A DNA stretch of 64,000 nt. Source: Luteolibacter sp. Y139 (GTDB lineage Bacteria > Verrucomicrobiota > Verrucomicrobiia > Verrucomicrobiales > Akkermansiaceae). The DNA is taken from NCBI RefSeq assembly GCF_038066715.1, contig NZ_JBBUKT010000011.1, forward strand, positions 1-64,000, in the 5' to 3' direction. Shown here one piece after another: positions 1 to 64,000 of this stretch (its first letter is position 1; every line of letters starts with the position of its first letter). The position numbers and the translations under genes are program-made. The notes under the pieces were generated by a model. It ran no database searches. It saw nothing but the letters and a program-made list of their open reading frames with translations, and was not told the origin of the DNA.

Positions 1-43
1 GTCGGAAGCGAACGGCGCGCGCGGCGGGTGCGTCAGGCGGCCG

Positions 44-616
44 TTACACGGTGGCAGGAGACTCCAGCACAAGCTTCGACTTCAGCGGCACGGCATTGGC
101 CACGTTGAAGTAGTTCGGCGAGGTCGCCATCACAGTGCGATGGATGCGCTCGAATTGTTCAGGGGTGCCGTCACCCTTCAGGTGCACGGTGTAGCGCAAG
201 TGGTCGTAGCCCGGCTTCACCGAGGGATCGAGGCCGAGGAAGCCCTGGATATCGATCTCGCCTTCGGTCTCGATGCGCAGCTCTTCCAGCTCGATGCCTT
301 CCAGTGCGGTGAGCGCCGTGTAGCCGACGATCATGCAGGCATTGAGCGCGGCCATCAGGTATTCCTGCGGGTTGGCGAACTGGTTGGTACCGCAGAGCTC
401 AAGCGGCTCATCGATGCCGATGGTGAAGTCCTTGGCGATGGTCTGGTTGCCGAGCTGGCTGGACTTCACCTTCGTTTCCGAGCGGGTGCCGCCCTTCCAA
501 TGCGAGGTGACATGCCACTTGCTCTGGGCCTCGGCGGGATTATTGCGGATGGCTTCGATCGCGCCGAGCAGGGCTTGGGTGTCGATGCCGTTCACAGTGG
601 TGGTGTTGGTCTTCAT
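44..616 (-). CDS. OsmC-like family protein, resolving cysteine missing
   Basis: This 190-residue protein has the OsmC/Ohr alpha-beta fold. The conserved central helix reads NPQEYLMAALNAC, so Cys94 takes the place of the peroxidatic cysteine. Classical OsmC/Ohr enzymes reduce organic hydroperoxides with a Cys pair. Here the second position, in the segment TSPNYFNVANAVP, has no cysteine, and the only other Cys (75) is close to the first. The protein may therefore be a one-cysteine or non-peroxidase member, as in YhfA-like subfamilies. The gene lies downstream of a divergently unrelated neighbour only by position: the sigma-54 activator at 828-2723 is on the same strand upstream, and a sigma-54-type promoter lies 64 bases before this start. 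The family is secure; the activity is not. Confidence 0.9.
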   Translation of the reverse strand: MKTNTTTVNGIDTQALLGAIEAIRNNPAEAQSKWHVTSHWKGGTRSETKVKSSQLGNQTIAKDFTIGIDEPLELCGTNQFANPQEYLMAALNACMIVGYTALTALEGIELEELRIETEGEIDIQGFLGLDPSVKPGYDHLRYTVHLKGDGTPEQFERIHRTVMATSPNYFNVANAVPLKSKLVLESPATV

Positions 617-679
617 GGATTCCTTGGTTTGGTTCGGTTGGCGTGCCGGAATGAGTCGGCACGGTTGCGGGAATCCATT

Positions 680-695
680 TGCGTGAGACGTGCCA
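680..695 (-). promoter_or_regulatory. sigma-54 (-24/-12) promoter for the OsmC-like gene
   Basis: Read on the minus strand the site is TGGCACGTCTCACGCA. The GG and GC dinucleotides are exactly 10 bases apart, and TGGCACG matches the -24 consensus perfectly. The -12 box reads ACGCA instead of TTGCA. Transcription would start near 669 and give a leader of about 53 bases before the ATG at 616. The upstream neighbour on the same strand encodes a sigma-54 activator, which strengthens the call. Confidence 0.65.
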
Positions 696-762
696 AGGCC
701 GTGTCATGCGCAGAAGGCATTGATGGAGAACGGTAAGCGATTTTCGGGGAATCGCGGGGCCG

Positions 763-796
763 CTCACGAATTTCCGTGAGTCGCGAGATTTCGCGA
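763..796. promoter_or_regulatory. candidate upstream activator sites (two inverted repeats)
   Basis: CTCACG-N6-CGTGAG at 763-780 is a perfect 6-bp inverted repeat. It is followed directly by TCGCGA-N4-TCGCGA at 781-796. They lie about 95-125 bases upstream of the predicted OsmC transcription start, the usual position for enhancer sites bound by a sigma-54 activator, and just beyond the 3' end of the activator gene. Binding by the product of 828-2723 is inferred. Confidence 0.45.
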
Positions 797-827
797 GGGC
801 GGATCGCGGGATCTCGTTTGCGACGGG

Positions 828-2723
828 CTATCGCTCAATCCCCAGCGCCTTCATCCGTGACGAGAAGGTCGATGGCGGGATGCCGACCAAGGTGGCCGCG
901 CCGTCTTTGCCGGCGATCTTTCCCTTCGCCGCTTCGAGAGCGCGCTTGAGATTGGCTCGTTCCACTTCAGCCAGCTCGGTGGCGGTGAGCACGCGGGTCG
1001 CATCGTTCTCGTTTGCCGCGGGAATCTCGACCGCTGTCACCGGCATGGCGTGACGCAGGTCGATCCGGCTGCACGGGCTGAGGATCAGGGCGCGCTCGAT
1101 GACATTCTGCAGCTCGCGGATGTTCCCGGGCCACTCATGGGCCGTGAGACGGCGGACGTCTTCCGGATGCAGCGGGTCGACACGCCGTCCCATGCGCTTG
1201 GCGAAACGTTCCTGATAAGAGGAAGCGAGCAGTGCGATGTCCTGGCCACGCTCGCGCAGTGGCGGGACGACCAGCGGGAAGACATTCAGGCGATAGTAGA
1301 GGTCCTCGCGGAAGGTTCCTTCGGCGACCATTTTTGATAGGTCGCGATTGGTGGCGGCGACGACTCGCACATCGACCTTTTGGGTCTTCGCACTGCCGAG
1401 CGGCTCGAACTCTCCTTCCTGTAGCACGCGCAGGAGCTTCGCTTGCAAGTCGAGGGGCAGCTCGCCGACTTCATCGAGGAAGAGCGTGCCGCCATCGGCC
1501 AGCGCGAAGCGGCCCTCGCGCTTCGCCACGGCACCGGTGAAGGCTCCTTTCTCGTGGCCGAAGAATTCGCTCTCGATGAGCGTGCCGGGAATGGCCGCAC
1601 AGTTGACGCGAATCAGCGGCTTGTGCTTGCGCGGGCTGGAGACGTGCACAGCGCGGGCGACGAGTTCCTTGCCGGTGCCGGTTTCGCCATTGACCAGAAC
1701 CGTGGCATCGGTGGCGGCGACTTGCTGGATCGCGGCCTTCAATTCGAGCATCCCGCGGCTCTTTCCCAATAGCTCGCCGGTGCCGGATTCCTCGGCGAGC
1801 GCATCGCGCAGATACTCGGCCTCCGAGGAAAGCCGGGCGATCTGTTGCTCGGCTTCGAGGCGTTCATCGATATTGCGCAGGATGAGCGTGAAGAAACGGT
1901 CGCCACGGCGTTCGAAGCACGAGAGCGTGACCTCGGCCGGGAAGCGGCTGCGGTCGGCGCGCAGCACGGTGAGCTGGGAGGGAATCCAGCGCTGCTGACC
2001 GGCGGCAAGATCGCGGGTGAAGCCATCCAGCATCCGGGCGCAGTCACCGGCGAGGAACCACTTGGCCTCCTGGCCGATGAGGTCTTTCGCTTCATAGGCG
2101 AAAAGTCTCTCGGCAGCCGGATTCGCGCGGACGATCTTCAGCTCGCTATCGAGCATGACGATGCCGTCCATCGCGCTCTCTAACAAAGCGGACACCTGTT
2201 CTTCGCGAGCCCGGAGAAGCTGCTCGGTTTGCAGGCGGCGGCATTCGGCGGCGGCGCGGGCGGCGAAGATCTCGAACAGGGAAACCAGCCGCGGATCGTG
2301 CGGCAACGGCTTGGTATCCATCACGGCGAGGTGGCCCATGATCTCGCCCGCGGCATCGAACAGCGGGACACCGAGGTAGCTGACCGCGTTCAGTGTCTTG
2401 AGATCGGGATCGTCCGGGTAGAGGTCGACGATGCGGTCGGGATAGTGAACGAGCTTCCTTTCCACCAGCACCGCCTCGCACGGGGTATCGGGAATGGGGT
2501 GCTCGAAGTGGTCGAGGAAAGCACCATGCAGCCAGAAGGCGTGGGCTCGCAGGCGATTGGTCTCGGGTAAATATTCCGTCACCCAGGCGCCAGCGGTGCC
2601 CATGACCTCGGCGAGATTCTTCACCAGCGCGCGGAAGAACTCCGAGCCGGTCTCCGCGACGGTGCCCTCGATCACGAGCCGGAGCGCGCGGGTATCGTCG
2701 GTGGCCATGGCGGGGGAGGTCAT
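828..2723 (-). CDS. sigma-54-dependent transcriptional activator (GAF-PAS-AAA-HTH)
   Basis: From the ATG at 2723 the product has 631 residues. An N-terminal GAF-type sensor domain (about 10-170) is followed by a PAS domain (about 175-290). A sigma-54 AAA+ domain follows, with Walker A GETGTGKE near residue 344, the sigma-54 contact loop GAFTGA near 390 and the arginine-finger region FREDLYYRLNVF. The C-terminal Fis-type helix-turn-helix ends in TFSSRMKALGI, as in FhlA/NorR-type regulators. The reading frame extends to 2846, but that would overlap the divergent gene at 2834 and adds low-complexity residues, so I chose MTSPAM at 2723. It lies upstream of, and co-oriented with, the OsmC-like gene, which has a -24/-12 promoter. 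The signal sensed by the GAF/PAS part cannot be read from sequence. Confidence 0.93.
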   Translation of the reverse strand: MTSPAMATDDTRALRLVIEGTVAETGSEFFRALVKNLAEVMGTAGAWVTEYLPETNRLRAHAFWLHGAFLDHFEHPIPDTPCEAVLVERKLVHYPDRIVDLYPDDPDLKTLNAVSYLGVPLFDAAGEIMGHLAVMDTKPLPHDPRLVSLFEIFAARAAAECRRLQTEQLLRAREEQVSALLESAMDGIVMLDSELKIVRANPAAERLFAYEAKDLIGQEAKWFLAGDCARMLDGFTRDLAAGQQRWIPSQLTVLRADRSRFPAEVTLSCFERRGDRFFTLILRNIDERLEAEQQIARLSSEAEYLRDALAEESGTGELLGKSRGMLELKAAIQQVAATDATVLVNGETGTGKELVARAVHVSSPRKHKPLIRVNCAAIPGTLIESEFFGHEKGAFTGAVAKREGRFALADGGTLFLDEVGELPLDLQAKLLRVLQEGEFEPLGSAKTQKVDVRVVAATNRDLSKMVAEGTFREDLYYRLNVFPLVVPPLRERGQDIALLASSYQERFAKRMGRRVDPLHPEDVRRLTAHEWPGNIRELQNVIERALILSPCSRIDLRHAMPVTAVEIPAANENDATRVLTATELAEVERANLKRALEAAKGKIAGKDGAATLVGIPPSTFSSRMKALGIER

Positions 2724-2833
2724 TGGCGGGAGGGTGAACGAGGGACGGCGGAGGATCAATCCGGCAGTGGGACACGCCGGTGCCCGTCGAACGGGGTTGA
2801 AAGTGGCCCGGAAATGGTGCGGTATCCGGTTGA

Positions 2834-5752
2834 ATGCGTCGCACACTGATCCTCCTCGCAGCCCTCGTGGTGCCGGTTTCCGCCGAGCCGCAGACCGGAA
2901 TGGCCAATGGCAACCCCGTGAAAGAAGCGGCTGGCAAGATGACCGTGCCGCCGGGTTTTGGCGTGGACCTCATCGCCGGTGAGCCGGACGTGGTGCAGCC
3001 GATCGCGATGTGCATCGATGTCCGGGGGCGGCTGTGGGTGGCGGAGGGGCTGACGTATCCGACGCGGGCGAAGGACGGTGAGGGGAAGGATCGCATCGTC
3101 ATATTCGAGGACGCGGATGCGAATGGCACCTTCGAGACGCGCAAGGTTTTCGCGGACGGGCTGAACCTAGTCAGCGGGATTGAGACGGGCTTCGGCGGGG
3201 TGTTCGTGGGCGCGGCGCCAAACCTGATGTTCCTGGCTGATGCGAATGGCGACGACCGCGCCGACGGGGAACCGCAGATTTTGTTAGATGGCTTTGGCTA
3301 CCAGGACACCCACGAGACGCTGAACTCCTTCATCTGGGGACCGGATGGCTGGCTCTATGGCTGCCATGGCGTCTTCACTCGTTCCAATGTTGGCAAGCTG
3401 GGCACGCCGGATGACCAGCGGGTGCCGATCAATGCGGGCATCTGGCGCTATCATCCCACCACTCAGAAGTTCGAGGTCTTCGCCTGGGGCACTTCGAATC
3501 CATGGGGGCTCGATTTCAACGACTGGGGTGAGGCCTTTTGCGAGGCCTGCGTGATCCCGCACCTGTGGCACATCATTCCCGGTGGCTACTACCAGCGGCA
3601 GGCGGGCTCGCATTTCAATCCCTTCATCTACGAGCCGCTCGAAACGATCGCCGATCACCATCACTGGGTCGGCGACATCAAGGATCATGCGCACTGGGGC
3701 AAGGAGACGCCGGTCTCGAAGGAAGTGGCGGATGCCGGTGGCGGGCATGCACACAGCGGCTTCGCGATTTGTCTGAGCGAGGAGTTCCCGAAGGAGATGC
3801 GCGGCAGTGCGCTGTTCTTCAACATCCACGGCCACCGCATGAACAATGATGTGCTGGAGCGGAATGGCTCGGGTTGGACCGGCAAGCACTCGGCCGACGT
3901 GATGCTGACGAATGACCAGTGGTTCCTCGGCGTGGCGATCGAGCCGGGGCCGGATGGCGCTCTGTATTTCACCGATTGGCACGATGAGACGAGCTGCCAT
4001 CGCACCGATCCGCTGCGCTGGGACCGGACCAATGGCCGCGTCTATCGCCTGCGCCACGGCGACGTGAAGCCGTGGCAGGGGAACATGGCGAAGCTTTCCG
4101 ATGTGGACCTCGTGAAGCTCCAGGTGGAGCACAATGAATGGGAGCTCCGCACCGCGCGCCGCGTGCTACAGGAGCGGGTCGCGAAGGGTGGTGCCGTGGA
4201 TCCGGAGGCGCGCGAGTTCCTGGTGCAGACGGTGCGCACTCATCCCGATGCGACCCGCAGGCTGCGGGCGCTGTGGTGCCTGTCGACGTGTGGATTGCTA
4301 GACCGGAGCACGTTGCCGCTGGATGATGCGGACGAGAATGTCCGTGCGTGGGCGGTGCGCCTGGCGGCGCAGTCGGAGATGAGCGTGGAGCGCAGCCACT
4401 GGCTGAAGCTCGCGTCGAAAGAGGATTCGCCGGTGGTGCTGCTTTCGCTCTGCTCGGCGCTGCCGAAATTGCCGCGCGAGCTTTCGATGGATCTCGCCCG
4501 GTGGATCGCTCCGAAGATGACAAAGGCGGATCCGAATCTCACGCGCATGTTCTGGTTCGGCTTCGAGAGCCAGGTGCCGCGGGATGAATCGCGTGCGATG
4601 GCGATTGCGCTGAGCTGCCCGGATGAGCGCTTGGTGAAATGGACGGCGCGACGGTTGGAAACTCCGAATGCCCTCGTGGACACGCTTTCGATGGCCGGGA
4701 AAAAGACGGGCCTTCTGCTGGATGCCTTGACCGGCCGATTGGATGAAAAGCCGGAGGAGCGGTTGTCGGCACCGCAGTTGGAGCTGATCTCGAATCTGCC
4801 CGGTGATGCTGCGGTGAAGGCCAAGGTTTCCGCGCTCACCGAGCGCAGCGGCGGCCAGCAGGCGATCGGCCGCCTGTGGAAGAAGGTGGAGGATCGCAAG
4901 GCCAAGGCGGCGGACCGGTTGGATTCGCTGCGCTTGCTGGCGACGTTCCTCGAAAAGAAGGATGAAGACCGCCTCGCGGGCTTGCTGGACGATCCCTTGC
5001 TGCGGCTTCCCGCGATTACGGCGGTGCCTGCGCTGCTGGATCAAGAAGCGGCGAATGACCGTGTGGCAGGCTTCACCACCGAGGAGAAGATGGCCGTTTC
5101 CCGGATCGCCGCGCGTGAGGGCAAGGGCGCGCGGCTGCTGGAGTGGCTCGCGGCGATGAAGCTGAAGCAACAAGATGTCCCTGCGGATGCCGTGGCGCGG
5201 TTGCGCGAGGTGAAGGATGCCGCGTTGAAGGAGGAAGTCGTCCAGCGCTGGGGCGCGCCCACGGCGGATGCCAGCGCGCGTCGTGCCTTAATCGAGACGT
5301 GGCAGGGCAAGCTGACTCCGGAGGTGCTTGCAAAAGCGGAGCCCGCGAAGGGCCGCGCGATCTTCGACCGCACCTGTGCCGCCTGCCACAAGCTCTTCGG
5401 CGAAGGCGGGGCGATCGGGCCCGAGCTCACCGGTGGCCAACGCGGTGAGGTCAGGCATTGGCTGGACAACGTCCTCGATCCGAACGGTCTGATTGGCCAG
5501 GGCTACGAGCTCCATCGCATCGAGAAGAACGATGGCACTTCGATCACCGGCATGCTCGCCGCGGAGAACGATGACGAGCTGATCCTGCGCATGGTCGGCG
5601 TCGAAACGCGGGTGCCGAAGAAGGACGTGAAGAGCAATACCGCCCTCGGCAATTCGATGATGCCGGAGGGTCTACTCACCGGGCTCTCGGACGACGACGT
5701 GCGGGATCTGATCGGCTACCTGATGTCGCCTGCCCAAGTGAAGAAGGAATGA
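2834..5752 (+). CDS. PVC-type secreted dehydrogenase with HEAT repeats and cytochrome c domain
   Basis: The 972-residue product starts with a signal peptide (cleavage near residue 18). It continues with a beta-propeller dehydrogenase-like domain of the PVC membrane-bound dehydrogenase type (about 25-390) containing repeated calcium-like DADANGTFE and DANGDDRADGE loops. A helical HEAT-like region follows (about 410-800), then a C-terminal cytochrome c domain with CAACH at 848-852. The family is abundant in Planctomycetes and Verrucomicrobia and is thought to oxidise sugars or other alcohols in the periplasm; the substrate is unknown. Its stop codon overlaps the start of the next gene (ATGA at 5749), so the two are probably translationally coupled. 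Confidence 0.92.
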   Translation: MRRTLILLAALVVPVSAEPQTGMANGNPVKEAAGKMTVPPGFGVDLIAGEPDVVQPIAMCIDVRGRLWVAEGLTYPTRAKDGEGKDRIVIFEDADANGTFETRKVFADGLNLVSGIETGFGGVFVGAAPNLMFLADANGDDRADGEPQILLDGFGYQDTHETLNSFIWGPDGWLYGCHGVFTRSNVGKLGTPDDQRVPINAGIWRYHPTTQKFEVFAWGTSNPWGLDFNDWGEAFCEACVIPHLWHIIPGGYYQRQAGSHFNPFIYEPLETIADHHHWVGDIKDHAHWGKETPVSKEVADAGGGHAHSGFAICLSEEFPKEMRGSALFFNIHGHRMNNDVLERNGSGWTGKHSADVMLTNDQWFLGVAIEPGPDGALYFTDWHDETSCHRTDPLRWDRTNGRVYRLRHGDVKPWQGNMAKLSDVDLVKLQVEHNEWELRTARRVLQERVAKGGAVDPEAREFLVQTVRTHPDATRRLRALWCLSTCGLLDRSTLPLDDADENVRAWAVRLAAQSEMSVERSHWLKLASKEDSPVVLLSLCSALPKLPRELSMDLARWIAPKMTKADPNLTRMFWFGFESQVPRDESRAMAIALSCPDERLVKWTARRLETPNALVDTLSMAGKKTGLLLDALTGRLDEKPEERLSAPQLELISNLPGDAAVKAKVSALTERSGGQQAIGRLWKKVEDRKAKAADRLDSLRLLATFLEKKDEDRLAGLLDDPLLRLPAITAVPALLDQEAANDRVAGFTTEEKMAVSRIAAREGKGARLLEWLAAMKLKQQDVPADAVARLREVKDAALKEEVVQRWGAPTADASARRALIETWQGKLTPEVLAKAEPAKGRAIFDRTCAACHKLFGEGGAIGPELTGGQRGEVRHWLDNVLDPNGLIGQGYELHRIEKNDGTSITGMLAAENDDELILRMVGVETRVPKKDVKSNTALGNSMMPEGLLTGLSDDDVRDLIGYLMSPAQVKKE

Positions 5753-6828
5753 CTCCCGCTCGGATGGCGATGCTGTTGGCGCTGCTGCTCTCTGAAGCAC
5801 AGGGCGGGCAGACCGTCATTTCGATCCGTGGTGAAGATTTCCTGATCAATGGCAAACCGACGTTGGAAGGCAGGACTTGGCGCGGCCATGAGGTGGAAGG
5901 TCTGCTTCCGAACTCGCGGATGGTGCAGGGGATCTTCGACGACCTGAACCCGGAAACGGCAAAACGCTGGGCCTCCGCCGACACTGGCAAGTGGGACGCG
6001 GAACGCAATACGAGGGAGTTTGTGGCGGCCATGAAGGACTGGCGGGATCACGGTCTGCTGGCGTTCACGCTCAATCTTCAAGGTGGGTCCCCGATGGGCT
6101 ATTCCAAGGACCAGCCGTGGAACAACTCGGCCTTCGATGAGAGGGGTGATCTGCGCGAAGCCTACGTTGCACGGCTCAAGACCATTCTGGACGAAGCCGA
6201 CCGGCTCGGCATGGCGGTCATCCTCGGCTACTTCTATTTCGGTCAGGACGAGCGGCTGAAAGACGAGGCTGCGGTCATCCACGCGACTGATGCGACGACG
6301 GATTGGATCATAAAGCAGGGCTACCGCCACGTGCTGGTAGAGATCAACAACGAGTGCGACGTCCGCTACGATCATGCGATCCTGAAGCCGGAACGCGTGC
6401 ACGAGTTGATCGATCGCGTGAAGCGTCGTTCAGCCGATGCCGGAGTGCCGCTGCTGACCAGCACCTCGTATGGAGGCGGACACCTGCCCGGGCCGGAGGT
6501 GATGAAGGCGGCGGATTTCCTGCTGCTTCACGGCAATGGCGTGAAAGAGCCGGAAGCGATCCGGTCGATGGTCGAGCGAACGCGCGAGGTGAAGGGCTAT
6601 CACGGCCAGCCGATTGTTTTCAACGAAGACGATCACTTTGATTTCGGCCGACCGGAGAACCACTTCACCGCCGCGACCGCCGCCGGCGCGTCGTGGGGCT
6701 ATTTCGACTTCCGCATGAAGGACGAGGGCTTCGCAGAAGGTTACCAGAGCGTGCCGGTGGATTGGTCGATCAGCAGCGAGCGGAAAAGGGGCTTCTTCCG
6801 GCTGGTTGCGGAAATGAGCGGGAAGTAG
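5749..6828 (+). CDS. secreted glycoside hydrolase-like TIM-barrel protein
   Basis: This 359-residue protein has a short hydrophobic N-terminus that looks like a signal peptide (MAMLLALLL, residues 6-14). The body looks like a (beta/alpha)8 clan GH-A fold. LVEINNEC places Glu202 after an Asn, as in the acid/base NE motif, and IVFNEDDH places Glu293 where the nucleophile would be. No closer family is recognised. The 4-bp overlap with the cytochrome/HEAT gene suggests that the two act together, perhaps one hydrolysing a glycan and the other oxidising the product. That functional pairing is inference. Confidence 0.7.
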   Translation: MTPARMAMLLALLLSEAQGGQTVISIRGEDFLINGKPTLEGRTWRGHEVEGLLPNSRMVQGIFDDLNPETAKRWASADTGKWDAERNTREFVAAMKDWRDHGLLAFTLNLQGGSPMGYSKDQPWNNSAFDERGDLREAYVARLKTILDEADRLGMAVILGYFYFGQDERLKDEAAVIHATDATTDWIIKQGYRHVLVEINNECDVRYDHAILKPERVHELIDRVKRRSADAGVPLLTSTSYGGGHLPGPEVMKAADFLLLHGNGVKEPEAIRSMVERTREVKGYHGQPIVFNEDDHFDFGRPENHFTAATAAGASWGYFDFRMKDEGFAEGYQSVPVDWSISSERKRGFFRLVAEMSGK

Positions 6829-6851
6829 GCGATTGCTCCCCGCATGAATCC

Positions 6852-6877
6852 GATTCGTGCATGTTGCGGCACGAATC
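6852..6877. other. hairpin between two plus-strand genes
   Basis: GATTCGTGC at 6852-6860 pairs perfectly with GCACGAATC at 6869-6877 across an 8-base loop. No T-tract follows, so it is not a standard intrinsic terminator. It lies 24 bases after the glycosidase-like gene and 69 bases before the small membrane protein. It could be a weak terminator, an RNA-stability element or a regulator site. Confidence 0.4.
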
Positions 6878-6945
6878 CTCAAAGAATCATCGTTTAAAAG
6901 TGCCTGAGAGCCGGCGGTGGGCGGCTGCCTGCTGACCTTTCGGTC

Positions 6946-7143
6946 ATGAGCACAAAGGTCGCCCCTGCGAAACGAACCACGGTTGCCAGCCGTCGGCACT
7001 ACCACCGCCCGACGCCCCAGAAGCAGGATTCGTGGGAGAGTTGGGTGGGTGACCGCCGGTCTCGTTATGGCCGGTGGGAATGGTACTTCGCGCTCGTGAT
7101 CGTGGCTACCGTCGCGGGGCTGATCGTGTGGAGGGTCGTCTGA
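6946..7143 (+). CDS. small basic single-helix membrane protein
   Basis: A 65-residue product with a basic, His/Arg-rich N-terminal half (residues 1-42) and one C-terminal membrane helix (about 46-62, WYFALVIVATVAGLIVW). There is no recognised family. It ends exactly where the convergent DUF1552 gene ends (7144). Composition and topology look like a real small membrane protein, but no homologue is known to me, so the call rests on the intact reading frame and the plausible helix. Confidence 0.55.
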   Translation: MSTKVAPAKRTTVASRRHYHRPTPQKQDSWESWVGDRRSRYGRWEWYFALVIVATVAGLIVWRVV

Positions 7144-8514
7144 TCAGATCTTCCGCAGCACGCCCGTCGAGTCGCCGAAGCGCTTTTCCTTCACGCCCAT
7201 CTCTTCCAGCATGCGCAGGTAGAGGTTCGCCATCGGTACGTTTTCGCCGAGGTCGACGTGGCGGCCGGGCTTGAAGGCGCCGCCCGCATTGCCGGCGATC
7301 ACGATGGGCAGGTCGTCATGATTGTGACGGTCGCCGTCGGAGATGCAGCCGCCGTAGACGATCATGGAGTTGTGGAGGAGGCTCTTGCCGTCCACGTCCT
7401 CGGTCTTCTTCATCTTGTCGAGGAAGTAGGCGAGCTGGTCCATGTAGAAGCGGTCGATCTTGGCGATCTTCTCGGTGTTCTCCTTCTTGCCCTGGTGGTG
7501 GGAGATATTGTGGTGGCCGTCATTGACGCCGATCTCCCCGAAGCTGCGGTTGCTGCCGTCATGCGCCATCAGGAAGGTGGAGATGCGGGTGGAGTCGGTT
7601 TTGAAGGCGAGCACCATCATGTCGAACATCATCCGCAGGTGATCCTCGTAGGAGTTCGGCTCGCTCTTCGGGGCGGCCTGGCCGGGGTCGGGCGGCAGGC
7701 CCATGGCCTCGGTCTTCTCGATCTGCTTCTCGATCTCGCGGACGCCGGTGAGGTATTCGTCCAGCTTGTGCTGGTCGGTGCGGCCGAGCCGACGGTGGAG
7801 CGCCTGGGCGTCGTGCTGGATGAAATCGAGCATCGATTTCTTGGTGGCGTAGCGGCGGCCGAGGCTGTCGGCGCGCTCCTTCGCATCACCGGCGCCGAAG
7901 AGCCGCTCGAAGACCGCACGCGGGCTCGATTCCGGGGTCATCGGCTGGTTGTTCGAGCGCCAGGAGAGGTTGAATTGATAGGCGCAGGAGTAGCCGGAGT
8001 CGCAGGAGCCGGACTTGCGCACGCCGTCGGCGGAAAGCTCCAGCGAGGGCAGGCGGGTCTGGCTGCCGATGGCATTGGCGGCGACCTGGTCGATGGAGAT
8101 GCCGAGATTGATGTCGGAGCCGGCGGTCTTGCGAGCCTGGCAACTGGTCAGGAAGGTGGCGACGCCGCGGGCGTGGTCGCCGGGGCCATCGCCATTCGCG
8201 CGGGCGAACTGTTGCTCGAAGCCGGTGAAGATCTGGAAGTCCTCCCGCAGGGCCTCCATGGACTTGAAGGTCGCGCCCATCTTGTAGCCGGCGGTGGTGC
8301 CATTCGGCCGCCAGTAGTCCAGGTTCACCCCATTCGGGATGTAGAGGAAGGCGGTGCGCAGGGGCGCGCCGCTGGCGGTGGTGGCCAGTCCGTGGACCGC
8401 CGTCTCGGCAGCCATCAGCGGGCGGAAGATATCGAGGGCAGGCAAGCCGACAGCGGCTCCGAGGCCGCGGAGGAAACCGCGGCGGCTACCAGTCAGTCCG
8501 GGATACGTGCTCAT
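7144..8514 (-). CDS. DUF1552 domain secreted protein (Tat signal)
   Basis: This 456-residue protein begins with a twin-arginine signal (SRRGFLRG, residues 10-17, then a hydrophobic stretch). The rest matches the DUF1552 family, an alkaline-phosphatase-superfamily-like domain found mostly in Planctomycetes and Verrucomicrobia; the C-terminal part contains VYGGCISDGDRHNHDDLP. Its usual genomic partner is a DUF1592-type cytochrome protein, as seen here 66 bases upstream. Tat export suggests the protein folds in the cytoplasm, possibly around a metal. Substrate and reaction are unknown. Confidence 0.9.
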   Translation of the reverse strand: MSTYPGLTGSRRGFLRGLGAAVGLPALDIFRPLMAAETAVHGLATTASGAPLRTAFLYIPNGVNLDYWRPNGTTAGYKMGATFKSMEALREDFQIFTGFEQQFARANGDGPGDHARGVATFLTSCQARKTAGSDINLGISIDQVAANAIGSQTRLPSLELSADGVRKSGSCDSGYSCAYQFNLSWRSNNQPMTPESSPRAVFERLFGAGDAKERADSLGRRYATKKSMLDFIQHDAQALHRRLGRTDQHKLDEYLTGVREIEKQIEKTEAMGLPPDPGQAAPKSEPNSYEDHLRMMFDMMVLAFKTDSTRISTFLMAHDGSNRSFGEIGVNDGHHNISHHQGKKENTEKIAKIDRFYMDQLAYFLDKMKKTEDVDGKSLLHNSMIVYGGCISDGDRHNHDDLPIVIAGNAGGAFKPGRHVDLGENVPMANLYLRMLEEMGVKEKRFGDSTGVLRKI

Positions 8515-8580
8515 GATTTCGAGGGAACGGGTGTCAGGGGGACTATTTGATACAGGGCTAAAGTGTGGCGCTTGTCACGA

Positions 8581-10911
8581 TCACTCGTCGCCGCGGCGTT
8601 TCTGGAAGGGGGCGCTTTCGACGATACCGTAGACGAGCTCGCGGAGCTTGCCGTTGTTCTTTTCGAGGCGCTCGACGAGCTGGTCGACGGTCGGGGCGTC
8701 GTAGTACTCGACGCCGCGGCCGATGGCGTAGGTGAGAAGTTTCTCGGAAAGGCAGCGGTAGAAGTCTCCCTTGCGCTTGGTGGCGAGCACGTCCTTCAGC
8801 TCGCCGACGTTCGAGAACTTCTCGCCGGTGAGAAGCACGCCGCCGGCATCGATCTTCTTGCCGTGGTCGTCGGGGCGGAATTGGCCGAGGGCGTTGAAGT
8901 TTTCCAGGCCGAGGCCGATCGGGTCCATGCGGGCGTGGCAGCCGCGGCAATCCGGCTTGCTGCGGTGGATTTCCATCATCTCCCGCATCGTCGGATTCTT
9001 GCCGGCGGCGGTCGATGCGCTCTCCAGTTTCGGCACGTCGGGCGGGGGTGGTGGAGACGGGGTGCCGAGGATGTTATCCAGCACGAAGAGGCCGCGCTTC
9101 ACCGGCGAGGTGCGGGTGGGATTCGAGGTGACCATCAGCACGCTGCCTTGGGTCAGCAGGCCTCCGCGCTCCGGGTGCTCGGTGAGATCGACGGGTTGGA
9201 AGTCTTCTCCCTCGACGCCCTTGATTCCGTAGAAGCCCGCCAGCCGTTCATTGAGGAAGGAGTAGCGCGCGGAGATCAATTCCTCCGCGGGTCGATCTTT
9301 CCGCAGGACGAAGTCGAAGAGCATCTTCGTCTCGGTCTGCATGTCGGAGCGCAGCCGCACATCGAAGGCGCGGGCGGCGTCGCGATTGCTGCCGAGACCA
9401 AGGATGTCCTTCGCGCTGATCGGCACGTTCTCGACGTCGCGCGCCTGGAGCCACTGGCCGATGAAGTTTTCGGTGAGCCGCTCCGATCGCGGATCGAGCA
9501 GCATGCGGTCGATCTGCGCGTGGAGGTTCGCCCGCAGCTTGGTATTGAAGGCGAGGCTCAGCAGCTCGTCATCCGGCACCGAGCCCCAAAGGAAGAACGA
9601 CAGACGTGCGGCGATGGAGTATTCATCGAGCGGCACGATCTTGGCCGGGTTGTTCGGCTCCGGCTGGATCTCCACTCGGAACAGGAAGCGCGGCGAGGCG
9701 AGGCAGGTCGCGATGGCTTGCTTGATGCCGTCCTCGAATTCCTTTCCCGGCTGGCGGTCCACTTCGTTCACGATGTCGACCAACCGGTCGATCGTGGAGT
9801 CATCGAGCGGCTTGCGGAAGGCGCGGCTGACGAAGCTGCGCATGATCTTGCGGGCGTACTTCGCGCGGGCGGTGGGCTCAGTGGGTGCCGGGCCGTCGAC
9901 GAAGATCATGCGATAGCCCTTCGCATACTCGCGTTTGTCGCCACCCAGCGGGCCTTGGACGATCACGCGTTGAAGGGTGAAGAAGAGTTCCTCTTCCCCC
10001 GCAGCGGGAGGGCGCCCGGGAGTCAGGCTGATTTCGAAAGTCTGCTTGCCCTTCTTCAAGGGAGCCTTGCCGGTGAGGTCGATCACGCGGCGCTGGTCCC
10101 AGCCGAGCGAGACATCGCCGACCTTCGAGCCGCCGGCTTTCACGACCATGTTCGCCTCGTGCACGGTGGCCTCGGTCGCGCCCTTGATGGCGTACTCGAC
10201 CTTGATCTGGTAGTCGCCGTCGTAGGGGATGTCCTGATCGACGGTCACCGTTTCCTTCTTCGCGAAGGGCAGCCAACGGCCGGTGGTCTTGGCGTCGAAG
10301 GGCACCTTGAAGGCCTTGCCGTCGATATCGATCCGCGGGACCTGCGCCGCAGCGCCCTGGGGCAAGGCGAGCGCCACCACTTCATCCGCGGCGGCGATGT
10401 ATTTCTCCATCAGTAGCGGCGAGATCGAGAGCACGTCGCCGATGTTGTCGAAGCCGTAGCCGCTGTCGTCGGGTGGGAAGACGTCCTTGGTGTCGTATTC
10501 CACGCCGAGCAAATCAAAGACCGCGTTCTGATACTCGGTGCGATTCAAACGGCGGATCGTCACGCGACCCGGATCGGGATTCTCAAGGTCGAGCTTGAAG
10601 ACGTTTTTCTCGATCCACTCCTGCAGCTTGCGCTTCTCCGCCGGCTTGAACTGGTCCTTGTCGGACGGCGGCATGATCTGGCTGCGGACATTCCGCCAGA
10701 CGGGCAGCCAGTGCTTGCGATCGCTCAGGTGGGCCGTGAGGTCCTTGTAGTCGTCCATCGAGAACTTGCCCTTGGCCGTGCCATCGCCGTGGCAGGAAAA
10801 GCAGTAGTCCTCTAACAGCGGCTGGATCTCCTTCTTGTAACTGTCCTCCGGCTCCGCAGCCATGACGGCGGCGGGAAGGAGCAGGGAGGTAAGGATGGCT
10901 CTGGCAAGCAT
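8581..10911 (-). CDS. DUF1587/1592/1588/1585 cytochrome-like secreted protein
   Basis: Using the ATG at 10911, the 776-residue product has a signal peptide (1-19). A planctomycete-type cytochrome motif CFSCH follows at 37-41, then the ordered block of DUF1587, DUF1595, DUF1592, DUF1588 and DUF1585 domains that defines this family. A second C-x2-C-H (CRGCH) lies in the C-terminal part. The frame is open to 10974, but the residues before MLARAILTS are not signal-like, and the chosen start lies 8 bases after the upstream esterase stop. The family is predicted to transfer electrons in the periplasm together with DUF1552 or DUF1501 proteins. The operon order here is esterase, DUF1592, DUF1552. Confidence 0.92.
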   Translation of the reverse strand: MLARAILTSLLLPAAVMAAEPEDSYKKEIQPLLEDYCFSCHGDGTAKGKFSMDDYKDLTAHLSDRKHWLPVWRNVRSQIMPPSDKDQFKPAEKRKLQEWIEKNVFKLDLENPDPGRVTIRRLNRTEYQNAVFDLLGVEYDTKDVFPPDDSGYGFDNIGDVLSISPLLMEKYIAAADEVVALALPQGAAAQVPRIDIDGKAFKVPFDAKTTGRWLPFAKKETVTVDQDIPYDGDYQIKVEYAIKGATEATVHEANMVVKAGGSKVGDVSLGWDQRRVIDLTGKAPLKKGKQTFEISLTPGRPPAAGEEELFFTLQRVIVQGPLGGDKREYAKGYRMIFVDGPAPTEPTARAKYARKIMRSFVSRAFRKPLDDSTIDRLVDIVNEVDRQPGKEFEDGIKQAIATCLASPRFLFRVEIQPEPNNPAKIVPLDEYSIAARLSFFLWGSVPDDELLSLAFNTKLRANLHAQIDRMLLDPRSERLTENFIGQWLQARDVENVPISAKDILGLGSNRDAARAFDVRLRSDMQTETKMLFDFVLRKDRPAEELISARYSFLNERLAGFYGIKGVEGEDFQPVDLTEHPERGGLLTQGSVLMVTSNPTRTSPVKRGLFVLDNILGTPSPPPPPDVPKLESASTAAGKNPTMREMMEIHRSKPDCRGCHARMDPIGLGLENFNALGQFRPDDHGKKIDAGGVLLTGEKFSNVGELKDVLATKRKGDFYRCLSEKLLTYAIGRGVEYYDAPTVDQLVERLEKNNGKLRELVYGIVESAPFQKRRGDE

Positions 10912-10919
10912 GCGGTGGC

Positions 10920-11891
10920 TCACGGAGCTGGCTTCGTCGCGGCAGGGGTGTCGGGGTAGCCTTTCCACAGCCACTCGAGGGCGCCGGGAAGGGTCTGGCG
11001 GGTCACCTTGCCGTCGGTATGGCCGGCGTTCTTGGCGAATACGTATTGGTAGGCGTAATCCTTCTTCTTCAATTCGGCGGCCATCCGCTGGTTCGCCATC
11101 ACCCAGTTGTGCAGTGAAGCCTCGTCGCGGTCGTGACCGTTGTCATTCTCGCTGACCTCCAGCCAGATGCGCAGCGGCTTCGGCTTCGAGTGGGGGATCA
11201 GGTTCTCGTGATACTCCCAGGCACCGTGCGGAGTGCGACGGTTTTCCGGCGACTGCTGGTTCACGTAGGTGCCGGAGTAAGTCAGCACGCGGTGATAGAG
11301 ATCCGGGCGGAACCACGCCATGGTGAACGCCGCCGCGCCGCCGGAACTGCCGCCCATGGTGGCGCGCGCCTCGGGGTCTTTGGTCAGCTTCACGTCCGCT
11401 TCCTTTTCGACCCTGGGCAGCACTTCCTTCTCCACGAAGTCGGCATAGACGTCATCGACCGTGTCGTATTCTAGGCCGCGCTGGCTGCCCTGCGCATCGC
11501 CGCCGCCGGAGTCGATGAGGATCGCGACCATCGCGGGCACGCGCTTCTCGTTGATGAGATTGTCGAGCGCCGGCGGGATCTGGCCGACGTACCAGCCGCC
11601 GTCCTGGGCGATGAGGAACGGAGCCGGCTTCTTCTTGTCGAGCTGTTCGGGGACGTACACCACGACCTTCCGCTCGTAGGGCACCTTGCCCTTCTGGCCC
11701 TTGGCGATGCCCTTGTAGATCTTGCTGTCCTCCGACTTCATCGTGAAGCGGACGAGCTTTCCCTTCGGCACGCCGTCCTTCGCCTTCATTTCCGGCGCGT
11801 CGGTGTAATCCGGGCCGATGGTGAGGTCTTCTGCCCGGGCGAGGGTGGTGGCCAGACAGGCGGCGGCGAGGAAAGCCGGGATGGGTCTCAT
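10920..11891 (-). CDS. secreted alpha/beta-hydrolase esterase (enterochelin-esterase-like)
   Basis: A 323-residue protein with a cleavable signal peptide (residues 1-20). The nucleophile elbow GGSSGG places Ser183 as the catalytic serine, and NAGHTDG near the C-terminus supplies the histidine. This is the putative-esterase (CE1/IroE/Fes-like) fold, whose members cleave feruloyl, acetyl or siderophore ester bonds. Being first in an operon with DUF1592 and DUF1552 genes argues for de-esterification of a polysaccharide decoration rather than siderophore use, but that is inference. The start ATG at 11891 sits directly before the signal peptide. Confidence 0.85.
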   Translation of the reverse strand: MRPIPAFLAAACLATTLARAEDLTIGPDYTDAPEMKAKDGVPKGKLVRFTMKSEDSKIYKGIAKGQKGKVPYERKVVVYVPEQLDKKKPAPFLIAQDGGWYVGQIPPALDNLINEKRVPAMVAILIDSGGGDAQGSQRGLEYDTVDDVYADFVEKEVLPRVEKEADVKLTKDPEARATMGGSSGGAAAFTMAWFRPDLYHRVLTYSGTYVNQQSPENRRTPHGAWEYHENLIPHSKPKPLRIWLEVSENDNGHDRDEASLHNWVMANQRMAAELKKKDYAYQYVFAKNAGHTDGKVTRQTLPGALEWLWKGYPDTPAATKPAP

Positions 11892-11956
11892 GGTCCCGAC
11901 ATGTCAGACAACTTGGTTTGGTCGGTCAAACCTTGTTGCCGTCAACGTGGAGCCGG

Positions 11957-13816
11957 TCAGTCGATTTTGTAAATCGGCAGTTCCGCGCCCTCCACCTTTT
12001 CAAACAGCTGCGCGACCGGCTCATGATCCGAACCGCGGAGCAGGGCGAGGCAGTAGGCTTCCGTGGCGAAGTCACTGAGGATCTGTCGGAGAATGGCCAT
12101 GGCCGGCTCGCCCTTGAGCCCGCGGATGTCCAGCGCGAGGAAGAAACTCCGCCACGCGGGGAAGTGCTTCATTTCCTTGGTGACCAGCCATGCGCCCTTG
12201 ACCTGGGGGTGACGCCGGATGGCGGCGAGCAGGGATTCTCGTTCCGACGGCGTGAGTTGGACCGGCAGGAAATGGTCGCGGAGGGTCGGGGTGTTCCGCT
12301 CCTCCATCGCGAACTTCATCTTGGCGTCATGCCCCTCGGCGCGGCGTCGCAGCGCCGCGATTTCGCCGGGCCGGCCGGTGCGGCCGTAAAGGCCGGCGAT
12401 CGCACCCAAGGCATCGATGGTCATGTCCGGTTTCTCGGCAGCCTTTTCCAAATACGGGATGCCGCGGTCATCGTCTTCCTCCGCGAGATAGCGACCGCGG
12501 TAGTAGTTGGCGATGTGGTGATCGGGGTGTTCCATCAGGAATGCGATCAGGTCGGGCTGGATCGACTCCAGTCCATGGAGACGGGTGCGCAGCACGAGCC
12601 GTTGCCATGCGGCGTCCTCGCGTGCCGGGTCGATTGCTTCGAGCTCCTTTTTCAGTTCCTGCTTCTCGCGGTGCAATTCTTGCCAGCGTGACGATGCGCC
12701 ATTGCTCCACATCTGGCTGAAGTGATCGCGGGCGTTTTTGGAAACCGCGATGTCCAGCCATTCATCGGATGCACGTTTCTCCGGAAGCGGCGGCAGGTTC
12801 TCCGGGTTGCAGGTCACGCCCAGCGCGTTCAGCCGGTCAGTCAGGCCGGGATGCGTGTCGGTCGTGTCCGTTTCCATGGCGAGCGCACCGGCCAGCCAGC
12901 GGGTCGCCAGGCCACGATCGGGTTCGGTGCCGAGGAAGGCCTGCATGCGGTGGAAGACATCCTGCGGCGGCGCCGCGAGGTTGCTCGTTTCGCGGCCGAC
13001 ATTGTCCCAGAAATGGTGGCTCAGGCGACGGGACTCGATGGACAGCCTCTGCAAGCCGCGGGCCGAGGCTTGCGGCGAGGTGACCTTCGCCGCGAAGGCA
13101 TCGGCCTGATACTCTTGGCTGCGCGAGAGCACGAAGGCGCTGGCATTGAAGCGAGGCCAGAACCAATCCACGAATGACATCATCGGCCCCGGTGCGCCGT
13201 TTTCCGCCAGCGAATTCATCACGCGCATCCACGATGACCTCAGCCGGTAGATCCAGCTCCCGAGCCGGCCATCCTGATTCGAAAGGTGGGCAAACTCGTG
13301 GGCGACCACCGCCTTGAACTCATCCGGCGACATCGCATCCATCAGCGGTAGGCCGAGCAGGAGATAGGTTTTGTACCAGCCGAAGATGCCGAGCCGCGGG
13401 GTCTGCACCACGGCGGCGTTCAGGTCATCGGTCAGCAGGACCTTTTGGAAATTCACCCCGCCAGCCTGGCGGGAGATTTCGTCGATCATCGCGAACAGCT
13501 TCGGTGAATCCTTGCGCGTGACGGGCAGGCCTTCCGGCGCACTGAGGCGGACCCACACGCCCTTGAGCACGGCCAGGGTGACGAGACCCGCCGGCACGCC
13601 GACGATGAGGCCGATCTTGATGGTCGCGAAGCTTGGATGGAAAATAATCAGCCCGATCATCGCCGCGCAGATGGCTCCGCTCAAAAGCAGCGCGAGCCCG
13701 AGGCCCGCATAGCCGAGCATCGCGTAAAAGGCAGCCCGGCGAACGAGGGCTCCATGGCGATTGCGGTATTTCGTCTCCAGTTCGGAGACCATTTGATCGA
13801 ACCTCTCTTGAGTCAT
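11957..13816 (-). CDS. membrane-bound M48 family zinc metalloprotease
   Basis: From the ATG at 13816 the protein has 619 residues. Two membrane helices (about 30-58 and 66-86) precede a peptidase M48 domain with the zinc motif HEFAH at 173-177 and a downstream SRSQEYQADAFAAK segment that carries the third zinc ligand. The C-terminal half (about 330-619) is helical and probably TPR-like. M48 membrane proteases of the HtpX type degrade damaged membrane proteins; this larger form is common in the PVC group. The frame extends to 13915, but that part is basic and not membrane-like. The start faces the alkylation repair gene divergently. Confidence 0.88.
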   Translation of the reverse strand: MTQERFDQMVSELETKYRNRHGALVRRAAFYAMLGYAGLGLALLLSGAICAAMIGLIIFHPSFATIKIGLIVGVPAGLVTLAVLKGVWVRLSAPEGLPVTRKDSPKLFAMIDEISRQAGGVNFQKVLLTDDLNAAVVQTPRLGIFGWYKTYLLLGLPLMDAMSPDEFKAVVAHEFAHLSNQDGRLGSWIYRLRSSWMRVMNSLAENGAPGPMMSFVDWFWPRFNASAFVLSRSQEYQADAFAAKVTSPQASARGLQRLSIESRRLSHHFWDNVGRETSNLAAPPQDVFHRMQAFLGTEPDRGLATRWLAGALAMETDTTDTHPGLTDRLNALGVTCNPENLPPLPEKRASDEWLDIAVSKNARDHFSQMWSNGASSRWQELHREKQELKKELEAIDPAREDAAWQRLVLRTRLHGLESIQPDLIAFLMEHPDHHIANYYRGRYLAEEDDDRGIPYLEKAAEKPDMTIDALGAIAGLYGRTGRPGEIAALRRRAEGHDAKMKFAMEERNTPTLRDHFLPVQLTPSERESLLAAIRRHPQVKGAWLVTKEMKHFPAWRSFFLALDIRGLKGEPAMAILRQILSDFATEAYCLALLRGSDHEPVAQLFEKVEGAELPIYKID

Positions 13817-13929
13817 GGAATTGCAGCGAAATGATACGAAGATGAGTGATCGTGGCCAGCTGGAAAACGCCGCTCGCTGCTTCCTCCTTGAGTCCGGGAC
13901 TCCCCGGTCATTCACTGACGATCACCGCC

Positions 13930-14643
13930 ATGGCCACCGTGAATGAGATCCTCGATGAGCTGCGCGAGATGGGCAGCGAAAGCATCAAGCGCATGATGAT
14001 GAAGAATCATGGCGTGAAGGAGCCCTACTTCGGCGTGAGGATCGGCGACATGCAGAAGATCCGGAAGCGGATCAAGCAGGACCACGAGCTCGCCCTCGCG
14101 CTCTACGCCACCGGCAACTACGACGCGATGTACTTGGCGGGCTACCTTACCGACGATGCACGGATGACCAAGGCCGACCTGCAACGCTGGGCCGACGCGG
14201 CTTATGGCGCGGGCTTGCCGGGAACCACCATCCCGTGGGTGGCATCAAGCAGTCCACATGGCCATGCGATGGCACTGAAGTGGATCGATTCAAAGAAGCC
14301 GAACGTGGCGGTTGCCGGTTGGTCCACGCTTTCCTGCCTCGTCGCATTGAAAGACGATGCCGAACTCGATCTAATGGAACTCACGTCCTTGATCGAACGC
14401 GTGAAGCAATCGATCCCCGCGGCACCGGATGCCGTGAAGTATGCGATGAACGGCTTTCTGATTTCCGTCGGCTCTTCTGTGAAAGCACTCACGAACCTCG
14501 CCATTCAAACCGGCGAAGAGATCGGTCACGTGGAAGCGGATCTGGGAAACAACAGTTGCGAGTTCTTCCACGCTCCCGATTATATCCGTAAGGTGCAGGC
14601 GCGAGGAACGATCGGGAAGAAACGGAAGACGATGAGATGCTGA
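13930..14643 (+). CDS. DNA alkylation repair protein (AlkD-like HEAT fold)
   Basis: From MATVNEIL at 13930 the product has 237 residues, the usual size for this family. It is an all-helical HEAT-like protein. Bacterial AlkC/AlkD glycosylases excise N3- and N7-alkylated purines without base flipping. Residues such as NHGVKEPYFGVRIGDM near the N-terminus are typical of the DNA-alkylation-repair family. The frame is open back to 13846, but that segment looks like promoter sequence. The stop codon overlaps the start of the next small gene by 7 bases. Confidence 0.85.
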   Translation: MATVNEILDELREMGSESIKRMMMKNHGVKEPYFGVRIGDMQKIRKRIKQDHELALALYATGNYDAMYLAGYLTDDARMTKADLQRWADAAYGAGLPGTTIPWVASSSPHGHAMALKWIDSKKPNVAVAGWSTLSCLVALKDDAELDLMELTSLIERVKQSIPAAPDAVKYAMNGFLISVGSSVKALTNLAIQTGEEIGHVEADLGNNSCEFFHAPDYIRKVQARGTIGKKRKTMRC

Positions 14644-14954
14644 TGATTGCGAGCGTGTCGTTCTTTGGCGTCCTTTGGGTTCTCCTCTTCGTGGCTGTCG
14701 CGCTTGGGAATTTTATCTACGACACCTTGCGAGGAGAGAAGTTGCTCGGCGAATGGGCTACCAAGGAAGGCTGCGAGATCATCGAAAGCCAGCGTTCCTT
14801 CTTCGACAAGGGGCCATTCATGTCCATCTCGCGGGCAGTGGTCTATCGCGTCAAGGTCAGCAGTCCTGACGGGAAAATCCGCAGCGGATGGGTACGCTGC
14901 GGCGGATGGTTCTTCGGAACGAGTTCCGATGATACCGCGGTGATCTGGGACTGA
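14637..14954 (+). CDS. small membrane protein of unknown function
   Basis: A 105-residue product with one N-terminal membrane helix (about 5-27) and a C-terminal soluble domain rich in beta residues (VVYRVKVSSPDGKIRSGWVRCGGWFF split over residues 68-94). No family is recognised. The start overlaps the end of the alkylation repair gene by 7 bases, so it is probably co-translated; a second ATG lies at 14643. The soluble part resembles the small beta domain seen in DUF3592-type proteins, which is only an impression. Confidence 0.7.
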   Translation: MLMIASVSFFGVLWVLLFVAVALGNFIYDTLRGEKLLGEWATKEGCEIIESQRSFFDKGPFMSISRAVVYRVKVSSPDGKIRSGWVRCGGWFFGTSSDDTAVIWD

Positions 14955-14955
14955 A

Positions 14956-15039
14956 CTGAGCTGCGGCTCGTTTGGGTTTTCGCCCCCGTGCCTTCCATCA
15001 TTCGGAAGGCACGGGGGCGACAGCCGGCGAGCAGCTCAG
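14956..15039. terminator. nested hairpin between convergent genes
   Basis: CGCCCCCGTGCCTTCC (14981-14996) pairs perfectly with 15004-15019 across a 7-base loop. An outer stem, CTGAGCTGC (14956-14964), pairs with GCAGCTCAG (15031-15039). The element separates convergent genes and probably blocks read-through both ways. Neither side has a T-tract, so it is not a classical intrinsic terminator. Confidence 0.6.
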
Positions 15040-15416
15040 ATCCGCAGTGACCACATGGCCTCGGTCTCGCGGTCGCGCCATTCGGGGCGGCGTGAGATCG
15101 GATCCTGCAGGGTGCGGATGGCCTTGCGGCCCGCAGTGAACAGGAAGTTATCGCTGGCAATTTCCACGACTTCCAAGCCCATGTAATAGGTCTGGTGGAG
15201 CGTGGTCACGGACTCGGTGCCGAAGGCTTCGGCCAAGTGTTCGCGAAGCAGCGATGCTTCCTTCTTGCCGACGAAGAGGAAGGCCGGCGTCTCGCCGAAC
15301 CTGCACTTCGATCGGATCAATTCGGAGACGGCCTTGGCATCCCAAGTGTCTCGCATGTGCAACTCCGGCTTCAGCGTCGTGCTGTCGGGAATCGGTGTTT
15401 CGTGTCGTGTGTTCAT
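15036..15416 (-). CDS. hypothetical protein
   Basis: From MNTRHETPIP at 15416 the protein has 126 residues. The frame is open to 15557, but the extra part is hydrophobic and then Phe-rich in an AT-richer stretch, so I used the internal ATG. Visible features are a soluble alpha/beta pattern with KKEASLLREHLAEAFG and GLEVVEIASDNFLFTAG. I do not recognise a family. The stop lies inside the outer stem of the hairpin at 14956-15039. Confidence 0.6.
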   Translation of the reverse strand: MNTRHETPIPDSTTLKPELHMRDTWDAKAVSELIRSKCRFGETPAFLFVGKKEASLLREHLAEAFGTESVTTLHQTYYMGLEVVEIASDNFLFTAGRKAIRTLQDPISRRPEWRDRETEAMWSLRI

Positions 15417-15648
15417 GGGTGGTGTTGGGAAGGTGAACCCCTGTTGGGCGTCGCATGTTACGCGCCAACGACCCGATTTTATCATAAAACCCCCGATGAA
15501 CATGAATCCCGATCTTTCAACGAAATCGTAAAAAACATTCACGATTCCGGATATCAACAGCGTTTGTTATGGATGTCAGACAGCATGAGACACACTCACA
15601 AGTGCTTTGTTAGAGCGCACGAATCGCATCGCTAAGTGACGCGTTGAA

Positions 15649-16548
15649 TCAACGCTTCGCGCGGAACTTCAGCAACTCCTTTTGCTCCGCGGGCAGTGGC
15701 GTGCTGCCTCCCAAGGTCAACTCCCACAAGTCCGCAAGGGCAGCAGCTTCAGCGAGACGCAGATGACCGTCTGATTGCGGATCGTCGGAAGGCGTGCCCC
15801 ATTGCTTCATGGCGGCCTTCACCTCGGGATCCTTTTGATGAAGACGCATCACACGCAGTGCGGCGTCGCGTGCGAGGTCTTCGGATGCGCCGCCGTCGGC
15901 AGTGATGGCAGTCTGATAGAAGTCGATGGCTTCGCGTGGCTTGCCTTGCGATTCGTTGGCTAGGCCGAGGCACCACGCGACTTGGGCGCGTTGGCCGCCG
16001 GGGAGGCGTTCCTTGAGCTGTGCGGTGGCGAGATCCTTCAGGCGCGGCCAGTCCTTGAGGCGGGCGGCATCCCACAACGCATAGAGATCGAGCTGGCGAA
16101 GTTGGTTGCTCCGCGTGAGGCCGCTTTTGTCGAAGGCTTCGAGTGTCTTCGCGAGGCCCGCGAGGTCACCACTCTTGCGCAGGCATTCCATTTCGAAATA
16201 ACCGGCAATCGTGGAAGGGTTGTCGGGCAGCGTCCGGAGCGCTTGATAAGCGGTTTTGATCGCGGCGAACTTTGTCTTCGCGGCGGCGTATTGGCGGGCC
16301 TGGAATAGATCGAGTGCTTCGCTCAAAGCGGCCGGTTCGAGAAGATAAATGGACGCGATACCGGAAACAGATGCTTCCGTGGAGTCGCCGCCTTGTTCCT
16401 GCTTTTGATAACGAATCTTATCGTGATCGGCGGTGGTGATCCACACGCGCTCGCTGTCACCGGTGGCGTCGATGAGGAATGCCTCCGCCGCTTGCTGCGC
16501 GGCAGCAGTAGCGGTGAGCAAGGCCATGAGAAGGAGAGAACGCTTCAT
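15649..16548 (-). CDS. secreted helical-repeat protein, small partner of the 961-residue TPR protein
   Basis: From MKRSLLLMALL at 16548 the product has 299 residues with a signal peptide (1-18). A short beta-rich domain (about 20-70) is followed by TPR-like helical repeats. The start overlaps the stop of the large TPR gene (ATGA at 16545-16548), so the two form one translation unit. The same order and architecture occur at 21207-24912: a large TPR protein followed by a protein of about 290 residues with a beta domain and helices. The two small proteins are probably paralogous. The function is likely protein-protein interaction in the periplasm. Confidence 0.8.
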   Translation of the reverse strand: MKRSLLLMALLTATAAAQQAAEAFLIDATGDSERVWITTADHDKIRYQKQEQGGDSTEASVSGIASIYLLEPAALSEALDLFQARQYAAAKTKFAAIKTAYQALRTLPDNPSTIAGYFEMECLRKSGDLAGLAKTLEAFDKSGLTRSNQLRQLDLYALWDAARLKDWPRLKDLATAQLKERLPGGQRAQVAWCLGLANESQGKPREAIDFYQTAITADGGASEDLARDAALRVMRLHQKDPEVKAAMKQWGTPSDDPQSDGHLRLAEAAALADLWELTLGGSTPLPAEQKELLKFRAKR

Positions 16549-19430
16549 GGCTTTTCCTCCTTGGCGGGTGGCGGGGCTGGCGAGCCGAGAGTGGCAACGC
16601 GCGCTTCGACTTCCTGCCATGAGGCCTTCTCGGCTTCACTCGAGTTGCCGAGGGCGGGCTTGGTGCGGATGAGGTAGTTCATCGCCGGCTCGCGCAGGGC
16701 GTCGGCGGGCTTGGCTTGCTTCACGGAAAGCTCCAGCCACGCGAGCATGGCAGGGGCGGAGATGCGAATCGTGTCCTGCCACGTGCTCCAGACGTCACGA
16801 TAGGAAGCGAGGGCTTCAGCGGGCTTGCCGAGTGCTTCGTACGACTCTCCTAGTAGAAGGTTGGCTTCGGGGGCGAGCCGTGCGCCTTCCAGTGCGAGAT
16901 ACTGGCGGGCGGTCTCGGCTGCTTGTCCGGCGTCACCGGCGGCGAGCTGGGTTTCGGCGATGCGATAGCGGGCGAGGTCTTTCACGGCTTCGTCGCTGGC
17001 ATCGTTGGCGACGTGCTTGAAGTCATCGATGGCGCGGGCCTTTTCCTCCGCGCTGCCGGTGGCAAGAACCGCGGCGCGACCGAAGCGGGCAGCCACATGC
17101 AGCGAGGTGTCCGGCCGGGCGAGTGCTTCCTCGTAATAAGGCAACGCCTGGCGCGGCGCGGAGGTTTTGAGACGCAGGTGGTCACCGAGCCGGACGAGAG
17201 TGGCGGCGGAGAGGTCGGCCGGAGCGAAGCCGCTCTTGAGCTCCTGATAGAGCGCCTTGACCCGGGCTGCGGCGGGTTCGCCGGTCTGCTTCTCAGCCTC
17301 GCCGATCAGGGCGATCCTGAGGCGGGCGCTGGCCGCCTTGTTCGCGGGATCGAAGCCGGGGAAAGTGCTGAAGTGCTGCTGGAGTTCCTCAAGCCCGTGC
17401 TTGGCGGCATAGGCCGCGGCATAGTGATCGATCGCCTCTTGCAAGCCGGGCACCTCGGTGGGCGTGATGCATTCCCGCAGGCGGGCGAGCGCTTCCTCGT
17501 CGCGACCGGCTGCGGTCAGGGCATCGATCTGGGCGACGGCCATGCGCAGACGCAGCGGTGAGGTGGCGTAGGCTTTCCAAAAGCGGTCGGCGTAGGTGGC
17601 CGCCTCGGGCTTCGCCCCGATCAAGGTGACGAGCTGGCAGAGCGCTTCGGTGGCCACCTCGGCATGCTCGCGGTGCTCCGAGGCATCGAGCGCCTTCTTG
17701 TAAGCGGCCACGGCATCGTCCGTCTTCCCGTCGCGTTCGAGGATGCGGCCTTTCAGGACGAGCGCCGCATCGAGCGCCTCGGTCTCGGGAAACTCCTTCT
17801 CCAGGCGGCTGAGTTTTTCGAAGGCCTCCACCTGTTGATCCTGCGCGAGATGGCAGGACGCGCGGTCATAGAGCGCGAAGGGCAGGTAGGGGCCGGGGTC
17901 GTCCGCGAGGAACTTGTCGAGCGCCTCGGCTGCCTCCGGCCACTGCCGCAGGCGGGCACGGGCGGATGCCTGGAAATAGCAGGCAGCCTGATGTTGGGCG
18001 CTCTTCGGATACTTCTCGACGTGCTTGTCCAGGAGCGGCCGGGCTTGGTCGTGGTGGCCGAGATGGTAGTGGCTGGCCGCGAGGACGAAGAGTGCCTGAT
18101 CGTGCTCGGGAGAGCCCTCGGTGAGCTTTGGCAACAGCTCGCCGGCGACGCGCACCGAGTTCTCGTAGTCGCCGGCTTGGAACAGCGACGAAAGCAGCAA
18201 GCGCCGCACCGCGGGCAGGTGCTTCGAGTTCGGGAAATCCTTGAGGAAAAGCTCCCCGCATTCACTGACTGGATCGCCGACCGCGGCGGTGGTGCGGACC
18301 AGATGGAATAGGTGGTCCTCGCGCTTCGCGGTCTTCGGATAGTATTCTTCGAGCTGGCGGTAGGACGCGAGCGCCCCGCGGGTGTTCCCGCGCTTCTCGT
18401 GGATCACCGCGATCAGGCCGAGTTGGGCGACTTCGAGCGGTTCACCATCGGTCCGCTGCTTCGAAAGGGCGTCGAGTGAAGCCTGCAACTTCACCTTGCT
18501 TACGGTGCGGGTGAGCTCCTTGACCTCGGTGCGATTGCCAAGCCTCTCAAGCCGCGACCTCAGGTCCGCCGACATCACGTCGCTCGGCGGGACAACCTGG
18601 CAGAGGACCAGCGCCGCGCCGTCCATGTCCGCCGCCATCGCATCGGAGGCGAGCTTCAAGAACAGGCCGCCATACGGCTCCATCTCGAAGGGCTCGAGGA
18701 TGATTCCGGAGCGATAGCGCTCGAGGAACGAGAGCAGCGGCTTCTCGTCGCGCTTGGCGATGGATGCTTCGACGAAGGCTTGGAAGGCGGCGATGATCCC
18801 GCTGTCGGGGGCGCGGAAGCGCGGCTTGTTCTGGAGGACGGTTTCGAGCGATTCCAAGCCTTCGGCAAGGTCGCCGAGGCGGAAGTGGCAGATGGCGAGA
18901 TTGAGGTAATGCGAGCCGGGGTTGAACTCGTCATCGCGCGTCTTGTCACGCTCCTCCATGAACTTGTTGAAGAGGCGGATCGCTTCCTCGTACTTGGCCG
19001 CGCCTTGGGCGGCTTCACCCCAGCGCAGCAGGGCGCGCTTGTTGTAGAGGTTGCCGCTGTCGGCGGTGCCATTGCCGCGCGGGTTCGGGTACTTGTTGTA
19101 GCAAATTTCGAAGGACTTGGCGGCGTCATCCCAGCGCTTGAGGCGGAGTTCGCAGATGCCCTTGCGGTACCAGGTTACGCCGAAGGACGGGCCGTAGAGT
19201 TCGAGAGCCTTGGCATCGTGCTGGGCCACGCAGCCGGTGAGGAGCTTGAGGGCTTCCTCCCAGTGGTCGGCTTCCATTTCGGCAAGTGCCTTGGTGGTGA
19301 GATCGGAGACCTCGGCGGCAGCCGCCGCCGGAGCAGGGGCGGGCGCTTGCTGGGCGGGCAATAGCGGCGCGGTCGCCAGCAGCAAGGCGATGGCTTTCCG
19401 GGGCACCGGCACGATGGAAGTAATCGCCAC
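16545..19430 (-). CDS. large secreted TPR protein
   Basis: A 961-residue protein with a signal peptide (1-26), an Ala/Pro linker (27-39) and tandem tetratricopeptide-like repeats over the rest. Repeated patterns such as ALASYRQLEEYYPK and AVAAYKKALDASEH are typical TPR A/B helices. Proteins of this type act as periplasmic scaffolds. It is probably a paralogue of the 939-residue protein at 21207-24026, which belongs to an ExbB/ExbD operon. No Exb genes follow this copy; only the small partner does. Confidence 0.85.
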   Translation of the reverse strand: MAITSIVPVPRKAIALLLATAPLLPAQQAPAPAPAAAAAEVSDLTTKALAEMEADHWEEALKLLTGCVAQHDAKALELYGPSFGVTWYRKGICELRLKRWDDAAKSFEICYNKYPNPRGNGTADSGNLYNKRALLRWGEAAQGAAKYEEAIRLFNKFMEERDKTRDDEFNPGSHYLNLAICHFRLGDLAEGLESLETVLQNKPRFRAPDSGIIAAFQAFVEASIAKRDEKPLLSFLERYRSGIILEPFEMEPYGGLFLKLASDAMAADMDGAALVLCQVVPPSDVMSADLRSRLERLGNRTEVKELTRTVSKVKLQASLDALSKQRTDGEPLEVAQLGLIAVIHEKRGNTRGALASYRQLEEYYPKTAKREDHLFHLVRTTAAVGDPVSECGELFLKDFPNSKHLPAVRRLLLSSLFQAGDYENSVRVAGELLPKLTEGSPEHDQALFVLAASHYHLGHHDQARPLLDKHVEKYPKSAQHQAACYFQASARARLRQWPEAAEALDKFLADDPGPYLPFALYDRASCHLAQDQQVEAFEKLSRLEKEFPETEALDAALVLKGRILERDGKTDDAVAAYKKALDASEHREHAEVATEALCQLVTLIGAKPEAATYADRFWKAYATSPLRLRMAVAQIDALTAAGRDEEALARLRECITPTEVPGLQEAIDHYAAAYAAKHGLEELQQHFSTFPGFDPANKAASARLRIALIGEAEKQTGEPAAARVKALYQELKSGFAPADLSAATLVRLGDHLRLKTSAPRQALPYYEEALARPDTSLHVAARFGRAAVLATGSAEEKARAIDDFKHVANDASDEAVKDLARYRIAETQLAAGDAGQAAETARQYLALEGARLAPEANLLLGESYEALGKPAEALASYRDVWSTWQDTIRISAPAMLAWLELSVKQAKPADALREPAMNYLIRTKPALGNSSEAEKASWQEVEARVATLGSPAPPPAKEEKP

Positions 19431-19499
19431 GCGTATGGCTGCGAGGTTCTGGGAAGGGGTCTCTTCCCCGCAAGGAATTTCAGCCCGGATTCCTCCGGA

Positions 19500-20138
19500 T
19501 CAGTCCGGTTTCGTTCGTGGCGGGAAGAGTTCCCGGCACATCAGGCAGCTTTTGCCATCGCAGCCGCGGGCGGAGCAGTGCTCGCGTCCGCAGAAGATGA
19601 TGCGCAGGTGGAGGGCATTCCAACGGTCGCGGGGAAAGAGCTTTTTCAAGTCGCGCTCGACCTGTTCGACATTGCGGCCCTCGCTGAGCTTCCAGCGTTT
19701 CGCCAGCCGGTGGATGTGGGTATCGACCGGGAAGGCCGGCACGCCGAAGGCCTGCGCCATCACCACCGAGGCGGTTTTGTGGCCCACGCCGGGCAGTTCT
19801 TCCAGCGCCTCGAAGTCGGCGGGCACTTCGCCGCCATGCTTTTCCACGAGGATCTGCGAAAGATCGCGGATCGCCTGCGACTTCCGCGGCGAGAGACCGC
19901 AGGGGCGGATGATCTCCTTGATCTTCTCGACTGGCACCTTCGCCATCTTCGCCGGCGTGTCGGCCAGCTTGAAGAGGGCGGGGGTGACCGTATTCACCCG
20001 CGCGTCGGTGCACTGCGCGGACAGCAGCACGGCGACGAGCAGGGTGAAGGGATCCCGGTGATCGAGCGGGATCGGCGTTTCCGGATAGAGCTCCTCCAGC
20101 CGCCGGTCCACATGGGCGGCCCGTTCGGCGCGGGTCAT
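19500..20138 (-). CDS. nth: endonuclease III, unusual iron-sulfur cysteine spacing
   Basis: A 212-residue DNA glycosylase/AP lyase of base excision repair that removes oxidised pyrimidines. The helix-hairpin-helix ELPGVGHKTA carries the catalytic lysine, and VDTHIHR the catalytic aspartate. The E. coli [4Fe-4S] pattern is C-x6-C-x2-C-x5-C. Here the C-terminal cysteines read C-x4-C-x4-C-x4-C-x2-C (in FCGREHCSARGCDGKSCLMC), five cysteines with different gaps. Either the cluster is held differently or this is a lineage variant. The gene lies 10 bases after the 3D-domain lipoprotein gene on the same strand and may share its transcript. Confidence 0.92.
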   Translation of the reverse strand: MTRAERAAHVDRRLEELYPETPIPLDHRDPFTLLVAVLLSAQCTDARVNTVTPALFKLADTPAKMAKVPVEKIKEIIRPCGLSPRKSQAIRDLSQILVEKHGGEVPADFEALEELPGVGHKTASVVMAQAFGVPAFPVDTHIHRLAKRWKLSEGRNVEQVERDLKKLFPRDRWNALHLRIIFCGREHCSARGCDGKSCLMCRELFPPRTKPD

Positions 20139-20148
20139 GTCCGGCAGA

Positions 20149-20814
20149 TTAGCGCGAGGCGGTCGAGGCCGTGCTTGCGCTGGACATCATGCGATTGATC
20201 GCCGTGTACATCTGCGCGCAGTGAGGATACTGGGTGCGCTTCGCAAGAATCTCGGCGCTACGGGTGTAAGAGCCCCATTGAACCACGGTCAGCTCCACGT
20301 TGCGGCGACCCCAGGCGGCCATGTAGTCCTTGTTCGGGGTGTAGATGTCGACGGTATTGGTGCCGGTGAGAGCCGAGCCGTAGTCATCGACTACGAAGAG
20401 CTGCTGCATGCCCTTGATGCGGAAAACGGTGCCGACCGGATAGACGGCCCAGTCAGCGGCGGCGCTGCGGACGCGATCGGTGTAGCGGAGCTGGGTGCCG
20501 GTGGCGTTCTGCGAGCCGTATTGGAGGTGATCGGACTCGGACTGCGTGTAGGCCGTGGTGCGGACCAGACGGTTGCGCTCGGAGGGCTTGTAGAAGGCCA
20601 TGCCGTGCTTGTCCTTCGGCTTGCCGGCGGCCTGCTGGAAGAGAGCGGGCGATGGCTGGGCCGTGGTGAAGACTTCAGCTTTGCCGAAGTAGCTACCCGA
20701 AGACATGGACGAGTAGGAGCGGGACTTGGACAGGACCGTCAGGTTGGAATCCGAGGCGCAGCTGGAGAACAGCAGGGCGAGCAATGCGGCGGCGGAAGCG
20801 AGTCGGAAAGTCAT
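20149..20814 (-). CDS. 3D-domain lipoprotein, probable cell wall enzyme
   Basis: A 221-residue protein with a lipoprotein-type signal peptide (LLALLFSSC, Cys19 as the lipid site, a slightly atypical box). The C-terminal domain (about 110-200) carries VVDDYGSALTGTNTVDIYTP, the 3D motif of the double-psi barrel found in MltA-type lytic transglycosylases and Sps/YuiC proteins. A role in peptidoglycan cleavage at the outer membrane is likely; the activity is unproven. A sigma-54-type promoter (20930-20945) points at this gene across a leader of about 100 bases, and nth follows 10 bases downstream. Confidence 0.82.
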   Translation of the reverse strand: MTFRLASAAALLALLFSSCASDSNLTVLSKSRSYSSMSSGSYFGKAEVFTTAQPSPALFQQAAGKPKDKHGMAFYKPSERNRLVRTTAYTQSESDHLQYGSQNATGTQLRYTDRVRSAAADWAVYPVGTVFRIKGMQQLFVVDDYGSALTGTNTVDIYTPNKDYMAAWGRRNVELTVVQWGSYTRSAEILAKRTQYPHCAQMYTAINRMMSSASTASTASR

Positions 20815-20929
20815 GCTATTTGGTTTGGCGAGATTGATATTTAAGGAATCGCGCTATTTGAGACTCCACGTTTTACGGATCGGAGTTAGGGGCGGCAACC
20901 CAATTTTTCGCTGTTAGTTTTGGCGTCGG

Positions 20930-20945
20930 AGCGATTGCCGTGCCA
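20930..20945 (-). promoter_or_regulatory. sigma-54 promoter for the 3D-lipoprotein gene
   Basis: On the minus strand the site reads TGGCACGGCAATCGCT. It matches TGGCACG-N4-TTGCW except for one base (C for T) and has GG and GC exactly 10 bases apart. Transcription would begin near 20918, giving about 104 bases of leader before the ATG at 20814. No other -24/-12 match of this quality faces this gene. Confidence 0.6.
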
Positions 20946-21021
20946 AGTTGATCGATTCGGGCTGTCGGGCCCCGGGCGGAGGTCATTGAACCCGAAGGGG
21001 TCTGTGGAGGTTGCGGCGGAA

Positions 21022-21069
21022 CTGTCCGACAGAAGCCCCAAAACTGCCGGTGACGGGTTTGTCCCGACA
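21022..21069. promoter_or_regulatory. candidate operator or activator sites between divergent promoters
   Basis: CTGTCCGACAG (21022-21032) is a perfect palindrome around one base, and TGTCCCGACA (21060-21069) is a similar one around two bases. A further half-like CTGTCGGG lies at 20962. They sit between the two divergent sigma-54-type promoters and upstream of the plus-strand one, where an activator could bind. The protein that binds is unknown. Confidence 0.4.
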
Positions 21070-21075
21070 TTGTGA

Positions 21076-21091
21076 TGGCACCGGAGATGCT
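21076..21091 (+). promoter_or_regulatory. sigma-54 promoter for the TPR/Exb operon
   Basis: The site TGGCACCGGAGATGCT has GG (21077-21078) and GC (21089-21090) 10 bases apart. It departs from consensus at the base after CAC and at the first T of the -12 box. Transcription would begin near 21102, about 105 bases before the GTG start of the operon. Confidence 0.5.
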
Positions 21092-21143
21092 AGAATTGCA
21101 GAAAGTTCCAGCGGTTTGACCCGCGTAAGAGACAGGAAATGAT

Positions 21144-21163
21144 CCTTGGTGGTTTTACCAAGG
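21144..21163 (+). promoter_or_regulatory. leader hairpin of the TPR/Exb operon
   Basis: CCTTGGT (21144-21150) pairs with ACCAAGG (21157-21163) across a GGTTTT loop. It lies inside the predicted leader, 43 bases before the GTG start. It could affect mRNA stability or translation, or be a protein site in DNA. Confidence 0.35.
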
Positions 21164-21206
21164 GTTTCGCGTTGACGCCCGGAGATCGCGATGCCAATCG
21201 CTTGAC

Positions 21207-24026
21207 GTGCGTGTGCCCTCTCTTTTCCCCCGAAATGGGGTTTCGAAATCACTTTTGGTGGCCCTGTTTCCACTGTGCTCGCTGACGGTTTCGGCTCAGG
21301 TGGATTTGAACAAGGCGCAGACGGCGGGGATGGAAGCCTACAAGGCGAAGAATTGGCAGGTCGCCATTGAGAACCTCTCTTCGATCGTCAAGGCCAAGCC
21401 GAACGATGCCCCGGGAGGCGTTCTTTACACCCTTGGCTACGCTTACTTCTTCAATCTCAACTACCAGGAGTCGGCGACCACCTTCGAGCTCTACCTGAAA
21501 AAGTATGCGGAGAGCGAGTTCGCTCCGGAAGTCCACCTGACCCTGGGCCGGGCGCTGCTCCAGATCGACGGCAAGACGGACGAGGCGCTGACGCACCTCG
21601 CCAAGGCTTCCGAGAAGCCGGAATTCGCCGAAGAGGCACGTTTCGCGGCTGCCGACGCCTACATCAAGAAGGGCGACATGGACAAGGCCGCCCAGACGCT
21701 GAAAAACGCGATGGCTGGCAAGTCCTCCGGCGTGAGCCTGCTGCGCGCCGCGATCCAGCTGGTGGACCTCTACATCGACGGCGGCAAGCTGCCGGAAGCC
21801 ACGAAGCTGCTAGAGGATCTGGAGCGCAATCCCGGCTATCCGGACGTGATCGTGGTGGTGAACAACCGCTTTGTGAAAATCGGCGATCTCCAGCTGGAGG
21901 CCAAGGCCTACTCCGATGCACTGGAGGCCTACTCGAGCGCCCGCCCGCGCAATCAGGTGATCGCCATCCAGGTCGACCGCCTCGCGCAGTCGAAGAAGCG
22001 CAAGGATGAGCTGGAGAAGCGCATCGCCGCCGACAAGAAGGCGAACCGGCCCCTGCCGCGGAACATCGAGGAAAACGTGGCCACCCTCGGTGGCATGATC
22101 GAGAACACCGAGAAGGTGCTTGGCGAACTTCGCAACTTGGACACCTACGACGCGACCGTCCAGTACCGGATCGGCCGCTGCTATTTCAACATGGAGCGCT
22201 TCTGGCCCTCCTCCGTCGCCTTCGAGACCGTCGCGGATGAGAACCCGAAGTCCGACGACGCTGCTACGGCGCTGTTCGGTGCGATGATTTCCCAGTGGCG
22301 TCTCGAGCGCCTCGATGCGGCCGGGGTGCTGGCCAGCCGCTATCTGGACAACCATCCGGAGGGCAAGCAGGTCGAAACCGTCGCGGAGCTGAAAGCCACG
22401 CTGCTCCTCAAGACCCGCAAGTTTGATGAGGCGGTGTCCTTCCTCACGGCGTTCATCGACAAGAACCCGAATTCGCCGATCAAGCAGAAGATGATGACCT
22501 TCCGCGCGAATGCGCGCTTCGAGGGTGGCCAATACGACCAGGCGGCGACGGAATACGACCAGCTGATGAAGGACTTCGGCGGCTCGCCGGAATTCGAGGA
22601 ATACGTTTACCGCCGTGCCCTTTGCGACTTTCTCCGCAACAAGTATCAGGAGACGGTCTCGGCCTTCGACTCGTACGAAAAGAACTTCCCGAACGGGGAT
22701 TTCCTCGCTGACATCCGCTACCGCCGCGGGATCATCCAGCTGGCGCTGAAGGACTACAAGACGCTGATCCCGTCGATGCTGGCGCTTTTGCAGGACGAGA
22801 CCGCGAAGAGTTTCCTCGGCCAGATCCACACGCTGTTGGGCGACGCCTACCAGAACAGCGGGGACAACGACAATGCCGGTACCCAGTTCAAGCTGGCCGT
22901 GGAAACGGCGAATGGTGACCGCAGCGTCCTCGAATATGCGCTCGAGCAAGCCACCAACATCCTGCGGGGTGCCCGGCGGTGGGACGATCTTGAGGCCCTC
23001 TGGAAGAAGTTCCTGGCAGACAATCCGGACCACCCGATGACCCTTCGCGGTGTCTCCGAGCTCTCGAAGCTGCTGCAGCGCGCCAACAAGAAGGTGGAAG
23101 CCCGCAAGATGCTCTCGGAGCACATTCTCAAGGACATCCAGAATCCACGCTCCGAGTATGTCGAAATGCTGATCAGCCAGCTGGCCGGCATGCACGTCCC
23201 GCCGCGCTCCGTGAAGAAGGACGCGCCGAAGCCGGACATCGAGGCACTCGAAGGTGAACTGGTGGGCGACCTTGAGATTCCCGAGGATGACAAGACGCCG
23301 GCCTATGTCGCCCGCGTGCTCTTCGCCAAGTCCGAGCTGGCCCGCCAGATGGGGGACAAGGCCCGCGCCGAACGCAGCCTCGGTGCCATCGCGAACACGG
23401 CCAGCTCCAACGACCTCGGCCCGGTGCTGCTGTCGATGGTGGGCCAGTATCTCTTCGACAAGGGCGAATACGACAAGGCGACGCCGCTTTACGAGCGCTT
23501 GCGGGATGCGTTCCCGGATTCGCCGTACTCGGACGCGGCACCGGTCGGTCTCGGCAAGATTGCGCTGGCCCAGAAGGAATATCAGGACGCGGCCAAGCAG
23601 TTCGACATCGCGATCAACCGCGCTTCCGGCGACAGTACCTTGAAGGAAGCGACCTTCGGGAAGGCGCAGGCGCTGCGGGCGCTGAAGCAGCGGGAAGACG
23701 CCAAGAAGCTCTTCGAACAAATCCTCACGACCAAGGGTTGGCGCGGGATCGAACTGGCGGGCGCGAACTACGAACTCGGCGAGATCGAGTCCGAATCCGG
23801 GAACAAGGCCGGTGCCCACGCCTACTTCCAACGCGTCTACCTGTCTCACGGAGCCTATCCCCAATATGCCATCAAGTCCTACGTCCGCGCCGCCGACATG
23901 CTGCGCATGGATGGCAAGCAGGATGAGTACAAGGCGACTCTCCAGGAGCTGATCCGCAAGTATCCCGATTCCCCAGAGGCCAAGAAGGCGCGCCTCTCCG
24001 TTGGCTCGGACACAGAGTCAAAGTAA
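21207..24026 (+). CDS. large secreted TPR protein, first gene of the Exb operon
   Basis: The GTG at 21207 starts a 939-residue product with a signal peptide ending near residue 31 (LTVSAQ). Tandem tetratricopeptide-like repeats follow throughout (for example ATTFELYLKKYAESEF and AATEYDQLMKDFGGSPEF). It should be a periplasmic scaffold. In E. coli the TPR protein CpoB works with the TolQ/TolR machine, a known precedent for a TPR partner of an ExbB/D-type motor. The next gene starts 19 bases downstream. The short KKDAPKPDIEALEGELVGD stretch (about 671-689) interrupts the repeats and may be a linker. Confidence 0.88.
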   Translation: MRVPSLFPRNGVSKSLLVALFPLCSLTVSAQVDLNKAQTAGMEAYKAKNWQVAIENLSSIVKAKPNDAPGGVLYTLGYAYFFNLNYQESATTFELYLKKYAESEFAPEVHLTLGRALLQIDGKTDEALTHLAKASEKPEFAEEARFAAADAYIKKGDMDKAAQTLKNAMAGKSSGVSLLRAAIQLVDLYIDGGKLPEATKLLEDLERNPGYPDVIVVVNNRFVKIGDLQLEAKAYSDALEAYSSARPRNQVIAIQVDRLAQSKKRKDELEKRIAADKKANRPLPRNIEENVATLGGMIENTEKVLGELRNLDTYDATVQYRIGRCYFNMERFWPSSVAFETVADENPKSDDAATALFGAMISQWRLERLDAAGVLASRYLDNHPEGKQVETVAELKATLLLKTRKFDEAVSFLTAFIDKNPNSPIKQKMMTFRANARFEGGQYDQAATEYDQLMKDFGGSPEFEEYVYRRALCDFLRNKYQETVSAFDSYEKNFPNGDFLADIRYRRGIIQLALKDYKTLIPSMLALLQDETAKSFLGQIHTLLGDAYQNSGDNDNAGTQFKLAVETANGDRSVLEYALEQATNILRGARRWDDLEALWKKFLADNPDHPMTLRGVSELSKLLQRANKKVEARKMLSEHILKDIQNPRSEYVEMLISQLAGMHVPPRSVKKDAPKPDIEALEGELVGDLEIPEDDKTPAYVARVLFAKSELARQMGDKARAERSLGAIANTASSNDLGPVLLSMVGQYLFDKGEYDKATPLYERLRDAFPDSPYSDAAPVGLGKIALAQKEYQDAAKQFDIAINRASGDSTLKEATFGKAQALRALKQREDAKKLFEQILTTKGWRGIELAGANYELGEIESESGNKAGAHAYFQRVYLSHGAYPQYAIKSYVRAADMLRMDGKQDEYKATLQELIRKYPDSPEAKKARLSVGSDTESK

Positions 24027-24045
24027 TTTAAAAACACCCGCCCCA

Positions 24046-24912
24046 ATGCCGTTTTCAAAACCCCGGCTTGTTCTCGCCGCTTCTCTGCTCGCCCTGCTTC
24101 CCGCTGTCGTCCACGCGCAAGCTGAAGAAGAATTCGTGCTCCGCACCGGTCGCCGGATTCCCGCCGACACGGTGAAGCCCTCGGCCAATGGATTCACCGC
24201 CACGGTGGTGACGGGTGCCTCGGCCACAAAAATGGATTTCAAGGCTTCCGAGGTCGAGCAGGCCATCCTGCGCGAACCTCCGGAGCTGGCTGAAGCCCGC
24301 GGCCAGATCGCCACGGACAAGTTCCTCGCCGCGATCGCCGCGCTGACCCGGATCGAGGAAGAGCTGAAGCCCTACCGCGAGGTTCCCGGCGCCTGGTGGC
24401 ACCGCGCGCGGATGCTGCGCATGGACGCGCTGGCTTCCAAGGGGGACACCAGGGCCGCCGCCGCCCTTGCCTCCGCTTCGGAGCTCGAGGGCCTGCCCGA
24501 GTCCACGCTCACCATGCTGAATGATTTCAAGGCGATCGTGGCAGCCGGTGACAACCCCGAGAGCAAGATCAGCTCGCTGCAAGCGCTGGCCAAGCGCAGC
24601 ACGGATCCGTGGATTTCGGCCCGCGCCTGGCTCGAGATCGGCAACACCAACGCCGCCCATGGCAAGATGGACGAGGCGATCAAGGCCTGGCTCCGCGTCG
24701 CGGTCTTCAATCCCGCCGAGCGCGATCTTGCCCTTCGTGGTACCATTTACGCCGCCCGCGGCATGCAGCAGATCGGAAGGCCACAAGATGGCGTGAAACT
24801 GCTCAAAGATTACCTCGACGACCACGTTGCCTCTCCCTACGCCCCTGCCATCCAGTCCGAACAGTCCAAGCTCGAACCGAAAAAAACCGCTGCTGCCCCG
24901 GCTTCCAAATAA
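24046..24912 (+). CDS. secreted small TPR-like protein of the Exb operon
   Basis: From MPFSKPRLVL at 24046 the product has 288 residues with a signal peptide cut near VHAQ (residues 22-25). A beta-rich segment (about 27-75, with FVLRTGRRIPADTV) precedes helical repeats such as AWLEIGNTNAAHGKMDEAIKAW (split). It has the same order and shape as the protein at 15649-16548. An ATG frame extension to 24001 overlaps the previous gene and is not signal-like. The next gene, exbB, starts 43 bases downstream. Confidence 0.8.
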   Translation: MPFSKPRLVLAASLLALLPAVVHAQAEEEFVLRTGRRIPADTVKPSANGFTATVVTGASATKMDFKASEVEQAILREPPELAEARGQIATDKFLAAIAALTRIEEELKPYREVPGAWWHRARMLRMDALASKGDTRAAAALASASELEGLPESTLTMLNDFKAIVAAGDNPESKISSLQALAKRSTDPWISARAWLEIGNTNAAHGKMDEAIKAWLRVAVFNPAERDLALRGTIYAARGMQQIGRPQDGVKLLKDYLDDHVASPYAPAIQSEQSKLEPKKTAAAPASK

Positions 24913-24955
24913 GCCCCGAAGAAAACTCCAACTGAGCATTCGCCCCGAAAGATCC

Positions 24956-25795
24956 ATGAATATTCGTTCCCTCTTCAATCGCTTGTCCGGAGCTTTCCGG
25001 GTCGTCCTTCTTGCCGGGGCCGTGATCCTGTTTGCCGGTTCCCTCGTTGAGACTTCCATGGCTGCCGAAACCCCGGCTGCCGAGGGTGCACACGGCCCTC
25101 AGAAGAAGTCCCTGATGGATAACATCAAGCAGGGCGGCATCGTGATGTGGCCGATCGGCATTTGCTCGCTCTTCACGATCTACCTGGTCGTGGACATCTA
25201 CCTGCGCACTTCCGACAAGAAGCTCGCACCGGATGAGGAAGTGGAAAAGGCCCAGCAACTCTTCATGGCGGGCGACTACGTGAATGCCTACCAGGTGATG
25301 AAGGCCACTCCGTGCGCCTACAACAACATCGTGAAGTATGGCCTTTCCTACGTCGGCAAGGGCAAGGACCAGACCGAGGAAGCCCTGCTGGTGGAACTCG
25401 GCCGCGAGAACTCCCGCCTTCAGAACAAGATCAACTACCTTTCGGTTATCGGTGTTTGTACGCCCATGATCGGTCTGCTCGGCACGGTCGTCGGCATGAT
25501 GGGCGCCTTCGCCGCCCTCGGTACCTCCGGCGCGGGTGACACCGCGGCGCTGTCCGGCCACATCGGTGAGGTGCTTGTCGCCACCGCGTCCGGCCTGTTC
25601 ATCGCTATCCCGGCCTTCATGTTCTTCTACGTCCTGCGCAACCGCCTGCTGGCCAAGATGCACGACCTCGAGGACAAGGTGATGAGCCTGTTCCGCAACA
25701 TGCCGTACGAGCACTTCCACGGTCTGGAGATCGGCGAGGAAGTCACCTACGCCGCCCTGCCAAACTGGCTTGGCGAAGACGCTGTTTCGCAGTAA
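24956..25795 (+). CDS. exbB: ExbB/TolQ-type proton channel subunit with extra N-terminal helix
   Basis: A 279-residue member of the MotA/TolQ/ExbB family. A first hydrophobic helix (15-33) acts as a signal or extra anchor. The three canonical helices follow at about 61-83, 161-189 (NYLSVIGVCTPMIGLLGTVVGMMGAF in pieces) and 206-229. The GLLGTVVGMMGAF stretch is the hallmark of the family. ExbB pentamers surround an ExbD pair and use the proton gradient to drive a periplasmic effector. The start at 24956 was chosen because the upstream frame overlaps the previous gene. Two exbD genes follow at 30 and 16 bases spacing. Confidence 0.95.
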   Translation: MNIRSLFNRLSGAFRVVLLAGAVILFAGSLVETSMAAETPAAEGAHGPQKKSLMDNIKQGGIVMWPIGICSLFTIYLVVDIYLRTSDKKLAPDEEVEKAQQLFMAGDYVNAYQVMKATPCAYNNIVKYGLSYVGKGKDQTEEALLVELGRENSRLQNKINYLSVIGVCTPMIGLLGTVVGMMGAFAALGTSGAGDTAALSGHIGEVLVATASGLFIAIPAFMFFYVLRNRLLAKMHDLEDKVMSLFRNMPYEHFHGLEIGEEVTYAALPNWLGEDAVSQ

Positions 25796-25825
25796 TCTTC
25801 TACCGCCCCCAACTTCTAAAACCCC

Positions 25826-26257
25826 ATGGCAAGCGCAGGCGGAAACGGAAGCGACCCGGAATTCCAGGTCGCGCCGATGATCGACGTGCTTCTGGTGCTG
25901 CTCATTTTCTTCATGAGCATCACCACGGAGCAGGTACTGAAGATCGACAAATCGATCGCGCTGCCGGTCGCCACCGAGGCGAAAAAGCGCGACAACGACG
26001 TCAAGAACCAGGTGATCGTCAACGTGGACTGGGACACCGCCCTCGGGAAGGCCCAAGTCCGCTACGGTGCGATCGTCTGTGACCCGGTCGAGCAACTCGT
26101 GGAACACGTCCAGCCGGCGAAGGAAGCGAATCCGAAGCTGAAGATGATCATCCGCGGCGACGCGGAGACGCCTGCCGTGGAAATCCAGAAGGTCATCGAG
26201 CAGCTCGCCGCGGCGGGTATCGATGACATCTCGCTTTCCGGTACGAACCGCAAATGA
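25826..26257 (+). CDS. exbD: ExbD/TolR-type protein, first copy
   Basis: A 143-residue protein with a short cytoplasmic N-terminus, one membrane helix (about 18-36) and a periplasmic alpha/beta domain. The conserved proton-handling aspartate is Asp20 in APMIDVLLVLLIFF, equivalent to Asp25 of E. coli ExbD. The periplasmic part (50-143) has the usual ExbD pattern ending in IEQLAAAGIDDISLSG. It sits between exbB and a second, different exbD, as in systems that build the stator from two ExbD types. Confidence 0.95.
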   Translation: MASAGGNGSDPEFQVAPMIDVLLVLLIFFMSITTEQVLKIDKSIALPVATEAKKRDNDVKNQVIVNVDWDTALGKAQVRYGAIVCDPVEQLVEHVQPAKEANPKLKMIIRGDAETPAVEIQKVIEQLAAAGIDDISLSGTNRK

Positions 26258-26273
26258 CTGACCTGAGGTAGCA

Positions 26274-26720
26274 ATGAAAAAGACAAAACGCGGTCGCGAA
26301 GGGAGCGGGGAGATTCACCTCGGCTTCCAAATTGCGCCCATGATCGACGTGGTCTTCGTGATCATGCTCTTCTTCATGGTGATGGCGGGTCAGCAGCAGG
26401 TTGAAAACGAACTCAACCTGAAGCTGCCAGGGTCGATTCCGGGTACCCCGATTGCGATCGAAGAGACCCAGGTCCACATCATGGAGACCGGCGACGTCTT
26501 GCTCAATGACGACCCGGTCGGCGAGCCCGGCGATGCGGGGCTCAAGAACCTGGCGGCCACCATGGTCCGTCTGGCAGAATCCTCTAAGGCAACCGACACG
26601 AAGGTCGTTGTAAGCATTATGGCGGACGAAATGGCGCCGTATCAGCGGGTGATCGACGTGCTCAACGCACTCGCGGTGGCCCGGATCGAGAACGTGACCT
26701 TCGAAGTGCCGCCCCAATAA
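26274..26720 (+). CDS. exbD: ExbD/TolR-type protein, second copy
   Basis: A 148-residue ExbD-like protein. A basic N-terminus (KKTKRGREG) precedes the membrane helix (about 22-40), in which Asp25 lies in APMIDVVFVIMLFFM. The periplasmic domain follows and carries VVVSIMADEMAPYQRVIDVL. It differs clearly from the first copy over its periplasmic part, so the pair probably has divided roles, for instance a heterodimer inside one ExbB pentamer. The TonB-like gene follows 19 bases downstream. Confidence 0.95.
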   Translation: MKKTKRGREGSGEIHLGFQIAPMIDVVFVIMLFFMVMAGQQQVENELNLKLPGSIPGTPIAIEETQVHIMETGDVLLNDDPVGEPGDAGLKNLAATMVRLAESSKATDTKVVVSIMADEMAPYQRVIDVLNALAVARIENVTFEVPPQ

Positions 26721-26739
26721 CCCTCACCACGAGCCGTCC

Positions 26740-28401
26740 ATGTACGACGATTACCAACCGGCACCGGAAGTGCACGAGGAGAGCAAGATGAAGCGCATGA
26801 TCCGCCGCATGGGTCTTGGCGCCTTCTCGATCTCGGTGCTGGTGCACCTTGTTTTCATCGCCCTCGCGATCTTTTACTTCGTGAAGTGGGTCGATCCGCC
26901 GCAGGAAAAAGTCGACTTCCTCCCCGGTGGCGGTGGTGGCGGCGGCAAGGGCGGCGAAGTCGCCCACAAGATCCAGCAGCAGAAGCGGATGATGACCAGT
27001 CCGGCCGCATCCCGCCGGATCTCGTCCACGTCCACGAATGCGTCCTTCACGATTCCCGATTCTTCCAATGAGCTCATGGATCCCGGCTTGCCGATGGACG
27101 TGGGCATGGCGGAAGCCGGCGAAGGCGGTGGCACCGGCGGTGGCCGCGGCACCGGCAATGGCACGGGCATCGGCTCTGGCAATGGCCCGGGCAAGGGCAT
27201 GGGAGCCGGCGGCCTCGGCATCGGCGCGCTGATCCCGACCATCATGAAAGGCCGCTGCACGGACAGTGAGCGGCTCTCCATGCTGCGCGAGGCTGGCGGC
27301 ACCCCGAACGTGGAAGCTGGCGTGAAGAACTCGCTCGCCTGGCTCAAGACCAAGCAGAACCCCGACGGCTCGTGGGGCAATTCCAACAGGGTCGCCATGA
27401 CCGGCCTCACGCTGCTCTGCTACCTCGGCCACTGCGAGAATACCCAGTCCAAGGAATACGGCGACAATGTCAGCCGCGGCATCGCCTATCTCATCGACAT
27501 CTCGATGAAGAACGATGGCAAGCTGGCTACGGCATTCGACCAGAACGGGTGGGTGTATGAGCACGCGATCGGCACCTATGCGCTTTCCGAGGCCCTGACC
27601 TTTTCCCGCGGCCTCCAGTATCCCATTCCGAACCTCGAGGAGTGCGTGAAGAAGGCGGCGACGCTGATCGTGGCGGGCCAGAACGAAAAGGGCGGCTGGG
27701 ACTATCACTACCGGTCCACCGACCGCAATGACCTCTCGGTCACCGGCTGGCAGATGCAGGCGCTCAAGGCGGCCCACGCTTCCGGCGTGAAGCTCGACGA
27801 CTTCGACAAGGTCATCCGCAAGGCGGTCAGCTGGCTCGGCGATGAGGCCCACTTGGGAGATGGCAAATTCGCCTACGTCAACAAGGACGCGCGCGTCGGC
27901 ATGACCGCGGTCGGCACCCTCTGCCTCCAGCAGTGGGAGAAGGCCGGCTCCACTCCGGCCCGCAACGGCGTGAAGCTGATCATGGAAGGCCTCGAACTTC
28001 GCGTGAAGCCGAACGCCAAGGTCAAGGAAGCTGAATTCGCCCCGCTCTACACCATGAAGTATGACGGCCCGAACTGCGACCTCTACGCGTGGTACTACGC
28101 CGTGCAGGTGATGCGGAATGCCGGCGGCAAGGAGTGGGAAGCGATGAACAAGGCCATCCTTGAAGACATCGTGACCGCCCAGAATTCGGACGGATCGTTC
28201 CGGAATGAGAATTCCAAGATCGCCCGCAATGACAACCTGGTCCACGTCCGTGGCACCGAGGCCGCGGGACCCTCGCGCGATATCTACCTCCAGTGCCTGA
28301 ACACCCTGATGCTGGAAGTTTACTACCGCTTCCTTCCCGCCACTTCCGCCGGTGCCAAGAGCCGCGGTTCTGGCCTGGATGCGCTGGATGACCTGCGCTG
28401 A
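26740..28401 (+). CDS. TonB-like anchored protein with squalene-cyclase-like toroid domain
   Basis: A 553-residue protein with TonB topology. A short cytoplasmic N-terminus (1-25) is followed by one membrane helix (about 27-49) containing SVLVH, where Ser32 and His36 reproduce the S-x3-H spacing of the TonB transmembrane helix. A Gly-rich, extended periplasmic linker follows (about 62-165). The C-terminal part (about 185-540) is not a TonB domain but a prenyltransferase/squalene-oxidase-repeat alpha/alpha toroid with QW-like repeats (QNPDGSWG at 207, QNEKGGWD and QNSDGSF later). The DxDD and DCTAE motifs of terpene cyclases and the thioester motif of complement-like toroids are absent, so a binding role is likely. 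Following exbB-exbD-exbD, it is probably the moving effector of this motor. Confidence 0.85.
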   Translation: MYDDYQPAPEVHEESKMKRMIRRMGLGAFSISVLVHLVFIALAIFYFVKWVDPPQEKVDFLPGGGGGGGKGGEVAHKIQQQKRMMTSPAASRRISSTSTNASFTIPDSSNELMDPGLPMDVGMAEAGEGGGTGGGRGTGNGTGIGSGNGPGKGMGAGGLGIGALIPTIMKGRCTDSERLSMLREAGGTPNVEAGVKNSLAWLKTKQNPDGSWGNSNRVAMTGLTLLCYLGHCENTQSKEYGDNVSRGIAYLIDISMKNDGKLATAFDQNGWVYEHAIGTYALSEALTFSRGLQYPIPNLEECVKKAATLIVAGQNEKGGWDYHYRSTDRNDLSVTGWQMQALKAAHASGVKLDDFDKVIRKAVSWLGDEAHLGDGKFAYVNKDARVGMTAVGTLCLQQWEKAGSTPARNGVKLIMEGLELRVKPNAKVKEAEFAPLYTMKYDGPNCDLYAWYYAVQVMRNAGGKEWEAMNKAILEDIVTAQNSDGSFRNENSKIARNDNLVHVRGTEAAGPSRDIYLQCLNTLMLEVYYRFLPATSAGAKSRGSGLDALDDLR

Positions 28402-28434
28402 GCGCGGCATCGATCCAATAATCTGTTACATCTG

Positions 28435-28468
28435 AAGAGGGGACCAGCCGGTCCCCTCTTTCTTTTCC
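28435..28468 (+). terminator. intrinsic terminator of the TPR/Exb operon
   Basis: A perfect 11-bp stem (28435-28445 with 28450-28460) closes an AGCC loop and is followed by TTCTTTTCC. It lies 34 bases after the toroid gene, which marks the end of the operon there. Confidence 0.9.
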
Positions 28469-28516
28469 CGTTTTCCCGTTCCCTAGGGTTACGGGAAAGG
28501 AGGAATTCGGCGGAGG

Positions 28517-28598
28517 CCACTGGGACCGTGGGATTCATCCCGTTTGGATGGCCCGGTGCCCGGACTCAAGGGGCGGGATGAATCCCGGCTCCCAGTGG
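28517..28598. repeat. long imperfect inverted repeat
   Basis: The left arm 28517-28542 pairs with 28574-28598 with few mismatches and encloses a 31-base loop. The right arm contains ATGAATCCCGGCTCCCAGT. A similar string, ATGAATCCCGCGGACCCAGT, occurs at 49428-49447. It lies between the convergent Exb operon and PIN/TRAM gene and may belong to a dispersed intergenic repeat family. Confidence 0.65.
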
Positions 28599-28604
28599 GA
28601 AAAA

Positions 28605-29684
28605 TCACGCTCCGGCCAACTCTGCGAAGAGGATCTGGCCTCCGCTCGTCTGGAGGGTGCTGATGACCACCACGTCCTGGGTGGTGCCGATTTTCGGCGA
28701 GGCGTGATTGACCACGATCATGGTGCCGTCCGGCAGGTAGCCGACACCCTGGTGCTCGTCCTTGCCGCCGCGCACGAGGGCGAGGCGGACTTTTTCGCCG
28801 ACGGTGACGGATGGCCGGAGGGCATCGAGCAGCTCGTCGAGATTGAGCACTTCCACGCCGCGGAGTTTGGCGACCTTGCAGAGATTCTCGTCCGTGCTGA
28901 GAAGGCGTGCGCCGAGGAGCTGGGCGACTTGAAGCAGGCGGCCGGTCATGGTCTCGTCGGCCGAGACGCCCGCGGTATCCTCAATGCTGACCTGCATGTC
29001 CTTTCCCCCGCGCATCTGGTCGAGGCAGGCGAGCCCGCGCTCGGCGCGCTGCCGCTTGGCCGGCGTGGGCGAATTGGCGAGGACCTGGATCTCATCGAGG
29101 ACGAAGCGAGGTACTACCAGCCGTCCGCTGAGAAAGCCCGAGCGAACCACGGCGGGGATCCGGGCATCCATGATCGACTCGGCGTCCAGCACTACCGGCT
29201 GGCCGGTGCTGCTGTCTTGGCGGAAGCGGACGTAGGGAATGATGAAGGCGAAGTCATCCCGGCTGCTCCTGAGGGCGACGACCGATCCCAGGAAGCCCAG
29301 GGTGGCGTAGAGCAGCAGGTTCAGGCTCAGGGCAAGGGTGGAGGCAACATCGGCCCCGATATCAGGGTTGCCTTCCGCCGCGCTCAGGCGTGCCCGGAGT
29401 GTGATGTTTACCAGGTCGAAGACCTGCAGCCGAGTCAGCAGCCATGCACAGAACACCCCGATGAGGAGGCCGAAGGTGGCGGTGGAAAACGCGCGCAGGC
29501 TGAACCTTTTGATGAGGAGCTCGAGCCAGACGAAAATCCCGCCCAGAAACAGCCCTCCGCAAAGCCCTTGAAATGTCGATACCTCAAGGGCGGTTCCCTT
29601 GGTGATGGTGGCCACGGCATATCCGGCACCGGCACAGACTAGCAGATAGAGTACGCGAGCTATGTTGACGGAGGCGGGAGCCAT
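28605..29684 (-). CDS. PIN and TRAM domain membrane protein (YacL-like)
   Basis: From MAPASVNI at 29684 the product has 359 residues. Four hydrophobic helices fill about 1-130. A PIN nuclease domain follows (about 150-280) with acidic residues in VLDAESIMDARI, LDEIQ and STDEN, then a C-terminal TRAM RNA-binding domain (about 290-355). YacL-type proteins are predicted RNases anchored to the membrane; the acidic centre appears intact. It is convergent with the toroid gene. A start at 29708 would add eight residues without membrane character. Confidence 0.88.
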   Translation of the reverse strand: MAPASVNIARVLYLLVCAGAGYAVATITKGTALEVSTFQGLCGGLFLGGIFVWLELLIKRFSLRAFSTATFGLLIGVFCAWLLTRLQVFDLVNITLRARLSAAEGNPDIGADVASTLALSLNLLLYATLGFLGSVVALRSSRDDFAFIIPYVRFRQDSSTGQPVVLDAESIMDARIPAVVRSGFLSGRLVVPRFVLDEIQVLANSPTPAKRQRAERGLACLDQMRGGKDMQVSIEDTAGVSADETMTGRLLQVAQLLGARLLSTDENLCKVAKLRGVEVLNLDELLDALRPSVTVGEKVRLALVRGGKDEHQGVGYLPDGTMIVVNHASPKIGTTQDVVVISTLQTSGGQILFAELAGA

Positions 29685-29763
29685 GGGATGACACGAAGCA
29701 TCCGGCATTCCCGATCAAGCCGCAAGCTCAAGGGCGGAATGCATGGGGCTCTTTGTAGGCACG

Positions 29764-29798
29764 AAAAAAGCCCCGCTCCGGTTGCGGAGCAGGGCTTT
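29764..29798 (-). terminator. intrinsic terminator of the RNA-binding protein gene
   Basis: Read on the minus strand, a 14-bp stem with one mismatch (29785-29798 with 29767-29780) around a 4-base loop is followed by a T-run. It lies 32 bases after the RRM gene and matches a standard intrinsic terminator. Confidence 0.88.
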
Positions 29799-29830
29799 GG
29801 GAAATTTCGAGATGTGATTTGTGCGGGTGT

Positions 29831-30334
29831 TTACCAGTCGTCGCCGCCGCCGTAGCCACCGCCGCCTTTGCCGCCGCCGTAGCCACCACCGCCGCCCTTG
29901 CCGCCGCGACGGTCGCCGTAGCCACCACCCCCGCCGCCACCACCCTTGCCACCGTAGCCGCCTTTACCGCCGCCACCACCACCACCGCCGTAGCCGCCTT
30001 TACCGCCACCACCACCGCCGCCGGGCCGGCGATCACCGCCGAAGCCACCGCGACCACCACCGCCGCCGCCACCAAAGCCACCGGGCTTGCTCTCGCGAGG
30101 CTCGGCCGGGTTGACACGTAGCGGGCGCCCGCCCAGCTCCTGGCCATTCACGGCATCTGCCGCTTCCTTGGCCTTGGAGGTGTCCGCCAAGGTCACGAAG
30201 CAAAAGCCGCGGGGGCGATTGGTTTCGCGGTCCATGACGATTTTAACTTTCTCCACCGGACCAAAGGCGGCGAAGAGTTCTGCCACTTCTTCCTCGGTGG
30301 CGGTGAAGGGCAGATTGCCCACGTAGATGTCCAT
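29831..30334 (-). CDS. RRM RNA-binding protein with glycine-rich tail
   Basis: A 167-residue protein. The N-terminal RNA recognition motif (1-80) has both signatures, RNP2 (IYVGNL at 3-8) and RNP1 (RGFCFVTL near 42-49). The tail (about 85-167) is almost entirely Gly with Tyr, Lys and Arg in GGYGG-type repeats, as in cyanobacterial Rbp and plant GRP proteins. Such proteins bind single-stranded RNA and are often cold-induced; the tail may drive condensation. The gene has its own terminator and stands alone. Confidence 0.93.
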   Translation of the reverse strand: MDIYVGNLPFTATEEEVAELFAAFGPVEKVKIVMDRETNRPRGFCFVTLADTSKAKEAADAVNGQELGGRPLRVNPAEPRESKPGGFGGGGGGGRGGFGGDRRPGGGGGGGKGGYGGGGGGGGKGGYGGKGGGGGGGGYGDRRGGKGGGGGYGGGKGGGGYGGGDDW

Positions 30335-30499
30335 TGTCTGTAGTCGCTACGCCAATTGATCCAAACCACTTCAACAGCCAATGGCGCCACGACCGGATGA
30401 AGCGTGTCCGGAATTCAGCCCGGACTTTAATCCCGCTACACGGTCGTCCGATCTACGGCAAGCCCATAAATCACGGGATGAGAACCACCTGCGGGCGCT

Positions 30500-31018
30500 T
30501 CAGAGTCCCGAAGGATGTCGCATCACATGGCCTGTGCCGGGCCGGGTGCGGGTTTGCCAGCGCGGGCCATCGCGATCGGCGCCCCAGCCGGTGTCGAGTC
30601 GCAGGCCGGCGATGGTCATGAAAACGTGGCCGCTACGCACGTACAGGGTGATCCAGTCACCGTCGCCTTTCTTGCCGTAGCCGTAGAATCCATCGCTCGG
30701 CATGGAGCCCTGCATGAGGCCGGCTTCACGCAGCACGTAGGAGACGGTGCCGGAGCAATCGTAGCCGCTATCCTCCTGGCGGGCGTGGCCGCCGCCCCAC
30801 TTGTAGGGCTTGTTCTGAAGGCGATTGCCGGCGGCGATTGCGCGCTTCACAGCGAGCGGGGCTTTCCTCGGCGCATAGGCGATTCCGTTCACCAGCTTCG
30901 CGGTTTCGCCGTTCTTGAATTGATACGACACCGGTCGCTTCGCCTTCACTTGGCTGGAGCACGAGCTGAGCCCGAGAGCCAAGACCGGCAGCGCGATTAG
31001 AGACAGAAGTCGTTTCAC
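30500..31018 (-). CDS. NlpC/P60-like lipoprotein (peptidoglycan endopeptidase)
   Basis: A 172-residue protein with a clear lipobox (LSSC, Cys20). The C-terminal domain has the features of NlpC/P60 cysteine peptidases: Cys88 in SGYDCSGTVSYVLREAG and His131 in RSGHVFMTIAGLRLDTG. These enzymes cut stem peptides of peptidoglycan; the third catalytic residue is not certain. The gene is isolated between the RRM gene and the ATPase gene. Outer membrane anchoring is inferred from the lipobox. Confidence 0.85.
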   Translation of the reverse strand: MKRLLSLIALPVLALGLSSCSSQVKAKRPVSYQFKNGETAKLVNGIAYAPRKAPLAVKRAIAAGNRLQNKPYKWGGGHARQEDSGYDCSGTVSYVLREAGLMQGSMPSDGFYGYGKKGDGDWITLYVRSGHVFMTIAGLRLDTGWGADRDGPRWQTRTRPGTGHVMRHPSGL

Positions 31019-31047
31019 GCTGCGGAAAGTAAGGATTTGTGGATTTT

Positions 31048-31620
31048 TTACAAAACCTTTCTGCCTGACAGTTCATCGTAACACTCTAACAAAAGTTCCC
31101 GAAGGTTGCCTCGGCAACGGCGGAAGCGCTGGTCGAGGTCCCCGTGGAAACGCTCCGCGAAGGGAGCGGACACTCGTTCCAACAGGATCGCGGCGGTGGC
31201 CGGAGTCGCCGTTAGATGGAGGAGTTCCGGCCACGAACCTGCCCGATAGCGGGTGACCAGAATGCCTGCGGCTGCCTTCGAAGCTTCGCGGAGTTCGTGG
31301 CGGTCGCTGCGGCGCAGGTAGTCCTCGCCATCGATAAACCAGAAGCGGCTGGTGCCTTCGGCGAGCTCGTGGCGATCCGCTTCATCCAGGTGACGGCGCT
31401 GTTCATTGAAATGGAGCATGACCGGGGAATCGCAGCGCTTCGCCCACGTCCGTAGCAGGGCGCTCTTGCCCGCACCGCGACGGCCGGTGACGGCTGCCCG
31501 GCAGCCGAGGGCACGCCATTTTTCCTCCAGCGCCTGCCAAGTCGTTCCGGCCACCAGGGGATCGAAACCGAGCACGCGCTCCAGACGGCCGGGCGCGAAG
31601 GGATTGTCACCAGCCTTCAT
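31048..31620 (-). CDS. small P-loop ATPase
   Basis: From the ATG at 31620 the protein has 190 residues. Walker A is TGRRGAGKSALL (Lys52) and a Walker B-like strand, FWFIDGED, follows near residue 90. The helical C-terminal third ends in RRCRGNLRELLLECYDEL. It resembles a minimal AAA/STAND-type nucleotide-binding domain with no fused effector. Its start overlaps the stop of the upstream gene (ATGA), so it is the last member of the operon that begins with rdgB. Its partner is unknown. Confidence 0.75.
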   Translation of the reverse strand: MKAGDNPFAPGRLERVLGFDPLVAGTTWQALEEKWRALGCRAAVTGRRGAGKSALLRTWAKRCDSPVMLHFNEQRRHLDEADRHELAEGTSRFWFIDGEDYLRRSDRHELREASKAAAGILVTRYRAGSWPELLHLTATPATAAILLERVSAPFAERFHGDLDQRFRRCRGNLRELLLECYDELSGRKVL

Positions 31621-32036
31621 GGTTTGGCGCGGCCGAAGCGCTTCATCCATTTCTCTGCCTTGGTTGTGGTCCGGGCGCTTTCGATTTCGCGCAGGGCGAT
31701 CTCCTGTCGCTGCGGGGCGACCACGATTTCCTCGACTGCCAGTGAGCCGGTCTTTTTCGCGACTACCTCCAGCGCCCACGCGATTCGGACGAGCGTGCCA
31801 TTCACGCTCCACGGTTCGGCCGGCAGTTGGAACGAGAAGGCACGTTCGCCGCGCAAGGTATCACCGAGCGGCAGGGCGGCGATGGTGCGCGATTCCTCGG
31901 TGCCGCGGCCCTGCGTGAACCAGCAAAGCCTGAGTTCCAAGTCGCGCGGCTCTTTCTCCAGCTGCCATTCCACGCGACCGGTCACGGTCTCGTGCGGTCG
32001 CAGGTCGCGGCGTTCGATCGTGATGGTGGTGCTCAT
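31617..32036 (-). CDS. hypothetical beta-sandwich protein
   Basis: A 139-residue soluble protein whose pattern of alternating strands (TVTGRVEWQL, LELRLCWFTQG, FSFQLPAEPWSVNG) suggests an arrestin-like or immunoglobulin-like sandwich, with a basic C-terminal helix. No family is recognised. It overlaps both neighbours by ATGA (32033-32036 and 31617-31620), so the DUF3592 protein, this protein and the ATPase are translated as a block and probably act together. The C-terminal part of the DUF3592 protein has a similar strand pattern. Confidence 0.7.
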   Translation of the reverse strand: MSTTITIERRDLRPHETVTGRVEWQLEKEPRDLELRLCWFTQGRGTEESRTIAALPLGDTLRGERAFSFQLPAEPWSVNGTLVRIAWALEVVAKKTGSLAVEEIVVAPQRQEIALREIESARTTTKAEKWMKRFGRAKP

Positions 32037-33775
32037 GGCAATTCGGTGGCGTCGAGAGGTTGGACGATGATTTCCCGCTCCTCACGCAGGTCGGGAAGCC
32101 ACGGGACATTGGAGTAGAGGCAGACCCGCCAGACGATGCGGTTGTTAGAGCCGCTGAAGGTCGGCACGGCATCGTCGGGGATTTTCAATGAGACGCCGCC
32201 GGCGTTCATCGCCTGGGGGATCGTCGTCTGGAACAGGATCTCTTCGTGGAAGACGGAGCGGGCAGTGGAGTTGCTGGAGCCCTGCGAGTAGGTCGCTTCC
32301 TCGCGGCCGACTAACAGCAGGGCGAGATCCGTCGGCTGGCCACGGCCGCCGGCGCGCCGCCATTGGACGCGGGCGGAGCGGCCGGGCTTGAGATCGTCAC
32401 TGGCGAGCTGGAGTTCGAAGCGCGGCGCGAACAGGGCCGCGAAGGTGTAGACGGCACCTACTGCTGTCGCGATTCCCACGAGGAAAAACGGGATCATGAA
32501 CAAGGTGAACGCGCCGCCAATCACCTTGCCAAAGCCACCACCGGCGTCGCCCCACAGCGAGCGCTGGGAGAAGATCAGGAAGCCATTCCAGAACAGCGCG
32601 AAGATCAGCAGGAAAATGAAGGCACCGACCCGCGAACCGCCCGCGCGAACCCATTCCCCGGCGGGCAGTGGCTTCGCTCCGAGCCGGTGCATGCGAACCG
32701 CTGCCACATGTCCGGCGCGGCCGGGGCGGGTGCTATGCGGAGCCGAGACGCTGGGGCCTTGGCGGTACTTTTTGTGCACGGCCCACAGCCCGCCGATGCC
32801 GATCGCGATGAACGGCAGCGGGAACAGCGCGAACAAGCCCCACCAGCCAGCTTCGCGTCTCACCACTGCACGCCATGGCTTCTCCGGATCGACGAAGACG
32901 GTGAGCTTCGATCCCGGTGGGTGGGCTTTGACCACCTCGCGCTTGCCCTTTGATCCGGAAGAGGAACCGCTCCAGATGTCGTAACGGTTCGAGCGGTATT
33001 CGTGGCCATCGACTTGATAGCGATAGAAGAGATCCACCGAATAGGTGGTGCCATCGCTGTCACTCTTGCTGCGGAGTCGGCTCCAGATGATCTCGGCTTC
33101 GGTTTCCTTCCAGCCGCGCGCGGCGAAATACTCGATGGCTTTCGGAACGATCAGGCCGAACAGCATGGCGAGTCCGGCGCAGCCGAAAAACAGCAGGGCG
33201 ATCACGGCGGCGAGGGGGCGCTCCGTGATGGTCTTTCCAGAGACCGTTTTCGCCTCTTTGCCAGGGCGACCGAAGATCAGGGCGAGGCCGATGAGCACGA
33301 AGAATCCGCCGAAGGCCGCGAAGGCGAGGCCGCCCCAAATCTGACCGCTGCTGGAGAGGGTCAGCACGGAGGTTTCCGGTTCGCCTGGCTTTACCCGGCA
33401 CTCGGTGGTGACCTCGGCGAGGCTCGTTCGTGGGCCTTCCGGGCCTTGGGTGAAGCGTTCGCGAACCTTTGCCAGGTCCTCGTAGCTATCGCTGCCTTCC
33501 TTGGTCTTCCACAGCCTGGTGCCGGTGTATTTGCGGCCGTCGAGTTCGTAGCGATAGACGAGGTCCGGGCGAAAGGGCGGGTCCTGTTTCTGATCCGCCG
33601 CGATCTCGAAGCGCTCGATTACGCAGGGCACGGACTGCCATCGCAACGTTTCCAGCGCACCCCAGGTCGTCCACAGGCCGATGCCGAGGAAGATCGAGCT
33701 GAAGGCGGTCCAGAAGATCCCGAAGAACCGGACTCCCCAGCTATTGCTCGATTCACTTCTCAGACCGGTTGGCAC
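32033..33775 (-). CDS. membrane protein with two DUF3592 domains
   Basis: A 580-residue protein with about seven membrane helices. Two DUF3592 units are visible, each a small beta domain between helices: one around 46-90 (YRYELDGRKYTGTRLW) and one around 225-275 (YRYQVDGHEYRSNRYDIW). A third helical pair (about 385-450) precedes a soluble C-terminal beta domain (about 455-580). DUF3592 is of unknown function. The C-terminal region resembles the small protein encoded next, which suggests an ancestral duplication or a docking pair. Confidence 0.82.
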   Translation of the reverse strand: MPTGLRSESSNSWGVRFFGIFWTAFSSIFLGIGLWTTWGALETLRWQSVPCVIERFEIAADQKQDPPFRPDLVYRYELDGRKYTGTRLWKTKEGSDSYEDLAKVRERFTQGPEGPRTSLAEVTTECRVKPGEPETSVLTLSSSGQIWGGLAFAAFGGFFVLIGLALIFGRPGKEAKTVSGKTITERPLAAVIALLFFGCAGLAMLFGLIVPKAIEYFAARGWKETEAEIIWSRLRSKSDSDGTTYSVDLFYRYQVDGHEYRSNRYDIWSGSSSGSKGKREVVKAHPPGSKLTVFVDPEKPWRAVVRREAGWWGLFALFPLPFIAIGIGGLWAVHKKYRQGPSVSAPHSTRPGRAGHVAAVRMHRLGAKPLPAGEWVRAGGSRVGAFIFLLIFALFWNGFLIFSQRSLWGDAGGGFGKVIGGAFTLFMIPFFLVGIATAVGAVYTFAALFAPRFELQLASDDLKPGRSARVQWRRAGGRGQPTDLALLLVGREEATYSQGSSNSTARSVFHEEILFQTTIPQAMNAGGVSLKIPDDAVPTFSGSNNRIVWRVCLYSNVPWLPDLREEREIIVQPLDATELP

Positions 33776-33818
33776 GCGCCGGATCTAGCAGATTCGTCCG
33801 CTGGCGACGCGTGGAAAA

Positions 33819-34325
33819 TCAGGAGCGCTTTCGCTTCGTCAAGCGGCGTCTTTCACGGGCTTTCGCGACGTTTCCAGCTGCCTTCAAGGATCGCGCCCGC
33901 TGCTTGCGGCGCTTTTTGACGATCACCCACAGGCCACTCGTTCCGGCGGCCAGAAAGCAGATGGCCAGAACGATGGCAGCCGGGCTTCCGTGAAGCACCT
34001 GAGGAACCAACATCCCGCCCAGCAGGGCCAGCCCTCCTGCGAGGAAGGTGAGAAAGAAGAGGATCGTCTTGGCATTCGGGACAACGCCCGTCTTGAGAGG
34101 GCTGAGCCACTTTCGCTTGGGCTCGCGTTCAAAGGCGAGGGCCAAGCCGAACGCCGCGGAGAGCATGCCCATCACGACGAATACGAGGCCGATCCAGAGT
34201 TGCCTGGCGTTGTCGTGGGCTCCGTTCCAGATGGTCCAGACACCGATCCCGGAGGCAACCAGGCTGAGCGCTGCCCAGAGAATTCCCGCCACCCGTGTGA
34301 GCGGATCTATCTCGCGGTAGCGCAT
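33819..34325 (-). CDS. four-helix membrane protein with basic tail
   Basis: A 168-residue protein with four predicted membrane helices (about 10-30, 42-64, 86-108 and 114-136) and a strongly basic C-terminal tail (139-168, rich in Lys/Arg). No family is recognised. It lies between rdgB (19 bases upstream) and the DUF3592 gene (43 bases downstream) on the same strand, so it is likely part of that transcript. Confidence 0.7.
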   Translation of the reverse strand: MRYREIDPLTRVAGILWAALSLVASGIGVWTIWNGAHDNARQLWIGLVFVVMGMLSAAFGLALAFEREPKRKWLSPLKTGVVPNAKTILFFLTFLAGGLALLGGMLVPQVLHGSPAAIVLAICFLAAGTSGLWVIVKKRRKQRARSLKAAGNVAKARERRRLTKRKRS

Positions 34326-34344
34326 GATAGGCAGGAAATGGCGA

Positions 34345-34941
34345 TCAGTCCCGCGATTCCAGCCAGGCGATCACCTTCGCCAGCGCGCGGCCGCGATGGC
34401 TGAGGGAGTTTTTCACCTCGGCGCCGAGCTCGGCGAAGGTCTGGTCGTAGCCTTCCGGTGCGAACAGGGGATCGTAGCCGAATCCGCCTGCGCCATAGGG
34501 TTCGTCGAGAATGCGGCCGTCCACGGTGCCGCTGAAATTCGCCAGCACGTTTCCGCCTTCCGCGAGGACCATGGTGCAGCGGAAGCGGGCGGTGCGGTCG
34601 GCCTTGCCGGCCATTTCAGTCATCAGGCGGGCATTGTTTTTCGGGTGATTTCCCTCCTCGCCGCCGTAGCTGCTGGACCAGACGCCCGGCGCGCCGCCGA
34701 GGGCATCGACCTCCAAACCCGAGTCATCGGAGAGTACCAGTCCTGTCACGTGGTGGCTGATGGCGACTGCTTTAAGCGTGGCATTCTCTAGGAAGGTGGT
34801 GCCGGTTTCCTCGACCGCGGGGAGATTCGGGAAGTCATTGACGTCCAGCACCCGGTAACGGTCGCCGAGCATTTCCCGGATCTCCTGGGTCTTGTGCGCA
34901 TTGCGGGTGGCGATGACCAGAATCGGCGGCTCGGAGGGCAT
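34345..34941 (-). CDS. rdgB: XTP/dITP pyrophosphatase
   Basis: From MPSEPPILVIATRN at 34941 the product has 198 residues, the family length. RdgB/HAM1 hydrolyses inosine and xanthosine triphosphates to monophosphates and keeps deaminated purines out of DNA. The TRNxxK motif (ATRNAHKTQEI), SDDSGLEVDALGG and the FGYDP motif (GGFGYDPLF) are all present. The frame is open to 34995 but would overlap the promoter of the divergent thioredoxin gene. It heads a same-strand run of five genes with short gaps or overlaps. Confidence 0.95.
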   Translation of the reverse strand: MPSEPPILVIATRNAHKTQEIREMLGDRYRVLDVNDFPNLPAVEETGTTFLENATLKAVAISHHVTGLVLSDDSGLEVDALGGAPGVWSSSYGGEEGNHPKNNARLMTEMAGKADRTARFRCTMVLAEGGNVLANFSGTVDGRILDEPYGAGGFGYDPLFAPEGYDQTFAELGAEVKNSLSHRGRALAKVIAWLESRD

Positions 34942-35019
34942 GGCCGTGGGTAGCGTGACAGCCTTCCGCGGCCAAGAATTTTGAAATAATCCCAAGCAGT
35001 GCTACGCCTATAGCACATA

Positions 35020-35478
35020 ATGAAAGCCATCACCTACCTCGCCTCTTTCACTCTTGGCGCTGCCGCCATGGTTAGCTCCGCCTTTTCGAGTGAACTCGAA
35101 GGCTGGTCTACCGATCTCGACAAGGCCTTCGCCCAGGCAAAAAAGGAGAAGAAGTCGGTGCTGGTCGAATTCACCGGCTCTGATTGGTGCCCGCCCTGCA
35201 TCGCGATGCGGAAGAACGTCTTCTCGAAGAAGGAATTCGTCGATGCCGCCGGCAAGCAGTTCATCCTGGTCGAGCTCGACTTCCCGAATGGCGACGAGGC
35301 GCTGAAAAAGAAGAACCAGCCCTACGCCGAGAAGTACAAGATCGAGGGTTTCCCGACGGTCATCCTCTTCGATGCCGAAGGGAAGGAGTTCAGCCGCTTT
35401 TTCGCCTCCGAGTATCCAAAAACCGAGGCCTTCCTGAAGCACCTCGACGACGCGCTCGAGAAGCAGAAGCTCGATTGA
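35020..35478 (+). CDS. secreted thioredoxin-family protein
   Basis: A 152-residue protein with a signal peptide (1-23) and a thioredoxin fold. The active site is WCPPC (Cys57 and Cys60) in FTGSDWCPPCIAM, and the cis-proline lies in EGFPTVILFD. The sequence resembles the thioredoxin-7/DUF255-like secreted proteins that keep exported protein thiols reduced. The gene is divergent from rdgB with 78 bases between the two starts. Confidence 0.9.
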   Translation: MKAITYLASFTLGAAAMVSSAFSSELEGWSTDLDKAFAQAKKEKKSVLVEFTGSDWCPPCIAMRKNVFSKKEFVDAAGKQFILVELDFPNGDEALKKKNQPYAEKYKIEGFPTVILFDAEGKEFSRFFASEYPKTEAFLKHLDDALEKQKLD

Positions 35479-35516
35479 TCGGGCTCCTTTCACAGGAGAT
35501 CTGTTCATGCAGACGG

Positions 35517-35549
35517 CCCCGCTCGGTCTTCACGCCGCGCGGGGTTTTT
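35517..35549 (+). terminator. probable terminator after the thioredoxin gene
   Basis: CCCCGC (35517-35522) pairs with GCGGGG (35539-35544) and is followed by a run of five T. The stem is short and the loop long (16 bases), so it is a moderate candidate. Confidence 0.6.
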
Positions 35550-35721
35550 CGTGGAACGAGTGGCGGAGCTAATCTCCAAGGCAAAAGCCGAGGAAGATCG
35601 CACCCTGAGAGGCAGAGCGCAACAGGGAGATTGCACGCTGCGCCATGGTTGGCTTCCCGAAGCGGATCTGGGGTTGGGAAGTAGTGCTGGTTTTCAGTCG
35701 GTTAGAACGGGTGGGTGGGTT

Positions 35722-35737
35722 CGGCACGTCCCTTGCG
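35722..35737 (+). promoter_or_regulatory. sigma-54 promoter close to the DUF2383-like start
   Basis: CGGCACGTCCCTTGCG contains GGCACG-N4-TTGC with GG and GC exactly 10 bases apart; only the first and last bases differ from consensus. The predicted transcription start (about 35748) is 3 bases before the ATG at 35751. If the promoter is used, the mRNA is nearly leaderless, or the real start codon lies further in. Confidence 0.5.
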
Positions 35738-35750
35738 AGAGGGTGGGACG

Positions 35751-36236
35751 ATGAAAACCACTACCCGTCCCGATCCAGAGGCCGCTCCTTTGCAGGAGAT
35801 CCTGACGCGCCTCATCGACTCCATCGCCGGCTTCCGCTTGGCCGCCGATTTTGCGACCGATTCTTCGTTTATCCGGCTCTGCCAGCGTTCTGCGGATTCG
35901 CGTGAAGCGATCGTGGAAGAACTCGCAGCTGTGATCGCCTCCTGTGGCGTGGAGCCTTCCCTGGACGGCAGCCGGGAAGCCTCGGTTCACCGCGCATGGA
36001 TCCGCCTCGTCTGCCAAGTGCATCCGCAGTTCCGCAAGCGGCTCAGTGCCGAGTGCGAGCGGGGCGAGCGGGAATTCCAGCGCACGCTCGGAGCGCGCAA
36101 TCGCCCTGCAGCACGCAACGAACGCACCGGCAACATGCTCGGCGAGCTGAAGACCTACGTCGCCGCGACCTTGGATGCGCTGCACCGCATTGAGGAGAAG
36201 TCCCACGCCTCTGCAACTCACTATGCCGCTGCCTGA
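35751..36236 (+). CDS. DUF2383-like four-helix-bundle protein
   Basis: From MKTTTRPDPE at 35751 the product has 161 residues, almost wholly helical. Its pattern (LQEILTRLIDSIAGFRLAAD, DSREAIVEELAAVI, CERGEREFQRTLG) resembles the PA2169/DUF2383 ferritin-like family, which is stress-associated and of unknown activity. The metal-binding residues of true ferritins cannot be confirmed. It stands alone between two terminators, with a 200-base upstream region and a -24/-12 promoter match directly before the start. Confidence 0.75.
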   Translation: MKTTTRPDPEAAPLQEILTRLIDSIAGFRLAADFATDSSFIRLCQRSADSREAIVEELAAVIASCGVEPSLDGSREASVHRAWIRLVCQVHPQFRKRLSAECERGEREFQRTLGARNRPAARNERTGNMLGELKTYVAATLDALHRIEEKSHASATHYAAA

Positions 36237-36291
36237 CACGCCGCTGCCGAAACCTCCTCCGATGGCCTGAAAACGGTCATATCGTGAAACA

Positions 36292-36330
36292 GCCCCGCCC
36301 GGCTCTCCAGCCGCGGCGGGGCGTTCTGTT
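36292..36330 (+). terminator. terminator after the DUF2383-like gene
   Basis: GCCCCGCC (36292-36299) pairs with GGCGGGGC (36315-36322), followed by GTTCTGTTTTC. It lies 55 bases after the gene and 72 bases before leuS. Confidence 0.75.
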
Positions 36331-36401
36331 TTCGGGGGCTCGGCCGGGCCGGGGTTTTCCTTTTCAAGCTCAGCCGCTTTCGCCAATTTCCGCGCCCCGC
36401 T

Positions 36402-38942
36402 ATGTCTGACCGCCGTAAACCGTTCCCCTTCGACCAGTTCGAGCCTGCCTGGCAGGAGCGCTGGGACGCGGAGAAAACCTTCCGCACGCCGAATCCGGGC
36501 GATGCCGATTTCGACGCCTCGAAGCCGAAGTTCTACGTGCTAGACATGTTCCCGTATCCCTCCGGCAGCGGCCTCCACGTGGGCCATCCGGAAGGCTACA
36601 CCGCGACCGACATCATCGGCCGGGCCAAGCGCCGCCAAGGCTACAATGTGCTCCATCCGATGGGCTGGGACTCCTTCGGCCTGCCCGCGGAACAGTACGC
36701 GATCAAGACCGGCCAGCATCCGGCGATCACGACGACGGCGAATATCGCGACCTTCAAGCGCCAGCTGAAGTCGCTGGGCTTCGGCTATGACTGGGACCGC
36801 GAGATCGCGACGACCGATCCGGAGTATGTCCGCTGGACCCAGTGGATCTTCCTGCAGCTGTACTCGTCATACTTTGATGAAGAAGCGGGCAAGGCGAAGC
36901 CTGTCGCCGAGCTGGAAGCGAAAGGCTGGAGCCGCGAGGAGATCGATGCGGTGCGTTTGGCCTTCGTCCACGAAGCGCCGGTGAACTGGTCGCCCGACCT
37001 CGGCACCGTGCTGGCGAACGAGGAAGTGGAAGAGTGGCGCAGCAAGGGCCACATCGTCGAACGTCGTCCGCTGCGCCAGTGGATGCTGCGCATCACGAAG
37101 TATGCCCAGCGCCTGATCGATGAACTGGACCCGCTCGATTGGCCGGAAGGCATCAAGCTGCTGCAGAAGAATTGGATCGGCCGCAGCGAAGGCGCGGAAG
37201 TCGATTTCTTGCTCGATGACCATGTCGTCACAGTTTTCACCACCCGTCCGGATACCTTGTTCGGTGCCACCTACATGGTGCTCGCGCCGGAGCATCCGTA
37301 TGTCGCGGAGATCACGACTGCGGAGCAAAAGGCTGCGGTGGAGGCATACATCGCCGCCTGTGCGGCCAAGTCCGATCTTGAGCGCGGCGATCTGAACAAG
37401 GACAAGTCCGGCGTTTTCACCGGTGCCTATGCGACCAATCCCGTGAACGGCGAGCAGATCCCGGTGTGGATCGCCGACTACGTGATGATGGGCTACGGCA
37501 CCGGCGCGATCATGGCCGTCCCGGCGCATGACGAACGCGACTTCGAGTTCGCGAAGAAGTTCGAGCTGCCGATCATTCAAGTGGTTCAGCCAAACGGCGA
37601 TGCTGATTGGCAGGGCTACACCGATCCGGGCACTGCCGTGAACTCCGGTTTCCTCGACGGACTGCCAACCGCCGAAGCGAAGCCGAAGATCATCGCGTGG
37701 CTGGAAGAAGGCGAAAAAGGAAAGCGCCGCGTGCAGTTCAAGCTGCGCGACTGGTTGTTCTCCCGCCAGCGCTACTGGGGTGAGCCCTTCCCGCTGACGT
37801 GGAAGGATGGCAACCACTACGCCGTGCCGGATGCCGAGCTGCCCTTGCTCGCGCCGCCGCTGGAAGACTACAAGCCGAGTGGTTCACCCGAGCCGCTGCT
37901 GAGCAAGGCCCGTGAGTGGGTCGAGCTGCCGGATGGCTCCATCCGCGAGACGAACACGATGCCGCAATGGGCCGGCTCCTGCTGGTACTATCTGCGCTAC
38001 TGCGATCCGCGGAACAGCGGACGCTTCATCTCGGAGGAAGCGGAGAACTACTGGGGTAGCAGCGACAAGCCCGGGATGGTGGACCTCTACGTCGGTGGTA
38101 CGGAACACGCCGTACTTCACCTGCTCTACGCCCGCTTCTGGCACAAGGTCCTGCATGATCTGGGCCATGTCTCGACGAACGAGCCGTTCCAGAAGCTGGT
38201 GAACCAAGGCCTGATCCTCGGCGAGGACGGCCAGAAGATGTCCAAGTCCCGCGGCAACGTGGTGAACCCCGATGACGTCGTGAAGGAGTATGGCGCGGAC
38301 TCGCTGCGCCTGTACGAGATGTTCATGGGCCCGCTGGAACAGGTGAAGCCATGGAGCATGAAGGGCGTCGAGGGTGTTTCGCGCTTCCTTGCCCGCGTCT
38401 GGCGCGTCGCCTTTGAAGAGAATCAAGCCGGCGAATGGGTCACGTCATCGAAGATCCAGGACGTGCCATGCACCGACAAGGCGCTGCTCAAGGTAGTCCA
38501 CGAGACGATCAAGAAGGTCACCGACGACATCGCGAAGATGTCCTTCAACACCGCGATTTCGCAGATGATGGTGTGCACCAACGCCTTCACGCAGGCCGAG
38601 GTGGTGCCGTTGAATGAGTTCCGCTTGTTGCTGCACGTGCTGAATCCCTTTGCGCCTCACCTGAGCGAGGAGCTTTACTCGCGCCTTGGCGGCACCTCAG
38701 TGCTCGCTGATGCGGCATGGCCGAAGCACGACGAAGCCGCTCTCATCACCGACGAGATCGAGTTGGTCGTCCAGGTGAACGGCAAGCTGCGTGACAAGGT
38801 CATTGTCGCGAAGGATGCCGATCAGGCCACGGTTGAAGCCGCGGCCCTCGCCTCGCCGCGAGTGAAGGAACAGACCGACGGCAAGACGGTCCGCAAGGTC
38901 ATCGTGGTCCCCGGCCGTCTGGTGAACATCGTCGCGAACTGA
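36402..38942 (+). CDS. leuS: leucyl-tRNA synthetase
   Basis: An 846-residue class I aminoacyl-tRNA synthetase, within the usual bacterial length, which charges tRNA-Leu. The ATP-binding signatures are HVGH (59-62, in [13 protein letters not shown]) and KMSKS (612-616, in [12 protein letters not shown]). The inserted CP1 editing domain lies between them (about 230-420) with [14 protein letters not shown] and the DERD motif (AHDERDFEF). A C-terminal anticodon-binding domain follows, ending in [11 protein letters not shown]. It is a single gene on its own transcript. Confidence 0.98.
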
Positions 38943-38956
38943 GGCACGACTCGGAA

Positions 38957-38978
38957 CGGGGGCTGGCGTCAGCCCCCG
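38957..38978. terminator. hairpin between convergent leuS and small gene
   Basis: CGGGGGCT (38957-38964) pairs perfectly with AGCCCCCG (38971-38978) around a 6-base loop. It starts 15 bases after leuS and includes the stop codon of the convergent gene. There is no T-tract. Confidence 0.55.
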
Positions 38979-39343
38979 AACATCGCCTGATGCCATTCCT
39001 CATCAGGAGCGGCATCGTGGACGATGCCGTCGGCGGTCATGACGAGCACGGGACCGGAGAGATCTTCCAAGAGCGTCATGACTTCGCTCACCGTGCCGAA
39101 GACAAACTCGGCTCGCCGCTCAGGCGCGGGCATGCGGATGAACCAATGGAAGGAGAGCCACTCGCCCGAGCGGCCGAGCAGGTGGTCGGCGGCCTTCATG
39201 GTCAAGTCGCCCGGCACATAGCCGGTCTGAAGAATCACATACGGACCGTGTGTGTCACGCGGCTCGATTTCAGAGGCCATCGCCAGCTTCGCCAAGCTGA
39301 TCAAGCGGGCAGCCGAGGGATCGTTGCGAAGCGGGTGCGACAT
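38969..39343 (-). CDS. hypothetical protein
   Basis: From MSHPLRNDPS at 39343 the product has 124 residues. It is soluble, with mixed helix and strand, and contains PGDLTMKAADHLLGRSGEWL and GPVLVMTADGIVHDAAPDEE. I do not recognise a family. The frame is open to 39427, but the extra residues are not coherent with the rest. It converges on leuS; an AT-richer stretch lies upstream (39344-39430). Confidence 0.65.
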   Translation of the reverse strand: MSHPLRNDPSAARLISLAKLAMASEIEPRDTHGPYVILQTGYVPGDLTMKAADHLLGRSGEWLSFHWFIRMPAPERRAEFVFGTVSEVMTLLEDLSGPVLVMTADGIVHDAAPDEEWHQAMFGG

Positions 39344-39484
39344 GGCTGGAAAAGATATAGCATTAAAATTTCCCCGCTTCCACAGCGATTGCAGGGGCAA
39401 TATCGATCGGGTTGAGAAGATCTTCAAATTTCCCTAACAAATAACAATCTTGCGGGCGGTCACTGCTCTGGCAGCGTTGCGCCG

Positions 39485-40354
39485 ATGAGCTCCCCCCACA
39501 TGCTCTTTCGCACCCTTTTTGGTGCCTGCGTCCTGGCAAGCCTGGCTCCGGCAAACGGCCAGCTGCTCGAATACTCGTTCCAAGCCGTGGTCGATTCGAT
39601 TGATTCGACCGATCCGGGATTCACCGCCAACCGGCTCGGTCTGGTGGCTGGCGATACCATCACCGGGCGGATCATCATTGACCGCAGTAGCATCGATCAG
39701 GTTCCGGGTGATTCCAGCTTCGCGACGTATCGGAACTACGCGACGGGAGGCAGCAGCATCTATGATCCGAATAGCCTGACGTACCAGCAACCTCCGCTGC
39801 TGTTCCAGACCTCGGTATCGCTGGATTTGCCGCTCGGGCAAGGGTCTTTCGGCACGGTGACAAGCTCGGGGAGCGGTGGGAACTTGGTCTATGATCCCTA
39901 CAGCGATGTTACCGCGCCGCGGGTCAACGTGGCCAACGGTACCAGCTATACTTCCGAGTCCGGTGCCTTTGGTACGGTTTCCGGCGACGCCTTGAATTTC
40001 TACCAAGTCGTCAGCGAGGTCTCTCCCGGTGGGCTTTCATCTCTCAAGTCGCGGCAAACCGTGGACTTTCTCTTTCAGGATGCCGATGGGCTGGCTTTCC
40101 AGTCCGATGCATTGCCCGGCTCGCTGGCATTGTCGGATTTCGACTCCGCGAAAATTTTCTACAAGCTCGTGGTCCCTGCCCAATCGATCCAGACTCCGGT
40201 TTCAAATCTCACCTATGGAACGCTCAGCTTCAATGCCCACTTGGTCAGCTTGAACGTGGTTCCCGAGCCATCAGCCGTCGGGCTGGGTGCGGTGGCGGTC
40301 TCGTTGCTCGTCCTCTTCCGCCGCAGGACCGGCTTGCCGGGAACGACGGACTGA
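39485..40354 (+). CDS. PEP-CTERM sorting protein
   Basis: A 289-residue secreted protein with an N-terminal signal peptide (1-20). The C-terminal PEP-CTERM tripartite signal is complete: VVPEPS near residue 259, a hydrophobic helix (AVGLGAVAVSLLVLF) and a basic tail (RRR). Such proteins are exported, processed by an exosortase and attached to the surface or to exopolysaccharide. The body (about 25-250) is beta-rich, with many Ser, Gly and Asp. No exosortase gene is in the window. The GH43 gene starts 13 bases downstream and may share its transcript. Confidence 0.88.
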   Translation: MSSPHMLFRTLFGACVLASLAPANGQLLEYSFQAVVDSIDSTDPGFTANRLGLVAGDTITGRIIIDRSSIDQVPGDSSFATYRNYATGGSSIYDPNSLTYQQPPLLFQTSVSLDLPLGQGSFGTVTSSGSGGNLVYDPYSDVTAPRVNVANGTSYTSESGAFGTVSGDALNFYQVVSEVSPGGLSSLKSRQTVDFLFQDADGLAFQSDALPGSLALSDFDSAKIFYKLVVPAQSIQTPVSNLTYGTLSFNAHLVSLNVVPEPSAVGLGAVAVSLLVLFRRRTGLPGTTD

Positions 40355-40367
40355 CACAGGCTGCGGG

Positions 40368-41897
40368 ATGCTTGCCCGTTTCACTGCATGCCTTGTCGCG
40401 ACCTCCGGTTTTCTGGTGGCTGCGCCGACGCTGCCCTTCAAGGCAGACTTTTCCAGCTTCCCCACCGCTCCATGGAAGACCTACGGCGGCGAATGGTCCG
40501 CTGCGAATGGCGAGCTTCACGTGAAGGGCGGCTCCGGGCCGAAGGCGGTGATCGATGGCTTGGTGGCTGGCGATTTCGAGCTGGATGTGGAAGTCCGTCC
40601 GGATGGCGACGGAGCCCAGGGGGGCGTGGTGTTCCGTGCCGCCGATATCGCCGATGGGGTAGATGCCTTCCGCGGCTACTACGCGGGGATCCGGGCGGGT
40701 CAAAATCTGGTGATGTGGGGTGCCACCGATCCCAAGTGGCGATCCATCGGTTCGCGTCCGGTCGAGGTGAAGGCCAATCAGTGGTATCACCTGCGCCTCC
40801 AGGTGGCGGGAAATAATGCGAAGATCTTCGTCGATGACGAGCCGATCAGCGATGCGACGTGGCCGGTCTTCGATGGCATCGATGCCGCTTTCAAGGGCGG
40901 TGGCATCGCCTTGCGCGCCCTTGATGGCGATGCGTCCTTCCGCAATCTCAAGATCGTCGCGTATCATCCCGCGCCGCTCACCCGTAGCTACACCAATCCC
41001 GTGCAAGCCGGCTGCGCCGATCCGGTGGTGTTCCGCCACGATGGCAAGTACTACGCTTATACGACTTACACGCCGGACTTTCCGCGGATGACCCGCGGCA
41101 TCCGGCTCTACACTTCGGACAATCTCGTCAGTTGGAAGGATGAAGGCTTCGCGCTGAAGAATGAGGACAGCTGGGGCAAGTCGCGCTTCTGGGCGCCGGA
41201 CATCGTGGAGAAGGATGGCACGTTTTACCTCTACTATGCGGCTGACGAGCGGATGTGCGTGGCCACTGCGAAGTCGCCACGAGGTCCTTTCAAGCAAGAG
41301 AAGGAGCAGCCGATCGAGCCCGACAGCATCAAGATCGATGGCCATGTTTTCACCGATGACGGAGGGCAGCGCTATTTCTACTACGTCTCCTTCGGCCAAG
41401 GAGAAAACCAGATCTGGGGCGGCAAGCTCAATGACGACATGATGAGCGTGGATGCCTCCACGCTGAAGCTCATGGTGAAGCCCGACCAAGCCTGGGAGCG
41501 CCACCAGTGGCCGGTGACCGAAGGGCCCGAGGTGCTGAAGCACAAGGGCACCTACTACCTGACCTACTCCGGCAGCCATTTTGAGAATCCGGAGTATGCC
41601 GTTGGCTATGCGACTTCGGACAGCCCGCTTGGCCCGTGGAAGAAGTATGAGTTCAACCCGGTGATGAAATCGACGGCCTATGCCCATGGCACGGCGCACC
41701 ATTGCTTCACGGCCTCGCCGGACGGGAAGGAAGTCTTCATCGTCTATCACCGTCACAGCTCGCTGGAGAAGACCGAGCCGCGCGCGCTTTCGATCGATCG
41801 CGTGCGCTTCATCCCTGATCCCACGGGTGGTCCGGATATCCTGCAGATTCACGGTCCGACCTCGTCGCCGCAGCCTCTGCCTTCGGGGGCGCGGTGA
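40368..41897 (+). CDS. secreted GH43-family glycosidase with N-terminal lectin-like domain
   Basis: From MLARFTACLV at 40368 the product has 509 residues with a signal peptide (1-20). An N-terminal concanavalin-type or 3-keto-disaccharide-hydrolase-like sandwich (about 22-205) precedes a five-bladed GH43 propeller (about 208-505). The catalytic pattern is visible: Asp in GCADPVVF, Asp in RFWAPDIV and Glu in TEGPEVLK, plus HGTAHHC. GH43 enzymes release arabinose or xylose from plant polysaccharides; specificity cannot be told. The start was set by the signal peptide. It follows the PEP-CTERM gene by 13 bases. Confidence 0.88.
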   Translation: MLARFTACLVATSGFLVAAPTLPFKADFSSFPTAPWKTYGGEWSAANGELHVKGGSGPKAVIDGLVAGDFELDVEVRPDGDGAQGGVVFRAADIADGVDAFRGYYAGIRAGQNLVMWGATDPKWRSIGSRPVEVKANQWYHLRLQVAGNNAKIFVDDEPISDATWPVFDGIDAAFKGGGIALRALDGDASFRNLKIVAYHPAPLTRSYTNPVQAGCADPVVFRHDGKYYAYTTYTPDFPRMTRGIRLYTSDNLVSWKDEGFALKNEDSWGKSRFWAPDIVEKDGTFYLYYAADERMCVATAKSPRGPFKQEKEQPIEPDSIKIDGHVFTDDGGQRYFYYVSFGQGENQIWGGKLNDDMMSVDASTLKLMVKPDQAWERHQWPVTEGPEVLKHKGTYYLTYSGSHFENPEYAVGYATSDSPLGPWKKYEFNPVMKSTAYAHGTAHHCFTASPDGKEVFIVYHRHSSLEKTEPRALSIDRVRFIPDPTGGPDILQIHGPTSSPQPLPSGAR

Positions 41898-41942
41898 TGC
41901 TTCGAAACGGTGAGCTTGCCATCTCCTCAGGCACGCCGGTTA

Positions 41943-41955
41943 GATAAAGGAAGTG
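41943..41955 (+). promoter_or_regulatory. ribosome binding site that sets the hen1 GTG start
   Basis: AAAGGAA directly precedes the GTG at 41953. The protein then opens with a conserved Hen1-like N-terminus ending in TDLGHLLHKHP, which fixes this non-ATG start. Confidence 0.7.
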
Positions 41956-43347
41956 CAACTGCACCTCACCAACCGCACTCCCGACGCCACGGACCTCGGC
42001 CATTTGCTGCACAAGCATCCGGCACGTTGTCACGGGAGCGAATTGGCGTTTGGCCAGGCCACGGTGTTCTACGCCGAGGCTTCGCATGAGCGTTGTACGG
42101 CGGTGCTTGCGGTGGAAGTGGACCCGGTGGGCTTGGTTCGTTCGGAAGGAGCACGCCAGGGAGGCTGGGCGCTCGGACAGTATGTGAACGACCGGCCCTA
42201 CGCGGCATCATCCTTTCTCTCGGTGGCCATCTCCCGGGTCTTCGGCACCGCGCTGAATGGTCGCTGCACCAAGCGGCCGGAGCTTGTCGACAAGCCGCTT
42301 CAACTCGAGGCCCGGCTGCCGGTGGTGCAAGCGCCTGAAGGGATGTTGGAAAAGCTCTTTGCTCCGCTCGGCTATGCGGTGGAAAGCCGTCGTCTGCCGT
42401 TGGAGCCTGCCTTTCCCGAGTGGGGGGAGAGCCGTTATCATGAGCTGACCTTGCGAGCCACGCTGCCGTTGCACGTGCTGCTGAAGCACCTGTTCGTGTT
42501 GATTCCCACGCTCGACCGCCACAAGCACTACTGGGTTGGCCAGGAGGAGATCGACAAGTTGCTGGAGAAGGGGGAAGGGTGGCTTGCGGGTCATTCCGAG
42601 CGCGAGTGGATCGTTCGTCGCTACCTGAAGTATCAAAAACGCCTGACCCGGGAGGCTCTGGAACGGCTTGCGCCCGAGCCCGAACCGGAAGAGGGCGACG
42701 AAGATGCTGCGGACAGCGGTGCCGAGCCATCCATCGAGCGGAAGATTTCATTGCACGATGTTCGTCTTGATCGTGTCGCGGAGGCGATCGCAGCGCTTGA
42801 TCCGAAGTCCGTCATCGACCTTGGCTGCGGTGAAGGGCGGTTGTTGGCCCGGTTGCTGAAGGCCACGAGGATTCCGAAAGTTCTCGGCATGGATGTATCC
42901 AGCCGCGCGCTTGAGATCGCCCTTGAGCGCCTTGACCGCATTCCAGCGTCGCGCCGGGAAGGGCGTCTGGAGCTTTTCCTCGGCTCGCTGATCTATCGTG
43001 ATTCACGACTGCGCGGCCATGACGTGGCGGCGCTGGTGGAAGTCATCGAGCACCTCGATCCAGAGCGTTTGGAATCATTGGAGGAAGTCGTGTTTGCCGA
43101 TGCGGCGCCGCGACGTGTTTTTGTTACCACACCGAACCGGGAGTATAATGTGCTCTTCGAAGGCATGAAGCCGGGAGCGATGCGTCACGGCGACCATCGC
43201 TTCGAGTGGACCCGTTCCGAGTTTCGTGAATGGGCCGGGCGCGTGGCTGCGGTGCATGGCTACGATGTAACCTTCGAGCCACTGGGTGAAGAAGACCCTG
43301 AGCACGGCCCGCCGAGCCAGATGGCGGTGTTTGTGCGCAATGATTGA
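41953..43347 (+). CDS. hen1: 3'-terminal RNA ribose 2'-O-methyltransferase Hen1
   Basis: A 464-residue full-length bacterial Hen1. The N-terminal half (about 1-245) is the domain that activates the Pnkp ligase; it begins LHLTNRTPDATDLGHLLHKH. An acidic linker follows (EPEPEEGDEDAAD, about 236-248). The C-terminal methyltransferase domain has the SAM motif DLGCGEGRLL (about 294-303) and the metal motif EVIEHLDPERL (about 361-371). Hen1 methylates the 2'-OH at the repaired break before ligation, so the RNA cannot be cut again at that site. It is followed by pnkp after 6 bases, the standard RNA repair pair. Confidence 0.95.
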   Translation: MQLHLTNRTPDATDLGHLLHKHPARCHGSELAFGQATVFYAEASHERCTAVLAVEVDPVGLVRSEGARQGGWALGQYVNDRPYAASSFLSVAISRVFGTALNGRCTKRPELVDKPLQLEARLPVVQAPEGMLEKLFAPLGYAVESRRLPLEPAFPEWGESRYHELTLRATLPLHVLLKHLFVLIPTLDRHKHYWVGQEEIDKLLEKGEGWLAGHSEREWIVRRYLKYQKRLTREALERLAPEPEPEEGDEDAADSGAEPSIERKISLHDVRLDRVAEAIAALDPKSVIDLGCGEGRLLARLLKATRIPKVLGMDVSSRALEIALERLDRIPASRREGRLELFLGSLIYRDSRLRGHDVAALVEVIEHLDPERLESLEEVVFADAAPRRVFVTTPNREYNVLFEGMKPGAMRHGDHRFEWTRSEFREWAGRVAAVHGYDVTFEPLGEEDPEHGPPSQMAVFVRND

Positions 43348-43353
43348 TCCGTG

Positions 43354-45906
43354 ATGACCCTCCGCATCCCAGAGCTTTCCCTCGTGCTGCTCATCGGTCC
43401 GTCCGGGTCGGGGAAGTCCACGTTTGCGCGGAAGCATTTCAAGCCGACCGAGGTGGTGTCGTCGGATGTCTGCCGCGGAATGGTGTCGGACGATGAAAAC
43501 GACCAGACCGTTTCGCCGCAGGCGTTTGAGCTTTTGTATTTCATTCTCCGGCAGCGGTTGGCGCTCGGGAGGCTGACCGTGGTGGATGCCACCAATCTCA
43601 ATCCTGAAGACCGTGCGAGGCTGGTGGCGATTGCCCGCGAATATCACGCGCTACCGGCGGCGATTGTTTTCCGGATTGATGAGAAGATCTGCTGCGAGCG
43701 GAACGCGCTGCGGCCGGATCGCGATTTCGGACCGCAGGTGATCAAGCGTCAGTTCAATCAGCTTCGGCGCGGCTTGCGGGGGTTGAAGACCGAAGGATTC
43801 CGAAACGTGGTTCACCTTCGCAGCCCGGAGGAGATCGATGGAGTGGAGAGCATCATCCGCGAGCCGTTATGGAACAATCGAAGGGACGATCACGGGCCCT
43901 TCGATATTATCGGCGATGTGCACGGCTGCTACGAGGAGCTGCGTACTTTGTTGGAGAAAATCGGCTATGAGTTTGAGGGATATGTGGTCCGTCACCCGGA
44001 AGGGCGGCGACTGGTGTTCGTGGGAGACCTGGTGGATCGCGGTCCGGACTCGCCGAATGTCCTGAGACTAGTGATGGCCTCGGTGAGCGCCGGCACAGCG
44101 ATTTGCGTGCCGGGGAATCACGATATGAAGTTCCTGCGTTGGCTGAACGGGAAGAAGGTTCAGCCGACGCATGGCCTGGCTGACACGATTGCCCAGCTCG
44201 AAGCGGATCCCGTCGATCGCCGTGATTTGATCAAGTTCCTCGATGGCTTGGTCAGCCACTTTGTCTTCGATGATGGCAAGCTCGTGGTGGCGCACGCGGG
44301 CTTGAAGGAAAGCATGCAGGGGCGCGGTTCCGGCAAGGTGCGTGAGTTTTGCCTCTATGGCGATACCACTGGTGAGCGCGATGAATACGGGCTGCCTGAG
44401 CGGCTTGATTGGGCGCGCGACTATCGTGGCAAGGCACTCGTCGTTTACGGGCACACGCCGTTCGCCGATCCGCGTTGGCTGAATCACACGGTGAACATTG
44501 ATACCGGATGCTGTTTCGGCGGTGCGCTCACGGCGTTGCGTTATCCGGAACAGGAGACGGTTTCCGTTCCGGCCTTGAAGACCTACGCTGAGCCTGCGCG
44601 ACCGCTGCGTGTCGAAGCTACGGATGCCCAACTCGACAATGATCGTGTGCTCGACCTCGATGACCTGCGAGGCAAGCGTCAGATCCACACCGCGCTCCGT
44701 CCAAACGTGACGGTGCGCGAGGAGAACGTGCTCGCCGCCCTCGAGGTGATGAGCCGCTTCGCGGTCGATCCGCGCTGGCTGATTTACCTGCCGCCGACGA
44801 TGTCGCCGTGCGGCACCAGCGAGCGCGAGGGTTGGCTGGAGCGTCCGGAGGAAGCCTTCGACTACTATCGCCAGCAGGGTGTTCCCACCGTGGTCTGTGA
44901 GGAGAAGCACATGGGCTCGCGGGCTGTGGTGGTGGTCTGCCGTGATCCCTCGGTTGCCATTTCACGGTTCGGTTTGAGGCAGGAGAAACGAGGAGTGATC
45001 TACACCCGGACCGGGCGGCGGTTTTTTGATGATGCGACGCGAGAGCAGGCACTGCTCGATCGACTGGCTGTGGCTTTGGAAGCCGCAGGAATCTGGGATG
45101 AGTTGGCAACGGACTGGCTGTGCCTCGACTGCGAGCTGATGCCGTGGTCAGTGAAATCGCGCGAGCTTCTCCAGTCGCAGTATTCCGCGGTCGCAGCGGC
45201 TGGTGAGGCTCATGCCGCGGCGCTGTCAGGTGCGCTCGGAATGGCTGTTGCCGGGGATCACCTTGAGGCGGAGGCAAGGTCGATGCTTCTTCCCATGCTG
45301 GGGCGGAGCCAGTCACGGGCCAGCATGCTGGACCGCTATCGCCGTGCCTACCAGCAATACTGCTGGGACGTCGTTCGCTTGGAAGATCTCAAGCTGGCAC
45401 CCTTCCATTTCCTGGCCGGAGAGAGCGGTGCGTATCATGCGCGTGACCACCGGTGGCACATGGCGCTGGCAGAGCGACTTCAGGCCGTGGATCCCGAGCT
45501 CTTTCCCGCCACGCGCTGGCGCGAGGTTGACCTTGAAGATGAAAGCGCCGTGGCGGATGCCATTTCATGGTGGGAGGCCCTCACGTATGATGGTGGCGAG
45601 GGGATGGTGGTGAAGCCGCGTGACTTCATCGCGAAAGGCCAGCGCGGCATCGTGCAACCGGCAGTAAAGTGCCGCGGCCGCGAGTATCTGCGAATCATCT
45701 ACGGCCCCGAGTACGACGCTCCGGAACACTTGAGCCGGCTCCGGCAGCGCGGCCTCGGCCACAAGCGATCCATGGCAGAACGAGAGTTCGTCCTGGGACT
45801 CGAGGGCCTTGATCGATTTGTCGCTCGCCGGCCCTTGCGCGAAGTCCACGAGTGCGTCCTGGCCGTATTGGCACTGGAGAGCGAACCCGTGGACCCGCGG
45901 CTTTGA
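43354..45906 (+). CDS. pnkp: polynucleotide kinase-phosphatase-ligase Pnkp
   Basis: From the ATG at 43354 (a GTG at 43351 is possible) the 850-residue protein has three catalytic modules. The kinase at the N-terminus has P-loop GPSGSGKS with Lys21 and Ser22. The metallophosphoesterase (about 180-390) has DIIGDVHGC, GDLVDRG and GNHD motifs and removes 2',3'-cyclic phosphate ends. The C-terminal adenylyltransferase (about 470-850) has EEKHMGSRAVV with the nucleotidyl lysine. With Hen1 it heals and seals RNA cut by ribotoxins. Length and order match the characterised clostridial enzyme. It ends 3 bases before the convergent aminotransferase. Confidence 0.96.
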   Translation: MTLRIPELSLVLLIGPSGSGKSTFARKHFKPTEVVSSDVCRGMVSDDENDQTVSPQAFELLYFILRQRLALGRLTVVDATNLNPEDRARLVAIAREYHALPAAIVFRIDEKICCERNALRPDRDFGPQVIKRQFNQLRRGLRGLKTEGFRNVVHLRSPEEIDGVESIIREPLWNNRRDDHGPFDIIGDVHGCYEELRTLLEKIGYEFEGYVVRHPEGRRLVFVGDLVDRGPDSPNVLRLVMASVSAGTAICVPGNHDMKFLRWLNGKKVQPTHGLADTIAQLEADPVDRRDLIKFLDGLVSHFVFDDGKLVVAHAGLKESMQGRGSGKVREFCLYGDTTGERDEYGLPERLDWARDYRGKALVVYGHTPFADPRWLNHTVNIDTGCCFGGALTALRYPEQETVSVPALKTYAEPARPLRVEATDAQLDNDRVLDLDDLRGKRQIHTALRPNVTVREENVLAALEVMSRFAVDPRWLIYLPPTMSPCGTSEREGWLERPEEAFDYYRQQGVPTVVCEEKHMGSRAVVVVCRDPSVAISRFGLRQEKRGVIYTRTGRRFFDDATREQALLDRLAVALEAAGIWDELATDWLCLDCELMPWSVKSRELLQSQYSAVAAAGEAHAAALSGALGMAVAGDHLEAEARSMLLPMLGRSQSRASMLDRYRRAYQQYCWDVVRLEDLKLAPFHFLAGESGAYHARDHRWHMALAERLQAVDPELFPATRWREVDLEDESAVADAISWWEALTYDGGEGMVVKPRDFIAKGQRGIVQPAVKCRGREYLRIIYGPEYDAPEHLSRLRQRGLGHKRSMAEREFVLGLEGLDRFVARRPLREVHECVLAVLALESEPVDPRL

Positions 45907-45909
45907 TTC

Positions 45910-47007
45910 TCACTCCAGGCAATCGACCAGTGCTGCGAGCACGAGGTCGACGTTCGCCTGGGTGGCGGAGTGTCCCATGAGGCCGATCCGCCAGGCCTTT
46001 CCGGCGAAAGGGCCGAGGCCGGCGCCGATCTCAATCGAGTAGTCGTCCAGCAGCTTGGCACGCACCGCGGCGTCATCGGCGCCTTCGGGGATGTGGATGC
46101 AGTTGAGCGTGTGGAGCGAGTGTTCCGGGACGTATTGGATGCCCATGGATTCCAGCCCGGCGCGCAGGCGGCGGTGAAGGCGGGCGTGCCGGGCGTGCCG
46201 GGCTTCGAGGCCTTCCTCCAGCACGATGGTGAGTGCTTCGTGCAAGGCGTAGATCATGTTCACCGGTGCGGTGTGGTGGTACGCGCGCTTGCCACTACCT
46301 TTATAGTAGTCCTTCAGCATCGAGATGTCGAAGTACCAGCTTTGCACCTTGGTCTTGCGTGATTCGGTGATTTCGACGGCACGCGGGGAGAAAGACACCG
46401 GCGAGAGTCCGGGCGGACACGAGAGACACTTCTGGGTGCCGGAGTAGATGGCATCGATACCCCACTCGTCGACCTTCAGCGGATGGCCGCCGAGCGAAGT
46501 GACGGCATCGACGATGAGCAGCATGCCCGCGTCGTGGAGAAGATTGCCCAATCCTTCGAGCGGTTGATGCGCGCCGGTGGAAGTTTCCGCGTGGACGATG
46601 CCCAGGGCTTTCGCCTTCGGATACCGTTGGATCGCCTCGCCCAGCATTTCGAGCGGGAAGATCTCCCCCCACGGGACATCGAGCCGGTGTACGGTCACGC
46701 CGGCCCGCTCCATCACATCGACCATGCGGCCGCCGAAGACGCCATTGACGCAGACGATCGCTTCGTCGCCAGGTTCCATCAGGTTCGTGACTACGCATTC
46801 CATGCCAGCCATGCCGGTGGCGGAGACGGGGAAAGTGAGGGCATTCTCGGTTTCGTAGACCTTGCGCAGCTTGATGCACACCGAGTCCATGATCTCGATG
46901 TAGCGGGGATCGAGGTGACCTAGGGTGGGGGACGACATGGCGCGGAGGATGCGGGCTGGCACGGTGCTCGGGCCGGGGCCCATCAGGATGCGTTCGGGGA
47001 TATTCAT
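45910..47007 (-). CDS. class V pyridoxal-phosphate aminotransferase (alanine-glyoxylate type)
   Basis: From MNIPERILMGPGPSTVP at 47007 the product has 365 residues. It is a fold-type I enzyme of the AGXT family, with the PLP lysine Lys193 in SGTQKCLS and the cofactor aspartate in LLIVDAVTSLGG. AGXT-type enzymes transfer the amino group from alanine or serine to glyoxylate; purine-linked relatives also act on ureidoglycine. The start overlaps the adenosine deaminase stop (ATGA at 47004-47007), and the pairing fits a purine-degradation role (inference). The frame extends to 47478 only as an overlap with that gene. Confidence 0.92.
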   Translation of the reverse strand: MNIPERILMGPGPSTVPARILRAMSSPTLGHLDPRYIEIMDSVCIKLRKVYETENALTFPVSATGMAGMECVVTNLMEPGDEAIVCVNGVFGGRMVDVMERAGVTVHRLDVPWGEIFPLEMLGEAIQRYPKAKALGIVHAETSTGAHQPLEGLGNLLHDAGMLLIVDAVTSLGGHPLKVDEWGIDAIYSGTQKCLSCPPGLSPVSFSPRAVEITESRKTKVQSWYFDISMLKDYYKGSGKRAYHHTAPVNMIYALHEALTIVLEEGLEARHARHARLHRRLRAGLESMGIQYVPEHSLHTLNCIHIPEGADDAAVRAKLLDDYSIEIGAGLGPFAGKAWRIGLMGHSATQANVDLVLAALVDCLE

Positions 47008-48182
47008 CGGAGATAGGGGTTGGAGGGGAGTTGGCTGGCAAAGGCCTTCGCGGTCAGTTCGGCGAAGAGCATCGAGTAGGTGGGCAGAAGCCGATGGCGG
47101 ATCAGCTCGACGCGGCGCTGATGCGGGATGAAGGAGCTCTTCATCGCATTCATCGTCATCTTCTCGAGTTCTACCAAGCTCAGGCCAAAGGTCGAAGTCG
47201 CGATCGCGAGCTCTTTCGACATCTCGGTGTCGCTCATCAGCCGGTCGTCGGTATTGAGAAAGACGCGGAAGCCGGCGCGGTGGAACAGGGCGAAAGGATG
47301 CTCCTCGAAGGAAGCGCAGGCACCGGTGTGGACATTGCTCGAAAGGCACATTTCCAAGGGCACGCGCCGATCGAGGATGTACTGGGCGAGCCGACCGAGC
47401 TTCAGCGATCCATCCGGCTGCACCTCGATATCGTAACGCAGCCGTGTGCCATGGCCGAGGCGGTGGGCTCCGCACCATTGCAATGCCTGCCAGATCGACT
47501 CCGGGCCGAAGGCTTCACCGGCGTGGATGGTGATGTAGAAATTCGCGCGCTCGATCGCCTGGAAGGCTTCGATGTGCTTCTTCGGCGGATGGCCGTATTC
47601 GCCACCGGCGAGGTCGAAGCCGACCACACCGTGATCGCGCCAGCGGATTGCGAGCTCCGCGGCTTCGAGTGAATCGGTGCGGTCACGCATCGCGCAAATG
47701 ATCAACCCCCACTCGACGCCAAAGCGTTTCCGTCCTTCTTCAAGGCCGGCGATCACGGCTTCCACGACTTCGTCCTGAGTCAGGCCTTTCCCGGTGTGGA
47801 AGACCGGCGCGAACCGGACCTCGGCGTAGACCACGCCATCCTTCGCCATGTCTTCGATGAACTCGCAGGCCACGCGGGAGAGTGCATCGCGCGTCTGCAT
47901 TACCGCGATGGTGTGGGCGAAGCCTTCGAGATACTCGGGCAAGTTGCCCTTCTGCGCGCCGCGGTGGAACCACTTGGCCAAGTCGTCCGGATCGGACGTT
48001 GGCAGGCCGCCGTAGCCCTGGTCCCTCGCCAGTTCGATGATGCTGGCGGGGCGGAGGCCGCCATCGAGGTGCTCGTGGAGCAGGATCTTCGGGAGGCGGC
48101 GGAAATCGAGGGCAGCCACGAGATCCTTCCCGGTGGGCAGGGGTGCCACGGGATGGAATTCAGGGTAGCGCTCGTCAGTCAT
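47004..48182 (-). CDS. add: adenosine deaminase
   Basis: A 392-residue zinc amidohydrolase that converts adenosine to inosine. The metal ligands are visible: LLHEHLDGGLRP at the N-terminus (H-x-H), HAGEAFG in the middle with the catalytic Glu, HRLGHGTRL, and NTDDRLMSDT with the second Asp. It is slightly longer than the E. coli enzyme. Its stop overlaps the aminotransferase start, so the two are co-translated. Divergent to it, 101 bases away, is the YdjM-like gene. Confidence 0.95.
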   Translation of the reverse strand: MTDERYPEFHPVAPLPTGKDLVAALDFRRLPKILLHEHLDGGLRPASIIELARDQGYGGLPTSDPDDLAKWFHRGAQKGNLPEYLEGFAHTIAVMQTRDALSRVACEFIEDMAKDGVVYAEVRFAPVFHTGKGLTQDEVVEAVIAGLEEGRKRFGVEWGLIICAMRDRTDSLEAAELAIRWRDHGVVGFDLAGGEYGHPPKKHIEAFQAIERANFYITIHAGEAFGPESIWQALQWCGAHRLGHGTRLRYDIEVQPDGSLKLGRLAQYILDRRVPLEMCLSSNVHTGACASFEEHPFALFHRAGFRVFLNTDDRLMSDTEMSKELAIATSTFGLSLVELEKMTMNAMKSSFIPHQRRVELIRHRLLPTYSMLFAELTAKAFASQLPSNPYLR

Positions 48183-48282
48183 TCAGGCTGGATCTAGCAG
48201 ATTACGGCCCTCCGTGCGCGGAAAATTTCGGTCGTGAAAGTTCCCGCTTGGCAAGCGGCCCGCGGTCCCGGTTGCTGCCGCC

Positions 48283-49383
48283 GTGGATTCGCTCACCCAG
48301 GCGGCGCTCGGCGCGGTGATTGGCGAGCTGGTGCTTGGTCGCCAGCTCGGGCGGCGCGCGCTGGCATGGGGTGCGCTGTTCGGCACCTTGCCGGACCTCG
48401 ATGTCGTGTTCGAGTGGTTTTTGCCGACGGCATGGGGTCTGGTGATGCACCGCAGCTTGACCCACTCGATCTTTCTCATCGGCCTGCTGACGTGGCTGCT
48501 CGCCAAGCCGCTGGCGAAGCGTTGGAAAAAGGACAAGGTTACTCCGCAGCGCGCCGCATGGTTTGTCTTTTTGGCGTGGGGCACGCATGTGCTGATCGAC
48601 GTGTTCACCGTTTATGGCACCGGCGTGCTGGATCCGCTTCCTCTGCCGCGGACTTCGACGGACAACATGTCCATTATTGATCCGCTGTTCACGATCCCGC
48701 TGATGGTGGCCGTCGTCATCGGGATGTTCGTGAAGCCGAAGGAGTGGAAGAAAGGGAAGGGAATTCGTTCGGCGGCGTGGTGCCTGGGAATCAGTTCCTT
48801 CTACGTGATCCTTAGTATTTGCGCGAAGTTCTCGGTGGGTCGCGCGGTGGAAGCCGACATGGCGAAGCGCAACGTGACGTGGCAGCGGAAGATGGAAGCG
48901 CCGACCATCGGCAACATCCTCCTCTGGCGCACCCTGGTCGATCGACCCGGTGAGATCTGGATCGGCTATCGCTCGGTTTTCGATCCCAGCGGCCAGCCGA
49001 TCCGCTGGACCGTGGTGCCGAAGCACGAGGAGATTGCCGCGAAGCATGCGGACGCCCGCGAGGTGAAGATCGTGAAATGGTTTTCCAAGGGCTGGTGGGT
49101 CGCCCGCGAGTCGGCCGATGGCGTCTGGCTGGCCGACCTGCGCTTCGCCGAGTTGCGGAGCTGGGATGAGCGTGGTGTGGCGCTTCGCTTTCCCTTCACG
49201 TGGACGTATCAGCCGGACAGCACGAAGGATCGCCTGCGTTCCCAGGAGCGCGAGGCCCGGAATCCCGGCGAGATGCTGCGCCGCATGGGGCGGCGGGTCA
49301 CCGGGGAAGAGGCGGCTTGGGAGGGGAATGCGCGACTCATCGGCCAGTTCCTCGCCTTGCAGGAGTACTTGGAGAGTCGGTAA
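48283..49383 (+). CDS. YdjM-like membrane-bound metal-dependent hydrolase
   Basis: A GTG start at 48283 gives a 366-residue membrane protein. The N-terminal half matches the YdjM family (membrane-bound metal-dependent hydrolase, DUF457-like): MDSLTQAALGAVIGE, LFGTLPDLDVV and MHRSLTHSI carry the His and Asp residues. HVLIDVFTVYGTGVL completes the set. Four helices are likely between about 5 and 180. The C-terminal half (about 190-366) is soluble and seems specific to this lineage. E. coli ydjM belongs to the SOS regulon; I saw no LexA box here. It is divergent from add. Confidence 0.85.
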   Translation: MDSLTQAALGAVIGELVLGRQLGRRALAWGALFGTLPDLDVVFEWFLPTAWGLVMHRSLTHSIFLIGLLTWLLAKPLAKRWKKDKVTPQRAAWFVFLAWGTHVLIDVFTVYGTGVLDPLPLPRTSTDNMSIIDPLFTIPLMVAVVIGMFVKPKEWKKGKGIRSAAWCLGISSFYVILSICAKFSVGRAVEADMAKRNVTWQRKMEAPTIGNILLWRTLVDRPGEIWIGYRSVFDPSGQPIRWTVVPKHEEIAAKHADAREVKIVKWFSKGWWVARESADGVWLADLRFAELRSWDERGVALRFPFTWTYQPDSTKDRLRSQEREARNPGEMLRRMGRRVTGEEAAWEGNARLIGQFLALQEYLESR

Positions 49384-49427
49384 GGCATGTGACAAATTCG
49401 ACTTGGACGAGCAATTCCAAGAAGCGA

Positions 49428-49452
49428 ATGAATCCCGCGGACCCAGTCCGCG
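49428..49452. repeat. palindromic repeat related to 28517-28598
   Basis: CGCGGAC (49436-49442) pairs with GTCCGCG (49446-49452) around CCA. The overlapping string ATGAATCCCGCGGACCCAGT resembles the right arm of the inverted repeat at 28574-28598. It is located between the YdjM-like gene and the nucleotidase. Confidence 0.5.
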
Positions 49453-49488
49453 ATTGAATCGCTCCGGCGATTGGTGGAATCTCGCGGC

Positions 49489-51006
49489 ATGCAGGATCAC
49501 GTCTTCACCGCGGTTTCCCGCCGCCACTTTCTGGCCACCGGTGGCGCATTGCTTGGCTCCAGTTTGTTTGCCGATGGCGCCGAGCCACGCCACAGCAAGA
49601 CGGTTTCGATCTTTCACACCACCGACCTTCACGGGCACATCCTGCCGACGGTGAATTACGAAGACTACGGTGACCTCGGCGGCTTCGCCCGCTGCGTGAC
49701 CCAGATCCGCCGCTGGCGGAAGGAGCTTCCCGACTCGCTGCTCGTCGATATCGGCGACGTTTATCAGGGCACGCAGGTCAGCTTGCAGAATGACGGCAAG
49801 CTCATGATCGAGCTATTCAACAAGCTCGGCTACGATGCCTGGGTTCTGGGTAATCACGACTTCGACTGGGGGCGCAGCGTCGCGGAAGGTGCACTGGAAC
49901 TTTCGAAATCACCGGTGCTCACCGCGAATCTCACCGTCGATGGCAAGGTGCCCGCGGAAGCCGGCGGCGTGTGGACGAAGGTTCGCCCGTGGATGGTCAA
50001 AGAGGTCGGCGGTTTCCGCATCGGGCTGATCGGCCTGATTACTCCCGGCCTGCAGAGTTGGCTTACGCCGGCGACACTCAGTGGCGTGACGCCGCTGGAT
50101 CCGGTGGCGTCCTTGAAGCAATGCCTCAAGGAGATCAAGGCGGAGAAGCCGGATGCCATCGTGGTGCTCGGTCACATGGGTTGGCGCTTTCAGGATGACT
50201 TCGCCAATCCGGTGCGCGAGATCCTTGCCGAGATTGAAGACGTGGATGTCTATCTGGCCGGACACAGCCACCAGGATCAGCCCTCGTGGATGACCGGGCA
50301 CGTGTTGTGCAGCCAGGCAAACTACTATGGGATCCACTGCGGGCGGATCGATCTCACGTTCGACGTGGCGACCCGGAGATTGCTGGAGCGGCGTGCCTTC
50401 ACCGTGCTGATGGATTCACGCTTCGAGCCGGATCCCGAGGTGGTGGAGCTTTCCAAGGCCGAGCTCGCGAAGGCCGAGCAAGAACTGAAGCGGAAGGTGT
50501 GTACCGTGAAGACGCCCATCACAGGTGGCGCGCGCGGCAGCGGGACATCGGAGCTATTTTGCAAGGCTTTCGCCGACGCGCTGAAGAAAGCGGGCACTTC
50601 GGTCGATGGGGTCTTCCATGGTGTCTTCGGCAAGGAAGGCATTCCTGCCGGCGATCTGACGGTGGAAGATTGCTGGAAGCTGCTGCCTTATGAGAACGGC
50701 CTCCTTGTCGCGGATCTAACGGCCGAGGAACTTGGAGTGATCGTGGCGGAGGACAAGAAGGACCGGACGCTGTGGCCTTTCGAGACGAAGCGCGATGGCG
50801 ACGGCATTCTTTTCCAAGGCAAGCCTCTCGAGGACGGCAAGCGCTACCGGATCGCCTTCAATACCTACGACGGCCAGTCCGGCGGGCAGCGGCTGCCAAA
50901 GCTGCACGAGATCCTCAATCGGCCGGATAGCAAGCGGACAGAGACGAAAGTGGCGGCTCGTCCGGCCTTGATCGACTACCTGTCCGAGCAGAAAGTCATC
51001 GAGTGA
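49489..51006 (+). CDS. 5'-nucleotidase-family metallophosphoesterase (Tat signal)
   Basis: From MQDHVFTAVS at 49489 the product has 505 residues with a twin-arginine signal (SRRHFLATGG, about 11-20). The calcineurin-like domain has the motif set HTTDLHGH (D and H for metal), DIGDVYQG, GNHDFDWG and GHSHQD. The C-terminal part (about 300-500) is the 5'-nucleotidase substrate domain, with RGSGTSELFCKAFAD and FNTYDGQSGGQ. It should dephosphorylate nucleotides or UDP-sugars in the periplasm. A TTG-started extension to 49471 is unlikely. It is convergent with the histidine kinase at 51008. Confidence 0.92.
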   Translation: MQDHVFTAVSRRHFLATGGALLGSSLFADGAEPRHSKTVSIFHTTDLHGHILPTVNYEDYGDLGGFARCVTQIRRWRKELPDSLLVDIGDVYQGTQVSLQNDGKLMIELFNKLGYDAWVLGNHDFDWGRSVAEGALELSKSPVLTANLTVDGKVPAEAGGVWTKVRPWMVKEVGGFRIGLIGLITPGLQSWLTPATLSGVTPLDPVASLKQCLKEIKAEKPDAIVVLGHMGWRFQDDFANPVREILAEIEDVDVYLAGHSHQDQPSWMTGHVLCSQANYYGIHCGRIDLTFDVATRRLLERRAFTVLMDSRFEPDPEVVELSKAELAKAEQELKRKVCTVKTPITGGARGSGTSELFCKAFADALKKAGTSVDGVFHGVFGKEGIPAGDLTVEDCWKLLPYENGLLVADLTAEELGVIVAEDKKDRTLWPFETKRDGDGILFQGKPLEDGKRYRIAFNTYDGQSGGQRLPKLHEILNRPDSKRTETKVAARPALIDYLSEQKVIE

Positions 51007-51007
51007 G

Positions 51008-52393
51008 TCACGTGGTCCATATCGCCTCCACGCGGAACCGGTGATCGGGCGAGAGGCTTGCGCGACATTCGCCGCCGAGCAGGACCACGCAGGCTTTCAC
51101 GATCGAGAGGCCGAGGCCCGAGTGCCCGTAACCGCTGCGAGAATCATCCTTTCGCCAGAAGCGCTCGAAGAGGTGCTCCAGATCCCCTTCGCTGAGTTCG
51201 GGCGCTGGATTGGAAACGGCAAGGCGTCCCGGTGAGGCTTCGATCACGACCTCGGATCCTTCCGGTGCATGTGCCACGGCATTGCCTAACAGATTCTGGA
51301 GGATGGTGCCCCAGAGCACCGGGTCGCTGGTGAAGGTGCCTTCGGAAATTCGAGAATCGAGATGAAGGCGGCGTTGCCCGGCCTTTGGCTCGACCCGGGA
51401 AATGGCGGTCGCGACGGTGGCGGCCAGATTGATGGGTTCACGTTGCACCGGCTGGCGTCCGGCATCGGCACGGGCGAGCAACGAGAGCTTCTCAAGCAGG
51501 GCATCGAGTTCATTGGCGACGACGACCATCTCTGCGTAGCGCTCAGGTGTGGCTTCTTCCGGCCAAGTGGCGCCCAGTTCCGCCATGCTCTTCAGCTCGG
51601 CCAGCGGGGTGCGAAGCTCGTGGGCAGCGTGGCTGCTGAAGCGACGCTCGCGGTCGAAGGAGGCTTCGAGTCGGCCGAGCCATTCATTCAAGCGCTCGGC
51701 CACGGGCACGAGCTCGGCCGGGAGCTTCCGGGCATCCAGGCGTTGGTCCAGTTTCTCCGGGTGGATTTCGCCGATGTCCGCTGCGAGCTTGTTCAGCGGC
51801 GCCAGTCCCCGGCTGAGGCCGAGCCGGATGATGGGCACCATCAGCAGAAGTGCGGCGGCACCCGCGACACCGAGCACGGTGGTCAGCAAAGCGAGCTGCA
51901 AATACATGCTCTCCGTAGGGCTGGCGACAATCACGTAGAGATCCTGAAACCGCTTCTTCTTGTCGTCCTTCGGGTAGAATCGCTGGACGTAAAAACGCGC
52001 GAGTCTTCCGGTGCCGAGTTTGCCATTCTTGATTTGGGGCTCGTTGTCGTCCGGGGCTTTGTTGGAGTAGCCGATGCCGGGAGAGTCGAACTCGTCCGCC
52101 CTCAGCGAAGGCGAACTCATGAGGAGCTTCCCGTCCATCCGCCGGATCTCGAAGTAGTCGGTTCCATCTTTTCCGAAGCCGGCGAAGTCCAGCACGGTGA
52201 AGTCGATCTCCACCTCGCGGCCATCGACCTCCGATGCGGAGACAAGAGCGCGTGCTTTCGCGGTCAAGGTCTCGTCAAACTGTGAGCGTAGTAGTTCCTT
52301 CATGGCGACGAACACCCCGATACCCGTTGCGATAAAGAGTGCGCCAATCGCAAGGCATAGCAGCAGGGTCAGTCGCCAGCGGATCGAGATCAT
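51008..52393 (-). CDS. sensor histidine kinase
   Basis: A 461-residue membrane kinase. Helix 1 (about 8-30) and helix 2 (about 165-190) enclose a periplasmic sensor of about 130 residues, followed by a HAMP-like linker. The dimerisation box SSHAAHELRTPL carries His258, the phosphorylation site. The ATP domain has ILQNLLGNAVAHA (N-box) and HSGLGLSIV. The G1 box reads VSNPAPELSEGDL instead of the D-x-G-x-G form, a variant seen in a subset of kinases. Its start overlaps the stop of the response regulator gene (ATGA at 52390-52393). The signal is unknown. Confidence 0.95.
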   Translation of the reverse strand: MISIRWRLTLLLCLAIGALFIATGIGVFVAMKELLRSQFDETLTAKARALVSASEVDGREVEIDFTVLDFAGFGKDGTDYFEIRRMDGKLLMSSPSLRADEFDSPGIGYSNKAPDDNEPQIKNGKLGTGRLARFYVQRFYPKDDKKKRFQDLYVIVASPTESMYLQLALLTTVLGVAGAAALLLMVPIIRLGLSRGLAPLNKLAADIGEIHPEKLDQRLDARKLPAELVPVAERLNEWLGRLEASFDRERRFSSHAAHELRTPLAELKSMAELGATWPEEATPERYAEMVVVANELDALLEKLSLLARADAGRQPVQREPINLAATVATAISRVEPKAGQRRLHLDSRISEGTFTSDPVLWGTILQNLLGNAVAHAPEGSEVVIEASPGRLAVSNPAPELSEGDLEHLFERFWRKDDSRSGYGHSGLGLSIVKACVVLLGGECRASLSPDHRFRVEAIWTT

Positions 52394-53058
52394 GGCTCGA
52401 GCACGTAGCCTAGGCCGCGGCGGGTGTGGATGAGTGACGGTGTGCCCGGCGGGCAGACCTTCCGGCGCAGCGAGCAGATGGCGGAGTCGACGGCGTTGCT
52501 CAGCGGACCGTCGAGTTCGGCATAGAGGTGGGACTCGATCTGCTCGCGGTTCAGCACCTGACCGGGACGGCGGGCGAGGATTTCAAGCAGGGAGAACTCA
52601 CGGGCCGTGAGGCTTATCGCCTTGCCATCGCGAGTGACGGACTTCGCGGCGGTGTCGATTTCCAGCGGGCCGATCTTCAACTTTGGATCCGGCTGGGCGT
52701 AGCGGCGTCTGGCCAGAGCCTCGAGGCGGGCGACCAATTCGGCGAGGGCGAAGGGCTTGGTAAGATAGTCGTCCGCGCCATCGCTCAAGCCGCGAACTTT
52801 CTCTTCCACGCCATCGAGCGCGGTGAGTAAGAGGACTGGCGTATCGATGCCATCGCGCCGCCAGCCGCGCAGGACTTCCAGTCCATCTTTTCCGGGCATC
52901 ATGCGGTCCATCACCACGGCGTCGTATTTCACGGTGCGCCCCATTTGATCGCCTTCGTTGCCGTCCTCCGCGAGATCGACGGCGTGGCCGAGTCGCGTGA
53001 GCGCCTTGCCGAGCGTATCGCGCAGGCGGGCGGCGTCTTCGACGACAAGGAGTCTCAT
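52390..53058 (-). CDS. OmpR-family response regulator
   Basis: From MRLLVVEDAARL at 53058 the product has 222 residues. The receiver domain (1-118) has the acidic pair at 8-9, the phosphoacceptor Asp51 in VVMDRMMPG and Lys101 in YLTKPF. The winged-helix DNA-binding domain (about 128-222) ends in SLIHTRRGLGYVLEP. The gene precedes and overlaps its kinase partner. The nucleotidase and the DUF3616 gene flank the pair, but nothing shows that it controls them. Confidence 0.96.
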   Translation of the reverse strand: MRLLVVEDAARLRDTLGKALTRLGHAVDLAEDGNEGDQMGRTVKYDAVVMDRMMPGKDGLEVLRGWRRDGIDTPVLLLTALDGVEEKVRGLSDGADDYLTKPFALAELVARLEALARRRYAQPDPKLKIGPLEIDTAAKSVTRDGKAISLTAREFSLLEILARRPGQVLNREQIESHLYAELDGPLSNAVDSAICSLRRKVCPPGTPSLIHTRRGLGYVLEP

Positions 53059-53179
53059 GGTGGGGCTAGCATGAAGCCGGAAGCGGGCTTCGTCCACAGG
53101 ACACTGGGAGCGCGGAATTCATTTTATCCTCCCGATCGTCCGGGGTACCCGGTTGAGCTGCCACACCATGTTAGAACAT

Positions 53180-54205
53180 TCAGCGGTGAATGCGGACGGC
53201 CACCGGCTCGCCGCCGGGAAGGCCATCGAAGATGACGAGCAGATCGATGTGATCGGCGACATCTTCCAGGACGAGCAAGGCTTCGCCCTTGCCGCCATTT
53301 TGCGGGAGGCGTCCGAGGTTCGTGGCCGTCGTGTCGCTGCCGTTCCAGTAGAGGAGTTCGAAGCGGGTGTCCGGCCCGGGTGCTGCGCTGATCGGGATCT
53401 TTTTAGAGGCCTCGGAGCTGGCATTGCCGGTCAGCAAGATGAAGCCGTCGCGCACCGCGGCGATCTCGCGGAAGCCGCGGCCTTTCCCGATGGAGACCTC
53501 GTGAATGGTCATCGCCGAGGGCTTGCCGCCGCCGAAGAGCTGGCCGGGGGAGAGCTCCAGCACCAGGCCCTTGCCATCTTGATTCGGCGCACGCAGGCCG
53601 ATCCAGAGCTTGCCGCCGGACCAGGTAAGGCCCTCGATGTTGAAGCCGTTTTGTTGGAGCGGCTGTTTGAGGGATGCCTTCACTTCGGGTGTCTTTTCCA
53701 GCCACGGCAACAGGCTGGTGCGGCGGATGCCCTCCTTCTTCACCTGACCGGTGACAGGGTCGACGGGCACCTGATAGATCGAGTGGCGGTCCGGTTGGAA
53801 GTCGCCCTTTTTCTTTCCGAGGCCGTGTGAGCCGACCACGTAGTAGGCGTGGTCATCGGAGGAATAGGCGACACCCTCGATGTCGATTTCCTGCTTCTTC
53901 CCCGTGGAGGCCAGCGGCAGGGCGATGGGGCGCTTCGAGTCGATTCGCTGGTTCGCGGCATCGATCACGCCGGGCTGGATATAGAACATTTCATCGCTGC
54001 CGACGAGGCATTGCGTTTTGGTCGCGGCGGCGATCCCGCTCAGATCGAGCGAGTTTTCAAAGCCGGCAAGCTGCCACTCCTGGGGAAGGATCTCGAGGCG
54101 CTGCGCCCCGGCATCATCCCGGGCCCAAGCGGCGGGCAGTGCGGTGAGGACCACAGCGGCGAGCGCAAGGGGAAGATAGGATCTGGCGGATCGATTCGCT
54201 TTCAC
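53180..54205 (-). CDS. secreted DUF3616 family protein
   Basis: A 341-residue protein with a signal peptide (1-29). The body resembles DUF3616 (also called esterase-like/phytase-like beta-propeller) proteins: LSGIAAATKTQCLVGSDE, DIEGVAYSSDDHAYYVVGSHG and NIEGLTWSGGKLWIGLRAPN are repeated propeller-blade strands with acidic residues that could bind calcium. The start follows from the signal peptide. It is divergent from the solute-binding/OmpA gene (144 bases between starts) and upstream of the two-component pair on the same strand, 121 bases away. Confidence 0.82.
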   Translation of the reverse strand: MKANRSARSYLPLALAAVVLTALPAAWARDDAGAQRLEILPQEWQLAGFENSLDLSGIAAATKTQCLVGSDEMFYIQPGVIDAANQRIDSKRPIALPLASTGKKQEIDIEGVAYSSDDHAYYVVGSHGLGKKKGDFQPDRHSIYQVPVDPVTGQVKKEGIRRTSLLPWLEKTPEVKASLKQPLQQNGFNIEGLTWSGGKLWIGLRAPNQDGKGLVLELSPGQLFGGGKPSAMTIHEVSIGKGRGFREIAAVRDGFILLTGNASSEASKKIPISAAPGPDTRFELLYWNGSDTTATNLGRLPQNGGKGEALLVLEDVADHIDLLVIFDGLPGGEPVAVRIHR

Positions 54206-54349
54206 GCTGGAGCCCTAGCCCCCGAACATGACGTGAAGATGACGGCGAAGGAGAAATCTCCCCGGCGCTTTGGGTGCCTTGCCCTTCCGACTTCCACCTG
54301 ATTTTCCCATCGCCGGGAAGTGGTGGGCTGGTCCATGCTCCCGCCCATC

Positions 54350-56032
54350 ATGACCAAGCTCGGAAAGATCGTCTTCACTCTCGTGGTCCTGCTCCTCGCC
54401 GGATTCGCTGTGATGCGGATCCTGGGGAAGAAGGATGAAACGCCTAACCACGCGGGTCCCCACGCGGACACCAAGGAAATGGTCGCACCGGACGGAGATA
54501 GTAGCATCGCCGCCGCCTTCGACTTCATCGCGCCGGGGAAGGCTCCGCAATTGCCATCGCCGCGTCCCTACACGCCGGCGGATAACACGATCGCGATCAA
54601 CCTCTCCGAGTACGCGGGCTACGCGGGCCTGATCGAGGCCAATGGCGGGCTGGAGCCGAATGACAGCTCGTGGTTCGCCAAGAATGGCAGCTTCAAGCTG
54701 AAGATCACCCTCAGCGAGGAGGACTCGTGGGCGGACCTGCAGGACGGCAAGTTCGCCGCGACGGCCACCACCGTGGACGTGCTCTCGAACTACGGCCGCC
54801 AGTGGCAGTGCGTGGTGCCCGCGCAGGTCTCCTGGTCGCGCGGTGCCGACGGCATCATCGTCAAGAAGGACATCAAGAAGGTGAACGACCTCAAGGGGAA
54901 GACCATCGCCACCGCGCCTTTCAGCGAGTCGGAGTTTTTCATCCGCTACCTTGCCCAGGAGGCGGGCCTGGCAGTCACCCGCCTTGATGGCCCAGAGCAG
55001 ACGCGCAATCCAGAGGCCGTGAATCTCGTCTTCCTTGAGGATGCCTTCAAGGCCGGTGATGCGTTCCTTTCCGATCTGAAGGCTGGCGGTCATCAGCTCG
55101 ATGGCTGCGTGACCTGGGCCCCGAAGACCACCGAAGTGGTCGAGGCTTCGGAAGGCGGCGCGCGCCAGCTGATCGACAACCGCAACCTGCTCGTCATCGC
55201 GGACATCCTCGTCTTCAACAAGGGCTTCGCGCAGGCCAGGCCGGAGGTGGTCCAGAAGATCGTGGAAGGGATGCTGCTGCACAATGACCGCATCCGCGCC
55301 AATCCCGAGCCGCATCTGAAGAGCATCGCGGATGCCTTCAAGCAGTTCAAGTGGACGCCGGAAGATGCCCGCACGGAGCTTGCGAAGGTCCACCTTTCCA
55401 ATCTGCCGGAGAACCTCGCCTTCTTCCGCGGGGCGATCGATGAGGCGGGGTCGTTTGCTTCCGTTTTCCAGACGGCGAACCTTGCATATGGTGCGGAGCT
55501 TCAGCCGTCGCCCGTGGCCGCGTCGTTCTTCGCGGACGTCAAGCCGCTCGAGGCCATCGCTGCAGGTGGCACGCTGTCGGCGCAGGTTGCCTCGATCCAG
55601 CCGATCAAGACCAGCGATCAGGCGCCGATCGAGCAGGACCCGCTGCTGACCCGCGACATCCGCTTCTATTTCCTGCCGAATAGCGCCCAGCTCGACATGG
55701 GCAACAAGGAGAACAGCGACTTCCTCTCCAATGTGAATCACCTGCTCGGCGTCTCGCCCGGCTCGATGATCCTGATGCGCGGCCACGTGGACGATGCGCA
55801 GAAGGAAAACTTCCGCCAACAGGGCGGTGAAGCACTGGTCCGCAAGATGGCGCTCAAGGCAATGGAACTCTCCACCCAACGCGCCGAGGAAGTGAAGAAG
55901 CGCCTGCTGGAGAAGTATCCCACGATTAAGGCCGACCGCCTCGAAGTCATCGGCCGCGGCTGGGAGGAACCGGCTGGCAAGAACTCGGATCTGAATCGCC
56001 GGGTGGAGGTGCAGTGGTTTACCGTTGAATGA
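54350..56032 (+). CDS. membrane-anchored solute-binding protein fused to OmpA domain
   Basis: From MTKLGKIVFTLV at 54350 the product has 560 residues. A single N-terminal helix (about 5-23) anchors it. A periplasmic NMT1/SsuA-type solute-binding domain (about 80-380) follows, with LKGKTIATAPFSESEFFIRYL in the middle. The C-terminal OmpA-like peptidoglycan-binding domain (about 430-560) has GHVDDAQ, LSTQRAEEVKKRL and NSDLNRRVEVQW. The fusion ties a ligand-binding module to the cell wall rather than to an ABC transporter; no permease or ATPase gene is nearby. The partner gene at 56152 is probably co-transcribed. The ligand is unknown. Confidence 0.88.
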   Translation: MTKLGKIVFTLVVLLLAGFAVMRILGKKDETPNHAGPHADTKEMVAPDGDSSIAAAFDFIAPGKAPQLPSPRPYTPADNTIAINLSEYAGYAGLIEANGGLEPNDSSWFAKNGSFKLKITLSEEDSWADLQDGKFAATATTVDVLSNYGRQWQCVVPAQVSWSRGADGIIVKKDIKKVNDLKGKTIATAPFSESEFFIRYLAQEAGLAVTRLDGPEQTRNPEAVNLVFLEDAFKAGDAFLSDLKAGGHQLDGCVTWAPKTTEVVEASEGGARQLIDNRNLLVIADILVFNKGFAQARPEVVQKIVEGMLLHNDRIRANPEPHLKSIADAFKQFKWTPEDARTELAKVHLSNLPENLAFFRGAIDEAGSFASVFQTANLAYGAELQPSPVAASFFADVKPLEAIAAGGTLSAQVASIQPIKTSDQAPIEQDPLLTRDIRFYFLPNSAQLDMGNKENSDFLSNVNHLLGVSPGSMILMRGHVDDAQKENFRQQGGEALVRKMALKAMELSTQRAEEVKKRLLEKYPTIKADRLEVIGRGWEEPAGKNSDLNRRVEVQWFTVE

Positions 56033-56041
56033 GTTTGTTAG

Positions 56042-56145
56042 TTTTCAGGTTTCAGTTTTCAGAGAAAGACGGGAAAATGCGGTCGAGGTAGCGCTGGCGG
56101 GTATTTTCTCTCCTCCTGAAAACTGAAAACCAGCAAACTGAAAAC
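56042..56145. repeat. large inverted repeat of TTTTCAG/CTGAAAA units
   Basis: The left side 56042-56062 consists of TTTTCAG-type units. The right side carries CTGAAAACTGAAAAC (56116-56130) and CTGAAAAC (56138-56145), the reverse complement. The 50-odd bases between contain a further GAGAAA/TTTTCTC pairing. It fills the gap between two co-directional genes and is AT-rich compared with them. Confidence 0.6.
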
Positions 56146-56151
56146 TTCCCG

Positions 56152-56979
56152 ATGACCGGCGTCGAAAAGCTCAAAGCCTTTGCCAAAAGCCCGCACCATT
56201 TGTGGCTCGGGTTGCTGACGCTTGGCGTGGGCGTGGCCACGGTCAGCACGATCGGCTTGGTCGCGGGGGTGGCGGCCTACGCGCTGGGCTGGATCTACCT
56301 GCCGGACTCGCGGCTTTTCAATAATTGGCTGGCCACCCGCAAGCAGGGGGACGAGGGCGCAAAGCTGCGGCAGTTCCTCTTCCAGCGGCGCCAGATCTAC
56401 GATGCCCTTCGTAGTTCGACCCGCGAGCGCTACGACCGCCTCGCCGCGGAGATCGAGAACCTCCAGCAGGAATTTCACCGTGACCCGCGGCTGAATGCCG
56501 AGCTGGTCCGCCAACGTGTCGAACGACTCTCGAATCTCGCCTGGACCTACCTGCGCTTGCTCCATACCGGCGAGATGCTGGATCAATTTATCGAATCCGA
56601 GGATCCGGCCGAGCTGGAGGGCAAGATCGCCGCGATGGAGAAGGAGCTGTCTGGCATCGACGCCGTTGGCAAGGCCAGCCTTGCGGAGTCGCTTCAATCC
56701 CGCCTTTCCTCGCTCAAGTCTCGCCTCGAAAAGCGCCGCGGGGCGGAGGAGAGCCGCGAGCTTACGGCCTCCGAGCAGGAACGCATTGCCGAGCTGGTGA
56801 AGCTGTTCCGGGCCGACCACTTGGCCAGCCGCGATGCGGGTGCGCTTTCGCATGAGATTGATGGCGCGGCGGTCCAGCTCGACCGGACCCGCGAATGGCT
56901 CAGCGGCCTGGAGTTCGATACCTCGCCGGACATTCCCGAGGACCTCGCCGCTGCGGCGCCATTGAAGGTGGGTCAGTAA
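56152..56979 (+). CDS. membrane-anchored coiled-coil protein
   Basis: A 275-residue protein with two closely spaced membrane helices near the N-terminus (about 18-50, glycine-rich) and long helical stretches (about 60-200) that look like coiled coil. Examples are AAEIENLQQEFHRD and SLQSRLSSLKSRLEKRRGAEES. No family is recognised. It follows the solute-binding/OmpA gene across a large inverted repeat and may pair with it. Related pairs of OmpA-fused binding proteins with coiled-coil proteins occur near toxic-anion-resistance genes in other bacteria (from memory, unchecked). Confidence 0.75.
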   Translation: MTGVEKLKAFAKSPHHLWLGLLTLGVGVATVSTIGLVAGVAAYALGWIYLPDSRLFNNWLATRKQGDEGAKLRQFLFQRRQIYDALRSSTRERYDRLAAEIENLQQEFHRDPRLNAELVRQRVERLSNLAWTYLRLLHTGEMLDQFIESEDPAELEGKIAAMEKELSGIDAVGKASLAESLQSRLSSLKSRLEKRRGAEESRELTASEQERIAELVKLFRADHLASRDAGALSHEIDGAAVQLDRTREWLSGLEFDTSPDIPEDLAAAAPLKVGQ

Positions 56980-57096
56980 GGAACGACGACATTCTTGTCG
57001 TTGCCGTTCGGTGGTGCGGCAGCTCTCCGGGCTACTTACGAACTATGGCCCAAACTGGAATCGCCACCGCTCGGCGTTTCGACTAGTCTGCAAGCC

Positions 57097-57447
57097 ATGG
57101 AGGATCGTGTTTACCTCGGAATCTGCCGTCATGTTCTTTGCGTCCACAAGCGCACGGGCCGGGAAATCTGGCGTGCGGAATTGAAGCGCACCCAGCTCGT
57201 CACGGTGATGGTTGCGGACGATATCATCTTGGCCCACGCTGGCGGCTCGCTCTTCGGCCTTCGTATGGAAGACGGTGCCATCCTCTGGCGGAACGATCTT
57301 CCGGGCCTTGGCTATGGCTATTGCACCTTGGCCACGGACGGATCGGCATCGTCTGGTGCTGCCGCCGCATCCCAGCAGGCCCAACAAGCCCAGGTCGCGG
57401 CCATGGCAGCGGCAACTGCTGCGAGCACGGCTGCAGCCTCATCCTGA
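57097..57447 (+). CDS. short PQQ-propeller-like protein
   Basis: From MEDRVYLGIC at 57097 the product has 116 residues. It contains one or two beta-propeller blades of the PQQ/BamB type (VLCVHKRTGREIWRAEL and SLFGLRMEDGAILWRNDL), followed by an Ala/Gln-rich tail (about 86-116). A full propeller needs seven or eight blades, so it is either a stand-alone mini-protein or a remnant. The frame is open to 56995 by a TTG, which is less likely. It is convergent with the GNAT gene. Confidence 0.65.
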   Translation: MEDRVYLGICRHVLCVHKRTGREIWRAELKRTQLVTVMVADDIILAHAGGSLFGLRMEDGAILWRNDLPGLGYGYCTLATDGSASSGAAAASQQAQQAQVAAMAAATAASTAAASS

Positions 57448-57518
57448 TTCCATTCACCGCCGTGGCCGGATTGGCTGCCGGGTCTCCGGTAATGGCGCTG
57501 GAAATCCTGCCCAAGGGG

Positions 57519-58514
57519 TCATGGAGAATCTCGGCCGACTTTTCTCGTGAGGAGGTCATTGGTTCCGTCCGAGGAGGGATGTGACTTCGTCCTGACAAAC
57601 CCGTGCTTCTCGTAGAACCGCAGCGCCCGTGGATTGTCAGGGGTGACTTCTGCTCGAATCGTTCCGAAACCATTTGAGGCCGCCCATTGGAAGAGCGCAT
57701 CCATGAGATCAGCCGCCACTTGGCTACCGCGGCTTTCGGGGGAAACCCACACTTGGATCAGTTCTCCCTCCTGCGGCTGATCAAGGTTTCGATAGATGGC
57801 CCCCAGACCGATCGGCCGGTCGGCGAGAACCACAAACGTCGCCCGATCGCTTCCGGATGCCGACGCGTCAGCTTGAGCTTGCCAACTGCCCTCATCTCTC
57901 TGCAAGGCGGATTCGTAGCTCGTGGCAAACGCCTCCGGGGACTCGCGCAGTGATTCCAGCCGGACTGCTCGATAGAGATCGGCTTCGCCGGGATTCAACC
58001 GCCGGACGATGTAGTTGGGCGAGTGGCTGCCGGATGCCTGCCGGTGGCCAAGATCCAGCTCGTAGAATCGCTCAGCGAAGGAATCGTCGTTGTATCGTTC
58101 GATGGGGATAAAGCCATTGGCCTCGAAAAGACGGATCGCCGCCGTGGACTTTGTGGTCGTGTCCAAGCGAATCCTCGCGAACCCCTGCTCGCGGGCATGT
58201 CCGATGGCGGTCTCTAACAATCTCCTCCCGAGTCCTCGGCCATGCCATGCAGCCAGCAGGTAGAAGCGCTTCAGCTCCGCGCACTCCTCATCCAGTCGCC
58301 GCAACGCGATCGTTCCAGTCACCAGCCCATCCTCGCCGTCCCTGAGCATCCAGAACTCACCGCCGGAGTGTTGATACGCCGCGGGGATGTCCGCTAGATC
58401 CCGCTCTTTTGAAATCAGGTCAAAGTCCCGGTCCAGCTCGCCGAAGACCTTCGTGAAGAAGGCGACCACCTCATCACTTGCCGGGGGTTGGTAGGGTCTG
58501 AGGAGTGTGTGCAT
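57519..58514 (-). CDS. tandem GNAT acetyltransferase
   Basis: A 331-residue protein with two GNAT N-acetyltransferase domains. The first (about 1-155) has the acetyl-CoA loop AAWHGRGLGRRLLETAI, and the second (about 165-325) has SPESRGSQVAADLMDALF. They transfer acetyl from acetyl-CoA to an amine; substrates are unknown. Two-domain fusions of this kind can result from duplication, though the two halves differ in detail. The start follows the HNH gene stop by 8 bases on the same strand. Confidence 0.85.
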   Translation of the reverse strand: MHTLLRPYQPPASDEVVAFFTKVFGELDRDFDLISKERDLADIPAAYQHSGGEFWMLRDGEDGLVTGTIALRRLDEECAELKRFYLLAAWHGRGLGRRLLETAIGHAREQGFARIRLDTTTKSTAAIRLFEANGFIPIERYNDDSFAERFYELDLGHRQASGSHSPNYIVRRLNPGEADLYRAVRLESLRESPEAFATSYESALQRDEGSWQAQADASASGSDRATFVVLADRPIGLGAIYRNLDQPQEGELIQVWVSPESRGSQVAADLMDALFQWAASNGFGTIRAEVTPDNPRALRFYEKHGFVRTKSHPSSDGTNDLLTRKVGRDSP

Positions 58515-58522
58515 GGACGGAG

Positions 58523-59320
58523 TCAGTTCTTCCGAAAGATGTCTGTCCGATGTCGGGCGAGAAAAGATGCTTCCGGAAGCGCGGCATCGTCTGGGATCTG
58601 GAGTGGCTTGCCCGCATAGGCTCCGAAGTTTTCCGCGGCCGAGCGTTGATCGAGTTCCGCTTTGAGTCGCGGGGACAGCAAGAGACGCAAACTGTCATCG
58701 AAAGCGATCAGGCCTCGATCGAATGCGGCATCATGCAAGCGGGAGAGGGAGAGGCCGTTTTGGACGTTCAAGCGCTCCTCGGGATGAGAAGACCATGGCA
58801 GGATATGGGAGGCGGTCAGCAACTCTCGGAGTGCCAGCCCGGTCACACCGCACCGCCCTCCGAAATTGTTCAGAACAGCGTCCCGGAAATACTCTTGTCC
58901 GCGGCGCTGCTTCACGGTCGCTAAGATCTCCGTCGATTCGAGATTCGGGTGCTTGCGTGTGCGAATTCCCACCTTGGGCAGGACTTCGAGGTCGGCTGTG
59001 GCTCCTGCTTTGAAGAGCTTCCGCAATGCTTCTTCGCTGGCAGGCGCCGTTTCGTTCAGATCGGCATGGAATTCGGTCCACACTGAGCGATCGAGAGCAC
59101 TGGCACCGGGAAGGCCGCGAATTCCGCGCAGTTGAAGGGCGGGATCGAGCGATGCAAGATTGCAGAGCTTCATGGCCACGCTGTTCGCGCCGCGATCCAG
59201 CTTTTTGGCGAGATCGACGATCACCGGTTGGCGTGCGTGCAGTTGGCCAAACGTGAGCTTGTGATAGACGTTCAGCAGCACCAGCAACTCGTCACGGGTC
59301 CAATTTTTTCGCGCAGCCAC
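58523..59320 (-). CDS. HNH nuclease domain protein
   Basis: A 265-residue protein. The C-terminal half holds an HNH_2-type domain: LLTASHILPWSSHPEERLNVQNGLSLSRLHDAAFD contains the His-Asn-His pattern (given here in pieces: ASHILPW, NVQNGL, LHDAAFD). The N-terminal half (about 1-130) is helical, starting TRDELLVLLNVYHKL, and may bind DNA. This architecture is common in lone putative restriction or homing-type nucleases. There is no methylase nearby. It is followed by the GNAT gene. Confidence 0.85.
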   Translation of the reverse strand: MAARKNWTRDELLVLLNVYHKLTFGQLHARQPVIVDLAKKLDRGANSVAMKLCNLASLDPALQLRGIRGLPGASALDRSVWTEFHADLNETAPASEEALRKLFKAGATADLEVLPKVGIRTRKHPNLESTEILATVKQRRGQEYFRDAVLNNFGGRCGVTGLALRELLTASHILPWSSHPEERLNVQNGLSLSRLHDAAFDRGLIAFDDSLRLLLSPRLKAELDQRSAAENFGAYAGKPLQIPDDAALPEASFLARHRTDIFRKN

Positions 59321-59439
59321 ATCAACACTTTGATTGTTTCGGAGACGCCGGGAAGAAAACTTCGAGGTGGGGCCAGGATTCCTGGTCTACGAGGATAGCG
59401 CTTGAAGGCTTCCCCAATCCTGGCCAGGTGATTTTGGCG

Positions 59440-59694
59440 ATGAGTGCGTCTAAAGTTCCACTTCTGCTGGATAGCCTGATGGTTGGTCAGATTCTCGATG
59501 CCCTTCAAGTGCGACGAGAAGCTTGGGAGAAGACCTCGGCTTGGTTTCGAGGAGTGCTGGATGATCCCTACTTTGTCATCGAAGAGTGTAGCGACGCTGA
59601 GGAGGCGGATCAGATTGCCGCCTATTATGTTGAGATCGAAGCCGAATTGAGAAAGCAACTCGACCAGCACCGAGTGGAATCTGAGGGAGAGTGA
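59440..59694 (+). CDS. small hypothetical protein
   Basis: From MSASKVPLLL at 59440 the product has 84 residues, helical and acidic, with DLMVGQILDAL-like and YYVEIEAELRKQL stretches. A GTG four codons upstream (59428) is also possible. No family is recognised. It is divergent from the HNH gene and upstream of lepB by about 170 bases; a cofactor or antidote role could be imagined but nothing shows it. Confidence 0.55.
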   Translation: MSASKVPLLLDSLMVGQILDALQVRREAWEKTSAWFRGVLDDPYFVIEECSDAEEADQIAAYYVEIEAELRKQLDQHRVESEGE

Positions 59695-59866
59695 GCACCT
59701 TTTGATGAAGCCGGTGACACGTGGCAAGAGGGCAAAAGCGGAGGATAGTGAAGACGATGGAGGTAACTAGCGATGGGAATTTGGCGAGCGGATTCTATCA
59801 CCCGCTTTGCACAAGCACAGGCGAGGGGAGCGCTTCTTCGGTCGAACTCTATACCTCACCAATCCC

Positions 59867-60583
59867 ATGAAACTCCGTTCTCTTCCCGTTCCCGTCCGTT
59901 TGTTCCTGAAGCGCCAATGGACGGAATGGCGGTCGACGGTGTTGTTTGTCGTGTTCGTCCTGACGCCGGTGAAGTCGAGTTTCGCGGACATGAACTGGGT
60001 GCCGACGGGGTCGATGAATCCGACGATCCTAGAAGGGGATCTGGTGTATGTGGACAAGCTGGCTTACGACTTGCGGGTGCCGCTGACTTACCAGCGGATT
60101 GCGCGGTGGAAGGAGCCAGCGAAGGGGGACATCGTGGTGTTGTTTTCGCCGAAGGATGACACGCGGTTGGTGAAGCGGGTGGTGGGCACGCCGGGGGATG
60201 TGGTGGAGTTGCGGAACCGCAGGCTATTCCTCAATGGCAAGCCGATGGACTATGATTCCTTACCGGCAGCGGAATCGGCGGGGCTGAATCCGGCGCTGGC
60301 TTCGCGGTCCGTGATGGCGGAGGAGGATCTGGCCGGGGCGGAGCATGCGGTGATGGCGATTCCCGGGTTTCAGGGAGCGCCGACCAGCTTCGGCCCGGTG
60401 ACGGTGCCTGCGGGGCACTATTTCCTGATGGGAGATAACCGCGACAACAGCGCGGACTCGCGCGACTTCGGGATGGTCGAGCGCAAGCGGATCGTGGGCA
60501 AGGCGACGACGGTGCTCGCGTCATTCGATATCCTCGACAAGTATCAGCCGCGCGGGTCGAGGTTTGGGAAGCACTTGCGATAG
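59867..60583 (+). CDS. lepB: signal peptidase I
   Basis: From MKLRSLPVPV at 59867 the product has 238 residues. One N-terminal membrane helix (about 24-40) precedes the S26 catalytic domain. The nucleophile is Ser49 in PTGSMNPT, the general base Lys103 in DTRLVKRVVG, and the C-terminal motif is GDNRDNSADSRDFG. It cleaves signal peptides of the many exported proteins in this window. The frame is open to 59807, but the extra part is basic and does not fit the family. A repeat element follows 48 bases downstream. Confidence 0.93.
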   Translation: MKLRSLPVPVRLFLKRQWTEWRSTVLFVVFVLTPVKSSFADMNWVPTGSMNPTILEGDLVYVDKLAYDLRVPLTYQRIARWKEPAKGDIVVLFSPKDDTRLVKRVVGTPGDVVELRNRRLFLNGKPMDYDSLPAAESAGLNPALASRSVMAEEDLAGAEHAVMAIPGFQGAPTSFGPVTVPAGHYFLMGDNRDNSADSRDFGMVERKRIVGKATTVLASFDILDKYQPRGSRFGKHLR

Positions 60584-60630
60584 GTGGCGATACTTGGGCC
60601 TCTTTGAAGAGGCGGGAGGTGGCTTCAACG

Positions 60631-60685
60631 TAAGGGGTGTCGACGTTGCGTCGACGCCGTGTGGACAGAATGTCCACACTCCTTA
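60631..60685. repeat. triple-stem palindromic repeat
   Basis: Two perfect hairpins sit side by side: GTCGACG-TTG-CGTCGAC (60639-60655) and GTGTGGACA-GAA-TGTCCACAC (60659-60679). The flanks TAAGGGGTGT (60631-60640) and ACACTCCTTA (60676-60685) pair 9 of 10 bases, which would close them as a three-way junction. It sits between lepB and the convergent tspO gene and looks like a REP-type element. Confidence 0.7.
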
Positions 60686-60726
60686 TGGGGCTGCGCCCTG
60701 TATGGAAGCTGGGAGCTCACCGGGGC

Positions 60727-61206
60727 TTATCGATTCAAGATCATGAACCCTGCATTGAGGTAGGTGGCATAGCAGACCCAGAGGAGATAGGGAACGAGAA
60801 GAGCCGCCGCGAGGCGGTCGAGACGGCGGAAGCGGGCGATGGTGACCATGATGGCGATGATGAGCAGCACGATGATCACGAGTGCGGCGGCGAGTTGATG
60901 GGCACCGAAGAAGACGGGCGTCCAAGCGAGATTGAGGGCGAGCTGGACGAAAAAGGCGGTGAGCGCGCGGCGCTTGGCGGAGTCGGAAGGTGCGCGATGC
61001 CAGATGAGGGCGAAGGCGATGCCCATCATCGCGTAGAGGACGGTCCAGACGGGGCCGAAGATGGCATTCGGTGGTGTGCCGGGCGGGCGTTCGAGGGCGG
61101 CATACCATGAGCCGATGGAGGAGGCGGTGATGAAGCCGCCGAGACCGCCGAGGATTTCGGCGGCGAGGATGCAGAGGACGATCTTGAGCCAGAGGGGCAT
61201 CCTCAA
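60727..61206 (-). CDS. tspO: TspO/MBR family membrane protein
   Basis: A 159-residue protein with five membrane helices, the family size. Signature residues are present: PPGTPPNAIFGPVWTVLYAMMGIA (in pieces: PPGTPPNAIF, PVWTVLYAM) and LALNLAWTPVFFG near the middle. TspO proteins bind tetrapyrroles and are linked to stress and porphyrin handling. The second ATG at 61200 is also possible. It converges with lepB across the palindromic repeat. Confidence 0.93.
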   Translation of the reverse strand: MRMPLWLKIVLCILAAEILGGLGGFITASSIGSWYAALERPPGTPPNAIFGPVWTVLYAMMGIAFALIWHRAPSDSAKRRALTAFFVQLALNLAWTPVFFGAHQLAAALVIIVLLIIAIMVTIARFRRLDRLAAALLVPYLLWVCYATYLNAGFMILNR

Positions 61207-61283
61207 AAGTCGCCGCGATGGTGACTCTGTCCAACAGAGAACGGCTTGAGATGCTCCGAGGTTTTTATCGGTGCGGCGCAGGT

Positions 61284-61808
61284 CTACCAGCGCGGATCGT
61301 CCGACAGCTCACGGATGGAGCGGTGGATGAGGTGGAGAATCAGGCACAGGACCACGAGCATGCCGATCAGGAGTGCGATCCCGATCACCACTCCGTCGCC
61401 GGGACTCTGGATCGTGTAGCCGATCAAGGTCGAGAGGGCGGCGATCGCCACATAGGCGATGCGGCGGCTGGACGCCCGCTGAGAAAGATCCTGTCTCTGG
61501 CGGGAATTGGCCAACTCCATCACGCCTCCCAGAAGGAACCACATCATGGCGCAGTCCATGGCCGAAGAAAGGAGGGAGAAGCCGATGGAATTTCCACGGA
61601 CCGCATAGCCCGCCACGGATAGAATCGCCATGATCCATGCCAAGGTGGCCGCGGTCGAGAAGCGCGGCGAAGCATCCCTCAATCCGCGGCATCCCAAGGC
61701 GATGAGAATGTAGCCGAGGATATCCGGCAGGATATCGATCTGGTTGATGTTGAAGTCGAGGACGACCAGCAGTAAGCCCCAGAAGATTTGGATGAAGCGA
61801 AGAGCCAT
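61284..61808 (-). CDS. integral membrane protein of unknown function
   Basis: A 174-residue protein with about five membrane helices. The N-terminal segment has FNINQIDILPDILGYILIALG, which recurs in uncharacterised membrane proteins of several phyla. A hydrophilic loop (about 100-120, with SRQRQDLSQRASSRR) separates the third and fourth helices. No function is known. It lies between tspO and a serine hydrolase, all on the same strand but with gaps of 77 and 168 bases. Confidence 0.75.
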   Translation of the reverse strand: MALRFIQIFWGLLLVVLDFNINQIDILPDILGYILIALGCRGLRDASPRFSTAATLAWIMAILSVAGYAVRGNSIGFSLLSSAMDCAMMWFLLGGVMELANSRQRQDLSQRASSRRIAYVAIAALSTLIGYTIQSPGDGVVIGIALLIGMLVVLCLILHLIHRSIRELSDDPRW

Positions 61809-61976
61809 GGGTTCGAGGGAGGCGTAGACCGTATTCTAACGGTTCCATCATGAGCGACCATCGCGTGGAGCCGCTAGTGCAATTCTTCGGAGTTTTTGTA
61901 GATCTCCCTGAGCGAGCGGTAGCGACCGCAGGCTCTCTGTCCGATTGAGAGAGGCCACGGGTCAATGGATGCCGAG

Positions 61977-63161
61977 TCAGTGGCCCTGCTTTGATTTCTC
62001 GAAGGTCTCCGCGGCCGCCTTTAGGAAATTGTCGCGCGCTTCCCATTGGTCACCGCTGGAGCATTGCACCAGGAAGAGGGCGATCATGCCGGTGCCGGGG
62101 TGGACGGAGAGGTCGGTGCCGTAGGCACCATCGTGGCCGAACATGCCATTCCGCAGGTGATAGCCGAGGCTGTAGTTCACCTTGGTGGTGCCGGTTTGTT
62201 CCTTGCGGAGTTCGTCCATCGCGGCGGGGGAGAGGTAGCGTTTGCCATCGAGTTCGCCATTGTTTGCGAGCAGCATGCCCCAGCGCAGGATATCGTGGGC
62301 AGTGGAGAAGAGGCCACCGCCGGCTTCGGGGAAGCGGTGGACACGGTCGCTGAAGGGCTGGTGGAGGTAGCTGACGCTGCCCTTGGTGTAGCCGGTCTTG
62401 TCTGCGTTCGGGCCGTAGGTATTGGCGAGCCGGGCGATCTGTGCATCGCTGGGCCAGAAGGTGGTCTCGGTCATGCCGAGCGGATCGAAGATGCGCTGCT
62501 GGAGGAAGTTTTCGTAAGGCATGCCGCTGACGAGCTCGATGATGCGCGCGGCGATATTCATGCCCTGGTTGCCATAGGCATACTTTTCGCCGGGCTGCGA
62601 TTGGAGCGGGCCGGTGACGGAGGCGGTGGCGCGGACGGCGAGCGGCACGCTATCGGCGCCGGTGATCTGTTGCAGTTCGGGGTGCGGGGCGAGGCCGCTG
62701 GTGTGACTGAGCAGGTGACGGATGGTGACCGGGCGGGCGACGGGCTTGAGCAGGGTGTGCTTCTTGTCGTTTTCCGCGATGACCTGCCAGCGGTCGAGAT
62801 GGGGAAGGAACTTCGTCACCGGGTCGTCGAGGCTCACCTTACCCTCGTCCACGAGCATCATGATGGAGGCGCCGGTGAACATCTTGGTCATCGAGGCGAT
62901 CCAGAAGACATTGTCCTCGCTCATCGGTTTTCCGGCTTCGACATCGGCGTGGCCGATGAGGTTTTCGGAGACGACGGTGCCATCTCGGTTTGCGACGATG
63001 CCGATGACGCCGGCGAGCTTGTGGCTGTCGAAGTAGGGCTGCATCGCCGCGGCGACTTCCGGGCTGGCGAGAGGGGCTTCAGGCGCGGCGATGGCGATGA
63101 TGGGAAAGGCCGAGGCTAGCAGCAGAGAGGTCCAAACGCGGAAATGCCGGCGAGTTTTCAT
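61977..63161 (-). CDS. secreted serine hydrolase, class C beta-lactamase fold
   Basis: A 394-residue protein with a signal peptide (1-26). The serine beta-lactamase/penicillin-binding fold is shown by SMTK (Ser90 and Lys93, motif 1), YGN (Tyr195 and Asn197, motif 2) and HDG near residue 354 (motif 3). Members of this large family include esterases and D-aminopeptidases as well as beta-lactamases, so resistance should not be assumed. The start ATG is directly before the basic-hydrophobic signal. It is the only gene on its transcript as far as can be seen. Confidence 0.9.
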   Translation of the reverse strand: MKTRRHFRVWTSLLLASAFPIIAIAAPEAPLASPEVAAAMQPYFDSHKLAGVIGIVANRDGTVVSENLIGHADVEAGKPMSEDNVFWIASMTKMFTGASIMMLVDEGKVSLDDPVTKFLPHLDRWQVIAENDKKHTLLKPVARPVTIRHLLSHTSGLAPHPELQQITGADSVPLAVRATASVTGPLQSQPGEKYAYGNQGMNIAARIIELVSGMPYENFLQQRIFDPLGMTETTFWPSDAQIARLANTYGPNADKTGYTKGSVSYLHQPFSDRVHRFPEAGGGLFSTAHDILRWGMLLANNGELDGKRYLSPAAMDELRKEQTGTTKVNYSLGYHLRNGMFGHDGAYGTDLSVHPGTGMIALFLVQCSSGDQWEARDNFLKAAAETFEKSKQGH

Positions 63162-63223
63162 GGCGAGGATGAGTCGCTATTCAGAACGGCGGGAGGTGCG
63201 GCGAACCATCATGCATGACACGG

Positions 63224-63814
63224 TCACATGAGGAGGTGGCGGCCGATGGGAGCCGGGAGAGGATAAATCCGTTCGGCGGGAAGGTGGCGCTTGGCTTCAT
63301 CCGCTTTCCCCCTGCGGAGCAGATCGTGGATTTTGGTCACGGCGGGTGTGAGGTCTTCGATCTTGAGAATCCATTCGTCGACCAACGTGCGAATCAGATG
63401 GCGACTGATCCCCACCTGGATGCTGAAGTATTCCAGCCCTGCGCCTCGCAGCGTGCGCTCGGGATCCCATTGCACGTGAACCACGGCATCCTCGAATTGA
63501 CGATGCCAGTCATCCCGTGACCGGTGGGCCTTCGGTTCGTAGGAAGTAAGGACCGCCTTGCTGAGGGCTTCCTCCCAACCCTTGCGGGAAATCGTCACGG
63601 CCAGGGTTCTTTCCTGGCCGCTCTTGTTGCCCCAATTGCTCCGGTGCATGAGCCACAGGAACGACGGCTTGATCCACGTCATCCGGCCAAACGAAAACGG
63701 CTCGACGAAGCGTCCGGCCTTCAGTGCGGGATCGGCGATGGCCGAGGAATAGCCCTGATAGACGACGATGCTTTCGCCGTCGTAGTTGGCGCGGATTTCG
63801 TGTTTGGAAGGCAT
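63224..63814 (-). CDS. DUF4291 protein
   Basis: From [12 protein letters not shown] at 63814 the product has 196 residues. It matches DUF4291: [17 protein letters not shown] at the N-terminus and [19 protein letters not shown] in the middle are hallmark stretches of this family, which is of unknown function but found widely in bacteria and fungi. Another start at 63847 overlaps the upstream MFS stop as ATGA and would add 11 residues; I kept the family-type start. It is probably co-transcribed with the MFS gene. Confidence 0.85.
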
Positions 63815-63843
63815 TGCGGGTCGATGGAGGAGGGCACTCGGCA

Positions 63844-64000
63844 TCATCCCTCCGGCACGTAGCGGCGGGTGGCGAGCATGAGGAAGGCGGCGACGGTGGA
63901 TGCCACCAGAACGCCTACCCACAGGATGGCGGGACTGAATTGCCACAGGGTGATGCCGAGCGACGGGCCGATCATGGTGGCGCTGCTCCAGCTGATGGAG
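63844..64000 (-). CDS. MFS transporter, C-terminal end (partial, runs off the window)
   Basis: The minus-strand frame ends with a stop at 63844-63846 and is open to the right edge. It reads [18 protein letters not shown], then a membrane helix ([19 protein letters not shown]) and the tail ATRRYVPEG. The repeated GPSLG turn before a final helix and a basic end is typical of major facilitator proteins. Only about 50 residues are visible, so substrate and orientation are unknown. The DUF4291 gene follows closely. Confidence 0.65.

Follow-up and report, generated by a model that had tools for sequence, protein, structure and literature searches.

The 392-base gap (20815-21206) that separates the ATG of a lipoprotein gene (20814, minus strand) from the GTG of a TPR protein gene (21207, plus strand) in Luteolibacter sp. 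Y139 harbors on its minus strand a sigma-54-like -24/-12 element, TGGCACGGCAATCGCT (20930..20945). As judged by alignment of related genomes, this match is a selected element that was kept while the flanking DNA diverged. There is about an even chance that it is a recognition element of the sigma-54 RNA polymerase, weak or atypical in sequence, which would serve the lipoprotein-nth operon alone. Sigma-54 binding, the promoter role of the minus-strand site and every start site mentioned below are predictions. The original prediction had read this match and a second one on the plus strand as divergent sigma-54 promoters, with two related palindromes between them. Both matches and both palindromes were found at their places within the gap. 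The minus-strand half of this reading was strengthened by conservation in 11/12 close genomes, by the sigma-54 geometry and by the presence of rpoN and activators, and the plus-strand half, kept in three of four genomes, is much less certain. What emerges is one conserved element that is real, and an appealing account of joint regulation with the Exb genes that finds no support.

Genes of the locus

The lipoprotein gene (20149..20814, minus strand) encodes a 3D-domain protein resembling MltA and YuiC (Pfam 3D, PF06725, E = 2.8e-9) and its N-terminus, MTFRLASAAALLALLFSSC, reads by eye as a lipoprotein signal. The product is a probable cell-wall-cutting enzyme of the lytic transglycosylase type. 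In PMC4499186, the 3D-domain protein YuiC is described as an MltA-like peptidoglycan cutter that gives an anhydro sugar product. The nth gene (19500..20138, minus strand; endonuclease III family, Pfam HhH-GPD) follows 10 bp after the lipoprotein gene and is found downstream of it in 18/18 congeners, the genome under study (G000) included; the two genes presumably form one operon. On the other side of the gap, the TPR protein gene (21207..24026, plus strand; Pfam TPR) heads a TPR/ExbB/ExbD/ExbD cluster, with the MotA_ExbB and ExbD families detected downstream. Within the close set of 12 genomes (G000 and its 11 nearest congeners), this cluster is divergent at the locus in only four (G000, G008, G011 and G010). 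For the other congeners, the neighbours upstream of the lipoprotein gene are known from open reading frames only.

Conservation of the minus-strand element

The upstream regions of the lipoprotein gene were compared at 30 loci. The pattern TGGCA[C/T]-N7-GCT begins 130-141 bp upstream of the lipoprotein ATG in 11/12 close genomes (L002-L009 and L011-L013, L002 being G000), the exception being L010 (G012). Within 300 bases of the gene, TGGCA[C/T]-N7-GC was found in none of the 18 more distant loci (6 of the genus and 12 elsewhere; 289 bases only for L023). When all gapped 5+3 patterns were ranked by support in bases -230 to -106 of the 12 genomes, TGGCA..GCT came first with 11/12; the best pattern reached at most 5 in 100 shuffles, and 3 once the element was masked. 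In the 11 genomes, the T,G,G,C,A and G,C,T columns are invariant, and the flanks mostly show an agreement of about 0.2-0.4, with three columns at 0.53-0.65. The GG at -24 and the GC at -12, with 10 bases between them, are likewise kept at the element in 11/12. The presence of the element was also mapped on a tree built from concatenated lipoprotein and nth proteins, with 25 of the 30 loci, since nth was not detected at the other five. Two changes account for its distribution, the simplest history being a single gain, on a branch supported at 99/99, and a loss in G012.

This conservation bears on the possibility that both matches are due to chance. At genome scale, TGGCAC-N7-GCW was found at 128 places in 7.1 Mb on both strands (61+67) and the reversed pattern at 141+140; since there is no excess over the reversed control, raw matches prove nothing. 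Among 114 matches examined, 80 fall inside called genes, 27 precede a correctly oriented gene and 7 are without a called gene, so that a match alone is weak evidence. These 114 include the two of the locus and some TGGCAT-N6-TGC, 28 of the 128 genome places may fall outside them, and the genes were called with a simple home-made codon score which shifted some starts. Both counts speak for chance. On the other side, about 0.007 TGGCAC-N7-GCW match is expected per 392 bases and two matches within this distance are unusual. In the window (the whole stretch of 64,000 nucleotides that was analyzed), TGGCAY-N7-GCW gives 5 matches for 2.15 expected, a number reached by 5/100 shuffles. Chance is excluded for the minus-strand match by its conservation and is still compatible with the plus-strand one; as an account of both together it is highly improbable.

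Sigma-54 machinery and control promoters in the genus

One rpoN gene is present in G000, and rpoN was found in 55 of the 57 genomes searched, G000 included. The same search gave none in G010 (72% complete) or G026, and only a partial match in G046. Seven activators are encoded in G000, two with the GAFTGA and five with the GSFTGA motif, and sigma-54 is in play in this organism. The rpoN upstream regions (17 genus genomes, G000 included, and G029, the distance to the start codon being taken from G000 only) contain one TGGCA[C/T]-N7-GC match each, with T at -14, in 18/18 cases. TGGCA[C/T]-N6-TGCT is located 41-45 bases upstream of glnK in 18/18 genus genomes. The rpoN matches agree with the self-control of rpoN by sigma-54 that is predicted for Verrucomicrobiia in PMC12316311. 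A match before a moxR gene, kept in only 2/17, provides a chance-like negative example.

Several sites and genes of G000 belong to the same subject. Clear sigma-54 promoters lie before rpoN (self-control) at C10:52360-52375 and before glnK at C3:643673-643688. A sigma-54-type match, TGGCACGGCATCTGCT (C1:41997-42012), precedes a gene which by eye resembles the ammonium transporter gene amtB. A sigma-54 activator is also encoded within the window (828-2846, minus strand); it is an AAA+ protein with GAFTGA and, by eye, a GAF-type N-terminus, about 18 kb from the minus-strand element.

Base preferences and the possibility of another regulator

The element resembles known sigma-54 (RpoN) promoters by TGGCAC and GC at the exact spacing, by its position at most 141 bp from the gene and by the presence of rpoN and activators. 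It differs from them in that T is never found at -14 and in that a conserved sigma-70-like promoter stands between the element and the gene. The base at -14 is C in 7 and A in 4 of the 11 lipoprotein sites, the base being C in G000 itself, whereas T occupies this position in 36/36 of the rpoN and glnK controls; the -12 part of the element is thus weak. C at -19 occurs in 9/11 lipoprotein sites versus 0/18 for rpoN and 3/18 for glnK. A at -17 (10/11) is also frequent at rpoN (11/18), T at -11 is present in 11/11 lipoprotein sites and G at -20 in 9/11.

For comparison, T is found at -14 in 28 of 29 intergenic Salmonella sigma-54 sites by our own count from Table 3 of PMC3844500, in a set selected by a scoring matrix and leaning therefore to the consensus. 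The exception listed there is the glnA site, TGGCACAGATTTCGCTTT, which departs from the full -24/-12 consensus only by its C at -14 and which has T at -11, as in the lipoprotein element. As far as this table goes, T at -14 is usual for sigma-54 promoters and does not strictly define them.

Enhancer-like sequences were also compared. With 4+4 patterns in the 250 bp upstream, the best support was at most 4/11 for the lipoprotein sites, 11/12 for glnK and 13/15 for rpoN (12 of the 18 glnK and 15 of the 18 rpoN regions being taken in), and patterns common to the control regions need not be enhancers. This contrast is weak, because no inverted repeat was outstanding in the controls (at most 4/12 and 4/15), because the counts come without shuffles and because the rpoN regions may include the neighbouring gene. 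The enterobacterial glnA promoter is served by NtrC enhancers. None was found upstream of the lipoprotein element, in a test with a single NtrC-like pattern that recognised none before glnK or rpoN either.

These features leave room for another DNA-binding regulator of the sigma-70-like promoter, whose site would only resemble a -24/-12 element. The absence of T at -14 (11/11), the C at -19 in 9/11, unlike the rpoN and glnK promoters, and to a weak degree the lack of a common upstream enhancer (inverted repeats of the controls being no better recognised) all point in this direction. Such a regulator has to be reconciled with an element that is asymmetric and not a dyad, with a distance to the sigma-70-like -35 that varies over 31-43 bp and with the exact GG-N10-GC spacing, which would be a coincidence. 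Nor is there a sign of a regulon: the lipoprotein-type pattern TGGCACGNNANNMGCTYY, which covers 7 of the 11 lipoprotein sites, was counted 11 times in 18 genomes, this very promoter making up 7 of the hits, against 28 for its reversed control. A regulon built on the lipoprotein motif was rejected on these counts. The sigma-54 reading is favoured by the invariant TGGCA/GCT spacing, the tree, rpoN, the activators, the same geometry at rpoN and glnK and the variable -35 distance, and the C at -14 of the Salmonella glnA site is in line with it. Because of the C or A at -14, the C at -19, the weak enhancer contrast and the lack of a wider regulon, we place sigma-54 recognition at an evenly balanced level of belief, and regard another regulator as a serious possibility with odds somewhat against it.

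The putative sigma-70-like promoter of the lipoprotein-nth operon

Between the element and the lipoprotein gene, TTGCCG-N17-TAAAAC (20870..20898, minus strand) is, judging by its sequence and conservation, a putative promoter of the sigma-70 type for the operon. TTGCC is present in 12/12 aligned close genomes; ten of them show a clear -10-like TA[AG]AA, and L009 and L011 have a degenerate form of it. On inspection by eye, several upstream regions of more distant loci carry similar sites. A CTAAC box (20913..20917, minus strand) lies 19-20 bp upstream of the -35-like TTGCC in 12/12 close genomes and, by eye, also occurs in several more distant congeners. While the CTAAC distance is constant, the sigma-54-like element is separated from TTGCC by 31-37 bases in ten genomes and by 43 in one, and this variation is more easily reconciled with an element acting on its own than with an activator site of fixed phase. 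The geometry of the -24/-12 element itself places its predicted start site at about 20919.

The lipoprotein-nth operon would be transcribed from the sigma-70-like promoter with its CTAAC box close to the gene. If sigma-54 does recognise the minus-strand element, which is found in one clade 31-43 bp further upstream, it would add condition-dependent transcription of a wall gene. Alternatively, a closed sigma-54 polymerase could sit beside the sigma-70 promoter. A bolder version, which we hold to be rather unlikely, is that these elements represent a distinct class of sigma-54 sites, in which T at -14 is systematically avoided, no enhancer lies nearby and selection acts on a site upstream of a sigma-70 promoter. 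Such a site would be either a weakly activated promoter or a docking site through which closed sigma-54 polymerase modulates a wall hydrolase's housekeeping promoter.

E. coli has sigma-54 sites by which a nearby sigma-70 promoter is repressed (PMC4551910), and they are comparable in that they too place a sigma-54-like site near a sigma-70-like promoter. The E. coli classes which are described there as binding competition overlap the sigma-70 polymerase footprint, whereas the lipoprotein site is located upstream and at a varying distance. Sigma-54 was proposed to be a frequent controller of the bacterial cell exterior (PMC3162934, main text), and a wall-related lipoprotein under a possible sigma-54 element fits this theme; neither "verrucomicrob" nor "transglycosylase" occurs in that main text. 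Among the literature matches listed for sigma-54 in Verrucomicrobia or Luteolibacter, no study of this promoter was recognised by title. If the sigma-54 reading is true, RpoN would govern a DNA-repair gene together with a lipoprotein that probably cuts peptidoglycan, in a family for which the same listings showed no work on a sigma-54 promoter, and the eleven sites would form a natural set for asking about the role of T at -14.

The plus-strand match and the palindromes

The plus-strand -24/-12 match, TGGCACCGGAGATGCT (21076..21091), is of uncertain function. It corresponds to TGGCACTGGAGATGCT in G008 and TGGCACTGGAGTCGCG in G011 and is absent in G010, being thus kept in three of the four genomes with this gene arrangement. 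Position -14 is T in G000 and G008, like in the control promoters, and G011 has C at -14 and G at -11. The match overlaps a 37-base block, GTGACGGG.TTGTCCCGACA.TGTG.TGGCAC.GGAG (21050..21086, plus strand), in which 33/37 columns are invariant in G000, G008 and G011. Palindrome 2, TGTCCCGACA (21060-21069), falls inside this block, which extends for 26 bases ahead of the -24 part and tails off at the -12 part. A search for the core of the block that tolerated up to 3 mismatches retrieved this locus alone, and in 3 of 18 congeners. Of the three relatives examined, G008 and G011 have kept palindrome 2 and G010 lacks it. Palindrome 1, CTGTCCGACAG (21022..21032), which lies between the two matches, is kept in none of the three. 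As a pair, the two palindromes are not conserved. A small block between the two matches, GGAGGTCATTGAACC (20978..20992), has 13/15 invariant columns in the same three genomes.

By count, with up to one mismatch allowed, the palindromes are not above chance (3 for 7.6 expected, and 4 for 2.25 expected, the latter reached by 17/100 shuffles). The 20-base core surrounding palindrome 2 recurs in G000 exactly at a single place and with 3 mismatches at three more. On this count, and as the 37-base block is unique to this locus in 3/18 congeners, the palindromes were rejected as a regulon signal.

The shape of the conserved block is compatible with an operator, in which the dyad TGTCCCGACA would be bound by a protein that represses or activates the TPR operon and the adjoining TGGCAC would be incidental. 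The extension of the block well upstream of the -24 match, its fading at the -12 part and the absence of its core elsewhere in the 18 congeners would be explained in this way. Against it, the block is known from three closely related species only; we regard this explanation as possible, on the unlikely side. The 84 four-fold sites of G000, G008 and G011 are 55% identical three ways; the three species being closely related, conservation among them is modest evidence. If the plus-strand match is a feature at all, it is a young one, limited to three species.

The proposed joint control of the two operons

In a fuller form of the divergent arrangement, the wall lipoprotein and the Exb-type operon would be controlled together by two sigma-54 promoters and by a dimeric regulator sitting on both palindromes. 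This form can draw on the retention of both matches and TGTCCCGACA in G000, G008 and G011, and on the T at -14 of the plus-strand match in G000 and G008. The force of this retention is modest, given the four-fold identity of the three species. CTGTCCGACAG is not conserved, and G010 lacks the plus-strand match and palindrome 2 despite the same divergent genes. In seven congeners, the minus-strand element is present with no TPR gene found in the 1.4-1.5 kb upstream. We judge this arrangement very unlikely.

The idea of one shared control region is not supported, in view of the seven congeners with the element and no TPR neighbour found, and of G010, with the TPR neighbour and neither the plus-strand match nor palindrome 2. 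As the TPR gene is divergent in only 4/12 close genomes, the minus-strand element belongs to the lipoprotein-nth operon and not to a shared region. It goes with the lipoprotein gene, and the proposed co-regulation of the lipoprotein (with nth) and the Exb operon is not supported; a link between the TPR/Exb machine and wall remodelling does not follow. Shared control of the two operons was rejected, since the element exists without its partner and palindrome 1 is not conserved. Free variation among close relatives was observed for CTGTCCGACAG, was not observed for the minus-strand match, and was intermediate for the plus-strand match and TGTCCCGACA. The facing arrangement of the two matches in three species may be a matter of chance or a late addition.

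Probable promoter of the TPR/Exb-type operon

Directly before the TPR start codon, a putative sigma-70-like promoter, TTGACG-N17-CAATCG (21172..21200, plus strand), was recognised; its -10 is poor. This proximal site is kept in G000, G008 and G011, and TTGACG is present in G010 too. TTGACG and the bases that follow it include the most conserved stretch of the region in the first three genomes. TTGACA was also found close to the start in five other relatives of the TPR gene (L037 and L041-L044). From these sequences, the Exb-type operon is more likely to be run from the TTGACG-type site adjoining the start codon.

By eye, a clear Shine-Dalgarno sequence is mostly missing in this part of the window (8 of 9 genes between 16545 and 30334). 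Its absence before the TPR GTG was dropped as an argument, eight of the nine genes being in the same situation. Translation of the TPR gene may begin on a leaderless message whose 5' end is near the GTG.
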